From positions 372,001 to 436,000 of the forward strand of contig NZ_CP060034.1 in assembly GCF_023208195.1 (NCBI RefSeq): a stretch of 64,000 nt of DNA. The letters are read 5' to 3'. This document shows, piece by piece, positions 1 through 64,000 of the stretch. A program made the position numbers and the translations under genes. The number at the start of each line of letters is the position of its first letter. Within the stretch, counting starts at the first letter, position 1. Origin of the DNA: Nocardioides sp. InS609-2. GTDB lineage: Bacteria; Actinomycetota; Actinomycetes; Propionibacteriales; Nocardioidaceae. The notes under the pieces were generated by a model. It worked only from the letters and a program-made list of their open reading frames with translations. It was not told the DNA's origin and did no database searches.

Positions 1-1
1 C

Positions 2-619
2 GACGCCGAGCGCCTCTCGATCGTGTCCTTCATGGTGCGCTCGCCCAGCGGTCGCTACCTGCACCACAACTACGTCGTGGCCCTGCTCAACGACCTCTTC
101 GGCATCCAGTCGCGCGGCGGCTGCTCGTGCGCGGGCCCCTACGGCCATCGGCTCCTGGGCATCGACATCGAGCGCTCGCACGCCTTCGAGCGGGAGATCA
201 CCGGCGGCTGCGAAGGCATCAAGCCCGGCTGGGTGCGGATGAACTTCAACTACTTCGTCTCCGAGCCGGTCAGCGACTACCTCATCGAGGCGGTGCGGCT
301 CGTCGCGCGCGACGGCTGGCGGCTGCTCGGTGACTATCTCTTCGACCCCGCGACCGGACGCTGGCGACACCGCGAGGGCCTGGTCGAGCCGCCGCTGTCG
401 CTGCACCGCATCCGGTACGCCGACGACGGCAGCTTCTCGATGCCGTGTGCCCGTGACGTCGGGGGAGTGGAGCTACTGGCCCAGCACCTGCTCGACGCCG
501 TACGCATCCTCGACGCGGCCACTCCGCCGCCCCTCGACGAGCACCCGGCCAACGTCAGCGCCGACTTCGAGCACCTGCGCTGGTTCGACCTGCCGAAGGA
601 TGCCATAGCCGTTCTGTGA
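2..619 (+). CDS. Class V aminotransferase-like PLP enzyme, C-terminal part
   Basis: The frame is open from the first base of the window, so the N-terminus and the PLP-lysine lie outside. The visible 205 residues match the C-terminal domain of class V (cysteine desulfurase-fold) aminotransferases, with a glycine/cysteine-rich loop (QSRGGCSCAG) and the following PYGHRLLGID stretch. The substrate cannot be told from this part. It ends with TGA, followed by a 160-bp AT-richer gap. Family assignment is fairly secure; activity is not. Confidence 0.8.
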   Translation, partial: DAERLSIVSFMVRSPSGRYLHHNYVVALLNDLFGIQSRGGCSCAGPYGHRLLGIDIERSHAFEREITGGCEGIKPGWVRMNFNYFVSEPVSDYLIEAVRLVARDGWRLLGDYLFDPATGRWRHREGLVEPPLSLHRIRYADDGSFSMPCARDVGGVELLAQHLLDAVRILDAATPPPLDEHPANVSADFEHLRWFDLPKDAIAVL

Positions 620-782
620 CCCCCATCTCGTGGGGCACATCACCCTTGAAACGGTCACAGGTCATTAATTGTCATCGTAGACTGTAATAGTCGCAAAAGC
701 GATGCCGTCCATTACACGACATTGTGACAATAACGGCACTTGACTATGGCTGGTCCAACGCGGACCGAAGGGATGACGCACC

Positions 783-926
783 ATGAGCACGCAGCTGCAC
801 GAGGCCTACGGAATCGTCCGGGCACGCGCCAACTCGCGAGACGACCACGCGCTGCTGCGCACGGTCGAGCTGGCTCGCACGCAGGACCGCCGGCTGATCC
901 TGGCGCTGCGCATCTTCGGTCGCTGA
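783..926 (+). CDS. Small hypothetical protein, 47 aa
   Basis: An ATG 13 nt after an AAGGG motif opens a 47-residue Arg/Leu-rich frame (starting MSTQLHEAYG, ending ALRIFGR) that stops at TGA 32 nt before the OsmC gene. It has no signal peptide, membrane segment or recognised domain, and looks like a short basic helical protein. It may be co-transcribed with the OsmC gene. The evidence is only the start context and the uninterrupted high-GC3 codon pattern, so it could be spurious. Confidence 0.4.
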   Translation: MSTQLHEAYGIVRARANSRDDHALLRTVELARTQDRRLILALRIFGR

Positions 927-958
927 CCGACGCCGGCGCGTCTGGCAGGCTCTGGCTC

Positions 959-1426
959 ATGACCGATCCTGCACACCAGACGCCCGAACTCACCGACGAG
1001 ACCTTCCGCTCGATCGCCCTCACTCGCATCGGCGAGGGTCGCTACAAGGCCACCAACGCCCGCGGTGGTGAGACCTTCATCGGCAGCGGGGGAGACGATC
1101 CCGACTTCACCCCGGTCGAGCTCCTCCTGGCCGCCATCGCCGGCTGCAGCGCCATCGACGTCGACGGCATCACCGGCAAGCGTGCCGGGGCCACGCAGTT
1201 CGACCTCACGGCCTCGGGTCACAAGATCCGCGACGAGCAGGGCAACCACCTGGTCGGCCTGCGGGTCAGCTTCGACGTCGTCTTCCCCGAGGGGGAGGCC
1301 GGCGACGCGGCGCGCGCCGCCTTGCCCCGCGCCATCGCGCAGACCCGCGACCGGCTCTGCTCGGTCGGCCGCACCGTCGCCCTCGGCGAGCCCATCGAGT
1401 ACGTCGAAGGCTCGACGTACGGGTGA
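959..1426 (+). CDS. OsmC family protein
   Basis: A 155-aa protein of the OsmC/Ohr fold, whose members reduce organic or hydrogen peroxides through a reactive cysteine pair. The two expected cysteines are visible: Cys63 in the AAIAGCSAID helix and Cys134 in RDRLCSVGRT. I chose the ATG at 959 because the family homology begins right after it; upstream in-frame codons overlap the small ORF before it and look non-coding. A hairpin that could terminate transcription follows the stop. Compared with the Ohr at 7331 this is a divergent OsmC-type paralogue; the substrate is unknown. Confidence 0.85.
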   Translation: MTDPAHQTPELTDETFRSIALTRIGEGRYKATNARGGETFIGSGGDDPDFTPVELLLAAIAGCSAIDVDGITGKRAGATQFDLTASGHKIRDEQGNHLVGLRVSFDVVFPEGEAGDAARAALPRAIAQTRDRLCSVGRTVALGEPIEYVEGSTYG

Positions 1427-1451
1427 CGCGCCCCGGGTTGGGCTACATGCA

Positions 1452-1491
1452 TCGTCGGCGGAGCTGACAAGTTTGCCCTCTCCGCCGACGA
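1452..1491. terminator. Inverted repeat between convergent genes
   Basis: Perfect 11-bp arms TCGTCGGCGGA and TCCGCCGACGA are separated by 18 nt, between the OsmC stop (1426) and the convergent small membrane protein stop (1517). There is no T-run. It is a plausible bidirectional terminator. Confidence 0.55.
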
Positions 1492-1516
1492 CCCATCTTG
1501 GATCAGAGCAAGGCGA

Positions 1517-1633
1517 TTAGGATCCGCGAATGGCCATTGCCACAAGCATTACGGCAAGGATCCCCGATCCGACGACCAAGAGCGCGCCGAAAAGCACGAT
1601 CAGTGGCTTCCATTCGCCTCGGGAACTTGACAT
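1517..1633 (-). CDS. Small single-pass membrane protein, 38 aa
   Basis: The ATG at 1633 is preceded by GAGG about 10 nt upstream and opens a 38-residue frame: a short polar N-terminus (MSSSRGEWKP) followed by a hydrophobic segment of about 22 residues ending in AIRGS. It lies 19 nt downstream of the secreted-protein gene on the same strand, suggesting co-expression. No family is recognised. A longer in-frame start at 1708 would overlap the upstream gene and add an unlikely Arg/Ser-rich segment. Confidence 0.5.
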   Translation of the reverse strand: MSSSRGEWKPLIVLFGALLVVGSGILAVMLVAMAIRGS

Positions 1634-1652
1634 CAGTCGTGACCTCGAGACG

Positions 1653-2126
1653 CTAGTAGCCGGTCGGCCCACAGGAGCCTCCAACGAAACAGATCTTCCC
1701 GGTTCCATTGCCGTAGTAGTGAATGTCGAAACTGAATGACTGATTCGGCGGGATCATGACGGCGCCTTGCTTGATTGTAATGCGGTAGATGTGCTGGTCG
1801 GCAGACGTGCTAATGATGTCTGGACCAGAGATGAGTTCGACCGACTCTCCTCCCCCCATAGGAAGCCGCGACGGCAAACTGATCGTCGGCGGGGTGGTGC
1901 CAGAGATTCCGTAAAGTGGCCCAACGGTTCCAACCGGCGCTTTGAAACAGAACTTGTTGTTCGCCACAATCGCATGCCCAGCGAATGCATTGAATCTCAG
2001 CTCAATGAACTTGTGGGCCTTCCCGGCACATACCCCTGCAGCCGAAGCAGGCGATACGACACCAATCGCCGCTCCCCCTGTGAGAAAGACCATGGATGTA
2101 GCGAGCAAGAGAAACTTGCGAAGCAT
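1653..2126 (-). CDS. Secreted hypothetical protein with signal peptide
   Basis: A 157-aa protein starting MLRKFLLLAT, with a classical signal peptide (basic n-region, hydrophobic core, cleavage near SPASAAG at about residue 29). The mature part is beta-rich and has four cysteines (in GVCAGK, NKFCFK, GKICFV and GGSCGP) that could form two disulfides. A strong GGGAGGA ribosome-binding site lies 6 nt before the ATG. No enzyme motif is visible. It is followed closely by a small membrane protein gene. GC content is lower than in the neighbours, suggesting possible acquisition. Confidence 0.65.
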   Translation of the reverse strand: MLRKFLLLATSMVFLTGGAAIGVVSPASAAGVCAGKAHKFIELRFNAFAGHAIVANNKFCFKAPVGTVGPLYGISGTTPPTISLPSRLPMGGGESVELISGPDIISTSADQHIYRITIKQGAVMIPPNQSFSFDIHYYGNGTGKICFVGGSCGPTGY

Positions 2127-2316
2127 ACCTATCCTCCCGTAGACACAATATCGGCCCGATGCCGATAGTGACGATGGCCACCTGGGTGATCACCTCGCGC
2201 CACCATAGCGCCCTCGGAGTGCGCATCGCGCGACCAGGGGGTGCTCGACGACAACACACCTACGGCCACGGTCTCGCGTGCCGCCGAGTCCATATACTTC
2301 GTCGACGACCGCGCAA

Positions 2317-2973
2317 TTAGGAGATGGTGACCGTGCGGATCTCAACCGGTGTCTTTGGAGGGCCATCGGGGCTACCGGTGGTAGTGCCGTTAGCAGCAAG
2401 GCGGCGGATCGCGTCGAGGCTCGTTTCGTCGATGGTGCCGAAGACGGTGTATTGAGATGGCAGTTGCGTCTTGTCGTAGACGATGAAGAACTGTGACCCG
2501 CCGGAGTTCGGCTGGTCTTTCTTGTTGGCCATCGCCAGCGTCCCGGCCGGGTAGGTCTCCTCGCCCGTGAACTCGTCGGGGATCGTGTAGCCCGGGCCAC
2601 CGCCACCGGTGGCCGTCGGGTCGCCGCACTGGAGCACGAAGATGTTGGACGTCGTCAGCCGGTGGCACGACGTGGAGTCGAAGTAGCCCTGCTCGGCGAG
2701 GGACACGATGCTGCCCACCGTGCACGGCGCGGCGTCGGCATCCATCGTCATCTCGAGAGCGCCGATGGAGGTCTCGAACGTCACGGCCACGTCGCCCTTC
2801 ACCGTGGCCTTGTCCGGAGGCGGGTCGACGTCCTTCGACGCTGCCACGGAGTCCTCGGGGTAGTCACACGCGACGCCGGCTCCGCCGTCGTCATCGTCGT
2901 CCCCACCGCAGGCAACGAGTAGGAACGGGAGGACCACCACGGAGACCAGGGGGGCAAGGATTCGCACGCGCAT
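2317..2973 (-). CDS. Peptidyl-prolyl cis-trans isomerase, cyclophilin type, lipoprotein
   Basis: A 218-aa protein with a lipoprotein signal (hydrophobic segment then LLVACGG lipobox), an acidic linker and a cyclophilin domain from about residue 55. Cyclophilin hallmarks are present: SCHRLTTSNIFVLQCGD, the GTLAMANK strand and NSGGSQFFI, where NTNGSQFFI is the family norm. It should fold secreted proteins at the outer face of the membrane. The ATG at 2973 is chosen because the signal peptide begins there. It is divergent from the phosphodiesterase gene, with 50 bp between starts. Confidence 0.88.
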   Translation of the reverse strand: MRVRILAPLVSVVVLPFLLVACGGDDDDDGGAGVACDYPEDSVAASKDVDPPPDKATVKGDVAVTFETSIGALEMTMDADAAPCTVGSIVSLAEQGYFDSTSCHRLTTSNIFVLQCGDPTATGGGGPGYTIPDEFTGEETYPAGTLAMANKKDQPNSGGSQFFIVYDKTQLPSQYTVFGTIDETSLDAIRRLAANGTTTGSPDGPPKTPVEIRTVTIS

Positions 2974-3023
2974 GGCCGCGATAGTAGGCGAGGAGCCTCG
3001 GTCCGGCATGGCAGGCTGTGGCC

Positions 3024-4037
3024 ATGAGTGCTCTGCGCCGCGCCGGGCGTCGCGCGGCTGCCCTCGCCATCGCGTCGGCCCTGGTCGCTTCGTCGCTGCT
3101 GAACCCGCCCGCGCAGGCACAGGTCGAGCCTCACCCGTGGCTCGAGTCGCGGGTGATGAGCATGCCGCACTCCGGTGGCGAGCTCGAGGCGCCGATGAAC
3201 ACGCTCTACGCGTTCGAGCGCTCGGTGAAGGCTGGCGGCGACATGCTGGAGCTCGACGTGCAGTCGACCCGCGACGGCAAGCTGGTCGTCATCCACAACG
3301 CCGACGTCGACGAGACCACCGACGGTCATGGACTGGTCTCGAAGCTGCCCTGGCGGAAGGTCCGCAAGCTCGACGCCGCGTACTGGTTCGTCCGCGGCAA
3401 GAGCGCCGAGCACGGTCTCGCCGACAAGCGCTACAAGCTGCGCGGTGCGAGGTACGGCGACGTGAAGGTGCGCGGCTACCGCCAGATCGACTTCGGCATC
3501 CCGAGCCTTGCGCAGGTGCTCGAGGCCTTCCCGGACACGCCGATCAACATCGAGATCAAGGGCGCCAGCGACGACGACCTCGCGTCGTACCTGCACAACG
3601 CCGACCTGCTTGCCCAGCTCATCAACCGCAGCGGCCGCACCGACGTGATCGTGGTGTCGTTCAAGGACGAGGCAATCGCCCGCTTCCACGCCCAAGCGCC
3701 GCAGATCGCGCTGGCGCCGGGCCAGTCGAGCTTGTTCGGCTACTTCCTGGGCGGCGTCCGACCGGCCGAGGGCACGGCCGCGCTCCAGGTCCCGGTGAGC
3801 TACTCCGGCATCCCGATCGTCACGCGCGAGTTCGTCGAGCGGGCGCACAGTGACGGGTACGCCGTGCACGTCTGGTTCAGCTGCAGCGCACCCGACGACT
3901 GGGCGACGTACAACAGGGTGCTCGACGCGTGTGTCGACGGCGTGATGGCGGCGAAGCCGAAGCTGCTCGAGCGCATCCTCGAGGCGCGCAAGATCGAGCG
4001 GCCGGGCCGCCCGGGCGTCGATCCCTGCGCACCCTGA
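3024..4037 (+). CDS. Secreted glycerophosphodiester phosphodiesterase family protein
   Basis: A 337-aa protein with an Ala-rich signal peptide (cleavage near PPAQAQ) and a GDPD TIM-barrel domain: MNTLYAFERSVKAGGD, a LELDVQSTRDGKLVVIHN segment, and NIEIKG. The usual HRG and HD catalytic pairs appear as HSG and HN, so activity may be altered. GGCAGG lies about 8 nt before the ATG at 3024, favouring it over a GTG at 3018. The isochorismatase gene begins 5 nt after its stop, so the two are probably one operon. Confidence 0.82.
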   Translation: MSALRRAGRRAAALAIASALVASSLLNPPAQAQVEPHPWLESRVMSMPHSGGELEAPMNTLYAFERSVKAGGDMLELDVQSTRDGKLVVIHNADVDETTDGHGLVSKLPWRKVRKLDAAYWFVRGKSAEHGLADKRYKLRGARYGDVKVRGYRQIDFGIPSLAQVLEAFPDTPINIEIKGASDDDLASYLHNADLLAQLINRSGRTDVIVVSFKDEAIARFHAQAPQIALAPGQSSLFGYFLGGVRPAEGTAALQVPVSYSGIPIVTREFVERAHSDGYAVHVWFSCSAPDDWATYNRVLDACVDGVMAAKPKLLERILEARKIERPGRPGVDPCAP

Positions 4038-4042
4038 CGCCG

Positions 4043-4723
4043 GTGTCGACCGAGGGGCATGCCTGGGAGATCGCCGAACGCGAGTATGCACGGCACGAGC
4101 AGCGCCGCGGCCGCCGCTTCGCCTACGAGAGCTGGAACCCGCGCACCACGGCACTCGTCGTGGTCGACATGGTGGGCCTGTTCGCGCAGGACAACGAGTT
4201 CGTGCGCGGCATCGTGCCGCAGCTCAACAGCCTCGCCTCCGCAACGCGTCAGACCGGCGGTGTCGTGGCCTGGGTGCTGCCCGAGGTGGCGGTCGAACCC
4301 AGTCCCTGGGCGCTGGAGTTCTACGGCGAGCAGGTGGCACAGCTGTACGCCGGCTCCGGCGGCGCCGGCGCGCTGGCCGACCGGATGGTGCCGGGACTCG
4401 TGACCGACGAGGCCGACATCGTGGCGGAGAAGTCAGCGTGGAGCGCGTTCTTCCCCGGGCGGTCGAATCTGCCCGCCCAGCTCGAGACCCGGGGAGTCGA
4501 CACCGTCGTCATCACCGGCACCGTCACCAACGTGTGCGTCGAGTCGTCCGCCCGCGACGCCGCCACCCTGGGCTACCGGACCATCGTGGTCGCAGACGGC
4601 TGCGCGGCCGGCGACGACAGGTCGCACAATGCGGCGCTGCACACGCTCTACCGCTCGTTCGCCGACGTGCGGCCGACGGCTGATGTGCTGGCCCTGCTCG
4701 CAGGGGGAGAGGTCAGGACGTGA
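4043..4723 (+). CDS. Isochorismatase family cysteine hydrolase
   Basis: A 226-aa protein of the isochorismatase-like hydrolase superfamily (nicotinamidases, N-carbamoyl amidases, isochorismatases). The catalytic triad is recognisable: Asp42 in VVVDMV, Lys130 in AEKSAW and nucleophile Cys165 in TNVCVESSARDA. The GTG at 4043 is preferred because it follows the previous stop by 5 nt; earlier codons overlap the phosphodiesterase. The substrate cannot be assigned, and nothing nearby points to NAD or siderophore metabolism. Confidence 0.85.
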   Translation: MSTEGHAWEIAEREYARHEQRRGRRFAYESWNPRTTALVVVDMVGLFAQDNEFVRGIVPQLNSLASATRQTGGVVAWVLPEVAVEPSPWALEFYGEQVAQLYAGSGGAGALADRMVPGLVTDEADIVAEKSAWSAFFPGRSNLPAQLETRGVDTVVITGTVTNVCVESSARDAATLGYRTIVVADGCAAGDDRSHNAALHTLYRSFADVRPTADVLALLAGGEVRT

Positions 4724-4821
4724 GCTGAGATCTCGACGCCGCGCTCGCGAAGCCGAGCCAGGTGTGCCGATTGCCGGCCCAGCACCAACCCACCTTCGGG
4801 GCCTGACGCCGGTCCGTGCCG

Positions 4822-5364
4822 TCACGCCCGGTGCCGTTGCTGATCCAGAGTGCGGGCGTGCGCGCGTCGAGTGCGCCGTTCGGCTTCCGCAGCCGGGAGC
4901 CGGGAGCCGATGGTCATGTAGCAGTGGTTGCGCTCGATCACGTCGGGTTGCTGGAGCGCCCAGTGGATGCCCTCGGTCAACGTCAGCGGCGTGCGTCCGT
5001 CAGCCTCGATCGCGGGCAGGGCTTCGTCCGGGCTCCAGTTCGCCATCTCGTCACCGCGGCTGACGTCGCGCAACAGGTAGAGGGCGGACGGCGGCACGAT
5101 CACGCCGTCGATCGGCACGAACAGGTCGACGTCGGTCATGTCCTCGACCACGAAGCCCGGCTTGTCCATCCGCTGAAGGAGTGGCGCGAGCACCGAAGCC
5201 GCCACCCGATCGTGGTGCAGCACGAGGAGGTCGCCCGGCTGGCCGGCCGCTGCCGCGTCGTACAACTGAGTGGTGGTGAGTCCGGCCTGTTGGTGAAGGC
5301 CGAGCTCGATGAGTCGATCGGCCTGTGCGGTGAGGGCGGGCAGTGGCGCGAGCGTGGTGGGCAA
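4822..5364 (-). CDS. DUF5701 family protein
   Basis: A 180-aa soluble protein resembling DUF5701 proteins of actinobacteria, with a conserved LLVLHHDRVAASVLAPLL core, an FVVEDMTDVD strand and a C-terminal GIHWALQQPDVIERNHCYM segment. Function is unknown. It starts with TTG at 5364; this unusual start is supported by a GGAGGT box 7 nt upstream and no better ATG in frame. The C-terminus is Arg-rich. It lies downstream of the DUF1772-like membrane gene on the same strand with a 72-bp gap. Confidence 0.7.
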   Translation of the reverse strand: MPTTLAPLPALTAQADRLIELGLHQQAGLTTTQLYDAAAAGQPGDLLVLHHDRVAASVLAPLLQRMDKPGFVVEDMTDVDLFVPIDGVIVPPSALYLLRDVSRGDEMANWSPDEALPAIEADGRTPLTLTEGIHWALQQPDVIERNHCYMTIGSRLPAAEAERRTRRAHARTLDQQRHRA

Positions 5365-5436
5365 GTACAGACCTCCGGGACGGCGTGGGTTGGCAGGAGT
5401 CCAACGCGCGAACTGCCGCAGGGGTTCCCGCCCGGC

Positions 5437-5934
5437 TCAGCCGGTGGCGCCACCGAACACCACGAGCGCCCAGGCCAGGCAGGCGAAGGCCCCGGTGCTG
5501 GCGACGGTGCGGGCGAGGTTCCACGCGGCCCAGCGGGCCTCGCCGAACTCCCTGCGTACGGCGGCAAGGTCGACGTCGCCATCGGGGTCGACCGCCTTGA
5601 GGGCGTCGTTGAGGGGGACGTTGACGGCGATCGTGGCCACGAACGTGAAGGCGTAGAGCACGAGCGCGACGCCCAGCCAGGGGAGCGGATCCTCTCGGAG
5701 GCTGAGCACGGTTGCAGCCAGCGTGAGCACCAGCGCACCGACGAACCCGCCGGCCATGAACCACGGGTTGATGATCGCCCGGTCGATCGCCTGGAAGCTC
5801 CGGATGAACGTGCGGTCGTCGACCTTCCTCAGCCCCGGCATGATCGTGTGCGCGTAGAGCGCGAAGACTCCGGCCGTGAGCCCGGTGGTGATGGTGGCTC
5901 CCACCAGGGCGACACCAAGGAGTACGTCGTGCAT
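5437..5934 (-). CDS. DUF1772 / anthrone oxygenase-like membrane protein
   Basis: A 165-aa integral membrane protein with four predicted hydrophobic segments (about residues 3-30, 58-80, 85-107 and 142-163). Between TM1 and TM2 is an FIRSFQAIDRAIINPWF stretch, and an NVPLND motif follows TM3; both are typical of DUF1772 (anthrone oxygenase-like) proteins. Function in bacteria is mostly unknown. It lies 13 bp from the broken grpB gene on the same strand. Confidence 0.75.
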   Translation of the reverse strand: MHDVLLGVALVGATITTGLTAGVFALYAHTIMPGLRKVDDRTFIRSFQAIDRAIINPWFMAGGFVGALVLTLAATVLSLREDPLPWLGVALVLYAFTFVATIAVNVPLNDALKAVDPDGDVDLAAVRREFGEARWAAWNLARTVASTGAFACLAWALVVFGGATG

Positions 5935-5947
5935 CTGCTGCTCCGAT

Positions 5948-6508
5948 CTAGCGGGGGACTTCGTCGTGGGACGGCACGGCGTTGGCGCCGATCGACGCGC
6001 GCTCGTCGTCGGTGAGCCCCGCGGCGGCGAGGATCTTCTGGACCATGGCGTTCTTGCCCCGGCCGGACTCGTCGATGTCGGCCGCCGACGCCCCGACCTC
6101 GCGCTTCACCGCGGCGTACTCGTCCCTCAACCGGGCGTCGCTCCGGAGTGCGTCGCGCACCATCACGTGGTTGCGCAACGACAGCGAGCCGTCGACCACG
6201 ACGTAGGTGTTGGTGCCGGCCAGCCGGGCCGGCTCCTTGAACGCCAAGCGTTGCGGGATGCCGAGCTCGCCGAGCGGCGCGAAGCCCAGCGACACGAGTA
6301 CGTCGGAAGCCGCCGCGACGTGCGCTTCACGGACGACGATGTCTCAGTCGATGACCGGCTTCGCGGCGAGCCCGGGCACCGCCGTACTCCCGACATGCTC
6401 GATCGACACGATCTGGGTGGCGGCCGCCGTCAAGGCCTCGGCGTACTCATCGCGCAGGGCGTCGAACCGGTGTGGCCACGAAGGGTCGTAGTCGACGACG
6501 GAGATCAC
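5948..6508 (-). pseudogene. GrpB/UPF0157-like nucleotidyltransferase, interrupted by TGA
   Basis: From a GTG at 6508 the frame encodes a complete GrpB-like protein of about 186 codons: a YDPSWPHRFDALRDEY start, the EHVGSTAVPGLAAKPVID nucleotidyltransferase motif, and the C-terminal RNHVMVRDALRSD segment. Codon 55 (6344-6346) is TGA, exactly inside the usual KPxIDIDxVV motif. Reading continues in the same frame afterwards with no other lesion. So this is either a recent nonsense mutation or a sequencing error. A start downstream of the TGA would lack the catalytic motif. Confidence 0.8.
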
Positions 6509-6517
6509 CAGGCCAAC

Positions 6518-6712
6518 CTATGACGTGGGGGAGGCGCGCACCTGGCCGACTACCCACCGGCCCTCGTCACTGACGAGCCAGCCGATCAGGCGGGCCGGGT
6601 CGTTCGGGCTCGCCGACGCGAGCGGCCGGGAACCGCTGGACGACCTCGTCTCGTCGGTCCGGCCGGCCGACTGGAACCGCACGATGGCGGCGTACGGCGA
6701 TACCGAAGGGCT
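6518..6712 (-). pseudogene. SDR-type oxidoreductase C-terminal remnant
   Basis: The last part encodes DPARLIGWLVSDEGRWVVGQ, the standard C-terminal signature of short-chain dehydrogenases. The expected preceding segment (DEVVQRFPAARVGEP) sits in another frame, implying one extra C near 6598-6606. Nothing resembling the Rossmann N-terminus or the catalytic YxxxK is found upstream before the ohrR promoter. I read it as a degenerate fragment. Confidence 0.5.
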
Positions 6713-6835
6713 CGCTGAAGCCCTGCCCGCCGCGATGGTCCAGGGTGTGCTCTCGATCCCTCTTGACGAGGAGAAGAGCTCAGGGGCGCGGCAGGGGCTC
6801 GAGAGGCTCGACGAGGGCGCGCGTCGCGCGCGTTG

Positions 6836-6849
6836 AATTGTGCACAATT
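6836..6849. promoter_or_regulatory. Probable OhrR operator
   Basis: A perfect 14-bp palindrome AATTGTGCACAATT, followed by a further GAATTG, lies 23 bp before the ohrR start. It closely resembles known OhrR boxes built on AATTGTATACAATT. It probably mediates peroxide-responsive autoregulation of ohrR-ohr. Confidence 0.75.
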
Positions 6850-6872
6850 GAATTGCGTGCCATTCTTCGTGC

Positions 6873-7334
6873 ATGGGCAACACCACCCGTCTCGACGACC
6901 AGCTCTGCTTCGCGCTGTACTCCGCCGCCCGCGCGGCGACCGGCGCCTACCGCAGCGCGCTCGGTGAGCTGGGCCTGACCTATCCGCAGTACGTCGCCCT
7001 GTTGGCACTGTGGGAAGAGGACGGCGTCGGCGTGGGTGAGCTGGGACAGCGGCTGTACCTCGACAGCGGCACGTTATCGCCGCTGCTCAAGCGGCTCGAG
7101 GCACTCGGGCTCGTCGAGCGGCGGCGTTCGGCGGATGACGAACGACGGGTGCGCATCCACCTGACCGCAGAGGGTAAGGCGATGCGCAAGCCCGTGACGC
7201 GCGTCCAGCGCGAGATCGCCGCGAAGGTCGGTCTCACCGCCGAGGAGGTCACGACGCTGCGCACCCTTGCGCGTCGACTCTCCGAAGTTGCCGAGCATCC
7301 AGACGAACAAGCACACAACCAAGGAGTCTCATGA
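6873..7334 (+). CDS. ohrR: OhrR, MarR-family organic hydroperoxide sensor
   Basis: A 153-aa MarR-family repressor. The N-terminal LDDQLCFALYSA motif places the peroxide-sensing cysteine at residue 12. LTYPQYVALLALWE, SGTLSPLLKRLE and the DERRVRIHLT wing complete the winged-helix domain. In OhrR proteins, oxidation of this cysteine by organic hydroperoxides releases DNA and derepresses ohr. Its stop overlaps the ohr start by 4 nt, so the two are translationally coupled, and an OhrR-type palindrome lies just upstream. Confidence 0.92.
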   Translation: MGNTTRLDDQLCFALYSAARAATGAYRSALGELGLTYPQYVALLALWEEDGVGVGELGQRLYLDSGTLSPLLKRLEALGLVERRRSADDERRVRIHLTAEGKAMRKPVTRVQREIAAKVGLTAEEVTTLRTLARRLSEVAEHPDEQAHNQGVS

Positions 7335-7753
7335 GTTCCCTGTACACCGCAGAAGCCCTCGCCACGGGAGCCGGCCGAGCCGGCCACGTGCGCACCTCCG
7401 ACGGCATCGTCGACACCGACCTGGCGATCCCGAAGGAGCTCGGTGGCGAAGGTGGCGCCGCGAACCCAGAGCTGCTCTTCGCGGCCGGCTACGCGGCGTG
7501 CTTCCACTCGGCACTCCAGACCGTCGCCCGGCGTGAGAAGGCCGACCTGGGGGAGTCCTCCGTGGGAGCCCTCGTAGGCATCGGCCCCAACGGGAACGGC
7601 GGCTTCGCGCTCGAGGTCACCCTCGAGGTGGTCATCCCCGGCCTGGACCTCGAGGCGGCCCAGCGGCTGGCCGAGATGGCGCACCAGGTGTGCCCCTACA
7701 GCAACGCCACGCGCGGCAACATCGCGGTCACCCTCGACGTTGTGGAGGACTGA
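7331..7753 (+). CDS. ohr: Organic hydroperoxide resistance protein
   Basis: A 140-aa Ohr peroxidase, which reduces organic hydroperoxides using a Cys pair recycled by lipoyl-dithiols. The start MSSLYTAEALATG, the NPELLFAAGYAACFHSAL helix with Cys57 and HQVCPYSNATRGN with Cys121 are diagnostic. Length is normal. It overlaps ohrR and is followed 4 nt later by an MDR-family oxidoreductase gene, so the operon may have three genes. Confidence 0.95.
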   Translation: MSSLYTAEALATGAGRAGHVRTSDGIVDTDLAIPKELGGEGGAANPELLFAAGYAACFHSALQTVARREKADLGESSVGALVGIGPNGNGGFALEVTLEVVIPGLDLEAAQRLAEMAHQVCPYSNATRGNIAVTLDVVED

Positions 7754-7757
7754 CCAG

Positions 7758-8768
7758 ATGCTCTCCGTGCCCCTCCGCACCCGTGAGATCCACCTCGAGT
7801 CCCGGCCCGACGGCTGGCCGACGCCCGACAATTTCAAGCTCGCTGAGGTCGACCTACCCGTGCTCGACGACGGTCAGGTGCTCGTGGCCAACCGCTACAT
7901 GTCGGTCGACCCCTACATGCGCGGGCGCATGAACGACGTGAAGTCGTACGTCGCGCCGTTCCAGATCGACACGCCGCTCGACGGTGGCGCCGTGGGTGAG
8001 GTCATCGCCTCCGCCAGCAACGACGTGGCAGTCGGCGCGACCGTGCTGCACGGCCTCGGATGGCGCGAGCACGCCGTGCTCGACGCCGGCAAGGTCACGG
8101 TCGTCGACACCTCCCTCGCGCCGGAGTCGGCCTACCTCGGCGCGCTCGGCATGACCGGGCTGACCGCCTGGGGCGGGCTGCTGCACGCGGCCCGGTTCAA
8201 GCCCGGTGACGCCGTCTTCGTGTCCGGCGCGGCCGGCGCCGTCGGAGCCGTGGTCGGTCAGATCGCCAAGGCCTCCGGTGCCTCTCGCGTGATCGGCAGT
8301 GCCGGCTCGCCCGAGAAGGTCGCCCGGCTGAAGGAGCTCGGTTTCGATGCCGCCTTCGACTATCACGACGGTCCCGTCTCGGCCAGCCTCAAGAAGGCCG
8401 CGCCCGACGGCATCGACGTCTACTTCGACAACGTGGGTGGCGAGCACCTCGAGGCGGCCCTCTCCTCGCTGAACCTGTACGGCCGGGTGGCCATGTGCGG
8501 AGCCATCTCGCAGTACAACTCCACCGAGCCGAGTCCTGCCCCCCGCAACCTGGCGCTCCTCATCGGCAAGCGACTCAACGTGCGCGGTTTCCTGGTGGGG
8601 GAGTACGCCGACAAGTCGGCCGAGTTCGCTGAGCAGATGGCCGGCTGGCTCGCCGACGGCTCGGTCACGCGGGACGAGACGGTGCGTGAGGGTCTCGACC
8701 AGGCTGCGCAGGCCTTCATCGACCTCCTCGGGGGAGCCAACACCGGCAAGATGCTCGTCAAGCTGTAG
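7758..8768 (+). CDS. MDR-family NADP-dependent oxidoreductase (CurA-like)
   Basis: A 336-aa zinc-free medium-chain reductase of the prostaglandin reductase / CurA type, which reduces alpha,beta-unsaturated carbonyls with NADPH. Visible motifs are YMSVDPYMRGRM near the N-terminus, LGMTGLTAWGGLL, the nucleotide-binding SGAAGAVGAVVGQIAK and DVYFDNVGGEHLEAAL. GGAGG lies before the ATG at 7758; a GTG at 7740 would overlap ohr. Its position just after ohr suggests a role in detoxifying lipid-peroxidation products, which is inference. Confidence 0.85.
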   Translation: MLSVPLRTREIHLESRPDGWPTPDNFKLAEVDLPVLDDGQVLVANRYMSVDPYMRGRMNDVKSYVAPFQIDTPLDGGAVGEVIASASNDVAVGATVLHGLGWREHAVLDAGKVTVVDTSLAPESAYLGALGMTGLTAWGGLLHAARFKPGDAVFVSGAAGAVGAVVGQIAKASGASRVIGSAGSPEKVARLKELGFDAAFDYHDGPVSASLKKAAPDGIDVYFDNVGGEHLEAALSSLNLYGRVAMCGAISQYNSTEPSPAPRNLALLIGKRLNVRGFLVGEYADKSAEFAEQMAGWLADGSVTRDETVREGLDQAAQAFIDLLGGANTGKMLVKL

Positions 8769-8822
8769 GCGCCTGTTCGGAACTGTCCGACGTCGGCCCT
8801 AGGGTGGTCGGGTGATCCGACG

Positions 8823-9065
8823 ATGAGCAAGATGGATGGACTGCGCGCCATGCGCGAGGCCCGCTACGCGGAAGCCGCGAAGGCAGCCAAGCCGTCAGCA
8901 GTCGCCAAGGCGACGAAGAAGCCGGCTCCCAAAGGTGTCGAGGCCAAGCGTCCCGCTGCCACCCCGGAGTCGACCGACTCGCTCCTGTGCGGTCATCGGG
9001 CCATCAGCGGGCGCACCTGCACCCGCGAGCACGGTCACGCGGCCAAGAGCCACCGCTACTCGTAG
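8823..9065 (+). CDS. Small Lys/Ala-rich protein with C-terminal Cys/His motif
   Basis: An 80-aa protein: an Ala/Lys-rich, probably disordered N-terminal half (about residues 15-48) followed by LLCGHRAISGRTCTREHGHAAKSHRY. The spaced C, H, C, H and H residues could bind a metal. The ATG at 8823 lies just downstream of the reductase gene. No function is known. It may be a conserved actinobacterial hypothetical. Confidence 0.55.
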   Translation: MSKMDGLRAMREARYAEAAKAAKPSAVAKATKKPAPKGVEAKRPAATPESTDSLLCGHRAISGRTCTREHGHAAKSHRYS

Positions 9066-9137
9066 GGGTCGGGAGCGGCCTCGTGCGCTGAACTGTTCGC
9101 GTGCGGGACCGGACCCGAGCACCTAGCGTTGCAAGCG

Positions 9138-9851
9138 ATGACCCCTCACCTCTTCGCGCTCTCCTTCGACGCACACGATCCACGCCGACTCGCGCACTTC
9201 TGGGCCGGCGTCCTGGGCCGGGAGACGGCCGACGACGGCGTGACGCTGCTGCCGAGTGACGACACCGAGTTCCGGATCCACTTCCTTCCGACCCAGGAAC
9301 AGAAGGACGGCCCGAACCAGATGCACTTCGATCTGACGAGCACGTCCCTCGAGCACCAGGAACAAACGGTGACGAAGGCGCTCGAACTTGGCGGCCGGCA
9401 CATCGACATCGGTCAGCTCCCCGAGGAGGGCCATGTCGTGCTCGCCGACCCCGAGGGCAACGAGTTCTGCGTCATCGAGCCGGGCAACAACTTCCTTGCT
9501 GACACCGGACTCATCGGAGCGCTGTCGTCCGACGGCTCGCAGGAGGTCGGTTACTTCTGGAGCGAGGCGCTGGGTTGGCCGCTGGTCTGGGACCAGGACG
9601 AGGAGACTGCGATCCAGGCGCCGGGCGGTGGTTCGAAGATCACGTGGGGCGGCCCGCCGGTGAGGCCGAAGACCGGTAGGAACCGGCTGCACTTCGATCT
9701 CGCTCCACCTGCCGACGGTGACCAGCAGGCAGAGGTCGACCGGCTCGTCTCTCTCGGGGCGACTCGCATCGACACCGGTCGGAGCGAGGCCAGCCGGGTG
9801 GCGATGGCCGATCCCGATGGCAATGAGTTCTGTGTCTTGACCCCCCGGTAG
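9138..9851 (+). CDS. VOC family protein, two glyoxalase-like domains
   Basis: A 237-aa protein made of two vicinal-oxygen-chelate modules (about residues 1-115 and 120-237). Each ends in the same strand motif, ADPEGNEFCV in the first half and ADPDGNEFCV in the second. DPRRLAHFWAGVLG is typical of the Glyoxalase_6 type. Both halves carry a paired MHFDL/LHFDL strand. Function is unknown; such proteins may bind or modify small toxins. The ATG at 9138 is preferred over a TTG at 9129. Confidence 0.8.
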   Translation: MTPHLFALSFDAHDPRRLAHFWAGVLGRETADDGVTLLPSDDTEFRIHFLPTQEQKDGPNQMHFDLTSTSLEHQEQTVTKALELGGRHIDIGQLPEEGHVVLADPEGNEFCVIEPGNNFLADTGLIGALSSDGSQEVGYFWSEALGWPLVWDQDEETAIQAPGGGSKITWGGPPVRPKTGRNRLHFDLAPPADGDQQAEVDRLVSLGATRIDTGRSEASRVAMADPDGNEFCVLTPR

Positions 9852-9922
9852 CGAGACCGGCGGCCAGTGAGCGACGTGGCGCGGGGTGACGCTGACCCAT
9901 AGCCGCGGCGTACTTTCCAGCT

Positions 9923-10510
9923 TCAAGCGCCCCGTCGGGCAAGAGCCTCAAGTGCCAGCTCCGCGAGGAGCGTGCCGGCCTGGCTGAAGCGGACTGAGGA
10001 GCAGCAGCGTGTACGCCGCGATGGACTCGTGTCGGTGATGGTGTCGTCAGTGATCATGCGCTCGAGCTCGGCGCGGGTGAACCAGGCCGACCGCATGTCC
10101 TGCTCCTCGAGATCTCGCTGAGGGGTGCCCTGCGTCAGGCCCGTCGCGAGGAAGACCCGGCACCGTTGGCTCAACATGCTGGGCATGACGTCGAGCGTGC
10201 CGAGCGGGGTCAGCGTGCTGGCCGAGAGCCCGGTTTCCTCGCGCAGCTCGCGTGCGGCCAGCGCCGCCGCGTCGACGTCGAGGCTCTGGTCAGCGGTTCC
10301 GGAGGGAAACTCCCAGCGTCGGCCGCCGACCGGGTACCGGTACTGCTCGACGAGATGCAACCGGTCGCCGTCGGACGGGATGATCAGCGCGATGTCCGGG
10401 GTGTCCACCACGCCGTAGATGCCGGTGGATCCGTCCGGGCGACGGATCGCGTCTTCCCGGACCGACATCCACGGGTTGGCGTACATCTGTTTGCTGCCAA
10501 GGGCTTCCAC
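9923..10510 (-). CDS. NUDIX hydrolase with altered C-terminus
   Basis: The first 160 residues are a NUDIX hydrolase of the ADP-ribose pyrophosphatase type: YANPWMSVREDAI, LHLVEQYRYPVGGRRWEFPSGTAD and ARELREETGL. The spacing before RELREETGL is longer than the classical box and lacks the first Glu. After TITD the frame becomes Ser/Arg-rich. The expected continuation (ESIAAYTLLLLS) is in another frame, ending at 9948, which implies a missing base near 10024-10032. The present protein therefore has an unrelated tail of about 35 residues. Confidence 0.75.
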   Translation of the reverse strand: MEALGSKQMYANPWMSVREDAIRRPDGSTGIYGVVDTPDIALIIPSDGDRLHLVEQYRYPVGGRRWEFPSGTADQSLDVDAAALAARELREETGLSASTLTPLGTLDVMPSMLSQRCRVFLATGLTQGTPQRDLEEQDMRSAWFTRAELERMITDDTITDTSPSRRTRCCSSVRFSQAGTLLAELALEALARRGA

Positions 10511-10629
10511 GGCCTTCAGTGTGCCCGGTCGGAGGAGCGGGGGAGCGTGTCATGCGCCGGGTCGCAGTCACGGCTCGGCGAGCCTGGCCTCGTCCCACGT
10601 CCTGTAGATCCAGGTGAAAGGTCCCGACC

Positions 10630-10686
10630 GTGCCGAGCCTGCTCGCGGTGTTCGCTCATCCCGATGACGAGTCGTTGTCGGCGGGC
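10630..10686 (+). pseudogene. PIG-L/LmbE deacetylase N-terminal stub
   Basis: A GTG at 10630 opens a frame giving LLAVFAHPDDESLSAG, the metal-binding start (AHPDDE) of PIG-L family deacetylases such as MshB. Homology stops after about 19 residues and the antitoxin promoter begins. No remainder of the gene was found downstream of the toxin. I take it as a 5' stub left by a deletion or insertion. Confidence 0.5.
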
Positions 10687-10713
10687 GACCATCGGCTGCG
10701 AATCCCAAAGTGG

Positions 10714-10719
10714 TATCAT
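10714..10719 (+). promoter_or_regulatory. -10 element for a leaderless antitoxin transcript
   Basis: TATCAT ends 6 bp before the antitoxin ATG at 10726. A start of transcription 7 bp after this box would fall on the A of the ATG, so the mRNA is probably leaderless. No Shine-Dalgarno sequence is present. Confidence 0.5.
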
Positions 10720-10725
10720 CTCGGT

Positions 10726-10944
10726 ATGTCCACCCAGATAGCGGTCCGCCTGCAGGATGAGCTTGTCGAGTACGTCGACAGTCTGGTGCGTGACGGAGCC
10801 GGGTCGCGTGCCGCTGTCGTGGCGCGGGCGCTGAATCTCTACCAGCAGCAGCTGCGAGGCGAACGGGATGCGCGGATCCTTGAGGAGTCGGGCGACTACC
10901 ACGACTTCGACGAACTGGTTGGCCACTCGTCGATCGACGACTGA
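10726..10944 (+). CDS. MazE-like ribbon-helix-helix antitoxin
   Basis: A 72-aa protein starting MSTQIAVRLQDELVEYVDSL. Its beta strand and helix are typical of RHH antitoxins of MazF/PemK toxins; an acidic C-terminus (DYHDFDELVGHSSIDD) would wrap the toxin. It overlaps the toxin gene by 1 nt. In such pairs the antitoxin represses its own promoter. The start has no ribosome-binding site and is likely leaderless. Confidence 0.75.
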   Translation: MSTQIAVRLQDELVEYVDSLVRDGAGSRAAVVARALNLYQQQLRGERDARILEESGDYHDFDELVGHSSIDD

Positions 10945-11258
10945 TGCGCGACATACACATTGCGCACCTGGACAAGCCTCGCCCAGTCCTGGTGCTGACG
11001 CGCGATCCGGTGCGACCCGCAATGCGCCGCGTGACCGTCGCTCCGATCACCTCGACCGTGAAGGGCCTGAGCACTGAGGTGCCGGTCGGAGCCGCCAACG
11101 GGCTGGACCAGCCGTCCGTCGTGAGCTGCGACAACGTCATCACGATCGACAAGGCTGCGCTGGGACGCCACATCGGATTCCTCTTCGAGCGCCAGGAACG
11201 CGAACTCACGGCGGCGATCATCAACGCATTCGCGCTGCGCACGGACGACATCTCCTGA
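10944..11258 (+). CDS. MazF/PemK-type toxin (mRNA endoribonuclease)
   Basis: A 104-aa protein of the PemK/MazF fold: IHIAHLDKPRPVLVLTRD at the N-terminus, VTVAPITSTVKGLSTEVPV in the middle, and VSCDNVITIDKAALG near the C-terminal third. These match the conserved strands of MazF endoribonucleases, which cleave mRNA at short sequences. It follows the antitoxin with a 1-nt overlap, the usual order. The cleavage specificity cannot be predicted. Confidence 0.85.
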   Translation: MRDIHIAHLDKPRPVLVLTRDPVRPAMRRVTVAPITSTVKGLSTEVPVGAANGLDQPSVVSCDNVITIDKAALGRHIGFLFERQERELTAAIINAFALRTDDIS

Positions 11259-11374
11259 CCGGGCTGGGGAAAGTCCTCGAAGAGGATGTGGCCGACGATG
11301 TCGAGACCGGCCTGGCGGCTCCGTCCCAGGGGCAGACGCGGCAACCATGGCCGCACCACACCAAGGAGACCAGC

Positions 11375-11782
11375 ATGACGAAGTACCTGCTTCTCAAGCA
11401 CTACCGCGGCGCCCCCGAGGGCGTCAACGACGTCCCGATGGACAGGTGGACACCGGGGGAGGTCGAGGACCACATCCAGTACATGAACGACTTCGCCACC
11501 CGGCTCGAGGGCACCGGTGAGTACGTCGACGGCCAGGCGCTCTCGCCCGAGGGCACGTTCGTCCGGTACGACGGGGAGGGCCGACCGCCAGTCACCGACG
11601 GGCCTTTCGCGGAGACCAAGGACCTGATCGCCGGTTGGATGGTGATCGACGTCGACACGTACGACCGCGCGCTCGCGCTCGCCGGCGAGCTGTCGGCCGC
11701 CCCCGGAGCCGGCGGCAAGCCGATCCACGAGTGGCTCGAGGTGCGCCCGTTCCTGACCGCACCGCCGACGATCACCGAGTGA
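11375..11782 (+). CDS. YCII/DGPF-domain protein, ECF42 partner
   Basis: A 135-aa protein of the YCII-related superfamily with the DGPF motif (VTDGPFAETKDLIAGWMVIDVD). AAGGAG lies before the ATG at 11375. The next gene, 33 bp on, is an ECF42-type sigma factor; DGPF proteins are the standard genomic partner and often the target of that group. Biochemical role is unknown. Confidence 0.88.
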   Translation: MTKYLLLKHYRGAPEGVNDVPMDRWTPGEVEDHIQYMNDFATRLEGTGEYVDGQALSPEGTFVRYDGEGRPPVTDGPFAETKDLIAGWMVIDVDTYDRALALAGELSAAPGAGGKPIHEWLEVRPFLTAPPTITE

Positions 11783-11815
11783 CCTGACCGGCAGATCACG
11801 GATAGGACGGACCCG

Positions 11816-12979
11816 GTGATCGACGAACTGCTGCTGCGGGAGCTGACTCCCTCGGTGATCGGCGTCCTCGTGCGTCGCGGAGTCGACTTCGCGACGGCCG
11901 AGGACGCCGCGCAGGAAGCACTCATCCAGGCCGCCCTGACCTGGCAGGACCGGCCGCCGACCGACCCGAAGGGCTGGCTGATCACGGTTGCCTGGCGCAA
12001 GTTCCTGGACGCCCATCGCGCCGAGGCCTCCCGTCGCGACCGGGAGCAGAGGGTCGAGGTCGAGCCGCCGCCCGGACCGACCGAGTCCGCGGATGACACG
12101 TTGCAGCTCTTCTTCCTGTGCGCCCATCCGTCGCTGACCCCTGCCTCCGCGGTGGCCCTCACACTGCGCGCCGTCGGTGGCTTGACGACCCGACAGATCG
12201 CTCAGGCCTACCTCGTGCCGGAGGCGACGATGGCGCAGCGGATCAGCCGGGCCAAACGCACGGTCGGGGGAGTGCGGTTCGAGGAGCCCGGCGACCTGGC
12301 GACGGTGCTGCGGGTGCTCTACCTGGTCTTCAACGAGGGCTACACCGGTGACGTAGACCTGGCGGCCGAGGCGATCCAGCTCACCCGGCAGTTGGCGTCG
12401 ATGACCTATGACGCGGAGGGCGCGGGGCTGCTGGCGTTGATGCTGCTCCACCACGCTCGACGACCGGCGCGGACGCGGCCCGACGGGAGCCTGGTCACCC
12501 TGGGGGAGCAGGACCGATCCCGCTGGGACACGGGGCTCATCGCCGAGGGTGTCGACGTCCTGCAGACAGCGCTGGGTCGTGACCGACTCGGTGAGTTCCA
12601 GGCCCAGGCCGCCATCGCCGCCTTGCATGCCGACGCGCCGCGCGCCGAGGAGACCGACTGGGTGCAGATCGTCGGCTGGTACGACGAGCTGCTCCGGCTC
12701 ACCGGCAGCCCCGTCGTGCAGCTCAACCGGGCCGTCGCGATCGGTCAGGCCGATGGCGCCCGGGCGGGCCTCGCAGCCCTGGCCACCGTGAACCCCGACC
12801 TACCGCGGCACACCGCCGCCGCGGCGTACCTGCACGAGAAGGCTGGTGACCTGCCGACTGCGGCGCGGTTGTACGCCGACGCCGCGCGGTCCGCCCACAA
12901 TCTCGCCGAACGTGACCACCTCACCCGACAAGCGGCGCGGATCAATCACGCGCTGCCGCGCGGAGATGACGGGATCTAG
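11816..12979 (+). CDS. ECF42-type RNA polymerase sigma factor with long C-terminal extension
   Basis: A 387-aa sigma factor with a GTG start. Residues 1-80 form sigma region 2 (EDAAQEALIQAALTW; DPKGWLITVAWRKFLD). Region 4 lies near residues 115-155 (LTTRQIAQAYLVPEATMAQRISRAKR). A TPR-like C-terminal extension of about 220 residues carries the NEGY motif and repeated Ala/Leu helices. ECF42 factors are controlled by this extension rather than by an anti-sigma factor. It lies directly after a DGPF-domain gene. A second such module sits at 42.8-44.4 kb. Confidence 0.9.
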   Translation: MIDELLLRELTPSVIGVLVRRGVDFATAEDAAQEALIQAALTWQDRPPTDPKGWLITVAWRKFLDAHRAEASRRDREQRVEVEPPPGPTESADDTLQLFFLCAHPSLTPASAVALTLRAVGGLTTRQIAQAYLVPEATMAQRISRAKRTVGGVRFEEPGDLATVLRVLYLVFNEGYTGDVDLAAEAIQLTRQLASMTYDAEGAGLLALMLLHHARRPARTRPDGSLVTLGEQDRSRWDTGLIAEGVDVLQTALGRDRLGEFQAQAAIAALHADAPRAEETDWVQIVGWYDELLRLTGSPVVQLNRAVAIGQADGARAGLAALATVNPDLPRHTAAAAYLHEKAGDLPTAARLYADAARSAHNLAERDHLTRQAARINHALPRGDDGI

Positions 12980-13769
12980 GGAACACGTCCGATTGCCATG
13001 AGGTGGTTGCTCATGTCCCGAATCCCCGGAAGATGCCCGGTCTTTCGAGCCAGGGTCAGGGCGGCGCTCAGAAGCTCCGGGTCCTCGCCGTGGATGTGCT
13101 CCAAGGCGAGCCCGGCGACGCCTTCGATGGCACAGAGCTCGACGTCTTCCAAGCCGACATCAAGAAGGTCGGCTTCAAGCTCCTCGGCGGTATGAAAGTG
13201 ACCTGCGGGGAAGCGTCCTCCCGGTGTGGGTGTGCCGTGCTCGAGAAGCGCGATCCATTCCTTGGGGTAGGGATGGGGGATGCCCTCGGCCAGGGTCACG
13301 ACTGCGTGGCGGATGAATCGGGGGATCACGGCAGCGAAGATCAGCCCGTCAGGGTTGACGACGCGCACAGCCTCCCGCAAGCAAGCGCGGCGTTCCTCCT
13401 GTGAGTGCAGGTGGTAGAGCGGCCCGAAGAGCAGTGCCGCATCGAAGGTGTCAGCTTCGAACTCCAACTGGCGAGCGTCGCCGACCTGAGCGGTAAATGT
13501 GCCGTGCCGTTCGGCCCTGATGACCTGCGTCCCCACCGGGTCGATCAGAGTGACGTGATGCCCCGCATCCGCAAGAGCCGCGGCGTGGACACCAGTGGCA
13601 CCACCGATGTCGAGAATCCTCGAATGCGGGGCGATGCGGTCAGTGATGATTTCCTGCGCGCGATGAACTCGAGTGCTCCCTGGGCGGAGCGACTTGTGAG
13701 TCGTGCGGATTCGTCGAACTGGCTGCCGTAGTAGGCCTGAATCGCCTCATCGATCGTCCCTTGTTCCAT
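12976..13769 (-). pseudogene. SAM-dependent methyltransferase, frameshifted
   Basis: An ATG at 13769 starts a protein (MEQGTIDEAIQAYYG) that goes out of frame at a GCGCGC run near 13656-13662. Shifting frame there gives the SAM-binding motif SRILDIGGATGVHAAALAD, then LIDPVGTQVI and GDARQLEFEADTFDAALLFG, and it continues to the stop at 12976. Total length would be about 263 residues, normal for a class I methyltransferase. The lesion looks like a 2-bp gain in a GC repeat. No other damage is seen. Confidence 0.75.
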
Positions 13770-13837
13770 GCCCGGAGCGTAGATGCCGCGAATGCGACTC
13801 GGGGGACCACGACACCCCTATTGTCCGTGGTTGGACG

Positions 13838-14039
13838 CTAGTTCCCGGCGGCCGTAGAGAACTCCTCGAAGCCCGACGGCGTCGTAATCTGCAGGATGTG
13901 CAACGGCTCCTCGGGGCCAACGAGGAAGGTGCGCGGCGGGCCGAAGGGGAGGAGCACAAAGCTGCCCGGCCCGGCGGCGAGTTCCGGCCGCCTGACGACG
14001 TACGGGGCGACTCGATTGACGAAGACTCCTTGGTCGGCA
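13838..14039 (-). pseudogene. Cupin-domain protein, C-terminal fragment
   Basis: In one frame this strand encodes ADQGVFVNRVAPYVV, then GSFVLLPFGPPRTFLVGPEE and LHILQITTPSGFEEF, stopping at TAG 13838. That is the C-terminal half of a small cupin protein (pro/His-rich strand plus the TPxGFE motif). The upstream half is absent; instead a flavin reductase fragment abuts it near 14040. No start codon with a ribosome-binding site is visible. Confidence 0.55.
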
Positions 14040-14513
14040 TGATGTATCGATCGGATCCGGGGATCAGTAAGTCAGGGTCGATGTGGGAGCGCAGGATGCC
14101 GATCTCAACAGCTGCCACGCCGGAGTCGGCGTCACCGACGTCGTGGATTGCCTCAACTCGTCCCTCTAGATGAATCTGGAACTCGCGATCGCGCGGCGGG
14201 CTCACAACATGTGACTCGATTGCGGTGAGGCCGGCCACGTCGAACTTGTCTCTCGCGAACACATATCCCTTGGCGGCCTTGTGAGGCTGAACGACCGGGG
14301 TTCCGGTGTGTGAAGATTGAGGGTGGTCCGCGAGGTGGTGTCCAGTCCGAGCATGCAGCTTTTGCCGAGCCACCACGCCGAAGACATCGGCGCCAGATTG
14401 GGCGTCCCGTCTTCGTTCAGTGTGCTGATGAGAATCACTGGCGTGCCGTAATAGTTGACTCTCGGCTCGAAGGTGCGGTGGGTGCGCCAGGGGAGCGGTG
14501 AGCCTCGGCGCAA
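14040..14513 (-). pseudogene. Flavin reductase-family protein, frameshifted and truncated
   Basis: The N-terminal frame encodes NYYGTPVILISTLNEDGTPN and then LAPMSSAWWLG, typical of FMN-binding flavin reductase-like proteins. Near 14305 the homologous frame shifts to one giving AAKGYVFARDKFDVAGLTAI and SHIDPDLLIPGSDRYI. The C-terminus expected after DRYI is missing and a cupin fragment follows. At least one frameshift and one deletion are needed to explain it. Confidence 0.6.
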
Positions 14514-14556
14514 CAGGTCGAGGGGTCAAGCCTCCACCACCGGCTGCCGACAAGGG

Positions 14557-15210
14557 TCAGCCGGCGTCCCAGGGCAGGGCGATGTCGGGCGCTACCGCCT
14601 GCTGGAGTCGTTGCTGGGCAGCAGCGCGGGCGTGCGCGTAGCACTGCTCGTCGTCGAGCAGGGATCCGACGTTCGCCGCGTCCAGGACGGCCTGGAGCTC
14701 GAAGGCGAGTTGTTGAACGTCGAGGGCGGGAAGCAGTTCGCCGAGCAACCTTGCGTCGTCGAGGGTCTGCCCAAGCAGGGACATCCACTCGCGATGGGCC
14801 GCCACGAGCGCATCGCGGACGGCTCCTGGTCGCCCGCCGAACTCCAGGCTCGCCCGCGCAAAGAAGCAGCCGCCGCGGAATATGCGTGCCTGGGAGTAGG
14901 CGATCCACGACTCACTGAGGGCCCACACGCGTGCCAGCCCTGGAGGCACCCGCATGGCTGGCGCCACAACAGCGTCGGCGTAGATCGCCCGAGCGGCCCT
15001 GATGGTGGCGAGCTGGAGTTCCTCCTTGGCGCCGAAGCGAGCAAACAGGCCGCTCTTGCTGATCGACAGGTCGGTGGCCAGCTGTCCGATTGAGATGCCG
15101 TCCAGGCCGTGCAACGAGGCAACCTGCACAGCCCGGGCCAGCACCGCGCGCCGGGTTTCACTGCCCCGCCGCAGGCGGCCGTCCGTCTCGTCGAGCGCGG
15201 TCTCGTCCAT
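14557..15210 (-). CDS. TetR-family regulator
   Basis: A 217-aa protein with an N-terminal TetR helix-turn-helix (residues about 18-65: ETRRAVLARAVQVASLHG, ISIGQLATDLSISKSGLFARFGAKEEL) and a C-terminal ligand-binding region. The ATG at 15210 is chosen over a farther upstream codon because the HTH alignment begins there. It is divergent from the hydrolase-GNAT operon with 65 bp between starts, which it probably controls through an inverted repeat there. Confidence 0.88.
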   Translation of the reverse strand: MDETALDETDGRLRRGSETRRAVLARAVQVASLHGLDGISIGQLATDLSISKSGLFARFGAKEELQLATIRAARAIYADAVVAPAMRVPPGLARVWALSESWIAYSQARIFRGGCFFARASLEFGGRPGAVRDALVAAHREWMSLLGQTLDDARLLGELLPALDVQQLAFELQAVLDAANVGSLLDDEQCYAHARAAAQQRLQQAVAPDIALPWDAG

Positions 15211-15247
15211 GGACTCGACACTAGCAAGAAGAAGACTTGACATCTCT

Positions 15248-15270
15248 AACTAACAGTACGATCGTTCGTT
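15248..15270. promoter_or_regulatory. Probable TetR operator
   Basis: AACTAAC and GTTCGTT form an imperfect inverted repeat (9-nt spacer containing ACGATC) midway between the divergent TetR and hydrolase starts. The TTGACA at 15237-15242 could be a -35 box for the plus-strand operon. Confidence 0.45.
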
Positions 15271-15275
15271 CTCTT

Positions 15276-16181
15276 ATGACTCAACTCGAGACTGCTCCAG
15301 TCCCTCCGATCCCGGCCGGGCCCACGAGCATGACCAGCCGCACGGTCCGCCACGCCATCAACACCACAGCGCGGGTCTCGCCAAGCCTCGCCGGACGGAT
15401 GACGTTCGAACTGTGGCGCCGGCCGCTGGCCCGCGGGCCGGTGCGTCCCGCGGAGCGGCTTGTTCACGAGTCGGCCGACGTGGGTGAGCTGGTACACCGT
15501 GGCCGGACTGTGGTGACCTACACGTGGGGCGACGGCCGACGCCCCGTCCTGCTGGTGCACGGCTGGCGAGCTCGGGCCTCGCGCTATGCGCTCCTTGTCA
15601 CCGCACTAGTGGAGGCCGGCTACAGCCCGGTCTCCTACGACGCGCCTGGCCACGGTGGCTCCGCGGGTCGCGCGGTGACGATCCTCGACCACGAGGCGAT
15701 CATGCGCGGGCTGGCCGAGCGTCACGGTCCTTTCGATGCGGTGGTCGGACACTCACTCGGGGCGTTGTTCACCCTCTATGCCGTGCGCCAAGGGGGCCTG
15801 TCGCCAGCCCGGGTGGTGGCGGTCAGCGGAATGGGCGAGTTCGGCTACCTCGTCGACGCATTCTGCGACGGCTTGAGGTTGAGCCGCGTGGTGGCCACTG
15901 GGCTGCGACGCTCGATCGAACGCTCACTCTTCGACGGTGACGCCGAGATCTGGCGCCGTTTCTCCGTGGACAGCCCCGCCGACTGCGACCTGTTAGTGGT
16001 CCACGACTCCGACGACGCGGTGGTGAGCCCCGCACAGGCGAGGGTGATCACCCGGACCTACGGCCGGCGGGCGACGTACGTCGAGACGGCGGGGCTAGGG
16101 CACAGCCGCATCCTCGACTCCCCGTCGGTGGTCCAGGCGGTGGTCAACTTCATCGGCCGGGAGGGCCGCGCAGATGACTAG
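15276..16181 (+). CDS. Alpha/beta hydrolase
   Basis: A 301-aa serine hydrolase: oxyanion strand VLLVHGWRARASRY (about residue 92), nucleophile elbow GHSLG with Ser160, acid in VVHDSDDAVV and likely His in GLGHSRIL. The substrate is unknown. The ATG at 15276 follows the putative operator. It overlaps the GNAT gene by 8 nt and is divergent from a TetR gene, a common layout for inducible esterase/lipase-like hydrolases. Confidence 0.85.
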   Translation: MTQLETAPVPPIPAGPTSMTSRTVRHAINTTARVSPSLAGRMTFELWRRPLARGPVRPAERLVHESADVGELVHRGRTVVTYTWGDGRRPVLLVHGWRARASRYALLVTALVEAGYSPVSYDAPGHGGSAGRAVTILDHEAIMRGLAERHGPFDAVVGHSLGALFTLYAVRQGGLSPARVVAVSGMGEFGYLVDAFCDGLRLSRVVATGLRRSIERSLFDGDAEIWRRFSVDSPADCDLLVVHDSDDAVVSPAQARVITRTYGRRATYVETAGLGHSRILDSPSVVQAVVNFIGREGRADD

Positions 16182-16677
16182 CGTCGCCGAGGCGGCCGCT
16201 CAGTTATGGCCGGCGGCCCGGCTCCTGAGTGCGCTGTCCGTCCGGCCGGCGGGGCCCGAAGACCGTGAGGGAGTAGTACAGCTGCTGGCTGGATCGTCCG
16301 CGGACGCCCTCCACCAGCGCTTTCTCGTCGGCTTCGGTGGACCGCCACTAACCGCCCTGGTCGACCGCCTGCTCGCCCGTGACGCGTCATCACGATCGGT
16401 GCTCGCACTGGCCGGCGAGGCTGTGGTGGGCCACGGCATGTGTGCCCACGCGAAGTCGTGGCAAGGGCGGCCGGCCGTAGAGATCGCGCTGCTGGTGCGA
16501 GACGACCAGCGAGGACGCGGAATCGGCTCAGCGCTCCTGTACGCACTACGCGACGAGGCGGTCGCGATGCGGGCGGAATGGATCCAGGTCACCACCGCCG
16601 CCGACAACCGGGTAGTTACCGCGATGGTGAGGGCACACGCACCGGGACTGCAGCCGAGCTCGACGGCACTGCGCTGA
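16174..16677 (+). CDS. GNAT family N-acetyltransferase
   Basis: A 167-aa GNAT protein. The acetyl-CoA loop is visible as LLVRDDQRGRGIGSALLYAL (about residues 107-126), preceded by VEIALLV, the beta-4 strand. RPAGPEDREGVVQLLAG at the N-terminus is the typical first helix. It overlaps the hydrolase gene by 8 nt, so translation is coupled. The substrate is unknown. Confidence 0.82.
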   Translation: MTSVAEAAAQLWPAARLLSALSVRPAGPEDREGVVQLLAGSSADALHQRFLVGFGGPPLTALVDRLLARDASSRSVLALAGEAVVGHGMCAHAKSWQGRPAVEIALLVRDDQRGRGIGSALLYALRDEAVAMRAEWIQVTTAADNRVVTAMVRAHAPGLQPSSTALR

Positions 16678-16747
16678 CCTACCATCTGCCCGTGCCAAAC
16701 GCCCGGCGCCTACAGCCAGCGAACGATAGCCAAGCGCAGGCGGTGGG

Positions 16748-17098
16748 TCATGGATCCAGAACACCGAGAGCGTCAGAAAGTTGGCGGTTGCGGACGTCGC
16801 TGGCGGCGGCCGACCCCATGTAGAAGCCGCCGCCGTGGATATCCATGACCACGCCACTCGCCGACGTGCCCACAGGAGCGTGAATCCGCAGCGGAACCAG
16901 GTGGCCGCCGGCGTCGACAAGCACTTCGACAGGTGGCGGATTCGACGGGGCGGGTGCGGCGCTTTGGGCTCGGACAGCGCGAAGCTCCTCCCAGCTACTT
17001 GGGCCCCTGCCCGCTAAGCGTCTCGCATAGAAGGCGCGGGACTCGTCAATGAGAGGCAATAGGCGCGGGTCTATCAGCTTGGTGAGTCCGAGTTTCAT
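16748..17098 (-). pseudogene. HSL-type esterase, N-terminal third only
   Basis: The ATG at 17098 opens a 116-residue frame with the oxyanion motif DIHGGGFYMGSAAASD of hormone-sensitive-lipase-type esterases. It stops (LGVLDP then TGA) immediately after the point where the family continues to VSVDYRLAPE. The nucleophile, acid and histidine, about 200 residues, are missing, and no homologous sequence follows. The lesion looks like a deletion with a clean breakpoint near 16757. Confidence 0.75.
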
Positions 17099-17306
17099 CG
17101 CGACTCACCTTACGGGCCCGGGTCCGGTAGCCATTGTGGGAGTTGGTCCGCTCCGAGGACCGCTCCCCGTACGGAGCCCCGCATATCGCTTCGGCTGGCC
17201 TCGGCCGACATCAACGCCTGCTCGAACGGGACAGCATCGATCGCACGTCGGGCTCCCTCGTTGGTGACGGGCAACCTTACGCAGGCGAGTGGCTACAACA
17301 TCAAGA

Positions 17307-17321
17307 GCAACCAATGGTTGC
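17307..17321. promoter_or_regulatory. Probable ArsR-family operator 1
   Basis: A perfect palindrome GCAACCAATGGTTGC lies 62 bp before the first SRPBCC gene of an operon that also encodes an ArsR-type repressor. Confidence 0.6.
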
Positions 17322-17352
17322 GTACGCCGGGTTTCGTGCCGTACCGTTATGC

Positions 17353-17367
17353 GCAACCAAATGTTGC
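17353..17367. promoter_or_regulatory. Probable ArsR-family operator 2
   Basis: GCAACCAAATGTTGC repeats the upstream palindrome imperfectly (5 of 7 arm positions kept), 46 bp centre to centre, and ends 16 bp before the start codon. The pair suggests cooperative repressor binding. Confidence 0.5.
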
Positions 17368-17383
17368 AGGAAGTTGGAGACCC

Positions 17384-17851
17384 ATGGAATTCGAAACCAT
17401 CGAGCGCGAACTCCGCATCGACGCCTCGCCGGAGGTGGTCTACGAGGTCATCAGCAGTCCCGGGCACATCAAGCAGTGGTGGGGTGGCGCGGAGGCCGAC
17501 CTCGATGCGGCCGCCGAATCGGTTGGGGAGCTTGCCTGGCGTGACGAGACCGGCGCCCGGGTGCACGTCGTACCGATCACTGTCCTGGTCGCAGATCCGC
17601 CCCGGTTGTTCTCCTTCCGCTGGGTGCATGACGAGGGTGAGGTCGCGGGACCCGGCAACTCGTTGCTGGTGAACTTCGAGCTGGTCCCGTTGGGCAAGGG
17701 GACCGTTCTTCGGCTGACCGAGTCCGGGTTCCGCGAGAAGGGCTGGGAGGCAGCGGTTCTGGAGGAGCAGTACCAGGAGCACGTCGAAGGCTGGGACCGT
17801 TTCGTTCCGAGCATCGGCGAGTACGTCGCGCGGCTGGTGTCCACGCCGTGA
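17384..17851 (+). CDS. SRPBCC (AHSA1-like) protein
   Basis: A 155-aa START-fold protein: ERELRIDASPEVVYEVISSP and IKQWWGGAEAD at the N-terminus, FSFRWVH in the middle and a C-terminal amphipathic helix (WEAAVLEEQYQEHVEGWDRF). AHSA1-like proteins bind hydrophobic ligands or help folding. The ATG at 17384 is preceded by an AGTTGGAG purine-rich box. Its stop overlaps the GTG of the ArsR gene. Confidence 0.85.
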   Translation: MEFETIERELRIDASPEVVYEVISSPGHIKQWWGGAEADLDAAAESVGELAWRDETGARVHVVPITVLVADPPRLFSFRWVHDEGEVAGPGNSLLVNFELVPLGKGTVLRLTESGFREKGWEAAVLEEQYQEHVEGWDRFVPSIGEYVARLVSTP

Positions 17852-18186
17852 GCGTCGTCGTCGACGACGACTTGTGGTCGGCGATCGGGGACCCGACGCG
17901 GCGTCGAATGTTCGACCTGCTCCTCGCGGACGGCGACGGAACGGCAACCAGTCTCAGTGAGCAGCTGCCGGTGACGCGTCAGGCCGTCGCGAAACATCTG
18001 GGGGTGCTTCACCGGGTCGGCTTGGTCCAGGTGACGCCGATCGGGCGGGAGATGCGCTACCGGGTCGACGACGCCCAATTCGCCCGTGCGGTGGCGCAGC
18101 TCGCTCTCGTCGGGGCCACCTGGGACGCCCGACTGGGGCGCATCAAGCAGATCGCGGAAGCGATTCAGCGCACCAAAGAGCAGTGA
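17848..18186 (+). CDS. ArsR-family transcriptional repressor
   Basis: A 112-aa winged-helix protein: WSAIGDPTRRRMFDLLL, LSEQLPVTRQAVAKHLGVLH recognition region, and a VTPIGREMRYRV wing. It lacks the usual metal-binding cysteines, as in the ArsR subgroup linked to SRPBCC genes. It starts at GTG 17848, overlapping the preceding SRPBCC stop. It likely represses the whole three-gene operon via the GCAACC palindromes upstream. Confidence 0.88.
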   Translation: MSVVVDDDLWSAIGDPTRRRMFDLLLADGDGTATSLSEQLPVTRQAVAKHLGVLHRVGLVQVTPIGREMRYRVDDAQFARAVAQLALVGATWDARLGRIKQIAEAIQRTKEQ

Positions 18187-18216
18187 TCCAATCAATCTGA
18201 GAAAGAGGAACACAAG

Positions 18217-18660
18217 ATGGCAGACATTCTTCACAGAATCGGAGTCAAGTCGGCGTCCTTGGACGACGTCTACGACGCACTGACCACCGTCGAAGGGCTC
18301 TCCGGCTGGTGGGCGACCGACATGCGAGGCGAGACCGAGGTAGGCGGAGTGCTCCAGTTCCGATTCCTGCCCGGCGGCTTCGACATGAAGATCCTGGAAC
18401 TCCATCCCGCCAAGCACGTGCTGTGGGAGGTGGTCGACGGGCCCGAGGAGTGGATCGGCACCAGGGTCAGCTGGGACCTCAAGCAGGAGGACGACTTCAC
18501 GATCGTTCTCTTCAAGCACGAAGGATGGCGGGAGCCGGTCGAGTTCATGTACCACTGCAGCACGAAGTGGGCGACCTTCCTGATGAGCCTGAAGACCCTC
18601 GTCGAGACCGGAACGGGCGCCCCCGAGCCGCATGACGTCAAGATCAGCAACTGGCACTGA
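18217..18660 (+). CDS. SRPBCC domain protein
   Basis: A 147-aa START-fold protein beginning MADILHRIGVKSASLDDVYD, with the GLSGWWATDMRG ligand-cavity motif, LWEVVDGPEEWIGTRVSWDL strands and a long C-terminal helix (TKWATFLMSLKTLVETG). It is distinct from the SRPBCC protein two genes upstream, so this is not a simple recent duplication. AGAAAGAGG lies before the ATG. It is the last gene of the SRPBCC-ArsR-SRPBCC operon. Confidence 0.85.
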   Translation: MADILHRIGVKSASLDDVYDALTTVEGLSGWWATDMRGETEVGGVLQFRFLPGGFDMKILELHPAKHVLWEVVDGPEEWIGTRVSWDLKQEDDFTIVLFKHEGWREPVEFMYHCSTKWATFLMSLKTLVETGTGAPEPHDVKISNWH

Positions 18661-18939
18661 GCCCTGGGGGAGTCACTCTGACAAGAACTCGTGGCGGCGG
18701 GAGATGCCCATGTGCTCGGCCATCTTCCGCCCGTCGCAGAGCCATGTCAGGTGCGAGCGCTTTGCTGGGTGATTCGCCGGAGGCGGCTTGATGGTGCTGT
18801 TCCTGAGGACGAGCGCTTCGCCTTCGAGCGGGTCTGCGAACTGGCACTCTCGTCGAGAGTTGTCCGCCAATCTCACGTGAGATGACGAGCGATGGGGGCT
18901 GGGACGGGCGGGTCCGCGGCGTCGCCAAATAGGCGCTCA

Positions 18940-19083
18940 GGACCGTTGACACCGATCTTTGCCGACGTGTGCAACGTCCTTGCCCCCGATCTCGTGGTCG
19001 TCGGAGGTGAGCTGGGGCACTGGCGCTCGCCGCCGCTTCGCTTGAAGAGCGGTGATCGCGCTGAGACTCAGGACGAACGTTGA
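18940..19083 (+). pseudogene. ROK-family protein fragment
   Basis: One frame gives LTPIFADVCNVLAPDLVVVGGEL, close to the ROK segment in which a NxLxPexVVxGG motif ends a core strand. Homology is lost after that, apart from a possible SGDRAE. The start of the gene is not present upstream. It is a short remnant and the assignment is tentative. Confidence 0.35.
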
Positions 19084-19277
19084 GGAGCCCCCGTGTGAGG
19101 CTACGGAAGAAACCTCCCGAGGAACTTTCGTCACATGGTCGACCCGGTACGTCTGCCTCGGTCGGTCGGCCCGAAAGGGCCCGTTGATCAGCAGAAACAG
19201 AATCGTGGGTCACGACGAGTTCTCATTTGTGCGACTCGTCCTACATGAACGCCGATAACTGACATTATGTAAGTCTG

Positions 19278-19310
19278 TAGTCTGCGTATTGCATCAGATG
19301 AATCAACCAC
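19278..19310 (+). repeat. Copy A of a 28-bp near-identical repeat (other copy at 31656)
   Basis: TAGTCTGCGTAT, one variable base, then GCATCAGATGAATCA matches 31656-31683 at 27 of 28 positions in the same orientation. In both places it lies in a frame giving SLRIASDES. It probably marks related gene fragments rather than an attachment site, since no integrase or tRNA is near. Confidence 0.6.
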
Positions 19311-19470
19311 GCGGGCCGAGTCCCACTACCCCGGCGGCAGCGACGACCGTGCTGCTGACCTGCGGAAACGCTTCTGCAGAACGGCGTCTTCCAGGGACCT
19401 GCCAGGCCGGCTCGTCCGGCCGAGCCCTGGGCGCGGTACGCCGGGCGGTCAATCACGGCGCCTTGATCGG

Positions 19471-20070
19471 TCAGGGCGTTCGGAAGCTGACACCAGTCGG
19501 CAATGCTTCCTTGGTCTTCTCGACCTCCGCCGCCGAGCCCCACGATGGCTCCTGCCACTCGACGAACTCGTTCGGGATCACTGGGTTGATGCGCCTGATC
19601 TCTTTGGCGGCGAACTTCGGCAGCCGTGCCTTCTTGAGCGTCGGAATAGCCAGTAGATCATCAACTGACTTTGATGCGGGTCGGACGCCGAACATGTTCA
19701 CCTCCTCAAGTGGCAGGCCCCGAAGCGGTTCAAGGGTGTCGACCTGCGTGACCTTGCTGCCGTCCCAGCTCGGGCGCGTCTCAAGGATCAGGCGGCGCAG
19801 GGAGCTCAGGCTCCCCAGGGCATCGAGGCTGGTCACGTGCGGCAAGTGCTGGACCCGGAGTTGCTCAAGCCGCTGAAGCGGCCGTAGCGCGTCGAAGGTG
19901 GGTGCGAGCCAATCGAACACCTCGAGAGACACGAGGTTGGTCAGTGCTCCGATTGCATCCCAGCGCTCGTACCGGCAGGCGAACATGCGCGCGTGCGTGA
20001 TCGTCAGCGGATCGTCGAGTCTCGGGAAGTCGACGGAACGATCACCCCGGATGTCGACCTCTCTCGCCAC
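19471..20070 (-). CDS. Leucine-rich-repeat-like hypothetical protein
   Basis: A 199-aa protein with repeated Leu-rich units (ALTNLVSLEVFDWL, FDALRPLQRLEQLRVQHL, LDALGSLSSLRRLIL, LEPLRGLPLEEVNMFG), consistent with an irregular LRR solenoid and a role in protein binding. The C-terminus (NEFVEWQEPSWG) is not repetitive. Its 5' end is only 10 bp from the IS630 target site, so its promoter is probably displaced by the insertion. Confidence 0.6.
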   Translation of the reverse strand: MAREVDIRGDRSVDFPRLDDPLTITHARMFACRYERWDAIGALTNLVSLEVFDWLAPTFDALRPLQRLEQLRVQHLPHVTSLDALGSLSSLRRLILETRPSWDGSKVTQVDTLEPLRGLPLEEVNMFGVRPASKSVDDLLAIPTLKKARLPKFAAKEIRRINPVIPNEFVEWQEPSWGSAAEVEKTKEALPTGVSFRTP

Positions 20071-20082
20071 GCACGGAGACTA

Positions 20083-21229
20083 GTGGTCCGCGTGGGAAAT
20101 AGTCATCGGGTTGATGAAGTGAAATCATGGGCGCATGGCGAATCGACCTGCTCCGGCCCTGGTGCTGCGTGATGGTGACCGGGACAAGCTCGAGCGACTG
20201 ACTCGCTCCTCGACGGTCTCGGCTGGTGCGGCTCAACGGGCTCGGATCGTGTTGCTGGCAGCCGACGGGGTGCCGAACGACCAGATCTGCGAGCTCGTCG
20301 GGTGCGGCCGTCAGAAGGTGCTGCAGTGGCGGGGCCGCTACCAGGGCAAGGGCATGGCCGGGCTCCTCGACCGGCAGCGTCCGGGCCGTCCGCGCACGAT
20401 CGACCATCGCAAAATCGTGGCCGAGACACTGAAGCCCCCGCCGAAGAAGCTCGGCGTGACGCACTGGTCCACGCGGCTGTTGGCGGCTCGGTTGAAGGTC
20501 AGCGCCTACACCGTCGCGGAGGCTTGGCGTTCCTACGGGGTCAAGCCGTGGCGCTCGGAGTCGTTCCGGTTCTCCACCGATCCCGAACTCGAGGCCAAGG
20601 TCATCGACATCGTCGGGCTGTACCTGAACCCGCCAGAGAACGCGATCGTGCTGTGCGTGGACGAGAAGTCCCAGATCCAGGCACTGGACCGCACCATGCC
20701 GGTCCTTCCGATGCAACCCGGGCTCGTCGAACGCCGCTCTCACGACTACGTCCGCCACGGCACCACCACCTTGTTCGCCGCGCTGGAGATCGCCACCGGG
20801 AAGGTCACCGCCGCTCTCAAGCCGCGGCACCGCAACCAAGAGTTCCTCGCGTTCCTCAAGCAGGTCGAACGCGCCTACCGCGACGTCGTCGACGAGACCG
20901 GCCAGCCCGTCGATCTGCACCTGGTGATGGACAACTACGCCGCCCACAAACACACCAACGTGAAGAACTGGCTCATCGAGAACCCGCGCTTCAAGATCCA
21001 CTTCACCCCGACCCACGCCTCCTGGATGAACCTCGTCGAGGTCTGGTTCTCCCTCATCGAACGCCAAGCCATCCGCCGCGGCGTGTTCACCTCGGTCAAG
21101 GACCTCAACACCAAGATCCGCACCTACATCGACTGCTGGAACGAACGCTCCCACCCCTTCGTCTGGACCAAGACCGCCGACGAGATCCTCACCAAAGCCA
21201 ACCGGATGAAGACTTCAAATCCGGACCAC
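20083..21229 (+). mobile_element. Complete IS630-family insertion sequence
   Basis: A 1147-bp element whose ends start GTGGTCCG in inverted orientation (left GTGGTCCGCGTGG, right GTGGTCCGGATTT). It is flanked by the TA dinucleotide on both sides (20081-20082 and 21230-21231), the target duplication expected for IS630. It encodes one intact transposase. The termini match well only over 8 bp, with weaker similarity further in. Confidence 0.88.
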
Positions 21230-21232
21230 TAG
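20135..21232 (+). CDS. IS630-family transposase
   Basis: A 365-aa transposase with an N-terminal HTH (RIVLLAADGVPNDQICELVG and a second helix pair GVTHWSTRLLAARL) and a DDE catalytic core: first Asp in LCVDEKSQIQALDR, second in LVMDNYAAHK and Glu in HASWMNLVEVWFSLIE. It is full length. Its TAG stop overlaps the duplicated TA target. Transposition should still be possible. Confidence 0.95.
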   Translation: MANRPAPALVLRDGDRDKLERLTRSSTVSAGAAQRARIVLLAADGVPNDQICELVGCGRQKVLQWRGRYQGKGMAGLLDRQRPGRPRTIDHRKIVAETLKPPPKKLGVTHWSTRLLAARLKVSAYTVAEAWRSYGVKPWRSESFRFSTDPELEAKVIDIVGLYLNPPENAIVLCVDEKSQIQALDRTMPVLPMQPGLVERRSHDYVRHGTTTLFAALEIATGKVTAALKPRHRNQEFLAFLKQVERAYRDVVDETGQPVDLHLVMDNYAAHKHTNVKNWLIENPRFKIHFTPTHASWMNLVEVWFSLIERQAIRRGVFTSVKDLNTKIRTYIDCWNERSHPFVWTKTADEILTKANRMKTSNPDH

Positions 21233-21262
21233 CGCCCGGCAAAGCCCGGTACCGTCGCGTTC

Positions 21263-21640
21263 GTGAACCTGTGGGCGGACCGAAAGGCGAAGGCTGAGCT
21301 CGCCCGCCTATTGAAGGGGCGGCCGAACTTCCACGTGCGCTTCAGCGAAAGCCAGGTCGCAGCAAGTCTCTGGGACTATGGCGAAGACAGGGTCGCTGAA
21401 CGGGCTCTGGTCATGTCTCCAGGCGAGCTCGCCGACATCCAGGCGATTGCTGCCAGCTATGAGGAGCCGGACTACCCACTGCCACTGACGGGCCAGCGGA
21501 TCACGCACAACCACGTGTGCGCGTTCGCTGCGATCAGCTACTTCGAGGGACGGGTGCGGCCACTCACCAGGACGCGCCGACGGCCCGAGAAGGATCGGCC
21601 TCTTCATCTACGGCCGTCGCCGCCGGCTGCTGGCCTGTAG
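21263..21640 (+). CDS. Hypothetical protein, possibly cut by the IS630 insertion
   Basis: A 125-aa frame starting VNLWADRKAKAELARLLKG, with a hydrophilic, conserved-looking middle (PLPLTGQRITHNHVCAFAAI) and a basic Arg-rich C-terminus. It starts at GTG 21263, 34 bp past the IS630 end. No family is assigned. A natural promoter is not evident between it and the IS. Confidence 0.55.
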   Translation: MNLWADRKAKAELARLLKGRPNFHVRFSESQVAASLWDYGEDRVAERALVMSPGELADIQAIAASYEEPDYPLPLTGQRITHNHVCAFAAISYFEGRVRPLTRTRRRPEKDRPLHLRPSPPAAGL

Positions 21641-21661
21641 TCCAGCCGACCGGCCCGAGCC

Positions 21662-22087
21662 TCAGATCGACAACGCCCCGGTCATCCAGTCTTCGAGGAA
21701 CCGCAACACGGTAGGTGCGACCCACCTTCGGCTGTCGTCTTCGTGGTCCCACACGAACACCTCGCGGTTGCCGCTCAGGGCCACCGCGAACTGGTCGCCG
21801 TTGCCGGCGTCAGCGAAGAAGACAAGCCCCTGAAACGGCATGTAGAGCTGTTGGAAGTCACCACTCTCTCTGAAACGCGCATTGTCTTCCGCGATGCGGT
21901 GAGCGCTCCACAAGAGGCAGAGGCCGTACTCCCCCTGGATGCCATTGGTCTCAGCCAACAGCCGCCTGAGCTCATCCGGGAGGTCGTGGCCCAGGCGTGC
22001 TTCGCACATCCGAACGTCGTCGGCGGTCGCTGGAGGGCTGAACGACGCTTCACCCCATTGCCGAATCTGCTCCACAAGCACGACGAC
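21662..22087 (-). CDS. SMI1/KNR4 (SUKH) family protein
   Basis: A protein of about 141 aa from a GTG at 22087 (start uncertain). ATADDVRMCEARLGHDLPDELRRLLAETNG is the classical SUKH N-terminal motif; LVFFADAGNGDQFAVAL is its central strand pair. SUKH proteins often act as immunity proteins against contact-dependent or polymorphic toxins. No toxin gene is seen next to it, so it is an orphan. Confidence 0.75.
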   Translation of the reverse strand, partial: VVVLVEQIRQWGEASFSPPATADDVRMCEARLGHDLPDELRRLLAETNGIQGEYGLCLLWSAHRIAEDNARFRESGDFQQLYMPFQGLVFFADAGNGDQFAVALSGNREVFVWDHEDDSRRWVAPTVLRFLEDWMTGALSI

Positions 22088-22088
22088 A

Positions 22089-22451
22089 TCATCCCCCAGC
22101 GTTCTGGGGTCGTGCGCCTTCTCTCGCGGGTGGTCGGGGCGGGAATACGTCCGGACTTGATACGCAGCGTGTCCAGTAATTGCTTTTGGACACAAAGTCG
22201 AAGCACTCCCCCAGGGCCATGATCGTTGCTGCGACATGAAGGTCGGTGACCGCGGGACGGCCGCGGTGGGACTGGGCGTTGCGCATGCGCGCGAGGCCGC
22301 GCATCAAGTCGGTGTAGCCGTGGTGCAGGTTGATTCCGGTCCTGGTGTCAGAACTGAGGCGGACTTTCGGGGTCTTGCCCCCGAAAGCCTGGTTGATCAG
22401 GTCTTCGCCGTCCAGGTCAAGTCCGACCTTGAGGTGGATCAGGTCGGCCAA
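22089..22451 (-). pseudogene. TIGR02391-like protein, C-terminal part
   Basis: The frame encodes DGEDLINQAFGGKTPKVRL and DLMRGLARMRNAQSHRGRP, matching the C-terminal half of TIGR02391 proteins, which are linked to abortive-infection loci. Full members are about 250 residues; only about 100 are present here. The N-terminal half is absent upstream, and the tail (PRPPAREGARPQNAGG) is unrelated to the family. Both ends therefore look damaged. A TTG at 22451 is the only in-frame start. Confidence 0.5.
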
Positions 22452-22867
22452 GAGTAGATGGGCGGCCGAACCAGCAGTTCACAAGATCGCCCCGTCCGAT
22501 CGGGCATCAAGGGCGGGGGCCACTCATCACCGAACGCCGGGTGTCCCGTGCCGGGACCCCATGGCCGTGAGCCGGGCGCGCCCGGCGAGAACTGGCTCGT
22601 GCGCGGAAGCGACGAGGGCCGAGCTGGGCGTTAGGTGCCAAGTGCAGGCTCCAGCTCGAGACAGGCGATGTCCTGCGATTGCGTGGCCACCGCACGCGGC
22701 GCGTTAGCTGCTGGATTCGCGAGTCCTCCGCAATAGGCTCGGGGGCGCGGCGGCGTTCGTTGCGCATCTCGCGGCGATAGATGGCCTCCGACCGGCCACT
22801 CGTGGTGCGGCTCGGAGAACATGGAGTGGGCCAGACCCAGCGCAAAGCGTGTTGAGAGTTCTGCCGA
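22452..22867. other. Gap of about 416 bp, no gene recognised
   Basis: Open frames exist on both strands, but none has a start context or domain. I see no repeat, transposon end or RNA signature. It is probably eroded sequence between two truncated neighbours. Confidence 0.5.
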
Positions 22868-23266
22868 TCAGCCTGGCGGCGCGCTGCCGTGTCGGTGCGC
22901 CACCTTCCACTCGCCGTCTTCACGCCGGTAGATCTGCGTGGCTCGCAGGGTGTAGGTGCTCGGCACTCCGTTGACCGACGCCGAGGTGTGCTCGAACCCA
23001 GCGGTGTAGGCGACATCACCGAACACCTCGGCCTCCAGCAGCTCAAACTCGTACGAGGTGCAGTCCGAGAAGCTCTCCGCGAGATGCGCAAAAAGTTCAT
23101 CGAGCTCCGCCTGCCCGCTGGCGTTCTTCCAAGCGCCGAGCACAGTGACCGGGTCGTTCCGGGACCAGATGGCACGCCGCGGGGATGCGTCGCCGTTGTG
23201 GACTGCCACCTCTGCGTCCCTGAGCACCGTGTCAACCCAGATGACGAACTCCTCGCGCTGCCTCAT
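22868..23266 (-). CDS. SnoaL/NTF2-like protein (DUF4440 type)
   Basis: A protein of about 132 aa with the NTF2-like cone fold: an N-terminal helix with WVDTVLRDAEVAVHNGD, an RNDPVTVLGAW strand, a FELLEAEVFGDVAYTAGFEH pair and the terminal YRREDGEWKVAHRHGS typical of DUF4440. These proteins range from isomerases to stress proteins; no catalytic residues can be assigned. An alternative ATG lies at 23284. Confidence 0.75.
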   Translation of the reverse strand: MRQREEFVIWVDTVLRDAEVAVHNGDASPRRAIWSRNDPVTVLGAWKNASGQAELDELFAHLAESFSDCTSYEFELLEAEVFGDVAYTAGFEHTSASVNGVPSTYTLRATQIYRREDGEWKVAHRHGSAPPG

Positions 23267-23526
23267 CCCTCCATGCTCCTCCACATTGACCTCACTGGCA
23301 CGGAAAGGAGAGTCGCGGCGATGCGCGTCTTGCCACTGCTCCCGCAGGCGGTGCTATGACGCACCTGGCTCTCACGTCGTATAGGCCCGCGAGCGTCCAC
23401 GAGGAGGAATCACACTCCAGGCGGGCGTGTGTGAGCCGCTGAGCCTCGGCTAAGAACGCATGACACGCTCCGACCGACGCCCAGCCTCAGTTGCGGCCGG
23501 TTGGGATCCGTACTGGGTCGCGCGCG

Positions 23527-24378
23527 TCAGGCTCCCGCAGCCACGAACTCTCGGACGAAGTCGTGCAGCGATGTGGTCTTCACTCCGAAGGTTCGCGAGA
23601 ATTCGCTCATGTCGAGCGGCGACTCGTAGAGCTCCAGCGACGCGAGCAGCTCGGCCACGAAGTCGGGCAGCCCCGGCACTGGTTCGCCTGGCGGAACGGT
23701 CTGGACTGGGATCACCTGCCCGAGCACCTCGGAGAACGCGTCAACGACGTCGCGCCACGTGACAGGTTCACCGCCTATCGCGAGCACACGGTTCGCGGCT
23801 TCCTCCCGCTCGACCGCGGCCACCGCGTAACCCACCACGTCCTGCATGGCGACCAACGAGTGCCGCTGCTTGCCCTCCCCGACCAGGGTCACCGCACCAC
23901 CCTCGAGCGCCGGCCCGATGATGAAGGGGAACCAGACGTCCATGAACGGGTCGGGTTGCAGGATCGTCCACGAAAGCTCGCTCACTTTCAGCGCTTGTTC
24001 GGTTTCGCCCTTCGCTCGCACGAACGGCACGACGTGATCCACGCTCGCGCCGAGCACGGACACGAACACGAAGTGCCGCACGCCTTCTGACGTGGCGGCG
24101 GCGATCAGGTTGCGGTTGCCGAGCCGATCAACGGACTCGATCGTGTCCTCTGCTTGGCGAGGTGCAATCGCGTTCGCCGTGGTCACCACGACATCGACAC
24201 CCTTGCAGGCCTTCCGGAGCGAATCGGGGTCCCTTAGGTCGCCGCGTACGGTTTCAGCCCGCGCGTCGTCGAAGCTGGAACCGTCGCGGACCAGCACACG
24301 CACGGCCTTTCCACTGTCAAGCAACGCTCGAGCGATGCTGCCACCGAGGCGTCCGGTCGCACCGACGACGAGAATCAT
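23527..24378 (-). CDS. NAD(P)-binding atypical SDR (NmrA/YbjT-like)
   Basis: A 283-aa protein starting MILVVGATGRLGGSIARAL, with the atypical-SDR glycine motif GATGRLGG at the N-terminus and VRGDLRDPDSLRKAC next. There is no canonical YxxxK, so it may be a redox sensor or epimerase-like protein. Its ATG overlaps the stop of the SnoaL gene upstream by 4 nt, so both are in one operon divergent from a TetR gene. Confidence 0.85.
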   Translation of the reverse strand: MILVVGATGRLGGSIARALLDSGKAVRVLVRDGSSFDDARAETVRGDLRDPDSLRKACKGVDVVVTTANAIAPRQAEDTIESVDRLGNRNLIAAATSEGVRHFVFVSVLGASVDHVVPFVRAKGETEQALKVSELSWTILQPDPFMDVWFPFIIGPALEGGAVTLVGEGKQRHSLVAMQDVVGYAVAAVEREEAANRVLAIGGEPVTWRDVVDAFSEVLGQVIPVQTVPPGEPVPGLPDFVAELLASLELYESPLDMSEFSRTFGVKTTSLHDFVREFVAAGA

Positions 24379-24788
24379 GACGGTTCCATTCCGGTCACCA
24401 CGCGCCGCGTGTGCGCGTCCACGTCCCCGCTGGCCTCCTCGGCTGGCTCGAGATAGAAGCGCGCGGACGAGATCACGTCGCCCGTGATCCCGAAGATGAC
24501 GACTCCACGCATGAGAAACGGCCCGCCGTCCTCGCAGCGGGATCCGGACATGTCCCATTCCGTCCAGACCTGGTCATCACTCTCTGCCCGGCGCAGGACT
24601 GCCGCTTGCATGTCGGCGACGCCGGCGAAGATCTCCGTCCAGTTCGTCCGCACCTGGTCGCTGCCCCTGAAGCCTCGCTGCGGGTGGACGGGTGTCTCGT
24701 TGACGTAGTCGTCGGCGAAGCACGAGACCAAATCCTCGAGATCGTATCCATTGACCGCCCCCACAAGCCGGTCGATCACGGTGCTCAT
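24375..24788 (-). CDS. SnoaL-like nuclear transport factor 2 family protein
   Basis: A 137-aa NTF2-fold protein: VIDRLVGAVNGYDLEDLVSCFADDYVNE at the N-terminus, RGFRGSDQVRTNWTEIFAG next, then VWTEWDMSGSR and FLMRGVVIFGI strands. A strong GAGGAGG box precedes the ATG at 24788. It is coupled to the SDR-like gene by a 4-nt overlap. The pair may modify a small hydrophobic molecule whose sensing is left to the divergent TetR protein. Confidence 0.82.
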   Translation of the reverse strand: MSTVIDRLVGAVNGYDLEDLVSCFADDYVNETPVHPQRGFRGSDQVRTNWTEIFAGVADMQAAVLRRAESDDQVWTEWDMSGSRCEDGGPFLMRGVVIFGITGDVISSARFYLEPAEEASGDVDAHTRRVVTGMEPS

Positions 24789-24804
24789 GTTGCCTCCTCA
24801 CTAT

Positions 24805-24816
24805 CTACTACAGTAG
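24805..24816. promoter_or_regulatory. Probable TetR operator
   Basis: The near-palindrome CTACTACAGTAG (10 of 12 positions symmetric) sits in the 39-bp gap between the divergent SnoaL and TetR starts, so it could block both promoters. Confidence 0.5.
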
Positions 24817-24827
24817 CATGTAACGAA

Positions 24828-25466
24828 ATGGTGATTCATGTCAAGGCCACCCGCCGCTATGACTCCACTGGCCGCAGAGCACGTGCGCTCCACACGCGCA
24901 CGGCCATACTCGCCGCCGCCGAGCGGCAGTTCCTCGAAGATGGCTACGGCACGGCGACGATCGCCTCGATCGCCCAGGAAGCCGTTGTCTCCGTCGAAAC
25001 CATCTACAAGTCCTTCGGCAGCAAGTCACGGCTGGTGCGGGAAATCTACGAGCGCGGACTAGAGGGCCGAGGGGACACGGGCGCCTACGAGCGGTCAGAC
25101 GAGATGCGCGACCGGGAGAGCGATCCCCGGACGATCATGCGCGAGTGGGGACGCCTCTCCGCCGAGGTGGCGTCCGTCGTGACCCCCATCCGGATCCTGA
25201 TGCGCCACCTCGCGCTGACGGACCACGAGATCGCGGCGGTGCTTGAGACCGCGGAGACCGAGCGGCTCGCTCGGATGCGGCACCATGCTCGGTTCCTCAA
25301 GGCGCGGGGGCACTTGCGCGAGGGCGTGACCGTGTCCGAAGCCACCGACCTCCTCTGGATATGCAGCTCGCTCGAGATCTACGAACTGCTGGTGATGGGG
25401 CGTGGCTGGTCGCCCGCCCGCTTCGCGCGTTACGTCGGTAACCTCATGATCACCGCCATGCTCTAG
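24828..25466 (+). CDS. TetR-family regulator
   Basis: A 212-aa TetR protein with an N-terminal HTH at about residues 20-68: HTRTAILAAAERQFLEDGYG and IASIAQEAVVSVETIYKSFG. The C-terminal region resembles the TetR_C domain with RILMRHLALTDHEIAAV. The ATG at 24828 is chosen by HTH position; a GTG follows it directly. It is divergent from the SnoaL-SDR operon, its likely target. Confidence 0.86.
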   Translation: MVIHVKATRRYDSTGRRARALHTRTAILAAAERQFLEDGYGTATIASIAQEAVVSVETIYKSFGSKSRLVREIYERGLEGRGDTGAYERSDEMRDRESDPRTIMREWGRLSAEVASVVTPIRILMRHLALTDHEIAAVLETAETERLARMRHHARFLKARGHLREGVTVSEATDLLWICSSLEIYELLVMGRGWSPARFARYVGNLMITAML

Positions 25467-25710
25467 GTCCGCTGCGCAAGCGTCTCGGCTCTGCCGCTCG
25501 CGTGAGGCGTCAACTCGAGCGGTCACCGACGTCGGTCCTGTGCGCTCAGGGCCGTTCGCGATCGAGGTGACCGGCTTACGGGGTGCAGATCGGTGCCCCA
25601 CGGTCGCGCCTCTATCTGGGTGCACTAACGCGGGGGAAAGACACATCCGGCTTGCGCACGATTCGGGCGGGACCGGTCCTTGGCGGTACGGCTCCGTCTC
25701 CGGCGCTTGC

Positions 25711-26226
25711 TCAGCAGCCGAACACCGACCAGCAGATCTCGTTTCGGAGTTCCTGGTCGTCGAGCACGAGTTCGCGGATAGCCTCCGGAAGATGTTCACG
25801 CTGCCAGCGACACTCGCGCTGCCCTGCGAGTTCGCGGTCGACTGCCGGCGCAGCGGCACGGACAGCTTTGATGGCGTAGGCGGCTGCCCCGAGTTCGTGA
25901 GCGGCGACGTGGGCTACGGCCCCCGCCTGACCAGCGGCGTAGGCCGCGTGCCGGGCCGGCCCTTTCATGTCTTGGGCCGCTCCCATGGCGTGGCCTCCCG
26001 CCGCGCGGGCCTCCATCATCGTGACCTCCCCGCGAACCCAGGCGCGGGCGTGCTCGATCGACTCCCGCGGTCGCGGGTCGTCAGGCCGGACCATCTCGAA
26101 GAGGTACAGGACGTGCTCTGCGCAGGTCGCCGCCCACTGAGCAAGTAGGTGATGATGCGGATCTGTGAGCGTTCCACCCCGGCGAAACGTGATGAAGCGA
26201 GGGTCGCGGACCTCCGGGAGGATCAT
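25711..26226 (-). CDS. Imm5-like putative immunity protein
   Basis: A 171-aa protein: DPRFITFRRGGTLTDPHHHL, WAATCAEHVLYLFEMVRPDD, ARAWVRGEVTMMEARAAGGHA and the Ala/His-rich helices AYAAGQAGAVAHVAAHELGA match the putative immunity family Imm-5 linked to polymorphic toxins. AGGAG lies 10 nt before the ATG at 26226. No toxin gene is adjacent. GC3 is similar to the rest of the window. Confidence 0.7.
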   Translation of the reverse strand: MILPEVRDPRFITFRRGGTLTDPHHHLLAQWAATCAEHVLYLFEMVRPDDPRPRESIEHARAWVRGEVTMMEARAAGGHAMGAAQDMKGPARHAAYAAGQAGAVAHVAAHELGAAAYAIKAVRAAAPAVDRELAGQRECRWQREHLPEAIRELVLDDQELRNEICWSVFGC

Positions 26227-26683
26227 GACAACGTGCTCCTCGAGGGCTCCGACTGCGTGGTCAACCGTAGCGCCGCCCCAGCGCCAGGTCATCTCCAGAC
26301 CTCGAACGGATCCCACCCACGTCCTCGCCTTGGCGTGAGTGAGCGCAAGGGGTCAGCGGCCCCACATGCGGGGTAAGACTGTGACCCACGTGGACGCTGA
26401 TCCTGGCAACCGAGCAAGAGAGGATGGCGGGCTGGTCCCGCTTGGCCGCACGGAGCACGGCCGCCCGCGCGGACCCGGCGGCCATAGCAGTGGGGAGCCG
26501 GAAAGACGCGGTGGTTGCGGCGGGCGAGACCGCCCCGCACCATGTCATCCTGGGGATCAAGCGAGAGCCGGGACGCTGTTCACCCTGCGCTTCGCGCTTG
26601 AGCCTGTCTGCGGAGACAAGTCGGTGAGGGTCCCAGCAGGCCGAGTACTTCGAAGAATGCTCGCCGCGAGTGAGGGGGCCGAG
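26227..26683. other. Gap of about 457 bp, no gene recognised
   Basis: A plus-strand frame at 26424-26627 (67 residues) is open but has no domain and no ribosome-binding site. The upstream promoter of the SnoaL-like gene at 26684 presumably lies here. Nothing else is visible. Confidence 0.45.
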
Positions 26684-27103
26684 ATGGCGATGCTTCAGGC
26701 CAACAAGGATGTGGTTCTGCGGTTCTACGAAGGCTGGAACCGCGGCTCGATCGACTTCGAGGCGTTCGTGGCTGACGAGATGATCAACAATCAGCCAGAA
26801 GCCGAGCCCGAGCGGGGTCGGGACCGCTTCACCGCGGCGATCCGTGGGGTCATGACCGCCGTGCCCGACTCACAGTGGGACGTCGTCGACATGATCGCCG
26901 AGGACGACCGCGTCGCTGTCCGGATCACGTGGTCGGGGACATACGGGGGCCCGCAGTTCCGCGGGGCGACGATCCCGGAGCCGGCGCGCTTCTCCGTTGA
27001 GCACATCCACATTTGCCGCGTCGCCGATGGCCGTTTGGCCGAGCACTGGGTTGTCCGCGACGACCTGACCATGCTCCACCAACTTCACGCCATCGCCCCC
27101 TGA
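26684..27103 (+). CDS. SnoaL-like ester cyclase family protein
   Basis: A 139-aa polyketide-cyclase-like protein: ANKDVVLRFYEGWNRGSIDFE, a VPDSQWDVVDMIAEDDRVAVRITWSGTYGG core and VEHIHICRVADGRLAEHWVVRDDL at the end. The C-terminal HIHxxRxxDGxIxEHW signature is typical of the SnoaL_2/ester cyclase group. The ATG at 26684 follows a GAGGGGGCCGAG purine stretch. Function is unknown. Confidence 0.82.
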   Translation: MAMLQANKDVVLRFYEGWNRGSIDFEAFVADEMINNQPEAEPERGRDRFTAAIRGVMTAVPDSQWDVVDMIAEDDRVAVRITWSGTYGGPQFRGATIPEPARFSVEHIHICRVADGRLAEHWVVRDDLTMLHQLHAIAP

Positions 27104-27439
27104 GCAAGGTCCTCGAAGCGGATGCCTCGGTGCGGGCATAGGACATCGAGGAGTCGTGATGCCGAGTGGCTTTGGAGACGCGGGCAAGAGAGGCTCCACG
27201 TTCCCCAACCCCCTGATTGCCCAACGCAGCCGCGTCTAACTGGGTGATAAGGGGCACGCTGAGGGAGTTCGCGTCCCGGTGGCGGATCCCCAACCGACAC
27301 ACACTCCAGGCCTGCCACCTAGCGACCGCAGAACACCGCCACTTATCGCCGACGGTCACATGGTTGACGACCGGGCCCGGGGCGGTCCGCCGAAAACGAC
27401 CGATTCCGGTGCGCAGTTTCGGCGGCCTCGACGCGAAGC
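27104..27439. other. Gap of about 336 bp, no gene recognised
   Basis: The sequence before the IS3 remnant has frames with Pro/Arg-rich, low-quality coding. It may be more eroded transposon sequence but shows no recognisable motif. Confidence 0.45.
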
Positions 27440-27583
27440 GTGGGGACACCCCGCGAGGAACTGCGCCTCGCGATCGTCAAGTGGATCGCGACCAAGTACA
27501 ACCCACGCCGTCGTCAACGCGCCCTTGGCACGCTCACCCCAGTCGAGTTTGAGATGATCTACGTAGCCGCAGACGCGTCGTAG
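27440..27583 (+). pseudogene. IS3-family transposase C-terminal remnant
   Basis: The frame encodes TPREELRLAIVKWIATKYNP, RRRQRALGTLTPVEFEM and a stop at 27583. This is the standard C-terminal end of IS3-family (IS150/ISL3-like actinobacterial) OrfB transposases. The catalytic core is missing. GTGTCAACCAAACCGGGGGC just downstream could be the old element end, but no partner repeat is found. Confidence 0.7.
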
Positions 27584-27811
27584 GAACCATCAACCCCAAG
27601 TGTCAACCAAACCGGGGGCACACCCCTCCCCTCGCGCGTCGCGTCTTGGCCGATGCCCTCGCATGGCACGAACTCAACAACCGACCATGGGCCGCTCCCT
27701 CTACGCGTTCCTCATGATCCCCCAACTGGCCGCGTGTCACAGTCGTGCCACTTCCCACCTCTCATGTTCGTGAGGGGGCCATCCGGGCCCCCGTCATCGA
27801 AAGGACGCGAC

Positions 27812-28129
27812 ATGACCGCTATCGAGCTCGCCCGCTTCACTGTCCGGCAGCAGGACATCGACACCATGCTTGCCCGTCGGCCGGCGATGGCCGACGCTCT
27901 GCGGGAGCGGATCCCAGGGTTCATCGACCTGAGGCTCGTTCGGCTGGACGAGCACACGTGGCTCGACATCGTCGAATGGACGGACCGCCCCGCCGCCGAG
28001 GTCGCCCAGGCCGCCGTCATGCAGGTGCCCGAGTGCACGGCTGTGTTCGAGCTCATCGACCAGGTCGTCAGCATGGAGCATGGTGCCGTGGCATTCCACG
28101 CAGGCAGCGCGGAGACAGTACGTGCCTGA
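27812..28129 (+). CDS. Antibiotic biosynthesis monooxygenase (ABM) domain protein
   Basis: A 105-aa ferredoxin-like dimeric alpha-beta barrel protein: IELARFTVRQQDIDTMLA, FIDLRLVRLDEHTWLDIVEW and a C-terminal helix. ABM proteins include quinol monooxygenases and heme-degrading enzymes. GAAAGGA lies 7 nt before the ATG. One base separates its stop from the ATG of an ECF sigma factor, so the two form an operon, and it may be the sigma factor's partner. Confidence 0.75.
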   Translation: MTAIELARFTVRQQDIDTMLARRPAMADALRERIPGFIDLRLVRLDEHTWLDIVEWTDRPAAEVAQAAVMQVPECTAVFELIDQVVSMEHGAVAFHAGSAETVRA

Positions 28130-28130
28130 A

Positions 28131-28979
28131 ATGCCGTCAGACGACCGCCTGCGCGCCCTCACCGCGCAGGCGGTCGGCGGTGACGCCGCAGCCCTAAATG
28201 AGCTGTGCGGACACCTGCAGCACGTCGTGTACAGGCTCGCCCTGCGGTTCTTCTCCTCCCCCCAGGACGCCGAAGACGTGACGCAGGAGATCCTGCTCAA
28301 GGTGGTGACCCACCTGAGCGCCTACGAAGGCCGGGCGAAGGTGACGACCTGGGTCTATACGATCGCGTCGCGACACCTGCTGCAGAGCCGTCGTCGGGCT
28401 GTCGAGGACAGCGTGCGGGGGCCGCAGGCCTTCGCCGAGTGGCTGGATCGAAACCTCAGCGAGATCGAGCCCGACGTCGCGGACCAAGCGCAGTACGAGG
28501 AGCTGTGCGGAGAGGTTCGCATCGCATGCACGTACGGGATGCTGCTCTGCCTGAGCAGGAACCTACGCATCACCTACCTGCTCGGTGATCTGATCGGCCT
28601 GCCGGACACGGACGGCGGTGCTGCGCTGGGAATCACACCGGCGGCCTTCCGGCAGCGACTTGCGCGCGCCCGGCGGACCATGCGATCGATCATCGCGGGC
28701 CGCTGCGGCCTTGTACGGGCAGAAAACCCCTGTCGGTGCAGCCGCCAGGTGGAATCCAGCATCCGCTACGGCATCCTCGATCCGGGCCGGTCGGTCTGGA
28801 CGTCGCACCCGGGGGTCACCGGACCCGTCCCGGCGACCACGCTCCAACGCGCCGCCGATCAGCTCGACCTGGCGGAGGCACGGGCCGAGGTGTACCGCAC
28901 GGACCCGGAGTACCTGGCGCCGGACGCCGTCCTGCAGCGACTGCGGCAGGCGTGCCCGGACCTGCTCGGGACTGGGTAA
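28131..28979 (+). CDS. ECF-type sigma factor with Cys-containing C-terminal extension
   Basis: A 282-aa sigma-70-family protein. Region 2 is at about residues 28-85 (YRLALRFFSSPQDAEDVTQE; KVTTWVYTIASRHLLQSRR). Region 4 is near 150-185 (ITYLLGDLIGLPDTDGGAAL and AFRQRLARARRTM). An extension then follows with ENPCRCSRQV, a CxC motif that could bind zinc, and a helical tail. It sits 1 nt after an ABM-domain gene. No anti-sigma gene is next to it; a strong hairpin follows its stop. Confidence 0.85.
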   Translation: MPSDDRLRALTAQAVGGDAAALNELCGHLQHVVYRLALRFFSSPQDAEDVTQEILLKVVTHLSAYEGRAKVTTWVYTIASRHLLQSRRRAVEDSVRGPQAFAEWLDRNLSEIEPDVADQAQYEELCGEVRIACTYGMLLCLSRNLRITYLLGDLIGLPDTDGGAALGITPAAFRQRLARARRTMRSIIAGRCGLVRAENPCRCSRQVESSIRYGILDPGRSVWTSHPGVTGPVPATTLQRAADQLDLAEARAEVYRTDPEYLAPDAVLQRLRQACPDLLGTG

Positions 28980-29013
28980 TCCATCACGTCGCGGGCTCAA
29001 CTGCGGACCGAAG

Positions 29014-29041
29014 CGGCCCCCTTCCGGGTCTCAGGGGGCCG
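29014..29041 (+). terminator. Hairpin after the sigma factor gene
   Basis: Arms CGGCCCCCT and AGGGGGCCG with a 10-nt loop, followed by TTTC, 35 bp past the sigma factor stop. It overlaps the end of a minus-strand gene fragment. Confidence 0.65.
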
Positions 29042-29144
29042 TTTCGAACGCTCGCTTGACGGCGAGGCTGTCCTCGAGGATGTGCTGCTTGGTGATCAAC
29101 CCGTCAGAGACCCTGAGGTAGAGCGCGAACGCTGCGCGATAGGC
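29031..29144 (-). pseudogene. NTF2/SnoaL-like C-terminal fragment
   Basis: Thirty-seven codons give AYRAAFALYLRVSDGLITKQ and HILEDSLAVKRAF, a pattern typical of the last strand and helix of SnoaL-like proteins, ending in TGA. The rest of the gene is absent. Tentative. Confidence 0.4.
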
Positions 29145-29243
29145 GCCCCCTGCGCCCCATCCTTAGGGGTGAGGCATGCGCCGCGCGGCGAACGTACGGT
29201 CGAAGACGTCCGGCAACCGATGACGCACAGGAAGGTGAGTTCA

Positions 29244-29594
29244 ATGACCAACGACAACGTCTGGAACTACCGCGACACGAGCTGGAGCTCCGAGGGCGGC
29301 GACTTCGTCGGCTATGACGTCGAGGCCACCGACGGCTCCATCGGCAAGATCGACGAGGCGTCCAACGACGCGAGTGGTTCGCACGTCGTCGTGGACACCG
29401 GCTTCTGGATCTTCGGCAAGAAGCGACTGATCCCCGCCGGCGCCGTCACCGGCGTCGACCACGAGAACAAGCTGGTCAGGGTCGACATGACCAAGGACCA
29501 GATCAAGTCCGCGCCCGACTATGACAAGGACGCCTGGTCCGACGACAGTCGCGGCGAGCACGGCGACTACTACGGTCCCTACTCCAGGGGCTGA
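29244..29594 (+). CDS. PRC-barrel domain protein
   Basis: A 116-aa protein: FVGYDVEATDGSIGKIDEAS and the GSHVVVDTGFWIFGKKRLIPAGAV strands form a PRC-barrel, followed by a charged Asp/Lys-rich segment and a Tyr/Gly-rich tail (HGDYYGPYSRG). These proteins are common stress-related cytoplasmic proteins in soil actinobacteria. AGGAAGG lies about 9 nt before the ATG at 29244. Confidence 0.88.
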   Translation: MTNDNVWNYRDTSWSSEGGDFVGYDVEATDGSIGKIDEASNDASGSHVVVDTGFWIFGKKRLIPAGAVTGVDHENKLVRVDMTKDQIKSAPDYDKDAWSDDSRGEHGDYYGPYSRG

Positions 29595-29648
29595 CGCCCA
29601 GCCGTCGGACGTTCCGGACCTACGCGGTTCCGGGCCGTCCGCGTCGAC

Positions 29649-29983
29649 TTGAGCGCGCGGTTGCAAGCCAACAGGCAATTTGAGTTGTTACGCATCCAGC
29701 AGATGGAGGAGCGCAGGCGGGAGATCCGCTCTGAACGACGCGTCGTCTACGCGGATCTGCTGTCTGAGCTGAGCGAGATTGAAGCCTCTGTCGACTACTT
29801 CCATCGCATAGGTCGAAACTTGGAACAGCGAATCGAGAACCGCGAGTCGGCTGCCAAGGCTGCCACCGAAGCAGTGGGCGGGTTCGACGACGTCAGGCAC
29901 TTTAAGGCGCTCCATGACTTGGCGGCGAAGACCGAGCTTGTCTGCACGAAAGATCTACAGGAAGTCCTGATCTTAAGTACTAG
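29649..29983 (+). pseudogene. Hypothetical gene split by the IS1380-family element (5' part)
   Basis: A frame starting MSARLQANRQFELLRIQQ, rich in Arg/Glu with a long coiled-coil-like helix (EERRREIRSERRVVYADLL; HRIGRNLEQRIENRESAAKA), runs into the insertion sequence at the CTAG target. If the element and one CTAG are removed, the frame continues in phase into 31659 with SLRIASDES. No domain is recognised. An ATG is lacking; the start is a TTG or further downstream. Confidence 0.6.
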
Positions 29984-31654
29984 CCCGGATCATTCACGGG
30001 TCGGCGGCTTGATCGGCGCGTAGAAACACAGAAGTGCCTGCCCAGCAGGGGAAACTTGGTCTTGCGACGGAACAAGTTCTCCAACTGGAAGGCACTCTGC
30101 AGGTGAAGCGTAGTTCGTGGTCGAGGGGTCTGTCAGTAACTGGGGGCGGTGTCGGCGTGGTGGCCCACGCGGGAAGCGTCGGGCTGCGTCTCGTAGGTGA
30201 TCGGACCGGGCTGACTGGACAGCTCTCGAAGGCCCTGGCACGACGTTCGTTCACCCCTGCCCATGACCGCGGCCGGGTCCTGGTCGATGTCGCGGTGATG
30301 ATCGCCGACGGCGGTGAAGCGATCGCTGACATCGAGGTCCTGCGCCACCAGGAACCCGTGCTCGGTGCGGTGGCCTCGCAGGCCACGGTCTGGCGGGCTT
30401 TGGATGAGATCAACCCCGGGCAGGTCAAGAAAATCGCCGTGGCCAGAGCCAGGACACGGCGCCACGTCTGGGCCCTCATGAACGCCTCACCCGAAGGGTT
30501 CCCTGCCTCGAAGGTCGCCGGCACCGACCTCGGCGAGGTGGTCGTGCTCGATGTCGATGCCACGGTCGTGATCACCCACTCCGAGAAAGAGTTGGCATCG
30601 GCGACGTTCAAACGGACGTTCGGGTACCACCCAATCGGGGTGTGGTGCGACAACACAGGCGAGTTCCTCGCCGCCACGTTGCGGACCGGGAAGGCGGGGT
30701 CGAACACCGCGACCGATCACATCGAAGTCCTCACCGCGGCAATCGCCCAGGTCCCCGCCGCACAACGCAAGAACCTGCTGATCCGCAGCGATGGCGCGGG
30801 TGCCTCCCACAAGCTCCTGGCCTGGCTCACCGAACAAGGCCGCGTGCGGGGACGTCGCTTGGAGTACAGCGTCGGCTACGCAGTCACCGAGAAGATCCGC
30901 GAAGCCATCAAGGTCGTCCCCAAGCACGTGTGGACACCCGCGTCCGATGCTGATGGTGGGGTCCGCGAAGGTGGTGACGTCGCCGAGCTCACCGACCTCC
31001 TTGACCTGACGGCATGGCCGCCCGGGATGCGGCTCATCGTGCGCCGCGAACGACCCCACCCCGGTGCGCAGCTGTCGCTGTTCGAAGAAGCCGACGGGTG
31101 GCGCTACCAAGTGATCGCGACCAACACCACCACCGGACAGCTGGCGTTCCTCGAAGCCCGTCACCGTGCTCACGCCCGCGTCGAGGACCGGATCCGGATC
31201 GCCAAGGACACCGGCCTGGGCAGATTCCCCTCACGTGAGTTCGCGATCAACCAGGCCTGGCTGACAGCGACCATGATCGCTGCCGACCTCACCGCCTGGA
31301 CCAGACTTCTGGCCTTCACCGGCGAGGCTGCTGTGCTCGCCGGCTGTGAGCCGAAAGCGTTGCGCTACCGACTCCTGCACGCACCAGCACGCCTGGTCCA
31401 CACCGGAAGACGGCGACAACTCCGGATCCCCGACACCTGGCCCTGGGCGGCAGCGATCGTCGCGACATTCGCCAACATCGCAGCGATCCCACCACCAGCC
31501 TGAACATCCCCGCCCACCCACAACCCGAGGACCCGGAGAACCGCACCCGACAGCGACAGTCGGCCTACAGGTCAACCCCGGAACCAGCCCAGGCAACGCA
31601 CACGTCGTCAACCTCGACGCGCAGCCGTCCGACTACCTCCATGAAAGACCGGGG
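29984..31654 (+). mobile_element. Complete IS1380-family insertion sequence
   Basis: About 1671 bp, with imperfect inverted ends (left CCCGGATCATTCACGG, right CCCCGGTCTTTCATGG) and CTAG on both sides (29980-29983 and 31655-31658) as a 4-bp target duplication. It encodes one intact transposase. Removing it restores the reading frame of the interrupted gene, which supports these boundaries. Confidence 0.85.
30034..31503 (+). CDS. IS1380-family transposase
   Basis: A 489-aa DDE transposase: RGRVLVDVAVMIADGGEAIAD, ATVWRALDEI, the first Asp in LDVDATVVITHSEKE, the second in LIRSDGAGASHKLLAWL, and the C-terminal Glu region around RVEDRIRIAKDTGLGRFPSREFAINQAWL. Full length. It starts close to the left end (a GTG or nearby codon around 30034). 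Confidence 0.92.
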   Translation: MPAQQGKLGLATEQVLQLEGTLQVKRSSWSRGLSVTGGGVGVVAHAGSVGLRLVGDRTGLTGQLSKALARRSFTPAHDRGRVLVDVAVMIADGGEAIADIEVLRHQEPVLGAVASQATVWRALDEINPGQVKKIAVARARTRRHVWALMNASPEGFPASKVAGTDLGEVVVLDVDATVVITHSEKELASATFKRTFGYHPIGVWCDNTGEFLAATLRTGKAGSNTATDHIEVLTAAIAQVPAAQRKNLLIRSDGAGASHKLLAWLTEQGRVRGRRLEYSVGYAVTEKIREAIKVVPKHVWTPASDADGGVREGGDVAELTDLLDLTAWPPGMRLIVRRERPHPGAQLSLFEEADGWRYQVIATNTTTGQLAFLEARHRAHARVEDRIRIAKDTGLGRFPSREFAINQAWLTATMIAADLTAWTRLLAFTGEAAVLAGCEPKALRYRLLHAPARLVHTGRRRQLRIPDTWPWAAAIVATFANIAAIPPPA

Positions 31655-31655
31655 C

Positions 31656-31683
31656 TAGTCTGCGTATCGCATCAGATGAATCA
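31656..31683 (+). repeat. Copy B of the 28-bp repeat (other copy at 19278)
   Basis: It begins inside the right-hand CTAG of the IS1380 element and continues TCTGCGTATC then GCATCAGATGAATCA. It differs from copy A at a single position. Confidence 0.6.
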
Positions 31684-32138
31684 CCACACAGGCGCGCCGC
31701 CCCGATACCCGTCGACGACGCCGACCTGGTACTTGACCTGCACAAACACCAGGACGAACGCCGTGCAGTCAGCGTCAGCGTTGGTCCTCAGCAGTCGCCA
31801 TCCAGTGCTCGAACCCGGCCGTCATCGCCGCCAACACGGCCCTCGACAAGTGCAAGCGGGTGGGTGGCCCCGACGACTTCAGCTGCATCACCATCGCGCG
31901 CAGCCATGGGAGCACTCCAGGTTCGTACTAGGTGCGGCAGCGCGCAACACCCGTCTTGATCGAGGTACTGACCCGGTATCCCATCCCCCCAGCGGGGAAG
32001 AACCGAGTCGACCAGCTCGTGAGCCTCACGGACTCGGTACTTCGCGTGCCCCACCGAGGGATCCCCTTGCGGCTGGGCTGCTAGAGGCAGGCGGATCTAC
32101 CGGGGGGGATGGAGTCGCCCGTCCCCGCAGCGGTGCTG
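31659..32138. other. Remainder of the split gene and further debris
   Basis: The frame continuing from the interrupted gene (SLRIASDESPHRRAAPIPVDDADLV in two steps) loses quality after about 40 codons. In another frame 31797-31931 gives AIQCSNPAVIAANTALDKCK and a Cys-containing tail ending at a TAG. It resembles the end of a secreted Cys-rich protein, but I cannot name it. Confidence 0.4.
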
Positions 32139-32753
32139 TTACGTGATGAATCGCTCGAGGATGAGGGCGGTCCCGAGGAGAATCATCGAGGCGCCGGAGA
32201 TGCGGGAGACGGTGCGTGCGGCGGCTGGTCCGGCGTGCAGCAGTTGGGTGGCTGCTGCGCTGAGGACGAGGTAGAAGGCGCCACAGGTGAGGGTGAAGAC
32301 GAGGCCGAGAACGGCCAGCTGGACCGGGATTGGCCAGGGGGCGTGGGTGCTCGTGAACTGTGGCAGCAGGGCGACGAAGATCAGCAGTGCTTTGGGGTTG
32401 AGGCCACTGACGGTCGCGCCCTGGAGCAGCGTGCGACGGTCGGTGGACGTCGACGGGGCGCCTGGTCTGGTGATGTCGGCGGGGTGGCTGAGGGTCGCGG
32501 AGCCAAGCCAGACCAGGTAGAGGGCGCCGGCCACGGTGAGTACAGCCAGCGCGGTCGGTGTGGTGGCGATGAGTAGACCGAGTCCTGCGGCGGCCACCAA
32601 GGTCATGGCCAGGTAGCCGAGCACGATGCCGCCCGCGGCCGCAGCGATGTGGCGGCGCAAGCCGGCGTTGATGGCAAAGGCCCAGTCGGGCCCTGGGATC
32701 GCGATCAAGACTGCGGCCACGGCCCAGAAGGCGAGAACGGCATGGAGAGGCAT
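32139..32753 (-). CDS. LysE/RhtB-family amino acid exporter
   Basis: A protein of about 204 aa with six hydrophobic segments and the family signature AVLIAIPGPDWAFAINAGLR at the N-terminus, GSATLSHPAD in the cytoplasmic loop and LNPKALLIFVALLPQF in TM4-5. The in-frame ATG at 32753 lies inside a 10-bp tandem repeat that supplies ATGs in several frames; an in-frame TTG at 32777 is the alternative. It is divergent from an Lrp-type regulator, the usual control partner. Confidence 0.85.
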   Translation of the reverse strand: MPLHAVLAFWAVAAVLIAIPGPDWAFAINAGLRRHIAAAAGGIVLGYLAMTLVAAAGLGLLIATTPTALAVLTVAGALYLVWLGSATLSHPADITRPGAPSTSTDRRTLLQGATVSGLNPKALLIFVALLPQFTSTHAPWPIPVQLAVLGLVFTLTCGAFYLVLSAAATQLLHAGPAAARTVSRISGASMILLGTALILERFIT

Positions 32754-32774
32754 GGAGAGGCATGGAGAGGCATG
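32741..32774. repeat. 10-bp tandem repeat at the lysE start
   Basis: Three perfect copies of CATGGAGAGG (32741-32770) plus a partial fourth CATG. On the coding strand each gives ATGCCTCTCC, so ATGs occur at 32743, 32753, 32763 and 32773. Only 32753 is in frame with the exporter. Confidence 0.9.
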
Positions 32775-32885
32775 CAATCACTTCCCTGGTCGAGGTTGGA
32801 ACCTGCGGCAACGTTAGGCGCGATCGAGCCGAAGGGGGTTCCTAATTCCGGCCGTGCAAGGGGTATCAGTGGAATAATCTGGCGC

Positions 32886-33338
32886 ATGGATGCGATCGAT
32901 CGGAAGATCCTTGCTTTGCTGCAGCACGACGGACGACTGACGCTGACCGAGCTGGCCGAACGTGTCCAGTTGAGCGTGTCCCCGTGCCACCGCCGGCTCC
33001 GGGCCCTGGAGCGCGACGGCATCATCACGGGCTATCGCGCCGTGGTCGATCCGGCCGCGCTCGGCCTCGGCTTCGAGGCACTCGTCTTCGTCACCATGCG
33101 CCAAGAAGACCGCGAGACCCTGCTGGGCTTCGAGAAGGCCGTCAGCGAGATCCCCCACGTGCTCCTGGCGCAACGACTTTTCGGGGACCCCGACTACCTG
33201 CTGCGTATCGTGACCGCCGACCTCGCCGCGTACCAGGAACTCGAAGACGATGTACTGGCCGCTCTCCCCGGGGTGCAGCGCCTGAACTCGACCATCGTCA
33301 TGAAGCGCGTTGTCACCGACCGTCCGCTACCCACATAG
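32886..33338 (+). CDS. Lrp/AsnC-family regulator
   Basis: A 150-aa protein with an N-terminal HTH (DAIDRKILALLQHDGRLT; LAERVQLSVSPCHRRLRALE) and a C-terminal RAM ligand-binding domain (FVTMRQEDRETLLGFEKAV; GDPDYLLRIVTADLAAY). Lrp-type regulators next to LysE exporters sense the exported amino acid. The ATG at 32886 is supported by HTH position; the divergent lysE start is 133 bp away. Confidence 0.92.
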   Translation: MDAIDRKILALLQHDGRLTLTELAERVQLSVSPCHRRLRALERDGIITGYRAVVDPAALGLGFEALVFVTMRQEDRETLLGFEKAVSEIPHVLLAQRLFGDPDYLLRIVTADLAAYQELEDDVLAALPGVQRLNSTIVMKRVVTDRPLPT

Positions 33339-33518
33339 GCACCGGACCGACGTTCGCGAGCCGTTTTGCTTCGCTCCTGCGTGAACATCTCGCCTCGCGG
33401 CCGAACCTTCGCACCGGTGCCGGACCGACAGATGGATCGCCTCCGCGATCCCGGCCGCTCAGTCAGGTCGCCGTGACCATCTGCCCGCTCAACCCGAGCT
33501 GCGGACGTTCTGATTGCG

Positions 33519-34163
33519 TCACGACAGGGGCAAGGACGTCCGACACGCCTCGATGTTGTGGAGCCGGATGTTGTTTCTGCGCCGCTGTTCCCAGTTGCCT
33601 CTGGTCAGTCGCCACCGGTTCAGCAGGGCGGGTTCGCCTTGTCGTGTCGCCCAGTCTGAACCATTGGGCTCGTAGCCGAGATCTCGCGAGATCGCGTTGG
33701 AGCCATGGTTGTCCACGAAGGCGTCGCTGCTCGCTTCGTTCGCCCCGAGCCCGTCGAACGCGAGGTGCAGGATCGCTGCCCGCATCTCGTGTCCGAGCCC
33801 CTGGCCGCGATGATCGGCAGACAGCCAGGAGAAGGTCGTGACCGTTCCGAAGGTGGAGAAGTTCACCCCGTAGAGGTTCTGCATCCCGACCGGCTGACCA
33901 TCGACCACGACCACGAGGTACAGCCGCCAGGCATCAGCCTCGACCTTGCCTCGGCCCCGCCAGATCGCTCGCAGCCACTTGGCCACACGCAGGTCAGGAT
34001 CGGGCTCGTAGAACGAGATCGGGTCGTCGTACGGCGCAGGATCGGCGTGTGCCTTGCCCGCGCGCACGACATCCGCGAGCTGGTCCAACAGCTCGTCCGT
34101 GGCACCCCGCAGCTCCAGCGTGGGCGTGCTGACGCGCACATCCAGGAGGGGATAACTCATCAT
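33519..34163 (-). CDS. GNAT family N-acetyltransferase
   Basis: A 214-aa protein of the RimJ-like GNAT type: LVVVVDGQPVGMQNLYGVNF, then FSWLSADHRGQGLGHEMRAAIL with the acetyl-CoA loop, and FVDNHGSNAISRDLGYEPNG. The C-terminal 30 residues are Arg-rich. An ATG pair at 34163/34160 is available. It lies 39 bp downstream of another GNAT gene on the same strand. Confidence 0.82.
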   Translation of the reverse strand: MMSYPLLDVRVSTPTLELRGATDELLDQLADVVRAGKAHADPAPYDDPISFYEPDPDLRVAKWLRAIWRGRGKVEADAWRLYLVVVVDGQPVGMQNLYGVNFSTFGTVTTFSWLSADHRGQGLGHEMRAAILHLAFDGLGANEASSDAFVDNHGSNAISRDLGYEPNGSDWATRQGEPALLNRWRLTRGNWEQRRRNNIRLHNIEACRTSLPLS

Positions 34164-34202
34164 GGTGCAGTCACTCTGCCTTCACGGTTGCGGGTGGCAC
34201 GG

Positions 34203-35087
34203 TCAATTTGGGCGGCGGAAGTCGGTGACGTCCGGGAGCTTCTGGAAGCCGGCCGAGACGTACGTCGCCACGCCACCGACGTTGCTGCTCGGGGTACACA
34301 CGGTCGCGCTGGACGACCCCATCTCCTGCAATGCGGCGGCCGCCGCCACAGTGATGGCGGGGCCGTATCCGTGGCCACGGTGATCCCGATGGACGCCCAG
34401 TGGTTCAAGCAAACCCGGACGCCCTTCCCCGGCCGACCACACCGTCACCGTGGCGACCGCATCGCCATCGCCGTCGTAACCGACCAGGCACCGAGCCTGA
34501 CGGTACGGCGAGCCTGCGGCCATCGTGCGCCAGCGCTCCAGGGTGAACGTCGAGTTGGGGAACATTGCCTGCTGCACCGCGATCCGATCCTGAACGATCC
34601 GAGCCTGAACGTTGTGCGCGTCGATGACCTCGACCCTGAGGCCGCAGTCCTCCACTTGCTCAGTCAGGTCGCGAGACAACGGGGTCCACGGCTCATCGGC
34701 CTCCCAACCGCTGCGGCGTAGGAGATCTCGAAAGGCAGCGCCGAATCGGGCCTCAACGGCCCCGGCGCCGTCGGGCAGCACACCCTGCCCTGGATCGGAC
34801 AGATCGGCCAGTAGCTGGGCGGCGAACGCGTCGTCTTCGTCGACGCTCGGTGCGAGGGCCATGCGGATCAACCCCGTGGCGTCGTCCACCATGCCAACGG
34901 CCAGGATCTGCCCGTCACGGGCCCACACCCGGACGGCCTCGGCCAACTCCTGCACGCCCAGGCTCCAGTTCCACCCGAGGTCACCCGGATGAAGCTGGAC
35001 CGGCCCGCCGTCGTGCTGCCAGACCGCCACCGCCTCAACGAGCTCGCCCAACGAGTCCGGAGTCTCGGGCTGCAGCGTGATCGACAT
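34203..35087 (-). CDS. GNAT family protein with two acetyltransferase-like domains
   Basis: A 294-aa protein. Residues about 1-130 form a degenerate GNAT-like half (VWARDGQILAVGMVDDATGL), and residues 150-294 form a typical GNAT domain (LEPLGVHRDHRGHGYGPAITV; SSNVGGVATYVSAGFQKL). The layout resembles mycothiol synthase-like tandem GNATs, but function is unassigned. The ATG at 35087 is preferred because family similarity begins there. Confidence 0.78.
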   Translation of the reverse strand: MSITLQPETPDSLGELVEAVAVWQHDGGPVQLHPGDLGWNWSLGVQELAEAVRVWARDGQILAVGMVDDATGLIRMALAPSVDEDDAFAAQLLADLSDPGQGVLPDGAGAVEARFGAAFRDLLRRSGWEADEPWTPLSRDLTEQVEDCGLRVEVIDAHNVQARIVQDRIAVQQAMFPNSTFTLERWRTMAAGSPYRQARCLVGYDGDGDAVATVTVWSAGEGRPGLLEPLGVHRDHRGHGYGPAITVAAAAALQEMGSSSATVCTPSSNVGGVATYVSAGFQKLPDVTDFRRPN

Positions 35088-35414
35088 ACAGGGATCCAAC
35101 CCCACACCACAGCGACGAGGGACATGGTTTTGCACCGCCAACGTGCCGACCCGTGATTCGCGCAAGCGCATTTCGGGCCCATAAGCGGCTCTTCCGAGTT
35201 TGGCGCCTCGCTCATGTCACCAGCCGCAGAAGACCAGCCAGGTCAGAGATGACTTCACCCGACCAGAGTGGGACCCCCCTGATCATGAAGTTCACCCACT
35301 ATGGCGGGCGCGGACGGAATCTCAAACACTCCGAGTTGGCCGACGCTTGGGAGATCCCGAAGGGGTCCGGATAGAGGGAGCCTGACCCGGTTCTCCGGAC
35401 ACGGTTGGTGTGGT
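35088..35414. other. Gap of about 327 bp, no gene recognised
   Basis: It holds the likely promoter of the GNAT pair. Short plus-strand frames (for example 35153-35374) have no domain or ribosome-binding site. Confidence 0.45.
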
Positions 35415-35546
35415 GCCTATGTCGCTCGGTCGCGGCGCTGGGATCCACTCGCAGATCGCTGAGGCGAGCTCGTCTTGGGTTCTCCATCGTGGGGTGTCGA
35501 GGTTCAGCGTCGGGGCCCAAGCAGGCGGAACGCTGTCAAAGGGCAA
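35415..35546 (-). pseudogene. IS3-family transposase fragment
   Basis: The frame gives LDTPRWRTQDELASAICEWI, the segment just before the C-terminus of IS3-type transposases (W-T-R-D-E-L-A-x-A-I). The RRRHSxLGxLxP motif expected next is absent. A short eroded fragment; moderate confidence only. Confidence 0.4.
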
Positions 35547-35635
35547 CCGCGCCGTAATGGGTCGGTCGCTGGTGGTGTCGAGTGGTCAGGTCAGTCCCGG
35601 GCCGAACAGGCTTCCGGCCCGGGACGAATCGTTGG

Positions 35636-35833
35636 TCAGACGACCTGGTAGCCGGCAGCGTTGATCGCGCCGCGTACCTGCTCGCTGTCGTAGTCGCCAG
35701 TGACGGTCAGGATGCCGATGTCCAGGTCGACGTCCGTGGCTTCGACTCCGGCTACGTCGGCAACGGCCGCGGTGACCTTGCCCGTGCAGCTGGCACGTGT
35801 CATGCCCTGGACGGTGTGGGTAGTGGTGCACAT
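35636..35833 (-). CDS. HMA-domain copper chaperone-like protein with a lost cysteine
   Basis: A 65-aa heavy-metal-associated domain: THTVQGMTRASCTGKVTAAV, GVEATDVDLDIGILTVTGD and VRGAINAAGY. The normal metal site is GMTCxxC; here the first Cys is Arg13 and only Cys16 remains, so copper binding should be weak or absent. It follows the MFS exporter gene by 62 bp on the same strand and is probably co-transcribed under CsoR control. Confidence 0.8.
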   Translation of the reverse strand: MCTTTHTVQGMTRASCTGKVTAAVADVAGVEATDVDLDIGILTVTGDYDSEQVRGAINAAGYQVV

Positions 35834-35895
35834 CTTCGTTGTTTCCTTTCTCGGTTCCGGTGCCGGGCGGCCCCGGAAGTCAGGGTTTCGACGGT

Positions 35896-37398
35896 TCAAA
35901 CAGTGTGAGCGTCGATAGGGGCGGGTTCGTCCTGGCTGGCGGACGGGGCTGCGCGCAGGAACGTCGCAGCTGCGGCGGCGGCCAGCACGGCTACCACGGC
36001 GGCACCGATGAAGGCCGAGGAGAAGCCGTTGGTGAGTGCGCCCAGGTCGCCCAGCTGGTCGGCGCCCTGTTTGGCGGCGATGGCGGTCATCGCTGCCAGG
36101 CCGAGAGCCGAGCCCACCTGGTAGCTGGTGTTGACGATGCCTGAGGCCAACCCACCCTCCTCGGGGCGGGCCGAGGAGATCGCCGTACCCAGGGACGGGA
36201 TGAAGGCCAAGGACATGCCGAGCGCGGCAACCAGGGACGCCGGCAGGACGTCGGTCGCGAAGGACCCGTCCGGGCGGACCCGGGCCAGCCAGCCCATGCC
36301 GGCCGCCAGGATGACCAGGCCGGCGACGGTAGCCGTCTTCGGCCCGAACCTTCCCAGCGCCCGGGGCGCCAGCACGACCATCCCGACCATGATCAGGGCC
36401 GTCATCGGCAACAGGGCGGCGCCGCTCGGGAACGCGGAATAGCCAAGCACCTGCTGCAGGTCGAGGTTCAAGAAGAACCACATGGGGATCCAAGCGACAA
36501 CGAGCAGTAGCTGCACAACGTTGGCAGCAGCCAGGTTGGGCGTCCGGAAGATGCGCAACGGGACCAGGGGGTCCCGGCGCTTGACCTGGAGGACGACGAA
36601 GGAGGCCAGCAGGACCGCGGCAAGGGCAAGCACCAGCCACGTCCGGGTCGTGTCCCAGCCGACCTCGGGGGCCTGGACGATCGAGTAGACCGCGGCGCCG
36701 AGTCCAGCGGTGATCGCGGCGGCACCGGCGAGGTCGATGCTGGACCGGGCGCCGGCTCCACCCGCCGGCATCAGCGCCGGGGTGACGGCGAGCAGCACGA
36801 GGGCGATGGGGATGTTGATGTAGAAGACCCAGGGCCAGCTCGCGTACTCGGTGATCACGCCGCCGAGGAAGATGCCGGCCGTGCCGCCCGCCGGTGCCGC
36901 AGCCCCATAGAAGGCGAACGCCTTGGTCAGCTCGCGGGGGTTGTGCCCGAAGAGCATCATCAGCAGCGTCAGGGCCGAGGGTGCGATCAGCGCGGATCCG
37001 GCGCCCTGGACCGCCCGGCCGACCAGTTCGACCTCGACCGAGCCGGCCACGCCGGCGACCACGGACCCGACGAGCAGGACCGCCCAACCGGTGGTGAAGA
37101 CGCGCCGCGCGCCGAACAGGTCGGCGAGCTTGCCACCCAACAGCAGCAGACCGCCGAGAGCCACGACATAGGCGTTGAACACCCAGGAGAGGTTCTCCTG
37201 GGAGAAACCGAGGTCGGCCTGCATCTGGGGCAAGGCCACGCCGATGATCGAGGTGTCCATGATGACCATGAACTGGCCCGTGGCGATCACCGCGAGCACC
37301 GCCGTGGGGCTGGAGGCGCAGAGGAACCGGACATGGTGAGTCTCCTTCGATGGATCCGTTCGCAGGTCCGCTCGTGCGGGCCGAGCATCGCAATACAT
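35896..37398 (-). CDS. MFS drug/metal exporter, DHA2 (EmrB/QacA) type
   Basis: A protein of about 480-500 aa with 14 predicted membrane segments. TM1 contains ATGQFMVIMDTSIIGVALP (motif D1), GGKLADLFGARR is motif A and GRAVQGAGSALIAPSAL is motif C. The best start signal, ATG at 37334 with GGAG 8 nt upstream, is out of frame with the transporter by one base. The in-frame alternatives are weak codons, as far out as 37398. A CsoR-type operator lies just upstream, linking it to copper response. Confidence 0.82.
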   Translation of the reverse strand: MYCDARPARADLRTDPSKETHHVRFLCASSPTAVLAVIATGQFMVIMDTSIIGVALPQMQADLGFSQENLSWVFNAYVVALGGLLLLGGKLADLFGARRVFTTGWAVLLVGSVVAGVAGSVEVELVGRAVQGAGSALIAPSALTLLMMLFGHNPRELTKAFAFYGAAAPAGGTAGIFLGGVITEYASWPWVFYINIPIALVLLAVTPALMPAGGAGARSSIDLAGAAAITAGLGAAVYSIVQAPEVGWDTTRTWLVLALAAVLLASFVVLQVKRRDPLVPLRIFRTPNLAAANVVQLLLVVAWIPMWFFLNLDLQQVLGYSAFPSGAALLPMTALIMVGMVVLAPRALGRFGPKTATVAGLVILAAGMGWLARVRPDGSFATDVLPASLVAALGMSLAFIPSLGTAISSARPEEGGLASGIVNTSYQVGSALGLAAMTAIAAKQGADQLGDLGALTNGFSSAFIGAAVVAVLAAAAAATFLRAAPSASQDEPAPIDAHTV

Positions 37399-37399
37399 A

Positions 37400-37414
37400 T
37401 ACCCTAGGGGGGTA
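37400..37414. promoter_or_regulatory. CsoR-type operator proximal to the MFS gene
   Basis: TACCCTAGGGGGGTA matches the pseudo-palindromic C/G-tract operators of CsoR repressors. It lies 65 bp upstream of the expected MFS start. Confidence 0.72.
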
Positions 37415-37447
37415 CTGTATCAACAGCGGACGACATCTGAGACCAAA

Positions 37448-37462
37448 TACCCTCAGGGGGTA
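37448..37462. promoter_or_regulatory. CsoR-type operator proximal to csoR
   Basis: TACCCTCAGGGGGTA is the second copy, 40 bp upstream of the csoR start. The two operators are 48 bp apart, one for each divergent promoter. Confidence 0.75.
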
Positions 37463-37502
37463 CGCTGAGCAGCATGGCTCAACAGCCAGAGGAGACATCG
37501 GG

Positions 37503-37835
37503 ATGAGCAGTCACGAGACCGACACCCACCGCGAGATCACGCTCACGCACCATGAGCATGGCTACATCCACAGCAAGGACGACTACCTCAAGCGGCTGCG
37601 CCGCATCGAGGGCCAGGCGCGCGGGCTCCAGCGGATGGTCGATGAGGAGAAGTACTGCATCGACATCCTCACCCAGGTATCGGCCATGACGAAGGCCTTA
37701 CAGTCGGTCGCCCTGGGCCTCCTCGGTGAGCACATGGCCCACTGCGTGGTCGACGCCGCCCGCGAGGGCGATGCCGAGGCGGAGGTCAAGCTCAAGGAAG
37801 CCTCCGACGCCATCGCACGACTCGTCCGGTCCTGA
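37503..37835 (+). CDS. csoR: CsoR-family copper-sensing repressor
   Basis: A 110-aa four-helix repressor (DUF156). The Cu(I)-binding C-H-C set is visible: Cys52 in EKYCIDILTQ, His77 and Cys81 in GEHMAHCVVDAA. KRLRRIEGQARGLQRMV is the DNA-binding helix. GAGGAG precedes the ATG at 37503. A 10-codon ORF at 37474 overlaps the start. Two CsoR-like operators upstream support autoregulation and control of the divergent exporter. Confidence 0.93.
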   Translation: MSSHETDTHREITLTHHEHGYIHSKDDYLKRLRRIEGQARGLQRMVDEEKYCIDILTQVSAMTKALQSVALGLLGEHMAHCVVDAAREGDAEAEVKLKEASDAIARLVRS

Positions 37836-37862
37836 CACCGACCAAGAGAAGCCGAGCTCGCC

Positions 37863-38012
37863 ATGAGCGAGACTCGCACCTACACCCTCACCGCATGACC
37901 TGTGGCCACTGCGTCGCCTCGGTGACTGAAGAGGTCCAGGAGATCCCCGGCGTCGAGAGGGTCGCGGTCGTCCTGGAACCGGTGCCGTCACCGTCACCAG
38001 CAGCCGTCAGGT
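37863..38012 (+). pseudogene. CopZ-like copper chaperone, frameshifted
   Basis: ATG 37863 opens MSETRTYTLTA and then meets TGA at once; one base inserted near 37894 would give the normal GMTCGHCVASVTEEV and GVERVAVVLEP. A second shift near 37980 is needed to reach GAVTVTSSRQ. A start at ATG 37895 would make a 38-residue peptide carrying CGHC. It directly follows csoR, the usual position of copZ. Confidence 0.7.
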
Positions 38013-38824
38013 GAGCAGTTCCATCAGGTGCTTCGCCTGAGCCTCGGTGGTGCCGGACGGGTTCCGCCGGAAGCCACCGTTGCCCGGCAGCAGCATGGCC
38101 AGCCAGAAGGCTGCCCAGAGCGGGCGGTACGCGCGCATGCGCTCGCGTTCCTCCGGTGCGAGCCCGACCGCGTCGACCAGTGCGTCGCGGTCGAAGACTC
38201 CGGCGAGGCGACCCGCGATGTGCTCGACGTGGTCGGCGAGCTCGTACGCCGGGTCGGTGAGCCCGCCGTCCTCGAAGTCGACCAGACGACAGATGTCGCC
38301 GTCCCAGAGGACGTTCGCGGGGTTCAGGTCGGAGATGCCCAGCGCCACCAGCTGCGGCTCCGGAAGACTGTCCGGATCAGCCAGCCACGCGGATGCCGCG
38401 TCGACGGCCCACTGCACCTGCTCCGCGTCACGGCACTGGGTCAGGTCGGACGAGTCGCCCAGCCACTCCGCCACCATCGCAGCATGGGTCGTCGGCCCGT
38501 AGATCCGCTCCTGGAGCCCGGAGTCGCGCACCGCCTCGAGTGGTACGTCGTACAGCCTGCGCAGTGCCCGCCCGAGTGATGCCGTCTGGGCCGATGTGAG
38601 AGGCGCGCCGCCCAACGGCTCCCCCGGAATCCGTTCCATGACGACCACCGGGCCGCCGTCGGATGTCTCCTTGCGCAGGGGCTTCGGTGCCACGCCGGGC
38701 GCGTGCTGGGCGAGGAGCGTCAGGCAGGCCCACTCCCGGTCCGCCTCCCCGCGGTCCCAGCTGACGTACCTCTTGCGAACCTCGCTGGTCGTGAAGGTCA
38801 GGTCGTGGGTCTGCGTCTGCACTG

Positions 38825-38828
<4 letters not shown>
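38007..38828 (-). CDS. Aminoglycoside phosphotransferase-like (APH) family protein
   Basis: A 273-aa kinase-fold protein. The catalytic loop reads ALGISDLNPANVLW, keeping Asp and Asn but with Ser where APH enzymes have His; the DFEDGG motif gives the metal-binding Asp. VVMERIPGEPLGG is the hinge segment. The substrate is unknown; antibiotic resistance should not be assumed. Its start overlaps the end of the UvrA-like gene by 4 nt. Confidence 0.82.
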
Positions 38829-41212
<2,384 letters not shown>

Positions 41213-41214
41213 GC

Positions 41215-41853
41215 TCAGGTTGTCTCCCTGTCCCCGTGTCGCATGCGAGCAGCCTCCCACGCGAACCCGTCCGGATCGGCGAACGGCCCGGCGTCACTGC
41301 CGATGGCGATCCGGTGCGACCCGGTGCCCTCCGGCGGGACACCGGCGTCCTTGGCCGCGGCGCGTCGTTGGTAGAGAGCTAGCTTGACGGGCGACGACGA
41401 GGCGTCGAACTCGACGTACTTGCTGCCGAAGCTCTTGGCCACGGTCAGTCCGTGCTCGACGTAGAACCGCTTGCTCGCCTTCACGTCCGCGACTCCCAGC
41501 AGCAGGACGAGGTCGTCGACCTGCCGGGTGGCGGGACCGGTGTCCTTCTTCGACGAGGTCGCGACCTTCCAGATCGCCCCGTCCGGAGCCTGTACGACGC
41601 CGCCGTACCCCCAGAAGCTCTTGCTCACCGGCTTCAGCACGGTGGCGCCCCCGTCGAGGGCGCTGCCGACGAGGCTGTCGACCGTGCTGGGCTGGCCCAC
41701 CACGAGCGACAGGGTGAAACCACGGAAGCCGGTCGTGGGTGTCTCCCCGGCACGGACGTGCAGCTTGTCGCCCAGGCCGAAGGCAGCCGCGTAGAACGCC
41801 TCGGCGGCCGGGGCGTCGGACACCTCGAGGGTGACCGAGTCCAGGGCGGCCAT
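41215..41853 (-). CDS. VOC (glyoxalase-like) protein, two modules
   Basis: A 212-aa protein with two VOC modules (about residues 1-100 and 105-212): VTLEVSDAPAAEAFYAAAFG and VLLLGVADVKASKRFYVEHG are the paired first strands, and GPFADPDGFAWEAA is the end of the second. Two bases separate it from the UvrA-like gene. It probably acts on or binds a small toxic molecule with its operon partners. Confidence 0.82.
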   Translation of the reverse strand: MAALDSVTLEVSDAPAAEAFYAAAFGLGDKLHVRAGETPTTGFRGFTLSLVVGQPSTVDSLVGSALDGGATVLKPVSKSFWGYGGVVQAPDGAIWKVATSSKKDTGPATRQVDDLVLLLGVADVKASKRFYVEHGLTVAKSFGSKYVEFDASSSPVKLALYQRRAAAKDAGVPPEGTGSHRIAIGSDAGPFADPDGFAWEAARMRHGDRETT

Positions 41854-42260
41854 CAGCGCAGCTCCTGGATCCGGACCATGTTGCCCGCGGGGTCGCGGAT
41901 GGCGCAGTCCCGGATGCCGTACGGCTGCTCGGTCGGCTCCTGGACGACCTCGGCGCTGGCCTCAACCCGCTCGAAGGTGCTGTCGAGGTCGGGCGTGGCG
42001 AGGTTGATGCTGGCGAAGGTGCCCTTGGCCATCATCTCGGCGATGAGGCGGCCCTCCTCGTCGGTGATGCCGGGGTCCGCGGCCGGCGGGTGGAGGACGA
42101 TGGACGTGCCGGGCTGGCCGACGGGTCCGACGGTGATCCAGCGCATCCCCTCGTAGCCGACGTCGCCGCGGACCTCGAAGCCGAGGAGGTCGCGGTAGAA
42201 GGCCAGGGAGGCGTCCGGGTCGTTGTGTGGGAGGTAGCTCGCGTTGATGGTGATGTTCAT
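41853..42260 (-). CDS. VOC (glyoxalase-like) protein
   Basis: A 135-aa single-module VOC protein: INASYLPHNDPDASLAFYRD, GFEVRGDVGYEGMRWITVGP, SINLATPDLDSTFERVEASA and IRDPAGNMVRIQEL. It overlaps the next gene by 1 nt and follows the AraC gene by 5 nt. The ATG at 42260 is preferred over two upstream in-frame codons. Confidence 0.85.
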   Translation of the reverse strand: MNITINASYLPHNDPDASLAFYRDLLGFEVRGDVGYEGMRWITVGPVGQPGTSIVLHPPAADPGITDEEGRLIAEMMAKGTFASINLATPDLDSTFERVEASAEVVQEPTEQPYGIRDCAIRDPAGNMVRIQELR

Positions 42261-42265
42261 GGCCA

Positions 42266-42721
42266 TCACGCTAGGTGCGGCCCCGGGGAGGACGCTTCTC
42301 GATTCCTGATCGGTTTGGTGACCTTCTTCGCCACGCAGGGCGGCATCCCCTCTGTCGTGCGTGCCGCGTCGCGCCGGTAGACGCTGGGCGGCACACCGAC
42401 CAGCTGGGTGAAGCGGGTGCTGAACGTGCCGAGCGACTGGCAGCCGACCGCGAAGCAGACGTCGGTGACGCTGAGGTCGCCACGCCGCAACAGCGCCATC
42501 GCGCGCTCGATGCGCCGAGTCATCAGGTAGGAGTACGGCGGCTCGCCGTACGCCCGGCGGAACTCGCGACTGAGGTGCCCCGCCGACATGTGTACGCCGC
42601 GGGCGAGCGCCTCGACGTCCAGCGGCTGCGCGTAATCCCGGTCGATCCGGTCGCGAACCCGGCGCAGAAGGGCGAGATCGCGAAGGTGCTGCGCCTCAGC
42701 GGGGCTGGTGGTCACCTGCAT
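42266..42721 (-). CDS. AraC-family regulator
   Basis: A 151-aa protein made mostly of the AraC double HTH: DYAQPLDVEALARGVHMSAG and HLSREFRRAYGEPPYSYLM, then AMALLRRGDLSVTDVCFAVG and FSTRFTQLVGVPPSVYR. There is no N-terminal sensor domain. It is the first gene of the AraC-VOC-VOC-UvrA operon, so it is probably a local activator. The ATG at 42721 is chosen by HTH position. Confidence 0.9.
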   Translation of the reverse strand: MQVTTSPAEAQHLRDLALLRRVRDRIDRDYAQPLDVEALARGVHMSAGHLSREFRRAYGEPPYSYLMTRRIERAMALLRRGDLSVTDVCFAVGCQSLGTFSTRFTQLVGVPPSVYRRDAARTTEGMPPCVAKKVTKPIRNREASSPGPHLA

Positions 42722-42788
42722 GATCGTGCCACGACGACGGGTGAGGTCACCAGCGCCACACAGTGCGCTTCGGTCGCGACCGGGACCG

Positions 42789-44066
42789 TCATCGACCGTC
42801 CTGACCGCTGGGCGAGGCCTCGCCGGCAGCCAGCTGGAGAAACCGGTCACGTCGCTGCTCGCGATGGCGTCGTTCGGGCTCGGACGCCAGCCCGTCGAGT
42901 GATGCGGTCAGCTCGCTCGCGGCCTCAGCGTGTCGGCCCTCCCGGGCGAGCAGCTCGGCACGGACCGCGTGCCATCGGGGGCTCGGCGGAACCTCTTCCA
43001 GAAGCGCGAGGCCGGCCGCAGGGCCCGATGCCTCGGCAGTTGCCACGACCCGGCCGAGACCGGCTGCGGGGCTGGGGGCGACCGACACGAGCAGGTCGTA
43101 GAGCCGCACGACCTCCGCCCAGTCGGTCTCGTCGTACACCTCAGCCCGGGCATGCTCGGCGGCGATCGCGGCCTGTAGCTGGTAGGCGTCGGCCTGTCCC
43201 CCGGTGCGGCGCAACGAGCAGTTGAGCAGCTCGACACCGCGCTCGATCGACGCGGCGTCCCACCGGGCCCGGTCCTGGCGGTCAAGCGTCACGACCTCAC
43301 CAGTCTCGTCGAGCCGGGTCGGCCGTCGAGCCTCGGTGAGCAGCAGCAACGCGAGTACGCCGGCAGGCATCGGCTGCTCCGGCAGCAGCTCGTGCAGGAG
43401 CTCGGCGAGCCTGACCGCCTCGGCGCACACGTCGACGTCGTACGCGAGGCTGCCGTCCAGGGGCGCATGGCCGGCCGTGTAGAGGGTGTGGACCACCCCG
43501 CACACCGCGGGCAGCCGCTCGGCGAGCTCGTCGTCGGCCGGGACGCGGTACGGGATGTGCGCTGCGGCGATCTTCTGTCGAGCCCGGGTGAGTCGCTTGA
43601 TGGTCGCGACCTCGGTGGTGAGCAGCACGCTGCCGATCTGTGCTGGTGAGAGGCCACACAGCGTGCGCAGCGCCAGCGCGACGCGAGTCGGCGGCGACAG
43701 CGCCGGATGGCAGCAGGTGAAGATCAACCGCAGGACGTCGTCCTGGACGACCTCGTCCGTCGGGAGGTCCGGCCTCGCGAGCTCGATCATGCGGAACCCG
43801 TCCTGTTCCTTGCCCGGACGCAGGCGGTCGCGGCGCAGGATGTCGATCGCCTTACGTCGTGCGGTCACGGTGAGCCAGGCACGGGGTTGCGGCGGCACTC
43901 CCGTGACGGTCCACGCGCCGAGGGCCGCGACGCTCGCCTCCTGCACGGCGTCCTCGGCGACCTGCACGTCGCCGACGGTCCGGATCAGTGTCGCCAGGAT
44001 GCGCGCCCCTTCGACCCGGATCGTCTCAGCGACCGCCTGGCGTGCCTTCTCTGCCTCCTCGCCCAC
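42789..44066 (-). CDS. ECF42-type RNA polymerase sigma factor
   Basis: A 425-aa protein from a GTG. Sigma region 2 includes VQVAEDAVQEASVAAL and PRAWLTVTARRKAIDILRRD; region 4 includes LSPAQIGSVLLTTEVATIKRL; a C-terminal TPR-like extension of about 220 residues follows with RLYDLLVSVAPSPAAGLGRV. It lies 7 nt after the DGPF-domain gene. It is a second, non-identical copy of the module at 11.4-13.0 kb. Confidence 0.9.
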   Translation of the reverse strand: MGEEAEKARQAVAETIRVEGARILATLIRTVGDVQVAEDAVQEASVAALGAWTVTGVPPQPRAWLTVTARRKAIDILRRDRLRPGKEQDGFRMIELARPDLPTDEVVQDDVLRLIFTCCHPALSPPTRVALALRTLCGLSPAQIGSVLLTTEVATIKRLTRARQKIAAAHIPYRVPADDELAERLPAVCGVVHTLYTAGHAPLDGSLAYDVDVCAEAVRLAELLHELLPEQPMPAGVLALLLLTEARRPTRLDETGEVVTLDRQDRARWDAASIERGVELLNCSLRRTGGQADAYQLQAAIAAEHARAEVYDETDWAEVVRLYDLLVSVAPSPAAGLGRVVATAEASGPAAGLALLEEVPPSPRWHAVRAELLAREGRHAEAASELTASLDGLASEPERRHREQRRDRFLQLAAGEASPSGQDGR

Positions 44067-44073
44067 AGACGAC

Positions 44074-44421
44074 CTACCTGGATGCGATGACGGGACGCAC
44101 CTCGACGGCACCGCCCCACGCCGCGGGCAGGCTGGCCGAGATCGCCACTGCCTCATCCAGGTCGGCAGCCTCGATCAGGTAGTAACCGGTCAGCGCCTCC
44201 TTGGTCTCGGCGTACGGCCCGTCGGTCGTCACGACCGCTCCCCCGCGCGCTCCCTCGACCCGCACGACCGTGGCGGTACTGGTCGGGTGGAGTACGGCGC
44301 TAGCGCGGATGTTGTGGGCGTTCTCGACCGCGAACTCGCGGTACTCGGCGAGCTCGGCAGCCTGCTCAGGGGCAAACCAGTCGACGTCGGCGGTGTAGGT
44401 CAGCGCGAGGTACTGCGGCAT
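44074..44421 (-). CDS. YCII/DGPF-domain protein, ECF42 partner
   Basis: A 115-aa DGPF protein: MPQYLALTYTADVDW at the start, VVTTDGPYAETKEALTGYYLIEAADLDEAV (DGPY replacing DGPF) in the middle and EVRPVI at the end. It is the first gene of the second ECF42 module. The ATG at 44421 is preceded by an AAGGAGC box. Confidence 0.9.
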   Translation of the reverse strand: MPQYLALTYTADVDWFAPEQAAELAEYREFAVENAHNIRASAVLHPTSTATVVRVEGARGGAVVTTDGPYAETKEALTGYYLIEAADLDEAVAISASLPAAWGGAVEVRPVIASR

Positions 44422-44523
44422 GGATCGCTCCTTAGGCGTCTCGGAGACCTCGGTGGTCCCTCGAGTATGGAACGAACAGCCGATCCCGAGGTGGACATGC
44501 CCGCGCACGCTAGCGTGGCGACC

Positions 44524-44955
44524 ATGCCCACCATCGAGCGTTCCGTGACGACCAGCACCTCCCCCGAGACCGTCTTCGCCTACCTGGCCGACTTCGAGAA
44601 CGCCACGGAGTGGGACCACGGCACCGTCGCGTGCAAGCGCATCAGCGGCGGCGGCGAGGTGGGCTCCGTATACCGCAACGAGTCGAAGTTCATGGGCACC
44701 ACCGTCACCCTCGACTACACGCTCGAGGAGGACACTCCCCCCGTCGTCCGCCTGGTCGGCCGCAACAAGTCGACCGAGAGCATCGACACGATGCGCATCA
44801 CCCCCGACGGCACGGGCACCAGGGTCGACTACTCCGCCGAGTTCACGTTCTCCGGCGCGTCCAAACTGCTGGCGCCGCTCCTTGCGCCGTTCCTGAAGAA
44901 GCTGGGCGACAACGCGCAGGCCTCCCTGAAGAAGTCGCTCGACGGCCTGACGTGA
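44524..44955 (+). CDS. SRPBCC family protein
   Basis: A 143-aa START-fold protein: PTIERSVTTSTSPETVFAYL, DFENATEWDHGTVACKRISG and VDYSAEFTFSGASKLLAPLL with a C-terminal helix. The polyketide-cyclase/dehydrase type; it binds a hydrophobic ligand of unknown nature. It is divergent from the DGPF gene, 102 bp apart. Confidence 0.85.
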   Translation: MPTIERSVTTSTSPETVFAYLADFENATEWDHGTVACKRISGGGEVGSVYRNESKFMGTTVTLDYTLEEDTPPVVRLVGRNKSTESIDTMRITPDGTGTRVDYSAEFTFSGASKLLAPLLAPFLKKLGDNAQASLKKSLDGLT

Positions 44956-45026
44956 AGGCGATGGACTAGTGTCCTGATTCCCTAACCACACAAACCAAAG
45001 ACACTTAAGTCAGAAATGGTGGTCGT

Positions 45027-46514
45027 GTGAACCGTCGATGGCGCATCCTCGCGTTGCTCTTTCTCTGGGTCGGCCTGCTCCTCGGTACGACGGCGCCGGC
45101 AGGCGCAGAGGACAACCCCTCGACCGACGGCCCGGTCATCCGCGTCGGCACCGAAGGGATCTACCCGCCGTTCAGCTTCCACGACCCCGACACCGACGAG
45201 CTGACCGGCTATGACATCGAGGTGATCAAGGAGGTCGCGAAGCGCGCCGGCTGGCGGCTGGAGTTCGTCGAGGCCCAGTTCGACGCGATCTTCCCGGCGC
45301 TCGACGCCGACCGCATCGATGTCATCGCCAACCAGGTGACGATCAACCCCGAGCGTTCGGCTCGCTACCTCTTCTCCGAGCCGTACACCTACTCGCGCGC
45401 CGTCATCGTCACGGCCGCCGACGAGGACTCGATCACCTCGCTCGACGACCTCAAGGGCAAGACGGCCGCACAGTCGTCGACGACCAGCTTTGCGGAGATC
45501 GCCACCGAGGCCGGGGCCAAGGTGCGCTCGGTCGAGAGCCTTGCGCAGGCGGCCGAGCTGCTCACCCAGGGCCGGGTCGACGTGATCGTCAACGACAACA
45601 TCGCGATCCTCGACTTCCTCGCCGCGAGCGGGTCTACGGACATCAAGATCGCCGGCGACGCAGGCGACGAGGTCAGCAAGCAGGCGCTCACGTTCACCCA
45701 GGACGACACCGAGCTGCGCGACCAGGCCGACGCCGCGCTCGAGGAGATGGCCGCAGACGGCACGCTGACCGAGATCTCCGAGAGCTACTTCAAGGCCGAC
45801 GTCTCCGCCGAGGACGGCGGCGGCGAGGCCGACCTCTCCGGCCGGGCCAGCAACAAGGGTGCGTGGGACGTCCTACAGGACGCGGCCGGGCCGATGCTCA
45901 AGGCACTGGCGCAGTACACGATCACGCTGTCGCTCCTCAGCATGGCGATCGGCCTCGTGCTCGCGCTGCTGGTCGCCCTGGCCCGGCTCTCCACCCGGCC
46001 CTGGCTGCACTGGCCGGCCCGAGCGTTCATCTCGATCGTCCGGGGCACTCCGCTGCTCGTTCAGCTGTTCATCGTCTTCTTCGGACTCCCCCAGATCGGC
46101 ATCAAGCTCGACAGCTTCACCGCAGCGGCGTTCGCGCTGTCGCTCAATGTCGCGGCGTACGCCGCCGAGATCATCCGGTCATCGATCCTCTCCGTGCCGC
46201 GCGGTCAGTCCGAGGCTGCGGCCACCGTGGGCATGAGCTACGCCCTGACGATGCGGAGGATCGTGCTGCCCCAGGCCGCGCGCACCGCCGTACCCCCGCT
46301 GTCGAACACGTTCATCTCGCTGGTCAAAGACACCTCGCTCGCCTCGGTGATCCTGGTGCCGGAGATGTTCCGCGTGGCCCAGAACTACGCCGGTGCCACC
46401 ACCGAATTCATGGCGCTCTACTCCCTGGCAGCGTTGTTCTATTGGGTCGTCTGCGCTGTGCTGGCCTACGGCCAGAGCCGCCTGGAGACCCGACTCGAGA
46501 GGCACACCGTATGA
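45027..46514 (+). CDS. Amino acid ABC transporter: fused binding protein and permease
   Basis: A 495-aa protein with a signal peptide (LLFLWVGLLLGTTAPAGAE), a SBP_bac_3 solute-binding domain at about residues 35-262 (IRVGTEGIYPPFSFHDPDTD; GYDIEVIKEVAKRAGWRL), a short linker, and a His/Glu/Gln-type permease at about 285-490. Its EAA loop reads EAAATVGMSYALTMRRIVLPQA. Fused forms are known for glutamine/polar amino acid transporters. It starts at GTG 45027 and overlaps the ATPase gene by 4 nt. Confidence 0.9.
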   Translation: MNRRWRILALLFLWVGLLLGTTAPAGAEDNPSTDGPVIRVGTEGIYPPFSFHDPDTDELTGYDIEVIKEVAKRAGWRLEFVEAQFDAIFPALDADRIDVIANQVTINPERSARYLFSEPYTYSRAVIVTAADEDSITSLDDLKGKTAAQSSTTSFAEIATEAGAKVRSVESLAQAAELLTQGRVDVIVNDNIAILDFLAASGSTDIKIAGDAGDEVSKQALTFTQDDTELRDQADAALEEMAADGTLTEISESYFKADVSAEDGGGEADLSGRASNKGAWDVLQDAAGPMLKALAQYTITLSLLSMAIGLVLALLVALARLSTRPWLHWPARAFISIVRGTPLLVQLFIVFFGLPQIGIKLDSFTAAAFALSLNVAAYAAEIIRSSILSVPRGQSEAAATVGMSYALTMRRIVLPQAARTAVPPLSNTFISLVKDTSLASVILVPEMFRVAQNYAGATTEFMALYSLAALFYWVVCAVLAYGQSRLETRLERHTV

Positions 46515-47281
46515 GCCCCACTCCCCTGCTGTCGGTCACCGACCTGCGCAAGTCGTTCGGCGACCAGGACGTGCTGCGCGACATCGACTTCACTGTCGAC
46601 TCGGGCACGGTCACCGTGCTGCTCGGTCCCTCGGGCTCCGGCAAGACGACCGTGCTGCGGTCTCTCAACACCCTGGAGGTGCCCGACAGTGGCGTCGTAC
46701 GCATCGATGACGTCGAGGTCGACTTCAGCCAGGTCCGTGGTCGTCGGGAGGCCGAGCGCGACTTCGCCCAGCTGCGGCGTCAGAGCGCGATGGTGTTCCA
46801 GTCGCACCACCTCTTCCCGCACCGCACCGTGCTCGAGAACCTGTCCGAGGGTCCGATCCATGCACAGGGTCGTCCTGAGGCGGAAGTCGTGCCAGAGGCA
46901 CGGGCCCTGCTCGAGCAGGTCGGCCTGGCTGACCGGGAGGACGCGTTTCCCAGCCAGCTCTCGGGCGGCCAGCAGCAGCGCGTCGGCATCGCCCGGGCGC
47001 TGGCGCTCAAGCCGAAGCTGATGCTCTTCGACGAGCCCACCTCGTCGCTCGACCCCGAGCTTGTCGGCGAGGTCCTGGGTGTGATGAAGGACCTCGCGGC
47101 CGAGGGCTGGACCATGGTCGTGGTCACGCACGAGATCCGCTTCGCGCAGCAGGTGTCCGACCAGGTGCTCTTCCTCGACAACGGCGTCATCGCCGAGCGC
47201 GGCCCGGCCGCGCAGGTGATCGGCGACCCGCAGGAAGCGCGCACCCGGCAGTTCCTCCAGCGCATCCTCGACCCCATCTGA
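46511..47281 (+). CDS. Amino acid ABC transporter ATP-binding protein
   Basis: A 256-aa ATPase: Walker [19 protein letters not shown]-loop [10 protein letters not shown], signature [15 protein letters not shown], Walker [15 protein letters not shown] and H-loop VVTHEI. It belongs to the polar amino acid (GlnQ/TcyC-like) group. Translation is coupled to the fused permease through an ATGA overlap. Together they form a complete importer. Confidence 0.94.
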
Positions 47282-47357
47282 CCCCTCGGGAGGTAGTCGC
47301 GTCACCAGGTGTGTGCCAGCGTCGAGAGCACCGCACCATCGACGCAGAGGAGTCATC

Positions 47358-47840
47358 ATGGGCACCGAGCAGGACCGGCGCGAGCTGGTCGCCGCGATCA
47401 TGAAGGACACCCGGATCGCCACCCTGACCTACCAGGACGCCGAGGGGCGGCTGGTCTCGATGCCGATGGGCACCCAGGACTTCGAGGACGCCGGCACCGT
47501 CTGGTTCATCACCCAGAAGAGCAGCGAGAAGATCGCCGCCATCAGCGCGCGACCCGACGTCAACGTCGCGTACGCCGCCGACAAGGGCTGGGTCTCGCTG
47601 AGCGGCACCGCCCGGCTCTCCGATGACAGGGCAAAGCTCAAGGAGCTGTGGGACGCCTCCGCCGGCATCTTCATGTCCGGCGGACCCGACGACCCCGACA
47701 ACGTGCTCCTGCGCGTCGACGGAAGCACCGCGGAGTACTGGGAGTCCCCCGGCAAGGTGGCCGCCGCCGTCACGCTCGTGAAGGGACTGCTCACCGACGG
47801 CGAGCCCGACCTCGGCGACAACGCCGTCGTCGACGTCTGA
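47358..47840 (+). CDS. Pyridoxamine 5'-phosphate oxidase-family (general stress) protein
   Basis: A 160-aa split-barrel FMN-binding protein: RIATLTYQDAEGRLVSMPMG, VWFITQKSSEKIAAISARPD, VSLSGTARLSDDRAKLKELW and a DNVLLRVDGSTAEYWESPG end. These match the general-stress-protein-26-like group. GAGGAG lies 7 nt before the ATG. The true substrate is unknown; it is unlikely to be pyridoxamine phosphate. Confidence 0.87.
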   Translation: MGTEQDRRELVAAIMKDTRIATLTYQDAEGRLVSMPMGTQDFEDAGTVWFITQKSSEKIAAISARPDVNVAYAADKGWVSLSGTARLSDDRAKLKELWDASAGIFMSGGPDDPDNVLLRVDGSTAEYWESPGKVAAAVTLVKGLLTDGEPDLGDNAVVDV

Positions 47841-47846
47841 CGGCTC

Positions 47847-48455
47847 TCAGTCCTGGATGAGCGCCTCGAGCTGGGCGATCGACGCAGCAGTGTCCTCATG
47901 CAGTACGCCGTGCCAGCCGGCCGCCCGCGACGCCTCGACGTGCGGCGCGTGGTCGTCGAGGAACGCGATCTCCTCGGGTTGCACGCCCAGCCGTCGCGCC
48001 GTCAGCTCGTAGATCGCCGGGTCGGGCTTGGCCAGCCCGACCTCGTGGGAGTAGACGATGTCGTCGGTGATGTCCTCGAAGCCGTACAAGCGCTCGGCCT
48101 CACGTGCGCCCGGTGCGGAGTTGCTGAGGATGCCAACGGTGAGGCCGCGGTCGCGCAGCCCGGCGAACCAGTCGTACAACGGCTGGTCAAGCGTGCCGAC
48201 GTACCATCGCCAGAAGTCGGTCAACAGCTCGCCGGCCTGCGCATCACTCAGACAAAGCTCGGTCTGCCAGTGGGAGCGGACCTCGGACTCCGAGACCCGG
48301 CCCGTCATACCGTCGCCGGGCAGCGCCCGGACGCACACCTCGAACGAGTCGGGTGCGAACCCGTGGCGCGCCAGGAACGGCGCCGGGAAGACGCTGTCGT
48401 CGACGACCTCGAGCACCGAGCCGATGTCGAGGACGACTGCCCGCACCGGGCTCAC
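47847..48455 (-). CDS. HAD-superfamily hydrolase
   Basis: A 202-aa HAD protein: motif I is AVVLDIGSVLE, where the usual second Asp (DxD) is Gly, which can reduce phosphatase activity. Motif II is GILSNSAP, motif III has the Lys in GLAKPDPAIYEL, and motif IV is AFLDDHAPHVEAS. It starts at GTG 48455, overlapping the ADH gene by 4 nt. Confidence 0.86.
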   Translation of the reverse strand: MSPVRAVVLDIGSVLEVVDDSVFPAPFLARHGFAPDSFEVCVRALPGDGMTGRVSESEVRSHWQTELCLSDAQAGELLTDFWRWYVGTLDQPLYDWFAGLRDRGLTVGILSNSAPGAREAERLYGFEDITDDIVYSHEVGLAKPDPAIYELTARRLGVQPEEIAFLDDHAPHVEASRAAGWHGVLHEDTAASIAQLEALIQD

Positions 48456-49471
48456 GGGAGAAGCATGACCTTGACCGCGCGCCGCTCATCCATGTCGCGG
48501 TAGCCGTCGGCCACCTCGTCGAGCGAGCGCACCGAGTCGAAGACCAGGCCGGGGTTGATCGAACCGTCGAGCACCTTCGGCAGCAGCACGTCGAGGTAGG
48601 CGCGCACCGGTGCGACACCGCCGAAGAGGCCGACGTTCTTCTGGAACATCCGGCGCACAGGCAGTTCCACGCCGTGCGGCACTCCGACGAACCCGACGCG
48701 GGACCCGGGGCGGGCGATGGCGAACGCGGTCTGCATCGACTGGTCGGTGCCCACGCACTCGAGCACCGCGTCGGCGCCGACGCCCTCGGTGATCTCGAGG
48801 ATCGCCGCCTCGCCCTCCTGGCCGCGCTCCGCGACGATGTGGGTGGCGCCGAAGGCGGTGGCGATCTTCTGGCGGGACTCGTGGCGCGACATGGCGATGA
48901 CCTTCTCGGCGCCCATCATCGAAGCGGCGAGCACACCGCACAGGCCGACGGCGCCGTCACCGACGACCACGGCGGTGCCGCCGCGTCGTACGCCGGCGGA
49001 CACGGCCGCGTGCCAGCCGGTCGGCATCACGTCGGAGAGCGAGAGCAGCGACTTGAGCAGGTCCTCGTCGTCCCCGGGCGCCTCGGCCTTGAACATGGTG
49101 CCCTCGGCCTGGGTGACCAGGGAGTACTCGGCCTGACCGCTGACGGTCCAGCCCTGGTTCTCGCAGGCCGAGGTGATGCCGGCCCGGCAGTGGGCGCAGG
49201 TGTTGTCGCTGTGGCAGAAAGGCACGACTACGAAGTCGCCGGGCATGAACGACGTCACCGCCGACCCGACCTCCTCGACGACACCGACGCACTCGTGGCC
49301 GATCGTGGACCCGGCCTCGATGGGGTTCTCGCCCCGGTAGGGCCACAGATCGGAGCCGCAGATGCACCCCGCCGTGACCTTGATGACGGCATCGGTGGGG
49401 GCGCCGACGGACGGCGTCTCGAGGTCGGTCAGGCGGATGTCACGGGCAGCGTGGATGGTCGTGGCTCGCAT
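48452..49471 (-). CDS. Zinc-dependent alcohol dehydrogenase-like protein
   Basis: A 339-aa MDR enzyme. The catalytic zinc ligands are visible in AGCICGSDLWPYRG and TIGHECVG. The structural zinc loop is reduced: FCHSDNTCAHCRAG with C, C and a later C (SACENQ). The NAD-binding motif is VVVGDGAVGLCGVLAA. The substrate is unknown. Its start is 64 bp from the palindrome in front of the HTH-MurA gene, so that site might influence this gene too. Confidence 0.88.
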   Translation of the reverse strand: MRATTIHAARDIRLTDLETPSVGAPTDAVIKVTAGCICGSDLWPYRGENPIEAGSTIGHECVGVVEEVGSAVTSFMPGDFVVVPFCHSDNTCAHCRAGITSACENQGWTVSGQAEYSLVTQAEGTMFKAEAPGDDEDLLKSLLSLSDVMPTGWHAAVSAGVRRGGTAVVVGDGAVGLCGVLAASMMGAEKVIAMSRHESRQKIATAFGATHIVAERGQEGEAAILEITEGVGADAVLECVGTDQSMQTAFAIARPGSRVGFVGVPHGVELPVRRMFQKNVGLFGGVAPVRAYLDVLLPKVLDGSINPGLVFDSVRSLDEVADGYRDMDERRAVKVMLLP

Positions 49472-49534
49472 CCGTCGATCCTTGCACGGGGCGTGGGTAC
49501 GCCGACATCGCGGCCGGGCGTGCCGATCTTGCTC

Positions 49535-49552
49535 TATCTCATATCTGAGATA
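49535..49552. promoter_or_regulatory. Palindrome in front of the HTH-MurA gene, probable operator
   Basis: TATCTCATATCTGAGATA is a perfect inverted repeat (7-bp arms TATCTCA and TGAGATA around TATC), 11 bp upstream of the ATG at 49564. Its position over the likely -10 region and the HTH domain in the gene suggest autoregulation. Confidence 0.6.
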
Positions 49553-49563
49553 CCTTGACCGGC

Positions 49564-51102
49564 ATGGCTGATCTCCTTCAACGCGACTACCTGGGCCGCA
49601 TCGGCAACCTGATCCGCGACGCCCGCAAGCACCGCGGTCTCACCCAGGCCCAGCTCGCCGACCTGCTGTCCACCTCGCAGAGCGCCATCAACCGCATCGA
49701 GAAGGGTCATCAGAACCTTTCCCTCGAGATGCTGGCGCGCATCGGAGCGGCCCTCGACTCCGAGATCGTCGCCCTGGGCGCCGGTCCGACCCACCTGCGC
49801 GTCACCGGGCCCACCACACTGTCGGGCAGCATCGAGGTGAAGACGTCCAAGAACGCCGGCGTCGCCCTGCTCTGCGCCTCCCTGCTCAACCGCGGCAAGA
49901 CGACGTTGCGCAAGGTCGCCCGCATCGAGGAGGTCAACCGGCTGCTCGAGGTGCTTGCCTCGCTCGGCGTGCAGACCCGCTGGCTCAACGAGCAGAACGA
50001 CCTCGAGATCATCCCGCCGGCCGAGTTCGACCTGACCCACATCGACGAGGCCGCTGCGCGTCGTACTCGCTCGGTCATCATGTTCCTCGGCCCGCTGCTA
50101 CACCGTGCCGACACCTTTGACCTGCCGTACGCCGGCGGCTGCGACCTCGGCACCCGCACCGTCGAGCCGCACATGGCTGCGCTGCGTCCGTTCGGTCTGG
50201 AGATCAAGGCCACCGACGGCGCTTACCACGCCACCGTCAACCGGGCCATCGAGCCGCGGCGTCCGATCGTGCTTACCGAGCGCGGTGACACCGTCACCGA
50301 GAACGCGCTGATGGCCGCCGCCCTGCACCCCGGCACGACCGTGATCCGCAACGCGTCGTCCAACTACATGGTCCAGGACCTGTGCTTCTACCTGCAGAAG
50401 CTCGGCGTCGAGGTCGAGGGCATCGGCAGCACCACCTTGACCGTCACCGGCCGCGAGAGGGTCGACGTCGACGTCGACTACGCCCCCAGCGAGGACCCCA
50501 TCGAGGCGATGTCGCTGCTGGCCGCCGCAATCGTCACCAAGTCGTCGATCACGATCACCCGGGTGCCGATCGAATTTCTCGAGATCGAGCTGGCGCTGCT
50601 CGAGGAGATGGGCTTCAAGTACCACCGCACCGAGGAGTACGTCGCCCTCAACGCTCACACCCGCCTGGTCGACATCACCACGCTGCCGTCAGACCTGCGC
50701 GCGCCGCTCGACAAGATCCACCCGATGCCGTTCCCGGGTCTCAACATCGACAACCTGCCGTTCTTCGCCGTCATCGCGGCTGTCGCCGACGGTCAGACCC
50801 TGCTGCACGACTGGGTCTACGAGAACCGCGCGATTTATCTCGTCGACCTCAACAAGCTCGGCGGCAACGTCAAGCTGCTCGACCCGCACCGGGTGATGAT
50901 CGAGGGCCCGACGCACTTCAGCGGCACCGAGATGATGTGTCCGCCGGCCCTGCGCCCAGCCGTGGTCCTGCTGCTCGCGATGCTTGCAGCGAAGGGCACG
51001 TCCGTGCTGCGCTCGACGTACGTCATCTCCCGTGGCTACGAGGACCTCGCCGAGCGGCTGAACCTGCTCGGCGCCAATATCGAGACGTTCAGGGATATCT
51101 GA
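49564..51102 (+). CDS. HTH (XRE) domain fused to a MurA-type enolpyruvyl transferase
   Basis: A 512-aa protein. Residues about 13-68 form an XRE/Cro helix-turn-helix (LIRDARKHRGLTQAQLADLL; STSQSAINRIEKGHQNLSLE). Residues about 78-510 form a full UDP-GlcNAc enolpyruvyl transferase fold with KTSKNAGVALL (Lys96/Asn97 pair) and the active-site loop PYAGGCDLGTRTVEPH with Cys193, matching MurA Cys115. It could be a MurA paralogue with built-in control, or a regulator using the old enzyme as sensor. The ATG at 49564 is chosen over TTG 49555. Confidence 0.9.
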   Translation: MADLLQRDYLGRIGNLIRDARKHRGLTQAQLADLLSTSQSAINRIEKGHQNLSLEMLARIGAALDSEIVALGAGPTHLRVTGPTTLSGSIEVKTSKNAGVALLCASLLNRGKTTLRKVARIEEVNRLLEVLASLGVQTRWLNEQNDLEIIPPAEFDLTHIDEAAARRTRSVIMFLGPLLHRADTFDLPYAGGCDLGTRTVEPHMAALRPFGLEIKATDGAYHATVNRAIEPRRPIVLTERGDTVTENALMAAALHPGTTVIRNASSNYMVQDLCFYLQKLGVEVEGIGSTTLTVTGRERVDVDVDYAPSEDPIEAMSLLAAAIVTKSSITITRVPIEFLEIELALLEEMGFKYHRTEEYVALNAHTRLVDITTLPSDLRAPLDKIHPMPFPGLNIDNLPFFAVIAAVADGQTLLHDWVYENRAIYLVDLNKLGGNVKLLDPHRVMIEGPTHFSGTEMMCPPALRPAVVLLLAMLAAKGTSVLRSTYVISRGYEDLAERLNLLGANIETFRDI

Positions 51103-51112
51103 CCGCGGGCTT

Positions 51113-51140
51113 AGGAATCCCCGGTCGACCGGGGATTCCT
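51113..51140 (+). terminator. Perfect palindrome after the HTH-MurA gene
   Basis: Two 14-nt arms (AGGAATCCCCGGTC and its exact complement) form a 28-bp palindrome 10 bp past the stop codon. It is probably a terminator, although no T-run follows. Further inverted repeats continue to 51192. Confidence 0.7.
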
Positions 51141-51142
51141 GA

Positions 51143-51192
51143 ACTTGTCAGGCAATGCACGGGCCGACAAGTTCAGGAAATGCCTGACAAGT
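51143..51192. repeat. Overlapping inverted repeats with ACTTGTC motifs
   Basis: ACTTGTCAGGCA (51143-51154) pairs perfectly with TGCCTGACAAGT (51181-51192), while GAACTTGTC (51141-51149) can instead pair with GACAAGTTC (51166-51174). Two mutually exclusive hairpins are possible. Confidence 0.7.
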
Positions 51193-51249
51193 CGTGGCTC
51201 CCCCGCGTCGACGCCCGCTGCGCTGGCCAAACGACGAGCGAGTCAGCCA

Positions 51250-51510
51250 CTAGTTGAACAGCGTCTCCACCCACGCCCTCGCCCGCTTCGCGGCGGCCGG
51301 GGGCGCGATCATGTCGGGGGTGATCCGGGGCAGGGGCGTGGTGTGCTGGGCGGAGTTGCGGTGCCAGTCGGACTCGGCCTCGGCCAGGGTGCCGAGATCG
51401 GCACGATCGAGGAAGACGCCGTGCCCCTCGGGGCACTGGCTGACCTGGGTCGCTCCGACAGGGCGCTCCACCATCTCGTTGCCACATCGAGGGCAGGTCA
51501 TGGATTCCAT
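51250..51510 (-). CDS. TFIIB-type zinc-ribbon protein
   Basis: An 86-aa protein with a small zinc ribbon: MTCPRCGNEMVERPVG supplies the first CxxC, and SQCPEGHGVFLDRADLGTL the second Cys plus a His. This matches the zf-TFIIB-type bacterial family. The C-terminus is helical. ATGs at 51510 and 51501 are both possible. Function is unknown. Confidence 0.8.
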   Translation of the reverse strand: MESMTCPRCGNEMVERPVGATQVSQCPEGHGVFLDRADLGTLAEAESDWHRNSAQHTTPLPRITPDMIAPPAAAKRARAWVETLFN

Positions 51511-51544
51511 GTCCTGACCGTACTCCTGGTGGATACTGCTCGGC

Positions 51545-52345
51545 GTGATCGACCGCCCGACTGGCCGCCCCTTCCTCGACGACCCCGGACCGGTGCTGGC
51601 GTTCGCTCACCGCGGCGGGGCGTACCACCCTGAGATCGTGCACCTGGAGAACACCCTCGCGGCGTTCAGCCACGCGGTCGGGCTCGGCTACCGCTACCTC
51701 GAGACCGACGTACACGTGACGAGCGACGGGGTGCTGCTGGCCTTCCACGACACGGTCCTCGACCGGGTGACCGATGTCCGCGGCGTGCTCGCCGACATGA
51801 CGTACGCCGAGGTGCAGCGCGCGCAGATCGGGGGCCGGGAAGCCATCCCCACGCTGGCCCGGCTGATGGAGTCGTTCCCGGAGGTGCGGTTCAACATCGA
51901 CCTCAAGGCCGCCGGTGCGGTCCCGGCCCTGGTCGCCCTCATCGACGAGCACCAAGCCTGGGACCGGGTGCTCGTCGGGTCGTTCTCACGACGGTCGATC
52001 AATGACTTCCGACGGCTGAGTCGCGGCAGGGTGGCCACCTCGGCCCACCCGCTCGAGGTTGTTGCCTACCTCCTCTCCCCCAGTGCACGGCTGGCCCGCC
52101 GGCTCACGCGAGGCCGCCCCGACGCCCTCCAGATCCCGCACCGGCGGGGGCCCCTGACGGTCACGACGCGCGGCGTCGTACGGCGCGCCCACGCCGCTGG
52201 CCTGCACGTGCACGTCTGGACCATCGACGACCCGGCAGAGATGCGGGCCCTGCTCGAGCGTGGTGTCGATGGTCTGATGACCGATCGCACCGACATACTC
52301 AGGGACGTGCTCCGCGAGGGCGGGCGATGGAGGGAACCGGAATGA
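51545..52345 (+). CDS. Glycerophosphodiester phosphodiesterase
   Basis: A 266-aa GDPD with all expected catalytic motifs: AFAHRGGAYHPEIVHLENTL (HRG and EN), YLETDVHVTSDGVLLAFHDT (E, D and HD) and FNIDLK. Without a signal peptide it should act on cytoplasmic glycerophosphodiesters. It starts at GTG 51545 and overlaps the MFS gene by 4 nt. Unlike the GDPD at 3.0 kb, its catalytic residues are intact. Confidence 0.92.
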   Translation: MIDRPTGRPFLDDPGPVLAFAHRGGAYHPEIVHLENTLAAFSHAVGLGYRYLETDVHVTSDGVLLAFHDTVLDRVTDVRGVLADMTYAEVQRAQIGGREAIPTLARLMESFPEVRFNIDLKAAGAVPALVALIDEHQAWDRVLVGSFSRRSINDFRRLSRGRVATSAHPLEVVAYLLSPSARLARRLTRGRPDALQIPHRRGPLTVTTRGVVRRAHAAGLHVHVWTIDDPAEMRALLERGVDGLMTDRTDILRDVLREGGRWREPE

Positions 52346-53703
52346 GCGACGACGCACAGGCGCAGGGCATCGCCAACCTGGAGCCGCTCAACCGGGCCCG
52401 CGAGCAGAGGGCCTGGTATTTCTACGACTGGGCCAACAGTGCCTTCGCCACCACCGTGGCCGGCGTGCTCTTCGGGCCGTACATCAAGGCGATCGCCGAG
52501 GAAGCCGCCGTCAACAACCGGATCTCGGTGCTCGGCATCGACATCGCGCCCGGAGCGCTCCCTGCTTTCATCGTGACGGCCTCCACGATCCTCTCCGCGA
52601 TCCTGCTGCCGCTGCTGGGTGCGGTCGCCGACCGGACATCGCGCAAGAAGGACCTGCTGGCCGGCTTCGGCTGGGCCGGCGCCGCGGCCACGAGCGTGCT
52701 CTTCTTCGTCACCGGCGACAACTGGCAGCTGGGCACCTTGTCCTTCCTCGTCGCGAACCTGTGCTTTGCCGCCTCGGCCGTCTTCAACGACGCGATCCTG
52801 CCGATCATCTCGACCGAGAACGAGCGTGACCGCGTCTCCACCCGTGGCTGGGCCTACGGGTACGCCGGGGGCGGCCTGCTCCTCGCCCTCAACTTCGTCC
52901 TGGTGTCGTTCCACGACACGTTCGGCGTCACGGAGGGCATGGCGGCCCGCATCAGCATGCTGTCGGCGGCCGTCTGGTGGGCGGCCTTCACCTTCATTCC
53001 GTTCCGTGGCCTGCGGAACCACCCTCCCCACGACGTCGAGGTGGTGGAGGGCGGCATCGTCGCGCGGAGCTTCGGCCAGCTCTGGGCGACGTTGAAGGAC
53101 ATGCGCAACTACCCGGTTGCGCTGACCTTCCTGTTGGCCTACCTCTTCTTCAACGACGGCATCCAGACCGTCATCTCGCAGGCTTCGCTCTACGGCACCG
53201 ACGAGCTGGGCTTCGAGCTGGGCACCGTGCTGGCGACGTACTTGCTGGTGCAGTTCGTCGCGGTCGGTGGTGCGCTCCTGTTCGGTCGGCTGGCCGGACG
53301 CGTGGGCGCGAAGCGAATGATCGTGGTGGGGCTCGGCATCTGGAGTGCCATCGTGACGGCGGCACTCGTGCTGCCCGAGGGACAGCTGGTGCCGTTCCTG
53401 CTCCTTGGCGTCGCCATCGGCGTGGTGCTCGGTGGCACCCAGGCACTCGCCCGGTCCTACTTCTCGCTGCTGATCCCCCGGGGCAAGGAAGCCGAGTACT
53501 TCAGCTTCTACCACGCGATGGACCGCGGTACGTCGTGGTTCGGGACCCTGGTCTTCGGACTCGTCTACCAGTTCACCGACTCCTACCGGCCCGCGATCTT
53601 CGCGTTGATCGTGTTCTTCGTCGTCGGCGGGCTGCTGCTGACGCGGGTCGACACCGAGCGCGGCATCCGCGAGGCCGGAAACGACGTCCCAGCCGTTGTC
53701 TGA
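52342..53703 (+). CDS. MFS transporter, UMF1/Atg22-like
   Basis: A 453-aa transporter with about 12 membrane segments. WYFYDWANSAFATTVAGVLF in TM1 and the ISTENERDRVSTRGWAYGYAGGG loop are characteristic of the UMF1/Atg22-like MFS family. GGAGGG lies 8 nt before the ATG at 52342. Coupled to the GDPD gene, it may move a product of phosphodiester breakdown such as glycerol phosphate or an amino alcohol; this is inference. Confidence 0.9.
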   Translation: MSDDAQAQGIANLEPLNRAREQRAWYFYDWANSAFATTVAGVLFGPYIKAIAEEAAVNNRISVLGIDIAPGALPAFIVTASTILSAILLPLLGAVADRTSRKKDLLAGFGWAGAAATSVLFFVTGDNWQLGTLSFLVANLCFAASAVFNDAILPIISTENERDRVSTRGWAYGYAGGGLLLALNFVLVSFHDTFGVTEGMAARISMLSAAVWWAAFTFIPFRGLRNHPPHDVEVVEGGIVARSFGQLWATLKDMRNYPVALTFLLAYLFFNDGIQTVISQASLYGTDELGFELGTVLATYLLVQFVAVGGALLFGRLAGRVGAKRMIVVGLGIWSAIVTAALVLPEGQLVPFLLLGVAIGVVLGGTQALARSYFSLLIPRGKEAEYFSFYHAMDRGTSWFGTLVFGLVYQFTDSYRPAIFALIVFFVVGGLLLTRVDTERGIREAGNDVPAVV

Positions 53704-53881
53704 CAATCGCCTGAGGGTGATCTGACGCACTCCCGACAGCCGGAATCGGCAGAATCTTGCCCGGCCCACTACCGTTGAAGGCAAACGACGGATGACGTCG
53801 CCAACCGATGTGGCGTCATGGACCCTCACCTGGGCCGTCTCATTCCCGTACCCGGGAAGCAACTAATCTGGAGGTGGCTCA

Positions 53882-54268
53882 ATGGCGGAGCGCACATTGC
53901 GTGGCGCGAGGCTCGGCGGGCAAAGTTTCGAGGACGAACGCGGCATCGAGTTCGCGGCCCGCCAGCAGGTCGGCTACCGCTGCCAGCTGGGACACGTCTT
54001 CGAGATCACGATGTCGGTCGAGGCCGACATCCCCGCGGTGTGGGAATGCCCGCGCTGCGGTGGCGAAGGCCTGAGCGTCGACGGCATCACCAAGGAGGTC
54101 AAGGTCGAGAAGCCGGCCCGAACCCACTGGGACATGCTGCTCGAGCGCCGGTCCGAGAAGGAGCTCGAAGACATCCTCAAGGAGCGTCTCGACCTGCTGC
54201 GTGGCGGAGAGATCGGTCCCGCCCACCTGCACCGCGCCAACGCGAAGAAGCGGATCAAGTCGGCCTGA
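53882..54268 (+). CDS. rbpA: RNA polymerase-binding protein RbpA
   Basis: A 128-aa protein matching RbpA: RTLRGARLGGQSFEDERGIE N-terminal tail, the beta-barrel core VGYRCQLGHVFEITMSVEAD with CxxxH and CPRCG zinc-site residues, and the sigma-interacting end ERRSEKELEDILKERLDLLR. RbpA stabilises open complexes with the main sigma factor in actinobacteria. GGAGG lies before the ATG. The 178-bp upstream gap has an imperfect TGACG-type inverted repeat near 53791-53819. Confidence 0.95.
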   Translation: MAERTLRGARLGGQSFEDERGIEFAARQQVGYRCQLGHVFEITMSVEADIPAVWECPRCGGEGLSVDGITKEVKVEKPARTHWDMLLERRSEKELEDILKERLDLLRGGEIGPAHLHRANAKKRIKSA

Positions 54269-54313
54269 CGATGTGAACCTGCGGGTCTGGTTCCCGAGAT
54301 CAGATCGAGCAGG

Positions 54314-54799
54314 TCACTCGTCGTCCACCACATCGCCCCGGACCACTGGTCCGGGGCCTTGTGCTGTCCGGGGCTGGTTGCCGGGGCCCCAGCCACCCGC
54401 GGGTACGACGCCCGCAAGCAGCCGCCGGGAGATGACGGTGGTGAGCAGCCTCCGCGCCACGGGACGCGTGATCGGCAAGATGAGCAGGATGCCGAGGATG
54501 TCGGTGACGAACCCCGGGCTCAACATCAGCGCGCCGCCAAAGACGATCAGCGCACCGTCGGCGAGCTCACGCGCGGGCATCCGGCCCGAGTCGAGCGCAG
54601 ACCGGAGGGCGCGCCAGGCGCGGCCACCTTCACGGCGGATCAGCCAGCCGCCGAGGATGCTGTCGGCGATGAGCAGCAGGATGGTCCACCACGGGCCGAT
54701 GACCTGGCCGACCTGGATCAGCACGTAGATCTCTGCCAGAGGCACGACCACCAGCGCGATGAAGAGCACCCACATCGGGAAGCTGCGGCGTCGAGTCAC
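54314..54799 (-). CDS. fxsA: FxsA family membrane protein
   Basis: A 161-aa membrane protein: WVLFIALVVVPLAEIYVLIQ in TM1, GPWWTILLLIADSILGGWLI in TM2, ELADGALIVFGGALMLSPGF and VTDILGILLILP in TM3-4, all typical of FxsA. FxsA is linked to phage-exclusion suppression in E. coli; its normal role is unknown. GTG 54799 is preferred because of a GGAG box. The C-terminus is Gly/Pro-rich and convergent with rbpA. Confidence 0.9.
   Translation of the reverse strand: MTRRRSFPMWVLFIALVVVPLAEIYVLIQVGQVIGPWWTILLLIADSILGGWLIRREGGRAWRALRSALDSGRMPARELADGALIVFGGALMLSPGFVTDILGILLILPITRPVARRLLTTVISRRLLAGVVPAGGWGPGNQPRTAQGPGPVVRGDVVDDE
54336..54356 (+). terminator. Hairpin downstream of rbpA
   Basis: CCCCGGACC and GGTCCGGGG arms with a 3-nt loop, 68 bp after the rbpA stop and inside the 3' end of the convergent fxsA gene. 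Confidence 0.5.
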
Positions 54800-54806
54800 G
54801 ACTCCA

Positions 54807-55580
54807 TCATGAAGCACGGCGTGAAACCCGGCGACCCACGAGCCGCCGCCGTACCGCTGCGCGCCGTTCCTCGAGCCCCCACAGGGTGATCTTCCTCAGC
54901 GACTCACCGGCGACCTGACCGGTCATCTTGGAGTTGCCGCGCACCCGCTCGATGAACTCGATCGGCACCTCGCGCACCCGCAGACCGGCCACCAGCACCC
55001 GGTGCGTCATGTCGGTCTGGAACACGTAGCCGGTCGACCTCACCGAGGCCAGGTCGATCGCCTCCAGAGTCGCTCGCCGGAAGAGCCGGAACCCGGCCGT
55101 GGCGTCACGCACAGGCATGCCTATCAGCAACCGGACGTACAGGTTGCCGCCACGGGACAGCAGCTCGCGCGACCTCGGCCAGTTGACGATCGAGCCGCCC
55201 AGCACGTAGCGGGAGCCGATGACGAGGTCAGCGTCGGCCAGCGCCTCCACGAGCCGGTGCAGCTGCTCGGGCTGGTGCGACCCGTCGGCGTCCATCTCGC
55301 CGATCACGTCGTAGCCGGCGTCGAGAGCGACCTGGAAGCCGTGGAGGTACGCCGCGCCCAGCCCCTCCTTCGAGCTGCGGTGAACCACGGATATCGCATC
55401 GTGGTTCGCGGCCAGCGTGTCGGCGATCCTGCCGGTGCCGTCAGGAGAGTTGTCATCGACGATCATCACGTCGACCCCGGGCTGCGCCGTACGCAACCGG
55501 TCGACGATCCACTCGAGGTTCTCCGCCTCGTTGTAGGTCGGTATGACCATCACGGTGCGGTGGTCGGCTGGTGGCGTCAC
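54807..55580 (-). CDS. Polyprenol-phosphate mannose synthase (GT2)
   Basis: A 257-aa GT2 glycosyltransferase of the dolichol-phosphate mannose synthase type: VMVIPTYNEAENLEWIVDRL, IVDDNSPDGTGRIAD, GEMDADGSHQPEQL (DxD-like) and TGYVFQTDMTHRVLVAGLRV. It should make polyprenyl-phosphomannose for lipoglycans and protein mannosylation. It overlaps lnt by 4 nt; in mycobacteria the two activities are fused or adjacent (Ppm1), so the pairing is expected. Confidence 0.92.
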   Translation of the reverse strand: MTPPADHRTVMVIPTYNEAENLEWIVDRLRTAQPGVDVMIVDDNSPDGTGRIADTLAANHDAISVVHRSSKEGLGAAYLHGFQVALDAGYDVIGEMDADGSHQPEQLHRLVEALADADLVIGSRYVLGGSIVNWPRSRELLSRGGNLYVRLLIGMPVRDATAGFRLFRRATLEAIDLASVRSTGYVFQTDMTHRVLVAGLRVREVPIEFIERVRGNSKMTGQVAGESLRKITLWGLEERRAAVRRRLVGRRVSRRAS

Positions 55581-57097
55581 GCGTCATCCTCGGCTGGCTG
55601 GTCGGTCCGGCGAGGATATGCGACGCGCGGGGCCCGAAGGGCAAGAACCAGGCCGACCAGGGCCAGCGCCAGGCAGATCCGCCCGGGCCAGGACCCCATG
55701 CGTACGGCGGGTGTCAGCCCGGTGCGCAGCTCGACGTCGCGCACCAGGACCTCTTGCGTGCGGGCCGCTGCGGAGTCGAGCACGGTGCCATCGGGGTCGA
55801 TGATGCCGGAGACGCCGTTGACCGCCGCCACGGCGACGTACCGCCCGGTCTCCATCGCCCGGAGCCGGGTGATCTCGAACTGCTGCTCGATCTGGTAGGT
55901 GCCCATGAAGCTCGCGTTGCTGGTCTGCACCGTGACCAGCTCACCGCCGTGCTGGAGCTGGGCGTGGATGCCGTCGTCGTAGGCCACGTCGAAGCAGATG
56001 GCGTCGGCGACCAGAGCCCCGTCGATGCGCAGCGGCTCGAGCCGCGTGCCCTGGGCCATGTCCCGCGAGATGAGCCGGAGCTGGCCGAAGTTGCTCTTGA
56101 AGACCGTGTCGCGCCACGGGATGTACTCGCCGAACGGCACCGGGTGGCGCTTGGTGTAGCGGTCCCCTCCCCCGGTGACGGGATCCCACACGATGCCCTG
56201 GTTGAGCACCGCGTCGGGATCCGGCGCGTCGGCGATGACCCCGACAAGCACCGGCACCCCGATCGCCGCCACGGCTGACTCGATGCCTGCGTTGACCTCC
56301 GCGTCGAGGAACGGGTCGACCGCCGTGGAGTTCTCGGGCCAGATGACGAAGTCGGGTCGCTCGACGTCACCTGCCTGCACTCGCGCCGCCAGGTCGATGG
56401 TCGCGTCCACGTGGTTGCGGGTGACCTCACGGTGGACGGCCACCAGGTCGTTGCCCGTGCCCGGGACGTTGCCCTGCACGACCGCCACGGTCACCGACCC
56501 GCTCTCCTCCGTCGTGTACGGCGCCACAGCCCCCGCAGCGACCGGCAGGAGCACCGTAGCGACGGCCAGGACGGCCGTACGCCGCTGCCGCCACCCTCCG
56601 AGCACCAGCCAGCCCAGCGTGGTCCCGGAGGCGGCCAGCAGCAGGCTCACACCGGAGAACCCGAGCCAGGGCACAGCCTCGGCCCACGGCGTACCGGCGA
56701 CGGCGTAGGAGAGGCGGCCCCAGGGCATGCCGCTGAACGGCCAGGAACCGCGGATGGTCTCGATGGCGACCCAGGCGGACGCCGTCCACAGCGGCCACCG
56801 GCGCAGCCGCATCAACCGCGCCATCAAGGAGCCGAGCGGCGCGAAGAACGCCGTCTCCAGAGCGGCCAGCGACAGCCAGGCGTCGGGTCCGACGGCGCGC
56901 ATCCAGTACATCAGGACGAAGCAGAAGCCGCCGCCGAAGAGCAGGCCGGGCAGCCAGGCGCTCCGGGCGCGCAGCCCGTGGAGACAGCACACGAGGACCG
57001 CGATCGAGAGCGGGATGAGGAGAGCGATCCCGACGGGCTCGAACGCTAGGGCCAGGAGGACGCCGGCGAGCAGCGCGGCGAGACTCCGTAGCAGCAC
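55577..57097 (-). CDS. lnt: Apolipoprotein N-acyltransferase
   Basis: A 506-aa protein with six to eight N-terminal membrane segments (about 1-195), a nitrilase-like domain (about 200-475) and a last TM. The catalytic Glu-Lys-Cys triad can be placed in VIWPENSTAV, YTKRHPVPFGEYIPW and DAICFDVAYDD. It N-acylates the lipoprotein cysteine after signal peptidase II. It is coupled to the mannose synthase gene. Confidence 0.92.
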   Translation of the reverse strand: MLLRSLAALLAGVLLALAFEPVGIALLIPLSIAVLVCCLHGLRARSAWLPGLLFGGGFCFVLMYWMRAVGPDAWLSLAALETAFFAPLGSLMARLMRLRRWPLWTASAWVAIETIRGSWPFSGMPWGRLSYAVAGTPWAEAVPWLGFSGVSLLLAASGTTLGWLVLGGWRQRRTAVLAVATVLLPVAAGAVAPYTTEESGSVTVAVVQGNVPGTGNDLVAVHREVTRNHVDATIDLAARVQAGDVERPDFVIWPENSTAVDPFLDAEVNAGIESAVAAIGVPVLVGVIADAPDPDAVLNQGIVWDPVTGGGDRYTKRHPVPFGEYIPWRDTVFKSNFGQLRLISRDMAQGTRLEPLRIDGALVADAICFDVAYDDGIHAQLQHGGELVTVQTSNASFMGTYQIEQQFEITRLRAMETGRYVAVAAVNGVSGIIDPDGTVLDSAAARTQEVLVRDVELRTGLTPAVRMGSWPGRICLALALVGLVLALRAPRVAYPRRTDQPAEDDA

Positions 57098-57517
57098 GTG
57101 GCAACGCTACCCGTCAGCGGTTACAGGCCGACGGAAGGGACCCGAGCCCTTCGGACCAACCCGGAGCCGACTGGATGCCGACGACGCGCTGTTGTCTACG
57201 GAGCTGGAGTCCCTTCCGTCGCCGCCTTCGCGGTGCGGGACCGACCTCCGTGAACCGGGTCGGGCGAGCGCTGGCTCCACACCCACCGACTCGGCCACTC
57301 GGACGTCGGTCCGCAAGCCACGATCTGCACAGGCGGACCCAGGCACCTTGGATCCTGGACCCCGGCACTGTCAACCGGTCCCTGACCTGCACAGACGCGC
57401 GTCTTCGCAGGTCAGCGAAGCGCTCTCCCGCGCCGGTCATTTCGGGCCAGTTTCAGACCTCGCGGCGTGTCTCCGACGACACGCCGATCAACTGGTCCAG
57501 AGCACCGGACCGGGCCC
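57098..57517. other. Gap of about 420 bp between lnt and kal
   Basis: Both neighbours are on the minus strand, so this region follows kal and precedes lnt. I see no convincing gene. It contains a 13-bp perfect inverted repeat (57129-57141 with 57209-57221) and a likely lnt promoter. No riboswitch consensus was recognised. Confidence 0.5.
57129..57221. repeat. 13-bp inverted repeat
   Basis: CGACGGAAGGGAC at 57129-57141 and GTCCCTTCCGTCG at 57209-57221 are perfect complements, 67 nt apart, upstream of lnt. Confidence 0.7.
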
Positions 57518-57913
57518 TCAGGAGGACTTCGCCGGGACGACCACGGTCCCGGTCGCGGACGTCGCCAGCAGGGGTTCGTCGAGCATGTCTGCGGCACCCG
57601 GTGCCGTTTCGGTGGCGGCGCCGCGCGCCACGACGTGCACGGCGAACTCCATGACGCGCGAGCGGGTGCCGGCCTTGACCAGCTCGCAGGTGATCTCGAG
57701 GACGTCGCCGGCGATCACGGGCGCTCGGAACTGCACGTCGGAGTACGACGCGAACAGGCCCTCGTCGCCGTCCGTGCGGATGCACATCTCGGTGGCGACG
57801 TCGCCGAAGAGGCCCAGCGAATAGGCGCCATCGACGAGGTTGCCGGCGTAGTGGGCATGGGAGTACGGCACGTAGCGGCGGTGGACGACGCGTTCTCCGA
57901 CGGTTGCGGGCAT
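57518..57913 (-). CDS. kal: 3-Aminobutyryl-CoA ammonia lyase
   Basis: A 131-aa hotdog-fold enzyme. RRYVPYSHAHYAGNLVDGAY and GLFGDVATEM at the N-terminus are characteristic of Kal, which removes ammonia from 3-aminobutyryl-CoA to give crotonyl-CoA in the lysine (beta-lysine) degradation route. FRAPVIAGDVLEITCELVKA is the central hotdog strand pair. It is the last gene of the kam operon, overlapping kamE by 1 nt. Confidence 0.88.
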   Translation of the reverse strand: MPATVGERVVHRRYVPYSHAHYAGNLVDGAYSLGLFGDVATEMCIRTDGDEGLFASYSDVQFRAPVIAGDVLEITCELVKAGTRSRVMEFAVHVVARGAATETAPGAADMLDEPLLATSATGTVVVPAKSS

Positions 57914-58716
57914 CAGGAGGCCTTTCGTTGGGTCAGCCGGTGCACGATGAACGACGCGACCTCGCCGGGCGTCGTACCGCGGCCGAAGACCCGGTCGACG
58001 CCGAGCTCGTCGGCCATCGTCTCGTCGAAGCGCGGCCCACCGACCACCAGCAGCGGCCGAGCCGCCGACGGGTAGGCCTCGCGGAACGCCGCGGACATCT
58101 CGCGGGTGTTGAGCAGGTGGGCGTCGCGCTGGGTGACGACCTGCGAGACGAGTACGGCGTCGGCCTTCTCCTCCCGGGCGGCCTCGACGAGCTGCGGCAC
58201 GCTCACCTGGGCACCGAGGTTGACCACCTTGAGCTCGCGGTAGTACTCGAGCCCCTTCTCGCCGGCGAAGCCCTTGATGTTGAGGATCGCGTCGATGCCG
58301 ACGGTGTGGGCGTCGGTGCCGATACAGCCACCGACGACGACCAGGCGGCGACGCATCGCGCGCTTGATGGCGGCGTTGGCCTCCTTGGGCGTCAGCAGCG
58401 GGTAGTCGCGCTCGATCACCTCGACGATGGAGGTGTCGACCAGGTGGTTGACCCGGCCGTAGACGACGAAGAACGTGAAGTCGGGCCCCATCGGCTTGGC
58501 GTGCACCACCAGCGCGGGGTCGATGCCCATCTTGTTGGCGAGCTGGGCGGCCGCACCCTCGGCGATCTTGGAATGCGCCATCGGCAGGGTGAAGGAGACC
58601 TGCACCATGCCGTCACCCGTCGTGTCGCCGTACGGGCGGATGATGTGGCGTCCCCCCGTGGACTCAGGAGGTTGCGCCTCGGCCGTGCCGAGACCCGGGG
58701 TCTTGGGGTCGCTCAC
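57913..58716 (-). CDS. kamE: Lysine 5,6-aminomutase, beta subunit (B12-binding)
   Basis: A 267-aa protein. The cobalamin-binding motif GTDAHTVGIDAIL places His137 as the cobalt ligand, and Lys148 (11 residues on, in LNIKGFAG) aligns with the PLP-binding lysine 144 known from the clostridial enzyme. Together with KamD it moves the terminal amino group of beta-lysine (or lysine) from C6 to C5. It starts at GTG 58716, overlapping kamD by 4 nt. Confidence 0.94.
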   Translation of the reverse strand: MSDPKTPGLGTAEAQPPESTGGRHIIRPYGDTTGDGMVQVSFTLPMAHSKIAEGAAAQLANKMGIDPALVVHAKPMGPDFTFFVVYGRVNHLVDTSIVEVIERDYPLLTPKEANAAIKRAMRRRLVVVGGCIGTDAHTVGIDAILNIKGFAGEKGLEYYRELKVVNLGAQVSVPQLVEAAREEKADAVLVSQVVTQRDAHLLNTREMSAAFREAYPSAARPLLVVGGPRFDETMADELGVDRVFGRGTTPGEVASFIVHRLTQRKAS

Positions 58717-60287
58717 TTCTCCTCCAGGATCTCGATGGCCGGGTTGTAGTAGACCTTCGACTTCTTGGCGACGCCCTCGAGGCCGCGACCCTTGTGGGCG
58801 GGGCGCTTCATCAGGCCGAAGGTGCCGTCGGCAATGGCGTCGAGCAGGCCGTTCTCGTGGCCCTTGATGTCCTTGAGGAGCCCAATTGACTCCCCCAGCA
58901 CCTCACGGGCGCGGCTGCCGATGAAGCCCTTCGGGTCGGGGTTGAAGTCCTCGTGCAGGTTGCCGGCTGCGTTCATCACGTAGCGGACGTTCTGCAGGGC
59001 CAGGTCGCGGTCGGAGATCCACGGCGTCACCACGGCCTCGGTCATCATGCCGACAAGCAGGATGCCCTGGTCGGTGAGCGCCCCGACGAGGTTGAAGAAG
59101 CCGTCGAGCAGGTAGCCACGGAAGACGTCGCCGGTCATGTGCCGCGTGGGCGGCATCCACTTGAGCGGTGCCTTCGGGAACAGGTCGCGCGCCAGCATCG
59201 CGTGAGCGAGCTCGAGGCGGAACGAGTCGGGCACCTCGGGGTCGATCTCGAACGCGTGGCCCAGGCCGAGCTGCCAGTCCTCGAGGCCGGCCTCCTTGGC
59301 GAAGTACTCGTTCAGGAGCTGGCTCGTGGTGACCGTGTGCGCGGCGTCGACGGCGTCGGCGGTGGTGAGGTAGTTGTCCTCGCCGGTGTTGATGATGATG
59401 CCGGCGCGGGCGTGGATCTGCCGGCTGAAGCGTTGGTCCACGAACGTGCGGATCGGGTTGATGTCGCGGAAGAGGATCCCGTACATCGAGTCGTTCAGCA
59501 TCATGTCGAGCCGCTGGAGACCGGCCAGCGCGGCGATCTCGGGCATGCAGAGACCGGACGCGTAGTTGGTCAGCCGCACGTAACGACCGAGCTCCTTGCT
59601 CGTCACGTCCAGCGCTTCGCGCATCAGCCGGAAGTTCTCCTGCGTGGCGTAGGTGCCAGCGAAGCCCTCGCGGGTGGCGCCCTCGGGCACGTAGTCGAGC
59701 AGGCTCTGCCCGGTGCTGCGGATCACCGCGATGATGTCGGCGCCCTCACGAGCTGCGGCCTGGGCCTGCGGGATGTCCTCGTAGATGTCGCCGGTGGCGA
59801 CGATCAGGTAGATCCACGGCTTGCGGGGCGCGTCGCCGATGCGGGCGATCATCCGCTCGCGCTCCTTGCGGCGGGCGTCGATCCGGCGGATGCCGGCCCC
59901 CACGGCCTTGCGCGACGCCGTACGGGCTCGGGTGTAGTCCTTGCCCTCGGGCAGCCGGAAGCGCACCGAGCCGGCGCCGGCCTTCTGCGCCAGGGTGGCG
60001 AGGTCGTCGGCCTCGCCGCGGAGCAGCGCGTCCCAGACCGGGAGCGCGATGCCGTGGGAGAGGCCGCCGTCGTCGTGGAGATCGGCGCGTACGGCGTCGG
60101 CGAGGCGGTTGACCCACGGGATGCCGTCGGCGTCGGCGCCCTCGAGCCCGGCGAGCCGCAGCGTCGCCCGCTCGACCGAGACGGTCGTGTGCAACTTGGC
60201 GGTGTTGACGATCGGGCGGCCGACTGTGCGGGCCAGGGCACGCGCCTCGCGCACCTGCGCCGGGTCGAGCTTGAGCTTGCCGCTCAT
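58713..60287 (-). CDS. kamD: Lysine 5,6-aminomutase, alpha subunit
   Basis: A 524-aa protein, near the 516 of the clostridial enzyme. TIM-barrel motifs include PWIYLIVATGDIYEDIPQAQ, VIRSTGQSLLDYVPEGAT, LTNYASGLCMPEIAALAG and INTGEDNYLTTADAV. It binds adenosylcobalamin and PLP with KamE. The ATG at 60287 overlaps the stop of a 24-codon ORF. Part of the minus-strand operon kdd-amidohydrolase-ORF24-kamD-kamE-kal. Confidence 0.94.
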   Translation of the reverse strand: MSGKLKLDPAQVREARALARTVGRPIVNTAKLHTTVSVERATLRLAGLEGADADGIPWVNRLADAVRADLHDDGGLSHGIALPVWDALLRGEADDLATLAQKAGAGSVRFRLPEGKDYTRARTASRKAVGAGIRRIDARRKERERMIARIGDAPRKPWIYLIVATGDIYEDIPQAQAAAREGADIIAVIRSTGQSLLDYVPEGATREGFAGTYATQENFRLMREALDVTSKELGRYVRLTNYASGLCMPEIAALAGLQRLDMMLNDSMYGILFRDINPIRTFVDQRFSRQIHARAGIIINTGEDNYLTTADAVDAAHTVTTSQLLNEYFAKEAGLEDWQLGLGHAFEIDPEVPDSFRLELAHAMLARDLFPKAPLKWMPPTRHMTGDVFRGYLLDGFFNLVGALTDQGILLVGMMTEAVVTPWISDRDLALQNVRYVMNAAGNLHEDFNPDPKGFIGSRAREVLGESIGLLKDIKGHENGLLDAIADGTFGLMKRPAHKGRGLEGVAKKSKVYYNPAIEILEEK

Positions 60288-60358
60288 GCGGGGTCCCTGC
60301 GGAGTTGCGCGCGGGGGGAGCCCAGTGGAGAGAGCTGAGATCTCCGTGGGGTGTTCAT
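60284..60358 (-). CDS. 24-aa ORF joining the amidohydrolase and kamD
   Basis: ATG 60358 overlaps the amidohydrolase stop (ATGA), and its own TGA overlaps the kamD ATG. The product is MNTPRRSQLSPLG then SPRAQLRRDPA: basic, Pro/Ser-rich, no hydrophobic segment. It may serve only to carry ribosomes from one gene to the next, or encode a small protein. No family is known. Confidence 0.45.
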   Translation of the reverse strand: MNTPRRSQLSPLGSPRAQLRRDPA

Positions 60359-61869
60359 GAGTCCACCTTCCAGATCGTGGCGCCGGCGGCGAGAGTACGC
60401 CGTGCGGCAGGCAGTGGGAGGTCGGGATGGAGCACCGGCCAGCCGTCGGGGTCGAGGTCGCCGGGGACGTCCCAGGCGGCCAGGTCGGCACGCTTGCCGA
60501 CCTCGATACTTCCGGACGCGTCGTCGCCACCGGCGAACCAGCCACCGGCTGTGTGCGCGACGAAGGCCGTCGCCACGTCGAGGCTCTGCTGCTCGTCGTG
60601 GTGGTGGCAGGCAGCGCGGACAGCGGCCCACGCGCCGAGCGAGGTGACCGGGGAGTCGGAGCCGAACGAGAGTCGCGTGACTGCGGCCAGGTCGCGGAGC
60701 GGGTTCGTGCCGCGCCACCGCTCCCCCAGCCGGTCGGCGTACATGCCGTCGGAACCGCCCCACAGGGCGTCGAACATCGGCTGCACGCTGGCGAGGACGC
60801 CGAGGCGGCCGAGCACCTCGATGACTCGCGCGGACGGCATCTCGACGTGCTCGAGACGGTGCCGGTGGGCGGCCAGCGTCTCGACGCCGAGGGTGCGGGC
60901 GGCGAGCTCGAAGCCGTCGGCGATGGCGTCCAGGGCTGCGTCGCCGATGCAGTGGAAGCCGGCCTGCAGGCCGGCGTTGCTGCACTCCACCACGTGGTCG
61001 GCGATCTGCTCGGCCGTGAGGTAGCCGTGGCCGCAGAGCGTGTGCGCGTCGTCGTAGGGCGAGGTCAGGGCCGCGGTGCGCGACCCGAGTGCGCCGTCGG
61101 CGTTGAGGTCACCGGCGAGGCCGCGTACGCCGAGGGCTCGCGCCTTCTCGACCACGCCCACCTGGCCCCAGTAGAGCGTGGCGATCAGGCCGCGCTCCTC
61201 TGCGGCCTGGCGCACGAGCGCGATCTCGGACTCGGGACCGATGTGCGGCGCGGCGTTCTCGTGGAGGCCGGCGAAGCCGTGCCGGGCCAGCTCGCCGCAC
61301 GCGGCGCGGGCCGCGGCGAGACGCTGCTCGTCGGTGGTGCGGTCTGCGAGGGCGTCGCGGACGACGTGGTGGGCGTCGCGCTCGACCCGGCCGTCGGGGG
61401 TCCAGCCGACGGCCGCCTCGAGGTCGCGGATCGTGGCAGCGAAGGTGTGGGAGACGAGGGCCGAGTGGCCGTCGACGCGCGTCAGGTAGACCTCGCGCCC
61501 CGGCACCGCCCGCTCGATCTCGTCGGCGGTTGGCGGCTCGGCGACCGGCCAGCGCGACTCGTCCCAGCCGTTGCCGACCAGGAGGTCGTTCGGGTGCCCC
61601 GCGGCGTACGACGAGAGCAGGTCGAGGGCGTGGTCGCGGCTGGTGGCGAGGGTGAGGTCGAGCTGGGTGAGGGCGAAGCCGGTGCGGACGGTGTGGATGT
61701 GGGAGTCGACGAACGCGGGCGTGATGAGAGCCCCGTCGAGGTCGACGACCTCGTCGGCGTCTGCCCAGGCTTCGGCGTCGTCGCCGACCCAGGCGATGGT
61801 GTCGCCGTCGACGGCCACCGACGTGGCGGGCGTGCCCAGCACGCGGCCGTTGCGCAGGAGGGTCCTCAT
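60355..61869 (-). CDS. Amidohydrolase, YtcJ-like
   Basis: A 504-aa metal-dependent hydrolase: LITPAFVDSHIHTVRTG (HxH), GWDESRWP, GLHENAAPH, the RHRLEHVEM strand and FGSDSPVTSLGAW (catalytic Asp). YtcJ-like enzymes hydrolyse N-acyl or formamide bonds. Its place between kdd and kamD, with overlaps on both sides, suggests it supplies or repairs an intermediate of lysine degradation, possibly an N-acylated or lactam form; that is inference. Confidence 0.85.
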   Translation of the reverse strand: MRTLLRNGRVLGTPATSVAVDGDTIAWVGDDAEAWADADEVVDLDGALITPAFVDSHIHTVRTGFALTQLDLTLATSRDHALDLLSSYAAGHPNDLLVGNGWDESRWPVAEPPTADEIERAVPGREVYLTRVDGHSALVSHTFAATIRDLEAAVGWTPDGRVERDAHHVVRDALADRTTDEQRLAAARAACGELARHGFAGLHENAAPHIGPESEIALVRQAAEERGLIATLYWGQVGVVEKARALGVRGLAGDLNADGALGSRTAALTSPYDDAHTLCGHGYLTAEQIADHVVECSNAGLQAGFHCIGDAALDAIADGFELAARTLGVETLAAHRHRLEHVEMPSARVIEVLGRLGVLASVQPMFDALWGGSDGMYADRLGERWRGTNPLRDLAAVTRLSFGSDSPVTSLGAWAAVRAACHHHDEQQSLDVATAFVAHTAGGWFAGGDDASGSIEVGKRADLAAWDVPGDLDPDGWPVLHPDLPLPAARRTLAAGATIWKVDS

Positions 61870-62888
61870 CCGAGTCGGCCCTCGAAGAGACCGCGGACGC
61901 CGTCGTTGCTGCGGAGCAGGTCCATGGCGTACGCCGCGTGACCGGGCACGTAGCCGTTGCCGACCAGCATCGTGACGTCGGCCGCGACGCCCTCGGCGCC
62001 GAGAGCCGCCGCCGAGAACGACGTGGCCATGGAGAAGAAGATCACGGTGCCGCGGTCGGCGGTGGTCAGGATCGCGCCACCTTCGCAGCCGGGTACGTCG
62101 ACGCAGACGACGGTGACGTCGGCCGGGCCACCGGAGGCGAGCACGGCGTCGCGCAGGGCGATCGGGTCGCGGGCGTCGGCGATGGTGACGGCGTCAGCAA
62201 TCCCGGCGTCCTCCAGCAGGGTGGCCTCGCGCTCGTGCGGAACCACTCCGATGGTGCGGGCCGCGCCAGCGTCCTTCGCGGCCGCCAGGCTCAGAGAGCC
62301 AGACTTCCCGGCCGCGCCGATGACGGCGACCACCGCGTCGTCGTACTGCTTCACCACGCGAGCCGTGAGTGCGGGCGCGCCGCAGACGTCCATGACCGAC
62401 AGGGCAAGATCGCGGGGCAGGTCGTCGGGGATCACGGCCGCGATCGAGCGGCCGAACAGCACGGCGTACCCGTCGCACGGGACCTGCTCGGAGAGGCCGT
62501 CCCAGTCGCGGAGCGCGTCCTCGATGACGAGCGGGGTGAGGGTCAGAGAGACGAGGGTGGTGACGCGGTCGCCCACATTGAGGCCGAGGGGTGACTCGGG
62601 CCCGACCTCCTCGACGACGCCGACGAGCATGCCGCCGGACCCGGTTTCGGGGTTCTGCATCTTGCCGCGGGTCGCCACGATCTCGAGGACGGCAGCGCGG
62701 ATGGCGTCACCGTCGGCGTACGTCCGCTCGAGCTGTCGGTACGACGCGGCATCGAGGTTGAGCTTCTCGACCCGGATGCGGACCTCGTCGGGCCACAGCT
62801 CGCGGCGGGTGTCGAGGCGCTGCGCCGCCTGGGGCAGCACCACGCCGTCGTCGAGCACCCGATGCAGTCCGGTGGGATCGCTCCGCAC
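61866..62888 (-). CDS. kdd: L-erythro-3,5-diaminohexanoate dehydrogenase
   Basis: A 340-aa NAD-dependent dehydrogenase that oxidises 3,5-diaminohexanoate to 5-amino-3-oxohexanoate. Family features: GLHRVLDDGVVLPQAAQRLD and KLNLDAASYRQLER at the N-terminus, RGKMQNPETGSGGMLVG, and a nucleotide site around VVAVIGAAGKSGSLSLAAAK. GGAGGAAC lies just before the GTG at 62888. It heads the minus-strand kam operon and diverges from kamA. Confidence 0.92.
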   Translation of the reverse strand: MRSDPTGLHRVLDDGVVLPQAAQRLDTRRELWPDEVRIRVEKLNLDAASYRQLERTYADGDAIRAAVLEIVATRGKMQNPETGSGGMLVGVVEEVGPESPLGLNVGDRVTTLVSLTLTPLVIEDALRDWDGLSEQVPCDGYAVLFGRSIAAVIPDDLPRDLALSVMDVCGAPALTARVVKQYDDAVVAVIGAAGKSGSLSLAAAKDAGAARTIGVVPHEREATLLEDAGIADAVTIADARDPIALRDAVLASGGPADVTVVCVDVPGCEGGAILTTADRGTVIFFSMATSFSAAALGAEGVAADVTMLVGNGYVPGHAAYAMDLLRSNDGVRGLFEGRLG

Positions 62889-62957
62889 AGCTGTTCCTCC
62901 ACTCGTTCAGGACAATGACAGGAAATGTTCCGGTGCGTTGATGTGCGCACCGGAGGA

Positions 62958-62978
62958 TCTGTCGTCTACTCTGACAGA
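62958..62978. promoter_or_regulatory. Inverted repeat in the kdd-kamA intergenic region
   Basis: TCTGTC and GACAGA, 9 nt apart, lie between the divergent kdd and kamA starts. It could be an operator for a shared regulator, but no regulator gene is in view. Confidence 0.35.
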
Positions 62979-63041
62979 GACGTGGCGCGGCACACAAACC
63001 CCGCGCCGACCACCCCGACCGAGCATCCCCGGGAGCATCGC

Positions 63042-64000
63042 ATGAGCATCGAGACGGCCATCGACCCAACAGATCTTTGGCAGGAGTCCACGCAGCCCTA
63101 CCCCTACACACGGGTCGAGCTGGTCGAACCCGACTGGACCCGGTTCCCCGGGTGGCGCGACGTCACCGCGGAGCAGTGGGCGTCGGTCCAGTGGCAGCGC
63201 GCGCACTGCGTGAAGAACGTCAAGCAACTCCGTGAGCTGATGGGCGACCTGGTCGACGAGAGCTTCTACACCGACCTCGAGCGCGACCAGGCCGAGCGGG
63301 CCACGATGTCGATGCTCGTGCCGCCACAGATGATGAACACGATGATGCCGCTGGCCACGCCCGGCGGACCCGGCTCGCTGACCGACGAGCTGTACGCCGA
63401 CCCGGTGCGGCACTACATGATCCCGGTGCTCAGCGACCGTCGTACCGACTGGGCGTCGCACCCGCACGCCACCCGCGACTCGCTGCACGAGCACGACATG
63501 TGGGTCGCCGAGGGGCTCACGCACCGCTACCCGACCAAGGTGCTGGCGGAGCTGTTGCCGACCTGCCCGCAGTACTGCGGCCACTGCACGCGGATGGACC
63601 TCGTCGGCAACTCGACGCCGGTCATCGAGAAGCTCAAGTTCACCGCCAAGCCCGTCGACCGGCTCGACGCGATGTTCGACTACCTGCGTCGGACGCCGCA
63701 GGTGCGCGACGTCGTCGTGTCCGGTGGCGACGTGGCCAACATGCCCTGGCCGCGGCTCGAGGACTTCCTCACCCGTCTGCTGGAGATCGAGAACATCCGT
63801 GACATCCGGCTCGCCACCAAGGCCCTGATCGGCCTGCCTCAGCACTGGCTGCAGCCCGACGTCGTCGAGGGCGTCGCCCGGGTCGCCGCGATCGCCCGCT
63901 CGCGCGGCGTCTCACTGGCGATGCACACCCACGCCAACCACGCGAACTCCATCACTCCGATCGTCGCCGAGGCGTCCAGCGCGATGCTGGAGGCCGGCCT
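63042..64000 (+). CDS. kamA: Lysine 2,3-aminomutase, 5' part
   Basis: The frame from ATG 63042 runs to the window end (319 full codons). It is a radical-SAM/PLP enzyme: Cys175, Cys179 and Cys182 form the CxxxCxxC cluster in PTCPQYCGHCTRMDLVG, and VVVSGGDVANMP is the SAM-binding GGD-type motif. It converts L-lysine to beta-lysine, the first step of the pathway. The PLP-lysine and the C-terminus lie beyond 64000. GGGAG lies 8-10 nt before the ATG. Confidence 0.93.
   Translation, partial: MSIETAIDPTDLWQESTQPYPYTRVELVEPDWTRFPGWRDVTAEQWASVQWQRAHCVKNVKQLRELMGDLVDESFYTDLERDQAERATMSMLVPPQMMNTMMPLATPGGPGSLTDELYADPVRHYMIPVLSDRRTDWASHPHATRDSLHEHDMWVAEGLTHRYPTKVLAELLPTCPQYCGHCTRMDLVGNSTPVIEKLKFTAKPVDRLDAMFDYLRRTPQVRDVVVSGGDVANMPWPRLEDFLTRLLEIENIRDIRLATKALIGLPQHWLQPDVVEGVARVAAIARSRGVSLAMHTHANHANSITPIVAEASSAMLEAG

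Follow-up and report, generated by a model that had tools for sequence, protein, structure and literature searches.

An HTH-MurA fusion in Nocardioides sp. InS609-2 with a conserved operator in its own promoter, a candidate self-regulating cell-wall enzyme

The analysis of the window, i.e., the whole stretch of 64,000 nucleotides from the soil actinobacterium Nocardioides sp. InS609-2, revealed a gene in which an N-terminal HTH domain is joined to an enolpyruvyl transferase of the MurA type, together with an operator and a predicted promoter directly upstream (Table 1). The original prediction of a fusion within one gene was borne out: the ORF listing gave an uninterrupted reading frame from the ATG to the stop codon, and Pfam assigned residues 17-68 to HTH_3 and 80-499 to EPSP_synthase. 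A frameshift or two separate genes are ruled out by this single intact ORF. Position 49535, with which the original prediction opens, is the first base of the operator, the start codon being the ATG at 49564. This ATG is favoured over the TTG nearby because in 103 of 125 loci the first in-frame start codon lies 10-12 nt past the operator.

Table 1. Features of the HTH-MurA locus, in positions of the window.
Feature	Position	Strand	Remarks
Possible -35, TTGCTC	49529..49534	+	weak; 16-nt spacer; TTGnnn at spacer 16 in 27/125 loci
Operator TATCTCATATCTGAGATA (TATCTCA-TATC-TGAGATA)	49535..49552	.	18 bp; phylogenetic footprint
Predicted -10, TACCTT (TAnnnT type)	49551..49556	+	overlaps the last TA of the operator
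Alternative start TTG	49555	+	possible, less likely than ATG 49564
HTH-MurA fusion gene	49564..51102	+	ORF; 512 aa; ATG start, stop at 51102
HTH domain, HipB/Cro type	49600..49767	+	residues 13-68; Pfam and NCBIfam
Recognition helix and following turn QSAINRIEKGHQN	49678..49716	+	residues 39-51
MurA (EPSP synthase-type) domain	49801..51060	+	residues 80-499; PF00275, E 1.3e-47
Lys96-Asn97	49849..49854	+	invariant in 112/112 fusions and 18/18 canonical MurAs
Cys193, active-site Cys	50140..50142	+	Cys in 112/112 fusions
Two strong adjacent hairpins	51103..51197	+	after the stop codon; -53.7 kcal/mol, z -5.0

In the model comparison the HTH was nearest to HipB/C-protein-type repressors, and its best model was TIGR03070 (Y4mF/HipB-like antitoxins), with 59.5 bits, under the cut-off of 71.65. 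The protein passed the cut-off of the NCBIfam MurA subfamily NF006873 (327.2 vs 297 bits) and scored 315 bits with the stricter MurA equivalog TIGR01072, below a cut-off of 392.7 that 4 of 14 control genomes missed as well. The nearest named homologue was from Nocardioides, at 93%. Around the gene, a zinc alcohol dehydrogenase-like gene (48452-49471) is divergent to the fusion, its start lying 63 bp from the operator. The hairpins after the stop codon lack a U-run, and no terminator was called there by the terminator scan; a T-less (tail-less) terminator is possible. The Rfam scan of 49300-51400 matched no known RNA.

The operator had been described as a perfect 18-bp palindrome 11 bp before the ATG; length and distance were correct, but its perfection was not, as a mismatch in one central pair leaves 8 of 9 dyad pairs symmetric. 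A lone site in the window is not decisive, because shuffled windows hold 0.44 sites at ≤3 mismatches by expectation and such a site turns up in 33 of 100 shuffles, so that conservation decides. Upstream of fusion genes the consensus was TATCTCA-N4-TGAG(A/T)TA, scoring above the null in 73/73 loci of the first set and in 35/40 more diverse loci, and in 108 of 113 loci with a leave-one-out matrix. Among 20 added loci of family f71, 17 passed the operator threshold, and with the f71 loci and locus L047 included the operator exceeded 9.15 bits in 125 of 134 fusion loci (leave-one-out). This threshold corresponds approximately to the highest score among 2260 shuffled upstream sequences (9.14), the same threshold being applied in the 134-locus scan to longer stretches than in the null; over 1017 coding pieces the maximum was 0.5 bits. 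The operator was likewise found in 80 of 80 named loci, a count that is not an independent test, because these loci were scored with the matrix from the first set and several genomes are common to both sets. The conservation of the palindrome upstream of HTH-MurA orthologues, which had been put forward as a check, was therefore found in both of these overlapping sets. Column information stayed at or below 0.20 bits between -30 and -10, rose weakly at the -35, climbed to 1.17-2.93 bits in 16 of the 18 positions of the operator, and was high again at T +4 and the start codon; the operator is thus kept across many families while the flanking bases vary. Control of the divergent alcohol dehydrogenase was rejected as its main function, since this gene adjoins the fusion in only 40/74 and 29/80 loci and the operator persists where it is absent.

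The operator fills the spacer between the possible -35 and the predicted -10, and its last TA opens the latter. A T at +4 after the operator, giving TAnnnT, was present in 119 of 125 loci. The promoter scan, whose model is E. coli-type, found no promoter. Given the short distance from operator to start codon, the message is predicted to be leaderless. As for the mode of action, the N-terminal HipB/Cro-like HTH, presumably as a dimer, would bind the 18-bp operator between -35 and -10 of the murA promoter; the dimer on the spacer site would block RNA polymerase, and the blocked promoter would hold the MurA level by negative feedback. The resemblance of the HTH to HipB-type repressors and the position of the operator between -35 and -10 both argue for an autorepressing MurA. 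Alternatively, the fused HTH could bind the operator and activate the gene, or hold the enzyme at the DNA for another purpose. The sign of regulation is beyond the reach of computation, and some regulators act from the -35/-10 spacer; however, with the spacer filled and the predicted -10 overlapped in nearly all of the loci, the site occupies a usual place for repressors, which makes activation or tethering unlikely.

Regarding the specificity of the operator, the own genome contained one site within 2 mismatches, namely the operator at the fusion gene, and with one site in the whole genome a regulon in this organism was rejected. At least one site at ≤2 mismatches occurred, among the matches listed, in 65 of 67 fusion genomes, those without being G431, in which the HTH signature is lost, and G356, which has a half-site. 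Such sites are not always at murA, as the two in G653 lie elsewhere, and in eight genomes of family f72 no site was found within 100 kb of the canonical murA among the matches listed. Several fusion genomes carried 2-6 sites, where the reversed pattern gave 0-2. One further site at 1 or 2 mismatches was present in a few Streptomyces-like genomes; there may be a small regulon in Streptomyces-like or multi-site genomes. The 2-mismatch level alone is weakly specific, because 34 of 61 control genomes without the fusion have such sites; the matches listed for these 61 genomes included no exact site and four at 1 mismatch. Additionally, a second palindrome, TATCTCGATGTCGAGATA, was observed beside the murA site in 16/16 Streptomyces-like genomes, 0.4-5 kb from the fusion gene. 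At L277:1550 it is situated just upstream of a divergent aconitase gene, and it may be an aconitase operator.

Within the recognition helix and the adjoining turn, Q39, A41, R44, E46, G48, Q50, and N51 were invariant in 125/125 loci with an operator. The trio Q39-A41-R44, a signature defined after inspection of the data, was missing in all eight operator-less loci (L104, L105, L110, L182, L183, L184, L119, and L047), L104 retaining R44 alone; in a ninth locus, L112, the trio and a half-site were kept. When the stricter string TSQSA was tabulated against the operator, both were present in 112 rows, the operator only in 13, the string only in 1, and neither in 8 (Fisher p 8e-7, with related rows). 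The MurA-domain tree, composed of 82 fusion rows and 6 canonical ones, and with an unsure root because the canonical branches are abnormally long, contained four operator changes among the fusions: three with the trio, none against, and one, L112, with the trio unchanged. A sign test on these four independent operator losses gave p 0.25. Operator loss thus appears to go with loss of the recognition-helix signature in the aligned sequences, in a clean pattern of few independent events. Among the 120 relatives of L110 listed, 14 kept the enzyme with no HTH detected by Pfam (P0247, P0248, P0250, P0253-P0256, P0258, P0259, P0265, P0269, P0271, P0273, and P0297), which suggests HTH decay.

These data also bear on whether the operator is owned by a separate, stand-alone regulator, the fused HTH being a relic or a protein-interaction module. 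The support for binding of the operator by the fusion is computational, and the enzyme can persist where the HTH decays, as in the eight loci and the 14 L110 relatives with PF00275 only. In contrast, the own genome has a single site, the site stays with the fusion gene even though the neighbours differ (see the alcohol dehydrogenase counts above), and the HTH signature and the operator were lost together in three of the four events, so that a foreign owner of the site seems quite improbable. The claim that the fusion binds its own promoter is therefore one that computation supports well, through the conserved operator, the sole close genomic site, and the joint loss with the HTH signature.

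Turning to the enzyme half, an AlphaFold2 model built from a 34-row alignment had a mean pLDDT of 87.5 and a pTM of 0.81. It contained five N-terminal helices (2-23, 28-34, 39-46, 54-64, and 67-72); residues 66-72 were of low confidence and the Cys loop 193-195 was uncertain, the HTH and Cys-loop regions being less confident than the rest. The first 43 Foldseek rows were all MurA structures or MurA-containing models, with TM 0.86-0.93 by target length, and the MurA fold spans the whole enzyme domain according to both analyses. In an alignment of 112 fusion proteins, with one truncated row left out, K96, N97, R169, C193, and R198 were invariant in every row, and the Cys193 and Lys96-Asn97 of the original prediction are accordingly present at the numbers given there. 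H203, D396, R422, R464, and R490 were invariant in two further alignments, A1 (26 members) and A2 (34 members), and 18 canonical MurAs of the phylum share K96, N97, R169, R198, H203, D396, R422, R464, and R490. At the position of Cys193 these canonical proteins have Asp in 14 cases and Cys in 4. Residue 462 is Ala in the window protein and in every fusion of alignments A1 and A2 (26 and 34), and 17 of the 18 canonical MurAs have Asp there and one Glu; we take this position to be Asp369 of E. coli MurA. Residues 240-244 (RGDTV) also differ from the canonical proteins. Altered kinetics or specificity are possible, because Ala462 replaces Asp and the TIGR01072 score is below its cut-off.

Besides the fusion, no MurA-like gene was found in the 4.52-Mb one-contig genome of Nocardioides sp. 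InS609-2. A protein search of this genome returned the fusion itself and two HTH-only matches, and PF00275 identified two genes, the fusion and AroA, the latter passing the AroA model TIGR01356 (386.8 vs 287.25 bits); MurB is present. Within the genus the fusion occurred in 59/59 genomes (in G031 as a contig-end fragment), with no second MurA-length match in any of them and one partial match of 26% (E 6e-4, G026). Within the order it occurred in 117/117 genomes, at most the best 12 candidates being scored per genome, and on this basis a single match at E≤1e-15 was obtained in 34 of 37 f1 genomes and 34 of 35 f71 genomes. The 37 genomes of f72, which from the named loci we infer to be Kribbella, had at least 2 matches each, the second ones among the matches listed being canonical MurAs of about 31% identity. 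Across the class (345 genomes), fusions were found in f1, f71, f3, f86, some of f84, f6, f2 and f98, and in single f101, f104, and f105 genomes; families such as f4 and f89 had canonical MurA only, and canonical MurA coexists with the fusion in f72 and f3. Named carriers include Nocardioides, Aeromicrobium, Marmoricola, Kribbella, Actinopolymorpha, Brachybacterium, Streptomyces, Arthrobacter, Pseudarthrobacter, Micropruina, and Propioniciclava. A mobile gene was considered and rejected: all 40 phage records matched were below 60% identity, the 10 phage matches listed all began at query residue 60 or later so that none of those 10 covers the HTH, and the 2 of 130 plasmid-collection records above 60% were both very large replicons (2.8 and 11.9 Mb). 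As a side observation, two fusions of different families, L047 (G197:C1:1261849-1263365) and L139 (G674:C1:2095122-2096653), are broken near the same residue (~377-390), either by a recurrent frameshift or by sequencing error.

The fusion is hence predicted to be a catalytic MurA, a reading supported by the conserved residues, the modelled fold, and its being the only MurA-like gene. The plausibility of catalysis in the original prediction thus stands, with Ala462 as what seems the main ground for caution. If the enzyme domain were no longer MurA, it could be a sensor, or an enolpyruvyl transferase with a different specificity. Ala462 in place of a near-invariant Asp, the divergent residues 240-244, and the missed TIGR01072 cut-off would speak for this; NikO, of solved structure, has the same fold with a changed substrate. 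This loss of MurA function is very unlikely, given that the own genome has MurB and that no MurA-like gene besides the fusion was found in it, and given the single match in nearly all f1 and f71 genomes; it is less easily countered in f72 and f3, where a canonical MurA coexists. Finally, a chance palindrome, to which a third of the shuffled windows lend some colour, has a negligible probability and is set aside because the operator is conserved far above both null maxima.

Taken together, the HTH-MurA fusion is likely an active MurA that represses its own gene, providing negative feedback on the enzyme level; from the conserved operator in its own promoter, the enzyme probably sets its own production. 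A further step, which we put forward tentatively and would not favour over its opposite, is that the catalytic cycle of MurA gates the DNA switch, the UDP-GlcNAc-bound (closed) and free (open) forms differing in operator affinity. If so, the first committed cell-wall enzyme would be a sensor matching its own synthesis to the precursor supply, and murA transcription would respond directly to fosfomycin and other MurA-trapping drugs. A coupling of transcription to UDP-GlcNAc or PEP levels, as in the original prediction, is likewise hypothetical. The fusion extends over much of the actinobacteria, among them Streptomyces and Arthrobacter relatives, and over genomes in which no other MurA was found. 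It offers a compact testable system with a single protein and a single 18-bp site, whose ligands and inhibitor are known. Searches of openly licensed papers gave no description of HTH-MurA, its self-regulation, or its operator. Public annotation already labels some family members as HTH-containing, so the architecture itself is visible in databases, and what is new here is the conserved operator and its joint loss with the HTH signature.

When compared to canonical MurA (NF006873/TIGR01072), the fusion shares the fold, the length, the K-N pair, the active-site Cys, and the Arg and Asp residues, and differs in its N-terminal HTH, Ala462 for Asp, the TIGR01072 miss, and an identity of ~30%. BirA and PutA, among other enzymes, repress genes of the pathway in which they act. 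Like them, the fusion carries a DNA-binding domain and a metabolic enzyme on one polypeptide, and its own-promoter operator is conserved and specific, as in a self-repressing enzyme of this kind; in contrast, the enzyme, the pathway, and the DNA-binding family are others, and ligand gating is for the fusion a tentative proposal. With the HipB/Y4mF-type antitoxin repressors (TIGR03070) it has the HTH family in common. In the passages of PMC3376134 and PMC3920265, E. coli HipB is an autoregulator binding TATCC-N8-GGATA, and the site described there has the same five-base-arm N8 spacing as TATCT-N8-AGATA of the fusion and 4/5 of its arm bases. The pattern TATC(C/T)N8(A/G)GATA fits the site in the window and 51/125 loci in all. 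Unlike the HipB systems, the fusion has an enzyme attached, one operator instead of four, and a score under the TIGR03070 cut-off, and no HipA-type gene was present among the five ORFs scanned around it.

Another relevant case is SCO5998, which passages of PMC12161575 and PMC8346170 describe as MurA2, one of two in S. coelicolor, located beside the aconitase SCO5999; a DmdR1 site predicted for it and a promoter dependent on SigB are also reported there, with no mention of an HTH or of self-regulation. In Streptomyces sp. HM190 (L277) the fusion also adjoins a divergent aconitase gene, and because of this shared neighbourhood SCO5998 is probably a member of the HTH-MurA family. The printed SigB promoter string did not occur in 26 Streptomyces-range loci, flanks of up to 3 kb included. 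Regarding control of this first committed step, according to PMC4946905 phosphorylated CwlM activates MurA in mycobacteria, and the ReoM pathway (PMC7286690) is another control of the step by a separate protein. The likeness lies in the control placed on MurA; the difference is that CwlM acts by enzyme activation, whereas in the fusion the control would be transcriptional. Other bacteria thus use separate proteins, while here MurA itself appears to contain its controller.
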